NCBI GenBank assembly: GCA_015058265.1
Contig: SVCR01000138.1
Location: 1 to 5,342, forward strand
DNA: 5,342 bases
Direction of reading: 5' to 3'
Source: Clostridiales bacterium
Lineage (GTDB): Bacteria > Bacillota_A > Clostridia > Peptostreptococcales > Anaerovoracaceae
The notes beneath the pieces are model-generated. The model was not told the origin of the DNA, searched no databases, and saw nothing but the letters and a program-made list of their open reading frames with translations. Both the position numbers and the translations under genes were made by a program. This document shows, one piece after another, positions 1 to 5,342 of this stretch; position 1 is the stretch's first letter, and every line of letters starts with the position of its first letter.

Positions 1-630
1 ATCGTCCATGACTATAATTCCAATCAGAACATATACGACAATATCTCAAAAGAAGCCGGGGATGCCTGGGAAGGGAATATTGATTTCGATGAACTGAGGA
101 AGACCAATCCTGATATCGTAGGGTGGCTTTATTATGAAGGCACCAAGATAGACTATCCTATAGTTCAGGGTCAGGATAATGAGAAATATCTTCATACCAT
201 GTTCGACGGAACATATTCCGGATTCGGAACACTCTTTGTAGACGCCATTACTGAGGATGCGTTCAATCAGTTCAATACTATCGTGTATGGTCACCATATG
301 CTGAACGGGTCGATGTTCGGTGATCTGAAGAAGCTCAAGGAGCCGGATTACTGCAAGGAACATCCTCAGTTCGAGCTGATCACTCCGGAAGGCAAGTATC
401 ATCTGCGAATATGGGCTTTCCTTAATGAACCGGCTGACAGTGCAGTCTACACGACGAACTTCCATGACAGAGATCAGATGCAGTCTTATCTGGATCTTAT
501 ATGGTCGATGGCACTGTACGGAACGTCGGTAGAAGTCACACCTGATGATAAGCTCGTAGTGCTGAGTACATGTGCATACGAGTATCAGGATGCGAGATAC
601 ATGGTTATATGCAAAATGGAACCATGGTAA
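1..630 (+). CDS. Class B sortase, 3' part (N-terminus outside window)
   Basis: Sortases of this class are membrane-anchored cysteine transpeptidases that join sorting-signal proteins to the cell wall or to pilin-like partners on the outer face of the membrane. The reading frame is open from base 1, so the visible 209 residues are the C-terminal part; the N-terminal membrane anchor is missing. An internal Met at 199 is not the start, because strongly family-like sequence (GWLYYEGTKIDYPIVQG) precedes it. The order of motifs fits SrtB: the DYPIVQG region, then VYGHHM with the likely catalytic His at bases 292-294, GSMFGDLKK, TPEGKYH, and VLSTCAYEYQDARYMV near the end. In the last motif the catalytic Cys is at 571-573 and the conserved Arg at 595-597. 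All three catalytic residues are therefore present and the enzyme looks intact. No sorting substrate is encoded nearby, so its target cannot be named. The stop TAA is at 628-630, with no convincing terminator after it. Confidence 0.93.
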   Translation: MVHDYNSNQNIYDNISKEAGDAWEGNIDFDELRKTNPDIVGWLYYEGTKIDYPIVQGQDNEKYLHTMFDGTYSGFGTLFVDAITEDAFNQFNTIVYGHHMLNGSMFGDLKKLKEPDYCKEHPQFELITPEGKYHLRIWAFLNEPADSAVYTTNFHDRDQMQSYLDLIWSMALYGTSVEVTPDDKLVVLSTCAYEYQDARYMVICKMEPW

Positions 631-651
631 CCGTGACAGATCCGATTGTTA

Positions 652-680
652 TAGATTGGATACCGATATAGTGATATAAT
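652..680 (+). promoter_or_regulatory. Probable extended -10 promoter for the phosphoribosyltransferase gene
   Basis: A perfect TATAAT lies at 675-680 and is preceded by TG one base upstream (672-673), giving the extended -10 motif TGnTATAAT. The -35 at a 17-base spacing (TAGATT, 652-657) is poor, which is common for extended -10 promoters. Transcription would start near 687, about 65 bases before the ATG at 752. Position and quality suggest that the phosphoribosyltransferase gene is transcribed separately from the sortase gene. This is inferred from sequence only. Confidence 0.6.
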
Positions 681-698
681 ATCTTTCGCAATTTGATT

Positions 699-730
699 AT
701 TGGCAATACAGATGCCAATGGACACTGGCA
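699..730 (+). repeat. Alternating inverted repeats in the 5' UTR (two exclusive hairpins or an operator)
   Basis: ATTGGCA at 699-705 and TGCCAAT at 713-719 form a perfect 7-base inverted repeat with a 7-base spacer. A second TGGCA at 726-730 can pair with the same central TGCCA (713-717) across an 8-base loop. The central arm can pair with only one partner at a time. The element lies between the predicted transcription start and the Shine-Dalgarno at 738-743, and no U-tract follows either stem, so it is not a terminator. It may be a regulatory RNA structure or a repressor-binding palindrome. No known motif was recognised. Confidence 0.4.
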
Positions 731-751
731 GGTACAGAAAGGAAGAAAACT

Positions 752-1300
752 ATGGATTACAAGATGACTATTGCCGGCCTTGAGAGAGAACTCCCGCTTT
801 GCAGGGTCACAGATGACCTGTATATCGCAGGCTTCATTATGTTCAACGATGTTGAGATAACGATCAAGGCTGCCGAAGAGCTGCTCAAACTCGCTCCGGA
901 TTTTGATGTTCTCATCACAGCTGAGAGCAAAGGCATCCCTCTTTGTTTTGAGATGGCAAGACAGTCGGGCAAACCATATATCACCGCTCGCAAGGGTGAG
1001 AAACTGTACATGCAGGATGTTGTCAAAGTGCAGGTGAATTCGATCACGACTGATCATATACAGACACTGTGCCTGGGCAGAGATGAAAGAAACGAGCTCG
1101 AGGGAAAGAAGGTCCTGATCGTAGATGATGTAATCAGCACAGGTGAGTCGATCGCAGCTCTCGAACAGCTTGTTGAGACTGTAGGCGGAAATGTCGTCGG
1201 AAAGTTCGCTGTTCTTGCTGAAGGTGAGGCTGCAGACAGGAAGGATATCGTATTCCTTGAATACCTGCCGCTCTTCAATTCGGATGGCACGCCGCAATAG
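752..1300 (+). CDS. Type I phosphoribosyltransferase, APRT-like
   Basis: A 182-residue protein of the type I phosphoribosyltransferase fold, which transfers ribose 5-phosphate from PRPP to a nitrogenous base in the cytoplasm. The PRPP-binding signature is clear at residues 121-133, VLIVDDVISTGES, with the Asp pair at 125-126. Upstream are TAESKGIPL (56-64) and an ARK motif (79-81) in the positions where adenine and xanthine phosphoribosyltransferases have comparable elements. The length fits that group. The N-terminal stretch with LPLCRVTDDLYIAGF is not the classical APRT hood, so adenine is a guess for the substrate. Xanthine/guanine salvage or a regulatory PRPP-sensing role is also possible. 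The start is supported by AAAGGA at 738-743, eight bases before the ATG. No strong terminator follows the stop; the next transcription unit begins with its own promoter about 70 bases later. Confidence 0.88.
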   Translation: MDYKMTIAGLERELPLCRVTDDLYIAGFIMFNDVEITIKAAEELLKLAPDFDVLITAESKGIPLCFEMARQSGKPYITARKGEKLYMQDVVKVQVNSITTDHIQTLCLGRDERNELEGKKVLIVDDVISTGESIAALEQLVETVGGNVVGKFAVLAEGEAADRKDIVFLEYLPLFNSDGTPQ

Positions 1301-1368
1301 GAAGCGATTTGTTCTGTAGATTATACACAATTTTGATCTTATAATTTGTATTTTCACAACAAAAAGCA

Positions 1369-1397
1369 TTGACACATAATCTTCACAATGTTATTAT
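1369..1397 (+). promoter_or_regulatory. Strong sigma-A type promoter of the liv leader and operon
   Basis: TTGACA (1369-1374, perfect -35) is followed after exactly 17 bases by TATTAT (1392-1397, one mismatch to TATAAT). Transcription would start near 1404, giving a leader of about 266 bases before livJ at 1670. It is the best promoter in the window and lies upstream of the leader peptide and attenuator, so regulation by premature termination is plausible. A nearby TATAAT at 1340-1345 lacks a good -35. Confidence 0.85.
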
Positions 1398-1429
1398 ACG
1401 CAATGTAGTTAGTACAAAAGGAGATCAAT

Positions 1430-1516
1430 ATGTTTTCAGCAACAAGTTCCATTCTTATTAGCATTATCGGCGTCCTTCTAGTCATTAGACTGGATGTGGA
1501 CGGATTTATGCTGTAG
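1430..1516 (+). CDS. Branched-chain amino acid leader peptide (28 aa)
   Basis: A 28-codon ORF, ATG at 1430 and TAG at 1514-1516, with an excellent Shine-Dalgarno AAAAGGAG (1416-1423) six bases upstream. It starts about 26 bases into the predicted transcript. Of its 28 residues 13 are branched-chain: five Ile, five Leu and three Val. They are concentrated in residues 8-19, ILISIIGVLLVI, where only Ser11 and Gly14 are not Ile, Leu or Val. Four of the five Ile codons are ATT, whereas livJ downstream uses ATC for 13 of its 15 Ile, so codon choice differs from the structural gene. The ORF is followed at once by competing antiterminator and terminator structures and then by a branched-chain amino acid transporter operon. 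This is the layout of a ribosome-stalling leader peptide whose translation, not its product, is the signal. A less likely alternative is a tiny single-span membrane protein, since residues 7-19 are hydrophobic. Confidence 0.85.
   Translation: MFSATSSILISIIGVLLVIRLDVDGFML
1466..1505 (+). promoter_or_regulatory. Leader hairpin over the Ile/Leu/Val codons (pause-type)
   Basis: Bases 1477-1483 pair with 1488-1494 (seven pairs including one U-G, ATTA loop). After a small internal loop, 1471-1475 pair with 1498-1502 (CGTCC with GGACG). Three more pairs are possible between 1466-1468 and 1503-1505. The stem covers the core of the regulatory codons, where an RNA polymerase pause hairpin would sit in a classical attenuator and where a translating ribosome would melt it. 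It does not overlap the antiterminator arm at 1510-1519, so any role in preventing antitermination without translation is unclear. Paired by eye. Confidence 0.5.
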
Positions 1517-1570
1517 GGCGGAACGAGCGTGAGATCGAATTGATCAGAATCAGGCTTGCAGGCCCGCAGC
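1510..1570 (+). promoter_or_regulatory. Predicted antiterminator pairing of the liv attenuator
   Basis: Bases 1510-1519 (GCTGTAGGGC) pair with 1562-1570 (GCCCGCAGC): nine pairs including one U-G, with a single bulged A at 1515. The right arm contains the whole 5' arm of the terminator (1562-1568), so the two structures cannot coexist. The left arm spans the last codons and the TAG stop of the leader peptide. A ribosome at the stop codon would cover it, while one stalled at the upstream Ile/Leu/Val codons would leave it free. This is the geometry expected for amino-acid-dependent attenuation. The pairing is visible in the sequence; the mechanism is inferred. Confidence 0.7.
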
Positions 1571-1588
1571 AATGCGGGCTTTACTTAT
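1560..1588 (+). terminator. Intrinsic terminator (attenuator) upstream of livJ
   Basis: The stem is GCCCGCA (1562-1568) with TGCGGGC (1573-1579), seven perfect pairs closed by a GCAA GNRA-type tetraloop. It can be extended by G1561-U1580 and A1560-U1581. It is followed by TTTACTTAT, with six T in nine, a moderate U-tract. It lies about 90 bases before livJ and 45 bases after the leader stop codon, so it would cut the transcript before the transporter genes. A GCCCG at 1589-1593 could also pair with CGGGC at 1575-1579 and weaken it. The remaining leader, 1594-1669, shows only the livJ ribosome binding site and no other convincing structure. Confidence 0.8.
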
Positions 1589-1669
1589 GCCCGGCAACCT
1601 ATTGGTAACTTATCAACTATTACTCCAGTCAACCGCAATTGAATCTTAGGTATTAGAAGGAGAAGAATT

Positions 1670-2857
1670 ATGAAGAACAAGAAATGGACTAAACTCTTAG
1701 TAGTGGCTCTGTCCTGCATGATGGTCTTTGCTATGACAGCATGCGGCGGCGGATCAAGTGAAGGCGGCGAAGAGGCTGCAGCAGGTGCAGGCACTCTCCA
1801 CCTCGGCGGCGTTGGCCCACTCACAGGACCGGCAGCTCTTTACGGAAATGCTGTTAAGAACGGAGCACAGCTCGCAGTTGACGAGATCAACGCAGCTAAT
1901 CCGGACGGCGTTCAGCTCGCATGGGATATGCAGGATGACGAGCACGATGCTGAGAAATCAGTAAACGCTTATAACAAGCTGGTAGATGACGGAATGCAGA
2001 TCCTGGTAGGAACCGTTACATCCGCTCCTTGTACAGCAGTAGCAGCAGAAGCATTTGCAAACAGAACATTCGCTCTGACACCATCCGCTTCAGCACCGGC
2101 TGTAACAGAAGGAAACGACAACGTATTCCAGCTCTGCTTCTCCGACCCTAACCAGGGAATCGCTTCCGCTGACTACATTGCCAAGAACTATCCGGATGCT
2201 ACTGTTGGCGTAATCTACAACAATGCTGATAACTACTCAACAGGTATCTATGATAAGTTCAAATCAGAATATGAAGGCGCAGGAAAGAAAATTGCTGCTG
2301 CAGAGGCATTCTCTGATGATGCTAACGCTGACTTCACAGCTCAGCTGAACAGCCTTAAGGATGCAGGCGTTGACCTGATCTTCCTGCCGATCTACTACAC
2401 ACCGGCTTCCAACATCATGACTCAGGCTAACAAGATGGGATATGAGCCAACATACTTCGGCGTTGACGGCATGGACGGAATCCTTGACCTTGAAGGATTC
2501 GACACATCCCTTGCAGAGGGCGTTCTGCTCCTGACTCCGTTCACACCTTACTCAGATGATGCTAAGGTTCAGGAATTCGTAAAGGCTTACGAAGATGCAT
2601 ACGGCGAGACTCCGATCCAGTTCGCAGCTGACGCTTATGACTGCGTATATGCTGTATATGACGCATTCCAGAAGACAGGTCTCGGTACAGATGCAAGCAT
2701 GGAAGATATCTGCGAAGCAATGATCCAGGTATTCACAGGCGGAGACTTCACAGCTTCCGGACTTACTGCTGAGACAATGACATGGAATGAAGCAGGCGAA
2801 GTTGATAAGACTCCTAAGGTCTGCGTAATCGAGGACGGCAAGTACGTTGAGAAATAG
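1670..2857 (+). CDS. livJ: Branched-chain amino acid ABC transporter substrate-binding lipoprotein
   Basis: A 395-residue extracytoplasmic solute-binding protein of the Leu/Ile/Val-binding family (Peripla_BP_6 type I fold). The N-terminus is a lipoprotein signal: basic MKNKK, a hydrophobic core, and the lipobox MTAC with Cys25 as the lipidated residue. A Gly/Ser/Glu/Ala-rich linker (26-41) then leads to the mature domain. Family hallmarks follow: GPLTGPAALYG (49-59), LAVDEINA (68-75), GTVTSAP, TPSASAPAVTEGNDNVFQ, and the second-lobe start YPDATVGVIYNN. The protein would capture branched-chain amino acids outside the membrane and deliver them to LivH/LivM. Related receptors bind other amino acids or amides, but the Ile/Leu/Val-rich leader upstream supports the branched-chain assignment. 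The start is fixed by AGAAGGAG at 1655-1662, seven bases before the ATG. Its strong site and first position suit the high level usual for binding proteins. Confidence 0.95.
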   Translation: MKNKKWTKLLVVALSCMMVFAMTACGGGSSEGGEEAAAGAGTLHLGGVGPLTGPAALYGNAVKNGAQLAVDEINAANPDGVQLAWDMQDDEHDAEKSVNAYNKLVDDGMQILVGTVTSAPCTAVAAEAFANRTFALTPSASAPAVTEGNDNVFQLCFSDPNQGIASADYIAKNYPDATVGVIYNNADNYSTGIYDKFKSEYEGAGKKIAAAEAFSDDANADFTAQLNSLKDAGVDLIFLPIYYTPASNIMTQANKMGYEPTYFGVDGMDGILDLEGFDTSLAEGVLLLTPFTPYSDDAKVQEFVKAYEDAYGETPIQFAADAYDCVYAVYDAFQKTGLGTDASMEDICEAMIQVFTGGDFTASGLTAETMTWNEAGEVDKTPKVCVIEDGKYVEK

Positions 2858-2900
2858 GCGGCCTTACGAGACTGATAGAGTATAGTTGTTAAACATGAAG

Positions 2901-2929
2901 GGGGTGCCGCATATTACATGTGGCACCCC
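2901..2929 (+). promoter_or_regulatory. Strong intercistronic hairpin between livJ and livH
   Basis: GGGGTGCCGCAT (2901-2912) pairs with ATGTGGCACCCC (2918-2929): twelve pairs including one G-U, with a five-base loop. No U-tract follows (CGTAACGCG), so it is a poor intrinsic terminator. A perfect 10-base palindrome, TAACGCGTTA (2931-2940), comes right after it, six bases ahead of the livH ribosome binding site. A hairpin after the binding-protein gene commonly protects the upstream mRNA from 3' exonucleases or lets only part of the transcription continue, so that LivJ is made in excess over the permeases. That role is inferred here. Confidence 0.7.
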
Positions 2930-2957
2930 GTAACGCGTTAAATATAAGGAAATAATT

Positions 2958-3842
2958 ATGAGCTTTTTAAACAGTTTGATATCGGGTCTGAGCCTCGGAA
3001 GCGTATATGCTATCATAGCTCTCGGATATACCATGGTATACGGAATATCCAAGATGCTTAACTTCGCTCACGGTGACGTTATCATGGTCGGAGGGTATGT
3101 TTCTTTCATCCTGACGATGTACGTCGGCATGAACGGATGGATAGCTCTGCTCATTGCTATGGCAGCATGCACACTGCTGGGTATTTTGATCGAAAGACTC
3201 GCATACAGGCCTCTCAGGGGGACAGGTTCTCTAGCTGTACTGATCACTGCTATCGGTGTTTCATACTTCCTTCAGAACGCTGCTCTGTTGATATGGGGCG
3301 CGAATCCAAGGGTTTTCACAAGCCTGTTCCACGGCATGAATACTATCCATGCAGGAGGCGGACAGCTTACGATAACTCCTGAGTCGCTTTTTACTATCGT
3401 CGCTAATATCATAATCATGATAGCGCTCACACTTTTCGTAGGAAAGACCAAAGCCGGAAAGGCTATGCGTGCCGTATCGGAGGATAACGGCGCAGCACAG
3501 CTGATGGGCATCAATGTCAACCAGTCCATATCTCTGACATTTGCTATCGGTTCAGGCCTTGCCGCTGTTGCAGGAGTACTGATGTGCTCAGCTTATCCGG
3601 TACTGATGCCGACTACAGGTGCTATGCCGGGAATCAAAGCGTTTACTGCAGCTGTATTCGGCGGGATCGGGTCCATACCTGGTGCAATGATCGGAGGTCT
3701 GATACTCGGTATCATTGAGATCATGTCAAGAGCGTATATTTCGACGGAATTATCAGATGCCATTGTTTTCGCATGCCTGATCATAGTTCTTCTGGTCAAG
3801 CCGACAGGCCTGCTCGGGAAGAAGATCAACGAGAAAGTGTAG
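2958..3842 (+). CDS. livH: Branched-chain amino acid ABC transporter permease LivH
   Basis: A 294-residue integral membrane protein, full length for LivH, with about eight hydrophobic segments. Diagnostic stretches are ALGYTMVYGISKMLNFAHGD near the N-terminus (about residues 21-40), LIERLAYRPLRG (around 76-87), and the cytoplasmic coupling region GKAMRAVSEDNGAAQLMGIN from residue 167, which should contact the ATPase subunits. GIKAFTAAVFGGIGSIPGAMIGG near the C-terminus is also typical. With LivM it forms the transmembrane channel for branched-chain amino acids. The start ATG follows AAGGA (2946-2950) at a seven-base spacing, and it lies about 100 bases after livJ, beyond the intercistronic hairpin. 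It depends on the promoter upstream of the leader, since no separate promoter is evident. Confidence 0.96.
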   Translation: MSFLNSLISGLSLGSVYAIIALGYTMVYGISKMLNFAHGDVIMVGGYVSFILTMYVGMNGWIALLIAMAACTLLGILIERLAYRPLRGTGSLAVLITAIGVSYFLQNAALLIWGANPRVFTSLFHGMNTIHAGGGQLTITPESLFTIVANIIIMIALTLFVGKTKAGKAMRAVSEDNGAAQLMGINVNQSISLTFAIGSGLAAVAGVLMCSAYPVLMPTTGAMPGIKAFTAAVFGGIGSIPGAMIGGLILGIIEIMSRAYISTELSDAIVFACLIIVLLVKPTGLLGKKINEKV

Positions 3843-3849
3843 GTGAGCC

Positions 3850-4983
3850 ATGGCAGACAGATTATTTAAATCGATCAAGACCAGAGGTCTCAAAGGCGCA
3901 GTAAAGGGCAGCGAGTACAGAAAAGAGGCAATGATAGCCTATGGCATTCTGATCGTAGGGTATATCCTTCTTCAGCTTGGTGCCATGACCGGAATCATCG
4001 GAAGAAACCTGCAGGGGCAGTTCGTTCCGATCTGTGTATATGTATCTCTGGCGATATCCCTCAACCTCGTAGTAGGAATATCCGGCGAGCTCTCACTCGG
4101 ACATGCAGGTTTCATGGCGGTCGGAGCATTTACAGGTATTCTTGTAACAAGAGTTCTTGAGCCGAGCATTTCGTTCGGGCCTCTGAGACTGATAATTGCT
4201 CTGCTGGCTGCAGCCTTGATGGCAAGTATAGCCGGATTCATTATCGGGATACCTATTCTCGGTCTGCGAGGCGACTATCTTGCGATTGTTACATTGGCGT
4301 TCGGCGAGATCGTAAGGAATTTCATGAATGTCCTGTACTTTGGCTTCGATGCTGACGGAAAACTGAGATTTGCCTTCAATCACACCATCGAAGGCGTTGA
4401 TAATGCAGGGAGGATCATCACCGGAGCTATCGGAGCTACCGGAGTTACTAAACTCGCGACGTTTACATCTGCTATTCTGGTCACCGCTTTTACCCTCTTT
4501 GTGGTTCTCAATCTCAAGAACTCCAAGCAGGGAAGAGCTATCATGGCGATCAGAGACAACAGGATCGCAGGAGAATCAATAGGGCTGAATGTCAAGAAGT
4601 ATAAGCTCATGGCATTCGTCATCAGTGCTGCTCTTGCCGGCATGGCAGGCTGCATGTTCGGTCAGAACTACAGTACTCTGGCTCCTGTCAAATTCAACTT
4701 CAACACATCAGTACTCATTCTGGTATTCGTTGTACTCGGCGGTATCGGTAACATCTGGGGCGGAATGATAGCTGCAGCTCTTCTGACTGTGCTTCCGGAA
4801 GCTCTCAGACAGTTTGCTGATTACAGAATGCTGACTTATGCAGTAGTACTTATCGTAGTAATGATCTGCACTTATAATCCTACGATCAAGGCAAGAGTCG
4901 GAATGATCACCGATAAGTTCAAACGCAATAAGAAAGATGACGGCAAGAAGCGAGCCGGAAAAGCCGGAAAGGGGGTGGCATAG
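3850..4983 (+). CDS. livM: Branched-chain amino acid ABC transporter permease LivM
   Basis: A 377-residue polytopic membrane protein, the second permease of the complex. Family motifs in order: LNLVVGISGELSLGHAGFMA from about residue 70, GIPILGLRGDYLAIVTLAFGE near 133-153, the ATPase-coupling segment GRAIMAIRDNRIAGESIGLN from residue 228, and VVLGGIGNIWGGMIAAALLT near the C-terminus. A hydrophilic N-terminus of about 27 residues precedes the first membrane segment. The protein ends in a strongly basic tail: residues 356-377 contain ten Lys/Arg and only two Asp. It starts seven bases after the livH stop. AGGTGAG (3841-3847) overlaps that stop but sits only two bases from the ATG, an unusually tight spacing, so translational coupling to livH is likely. 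The next in-frame ATG, codon 28, is a possible but less favoured start. Confidence 0.95.
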   Translation: MADRLFKSIKTRGLKGAVKGSEYRKEAMIAYGILIVGYILLQLGAMTGIIGRNLQGQFVPICVYVSLAISLNLVVGISGELSLGHAGFMAVGAFTGILVTRVLEPSISFGPLRLIIALLAAALMASIAGFIIGIPILGLRGDYLAIVTLAFGEIVRNFMNVLYFGFDADGKLRFAFNHTIEGVDNAGRIITGAIGATGVTKLATFTSAILVTAFTLFVVLNLKNSKQGRAIMAIRDNRIAGESIGLNVKKYKLMAFVISAALAGMAGCMFGQNYSTLAPVKFNFNTSVLILVFVVLGGIGNIWGGMIAAALLTVLPEALRQFADYRMLTYAVVLIVVMICTYNPTIKARVGMITDKFKRNKKDDGKKRAGKAGKGVA

Positions 4984-5342
4984 ATGGCAGAGAAAAAAGA
5001 TCTGCGTGATGACATCCTTGAAATGGAAACAACTGATACCGGTCATGCCTATGAAAACAGACAGGAGATCTACTACAACGACAACGTTGGAGGAAGAGCT
5101 GTATTCGTAGATGCTAAGGAGCATTACTCTCCTGATGAGCCGACAGTTACAGAGACTATTCTCCAGGACAGAGATAAGGACAAGACCCCTATCCTCGAGG
5201 TCAAGGGACTTGGTATTGATTTCGGAGGACTTACTGCGGTAGATGATTTCAGCATCGCTATAGGAAGGACCGAGATCGCAGGACTTATCGGACCTAACGG
5301 AGCCGGCAAGACTACGATCTTCAACATGCTCACTAAAGTATA
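4984..5342 (+). CDS. livG: Branched-chain amino acid ABC transporter ATPase LivG, 5' part, with N-terminal extension
   Basis: The first 119 codons of the ATP-binding subunit that powers LivH/LivM; the gene runs off the window. The ABC domain begins at about residue 69 (PILEVKGLGIDFGGLTAVDDF), the usual LivG start, and reaches the Walker A motif GPNGAGKTT at residues 103-111. The signature motif, Walker B and H-loop lie beyond the edge. The first 68 or so residues are an extra, hydrophilic, acidic segment (18 Asp/Glu against 9 Lys/Arg) not present in ordinary LivG proteins. It is not an annotation artefact of start choice: between Met14 and the Walker A motif there is no in-frame ATG, GTG or TTG. 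The ATG directly abuts the livM stop, with GGGGGTGG (4971-4978) five bases upstream, indicating tight coupling. Confidence 0.93.
   Translation, partial: MAEKKDLRDDILEMETTDTGHAYENRQEIYYNDNVGGRAVFVDAKEHYSPDEPTVTETILQDRDKDKTPILEVKGLGIDFGGLTAVDDFSIAIGRTEIAGLIGPNGAGKTTIFNMLTKV

What the first reader, a model, noticed from the sequence alone, without database searches (positions are those of the whole stretch)
1404..1588. Leader-peptide transcription attenuator controlling a branched-chain amino acid uptake operon
A strong promoter, a 28-codon ORF with a good ribosome binding site and 13 Ile/Leu/Val codons, a hairpin over those codons, an antiterminator arm containing the stop codon, and a GC-rich terminator occur in the right order in under 200 bases ahead of livJ. 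The antiterminator (1510-1519 with 1562-1570) and terminator (1562-1568 with 1573-1579) are mutually exclusive. Ribosome position decides which forms: stalling at codons 8-21 leaves 1510-1519 free, and reaching TAG masks it. Translational attenuators of this kind are classical for enterobacterial ilv and leu biosynthesis operons. In clostridial-type bacteria branched-chain amino acid genes are usually under T-box or CodY control, and here the target is a transporter. I do not know of a description of this leader.
Basis: partly seen in the sequence, partly recalled or inferred. Interest (0 to 1): 0.85.

Follow-up and report, generated by a model that had tools for sequence, protein, structure and literature searches.

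The report
Leader-peptide switch on amino-acid importer
A tiny gene rich in isoleucine, leucine and valine codons sits between the promoter and a branched-chain amino acid importer, and the RNA folds around it are conserved in relatives, so it most likely works as a ribosome-operated on/off switch of the classical kind, here on an uptake operon of a clostridial bacterium.

Summary
At 1369-1588 lie a promoter, a 28-codon ORF with 13 Ile/Leu/Val codons, and four RNA segments that can form three mutually exclusive helices: protector (1453-1464/1508-1518), antiterminator (1509-1519/1562-1571) and terminator (1560-1568/1573-1581). Folding the growing transcript gives them in the order a classical ribosome-mediated attenuator needs. 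Of 19 loci with a close livJ relative, 14 carry the leader. Of 56 livJ upstream regions scored in the surrounding family, 44 have a BCAA-rich leader ORF plus hairpin: 35 by script, 9 by eye. Leader peptides differ widely between lineages while the architecture stays. It is a new member of a known kind: such attenuators are known on ilv-leu biosynthesis operons; my searches found none described on a LIV-type importer. Against it: 5 of 19 close relatives lack the leader; the U-tract is poor; at equilibrium the finished transcript favours the terminator even with a stalled ribosome, so switching must be co-transcriptional; some covariation measures do not beat their controls. The idea that it stands in for CodY fits close relatives only.

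The parts
1369..1397 (+). Promoter, TTGACA-17-TATTAT; start of transcription predicted near 1404
   Evidence: 11 of 12 matches; kept in the aligned rows that reach it
1418..1423 (+). Ribosome binding site AAGGAG of the leader ORF
   Evidence: read from sequence; GGAG invariant in the 15 rows
1430..1516 (+). Leader peptide ORF, 28 codons, 13 Ile/Leu/Val, stop TAG at 1514-1516
1453..1464 (+). Segment 1, 5' arm of the protector helix, lies on Ile codons
   Evidence: (inner six pairs counted)
1471..1502 (+). Inner (pause-type) hairpin inside the protector
1508..1519 (+). Segment 2: pairs with segment 1 (protector) or segment 3 (antiterminator); holds the stop codon
1560..1571 (+). Segment 3: pairs with segment 2 (antiterminator) or segment 4 (terminator)
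1573..1588 (+). Segment 4 (1573-1581) and short U-rich tail: intrinsic terminator
   Evidence: tail poor, not listed
1607..1630 (+). Conserved stretch after the terminator, function unknown
   Evidence: seen by eye
1670..2857 (+). livJ-like substrate-binding protein of a branched-chain amino acid ABC importer
2958..3842 (+). livH-like permease
3850..4983 (+). livM-like permease
4984..5340 (+). ABC ATPase, by position livG-like, runs off the window
   Evidence: ABC_tran

Best explanation
It is a ribosome-mediated transcription attenuator of the four-segment (trp/ilv) type that adjusts expression of a livJHM(G) importer to the supply of charged Ile/Leu/Val tRNA. With ample BCAA the ribosome runs to the UAG at 1514-1516 and covers segment 2; segment 3 is left to pair with segment 4, and RNA polymerase stops near 1585. 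When Ile, Leu or Val is short, a ribosome stalls on codons in or before segment 1 (about codons 8-13), which keeps segment 1 from pairing with segment 2; segment 2 then captures segment 3 before segment 4 is made, and polymerase reads into livJ. Without translation, segment 1 hides segment 2 and the terminator forms. Shown by computation: the parts, their conservation and their mutually exclusive folding. Inferred: transcription start, translation, stalling, termination and the BCAA response.
For: Order and exclusivity: with no ribosome the protector has probability 0.87-0.97 from 1520 to 1566; with a ribosome over codons 8-10 or 11-13 the antiterminator is 1.0 at 1572-1576; with a ribosome at the stop, or none, the terminator is 1.0 at 1580-1588. 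Conservation: 14 of 19 close livJ loci. On 37 aligned leaders the antiterminator keeps 91.3% of cells paired (slid controls 29-56%), the terminator 97.6% (19-44%), the inner six protector pairs plus inner hairpin 85.9% (33-61%), with 3, 3 and 10 pairs changed on both sides. In 22 of 35 family leaders at most 10 of 200 shuffles of the stop region match segment 3 as well as the real one. Fourteen leaders that I picked, 12 before livJ and 2 before other genes, each have their own complementary segment 2 and segment 3. Codons 7-21 are conserved as peptide (pN/pS 0.49), the tail is not (1.23). The target is a BCAA-importer-like operon; weak model hits in other genomes precede ilvB and a class III aminotransferase.
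Against: At equilibrium the full transcript prefers the terminator even with a stalled ribosome (0.85-0.97 at 1588; 0.99 with 1460-1492 masked), so the switch needs co-transcriptional trapping. With no ribosome the transcript passes at 1572 through an antiterminator-favoured state (0.88). The U-tract is poor and one search did not list the terminator. Five of 19 close relatives lack the leader, and 12 of 56 family regions. For the antiterminator, pairs changed on both sides (54 of 500 shuffles as high) and further pair types (153 of 500) do not clearly exceed shuffles, and slid versions show as many or more pairs changed on both sides (up to 5 against 3); further pair types also fail for the terminator (440 of 500) and protector (109 of 500). 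Relatedness inflates the other shuffle controls. In 13 of 35 family leaders the segment 2/segment 3 match is beaten or equalled by 12 to 177 of 200 shuffles (L151 177, L136 64, L158 56, L152 41). No expression data.
Confidence: 0.88

Rival explanations
1. The ORF encodes a small functional membrane peptide (28 aa, hydrophobic core) made with the importer; the hairpin is an ordinary partial terminator.
For: The hydrophobic core is conserved (pN/pS 0.49 over codons 7-21), and runs of Ile/Leu/Val look like a transmembrane segment.
Against: The C-terminal quarter is not conserved as protein (pN/pS 1.23). Peptides at the same place in other lineages share little beyond I/L/V richness, and some are about 50-70 aa long. 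It does not predict that the stop-codon region pairs with the terminator arm.
Confidence: 0.05
2. A riboswitch, T-box or protein-binding leader senses BCAA or another ligand directly, and the ORF is incidental.
For: Terminator/antiterminator switching is shared with these classes.
Against: No Rfam match up to E 5 in the window, none at gathering cut-offs in 40 related sources, mostly regions where I had seen no main-type leader. T-box-like hits in 10 of 14 close relatives are below the cut-off and 17 of 19 stand before thrS-like or trpB-like genes. SD and ATG are invariant in 15 aligned leaders, whose length changes inside the ORF keep the frame.
Confidence: 0.04
3. A constitutive partial terminator that simply lowers livJ transcription; the leader is a remnant.
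For: L004 and L005 keep a promoter and a hairpin with no leader ORF, so a bare hairpin can stand before livJ.
Against: Segment 2 and the protector would not need to stay complementary, nor would leaders of different sequence each have a matched segment 2.
Confidence: 0.03

Closest known systems
ilv-leu leader-peptide attenuators of Gram-positives: S. aureus ilvD leader (PMC5794164) and Listeria Rli60 (PMC5864092); passages of both seen
   Same: Short BCAA-rich leader ORF, terminator hairpin and alternative antiterminator before a BCAA operon; ribosome-mediated model with mutant support there
   Different: Those control biosynthesis; here the target is a LIV-type ABC importer in a clostridium. 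In S. aureus the described antiterminator pairs the U-tract and leaves the terminator stem intact; here segment 3 is shared
Enterobacterial ilvGMEDA, ilvBN and leuABCD attenuators (as described in the review PMC6123439; passages seen)
   Same: BCAA-codon-rich leader of 28-32 aa, terminator against antiterminator
   Different: Biosynthesis operons in another phylum; no sequence relation tested
Corynebacterium ilvBNC leader (PMC10272879, PMC11857589; search listing and start of abstract only)
   Same: uORF or attenuator before a BCAA operon
   Different: Biosynthesis operon, another phylum
lysQ permease leader of Lactococcus lactis and hisZ leader of C. difficile (mentioned in PMC4833913; passages seen)
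   Same: Precedents for attenuation on a transporter gene and for it in a clostridium
   Different: Other amino acids; predictions that involve RNA triplexes

Membership tests
Ribosome-mediated (leader peptide) transcription attenuator | Short translated ORF rich in codons of the regulated amino acid between promoter and operon | tested here: met
   ORF, SD and I/L/V richness present and conserved; translation itself not tested
Ribosome-mediated (leader peptide) transcription attenuator | Intrinsic terminator between leader ORF and first gene | tested here: met
   Hairpin 1560-1581, 97.6% of cells paired in 37 leaders; U-tract poor, not listed; termination not tested
Ribosome-mediated (leader peptide) transcription attenuator | Antiterminator exclusive with the terminator, and protector exclusive with the antiterminator | tested here: met
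   some covariation measures do not beat controls
Ribosome-mediated (leader peptide) transcription attenuator | Regulated operon acts on the sensed amino acid | tested here: met
   livJ/livH/livM by Pfam and by NCBIfam matches that lie below the curated cut-offs; substrate not tested
Ribosome-mediated (leader peptide) transcription attenuator | Ribosome stalling and read-through change with amino acid supply | not testable with these tools
   no expression or ribosome data
T-box (RF00230) | Match to the T-box covariance model | tested here: not met
   none in the window up to E 5; none in 40 related sources
Any Rfam 15 family, amino-acid leader families included | Match up to E 5 | tested here: not met
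   0 matches in the window

The most novel reading that the evidence does not exclude
In this clostridial family ribosome-mediated attenuation is a main BCAA sensor for uptake (and now and then for ilvB and an aminotransferase), and leaders at one orthologous position have been replaced or re-invented several times, so that some seven or more peptide types with little shared sequence fill the same role before livJ. That would make livJ a natural series for watching leader-peptide attenuators arise and turn over.
Probability: 0.4. Interest if true: 0.6.

Novelty: new member of a known kind. Interest (0 to 1): 0.5.

Why it matters
It extends leader-peptide attenuation of branched-chain amino acid genes to an uptake operon in Clostridia, where T-box and CodY are the usual expectation, and gives a comparative structure, a covariance model and a list of orthologous loci for testing how such switches evolve. 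In 14 close relatives no CodY was detected, which makes an RNA-level BCAA sensor there more telling, although the wider family often has CodY.

Tried and rejected
Rfam gave nothing. Protein-based control was not pursued beyond CodY. That attenuation simply replaces CodY was not upheld for the family: CodY in 128 of 197 genomes, including some whose livJ has a leader (G121, G210, G053, G100), though in 0 of 14 close relatives. That ilvB is usually under the same control was not upheld: the detector fired at 3 of 40 ilvB upstream regions that I chose from the list, besides the 3 weak model hits (read); the 30 ilvB loci returned itself (L173-L202) were not scanned. Beyond the close relatives, of 47 loci from L016 to L070 scored only L029, L054 and L057 fired; that detector also missed L006 and L015, which carry the leader. 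Of the weak hits, L112 showed no leader on reading, and G286, G143 and G210 were not read; L088 looked spurious. Amino-acid changes at I/L/V positions stay I/L/V in 22 of 47 cases against 31% expected, a mild excess. (segment 3 pairs upstream in 42 of 42, terminator forms in 40 of 42, L118 and L151 failing) had no shuffled control, and in L012 and L113 not all of those pairs are with segment 2, so I give it little weight. In the tree the row G241 has a very long branch, probably because the script took a wrong frame, and G205 has no row, so the 11 changes of the leader-less label are rough. The protector count used its inner six pairs with 1459 in place of 1458, and not the outer five. The search was not set to best match; conservation of that stretch was judged by eye.

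Rows dropped before counts: of 66 livJ places listed I fetched 58 (the eight weakest were not fetched) and scored 56, leaving out L141 and L144 as too short. L058 has no livJ start and is not among the 19 close loci. One search dropped L140 as identical to L137; one search used the 22 main-group leaders of exactly 28 codons among 37 aligned.

Full report
OBSERVATION. The window reads: sortase-like gene, phosphoribosyltransferase, leader, livJ, livH, livM, start of an ABC ATPase gene. The leader ORF 1430-1516 has 13 Ile/Leu/Val in 28 codons and an AAGGAG six bases before the ATG. The promoter 1369-1397 matches 11 of 12 consensus positions, though the window has no more promoter-like sites than its shuffles. 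The leader folds far better than shuffles (z -4.1). The combination of SD, BCAA-rich ORF and following hairpin arose in 2 of 2000 shuffles of the region; a slightly stricter detector fired on 0 of 437 control gene starts and 12 of 62 livJ starts in the fetched loci.

CONSERVATION. A scan for livJ relatives gave 70 loci. Nineteen hold the start of a livJ at least 71% identical; 14 of the 19 carry the leader and 5 do not (L004, L005, L009, L013, L036). The covariance model R1, built from 14 leaders, gives 15 strong hits among 71 local sources; 14 of these are its own training rows. In whole genomes it hits 14 of the 19 source genomes, 33 of 296 genomes of the family (E up to 0.01) and 30 of 393 of the order (E up to 0.001; many are the same genomes). 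livJ itself is found in 65 of 292 family genomes. Of 66 places listed I fetched 58 upstream regions and scored 56: 35 have leader plus hairpin by script. By eye nine more do: L129, L130, L131 and L134, whose hairpin has a mismatch, and L142, L147, L154, L155 and L159. Twelve do not (L133, L135, L138, L156, L162, L164-L170). In L151 the hairpin that the script chose is doubtful.

STRUCTURE. On 37 distinct aligned leaders (A3) the antiterminator keeps 91.3% of cells paired, the terminator 97.6%, and the inner six protector pairs with the inner hairpin 85.9%; partners slid by 1-3 columns give 29-56%, 19-44% and 33-61%. Changes on both sides occur at 3, 3 and 10 pairs. These double-change counts are not uniformly convincing: for the antiterminator, 54 of 500 shuffles reach 3 and slid versions reach 5. 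I therefore rest more on the percentages paired and on leaders of different sequence. Fourteen such leaders, picked by me, each show a segment 2 complementary to their own segment 3. A shuffle test in the 35 script-found leaders gives at most 10 of 200 shuffles as good in 22, and 12 to 177 in 13.

MECHANISM. Folding the growing transcript: with no ribosome the protector dominates to 1566, the antiterminator is briefly favoured at 1572 (0.88), and the terminator wins from 1580. With a ribosome over codons 8-10 or 11-13 the antiterminator is complete at 1572-1576 and still 0.20 or 0.46 at 1580. With a ribosome at the stop it does not form at any step tried. This is the textbook order, but at 1588 the terminator is favoured in every state, so read-through depends on polymerase passing the weak U-tract before rearrangement. 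That step is inferred.

PEPTIDE OR RNA. In 22 main-group leaders of 28 codons pN/pS is 0.49 for codons 7-21 and 1.23 for codons 22-28: the tail that encodes the antiterminator arm is free as peptide while its pairing is kept. In the window four of five Ile codons are ATT, which makes up 17% of Ile codons in four neighbouring genes; this may reflect the protector helix rather than codon choice.

CONTEXT. Weak R1 hits precede acetolactate synthase genes (L108, L109, L111), and one at E 7.8e-11 precedes a class III aminotransferase (L102). A direct survey of 40 ilvB upstream regions found 3 leaders. CodY was not detected in 14 close relatives but was in 128 of 197 family genomes. T-box-like elements occur in 10 of 14 close relatives, all below the Rfam cut-off; of the 19 hits, 8 stand before genes that look by eye like thrS and 9 before trpB-like genes. 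On a livJ tree of 62 rows the leader-less label needs 11 changes, with the caveats under Tried and rejected; L004/L005, L009/L036 and L013 sit inside the 16-row main clade, so they look like losses.

LITERATURE. Searches. Passages seen: PMC6123439, PMC8632094, PMC5794164, PMC2965389, PMC4833913, PMC5864092. Ribosome-mediated attenuation of BCAA biosynthesis is established or predicted in several Gram-positives; leader control of a permease (lysQ) and in a clostridium (hisZ) has been predicted. I found no description of a leader-peptide attenuator on a LIV-type importer in these searches, which cover open-licence papers only.

VERDICT. Real, conserved, and most likely a ribosome-mediated attenuator of the importer operon (0.88). 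A new member of a known kind, with a new target and lineage.

Noticed in passing
window 1607-1630: A stretch resembling TATCAACTATCACTCAGTC just after the terminator recurs in many main-group loci and also in L004 and L005, which lack the leader ORF; function unknown.
   Followed up: partly
L004 and L005, upstream of livJ: A promoter followed almost at once by a strong hairpin with a good U-tract and no leader ORF, before a livJ 84% identical to the window's: a terminator without its sensor.
   Followed up: partly
L171 / L102 (G022:C156): A BCAA-rich leader with terminator and matching antiterminator precedes a class III aminotransferase; the same genome has another leader before livJ.
   Followed up: partly
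L108, L109, L111, L209, L218, L219: BCAA-rich leaders precede acetolactate synthase large-subunit genes in some family members.
   Followed up: partly
G188 (L128, L294): A main-type leader with an early stop stands before a livJ that groups with carriers of another leader type (support 85/54); possible exchange of leader or gene.
   Followed up: no
window 1351-1397: The promoter spacer and a repeated TTCACAA look conserved among close relatives, perhaps an operator.
   Followed up: no
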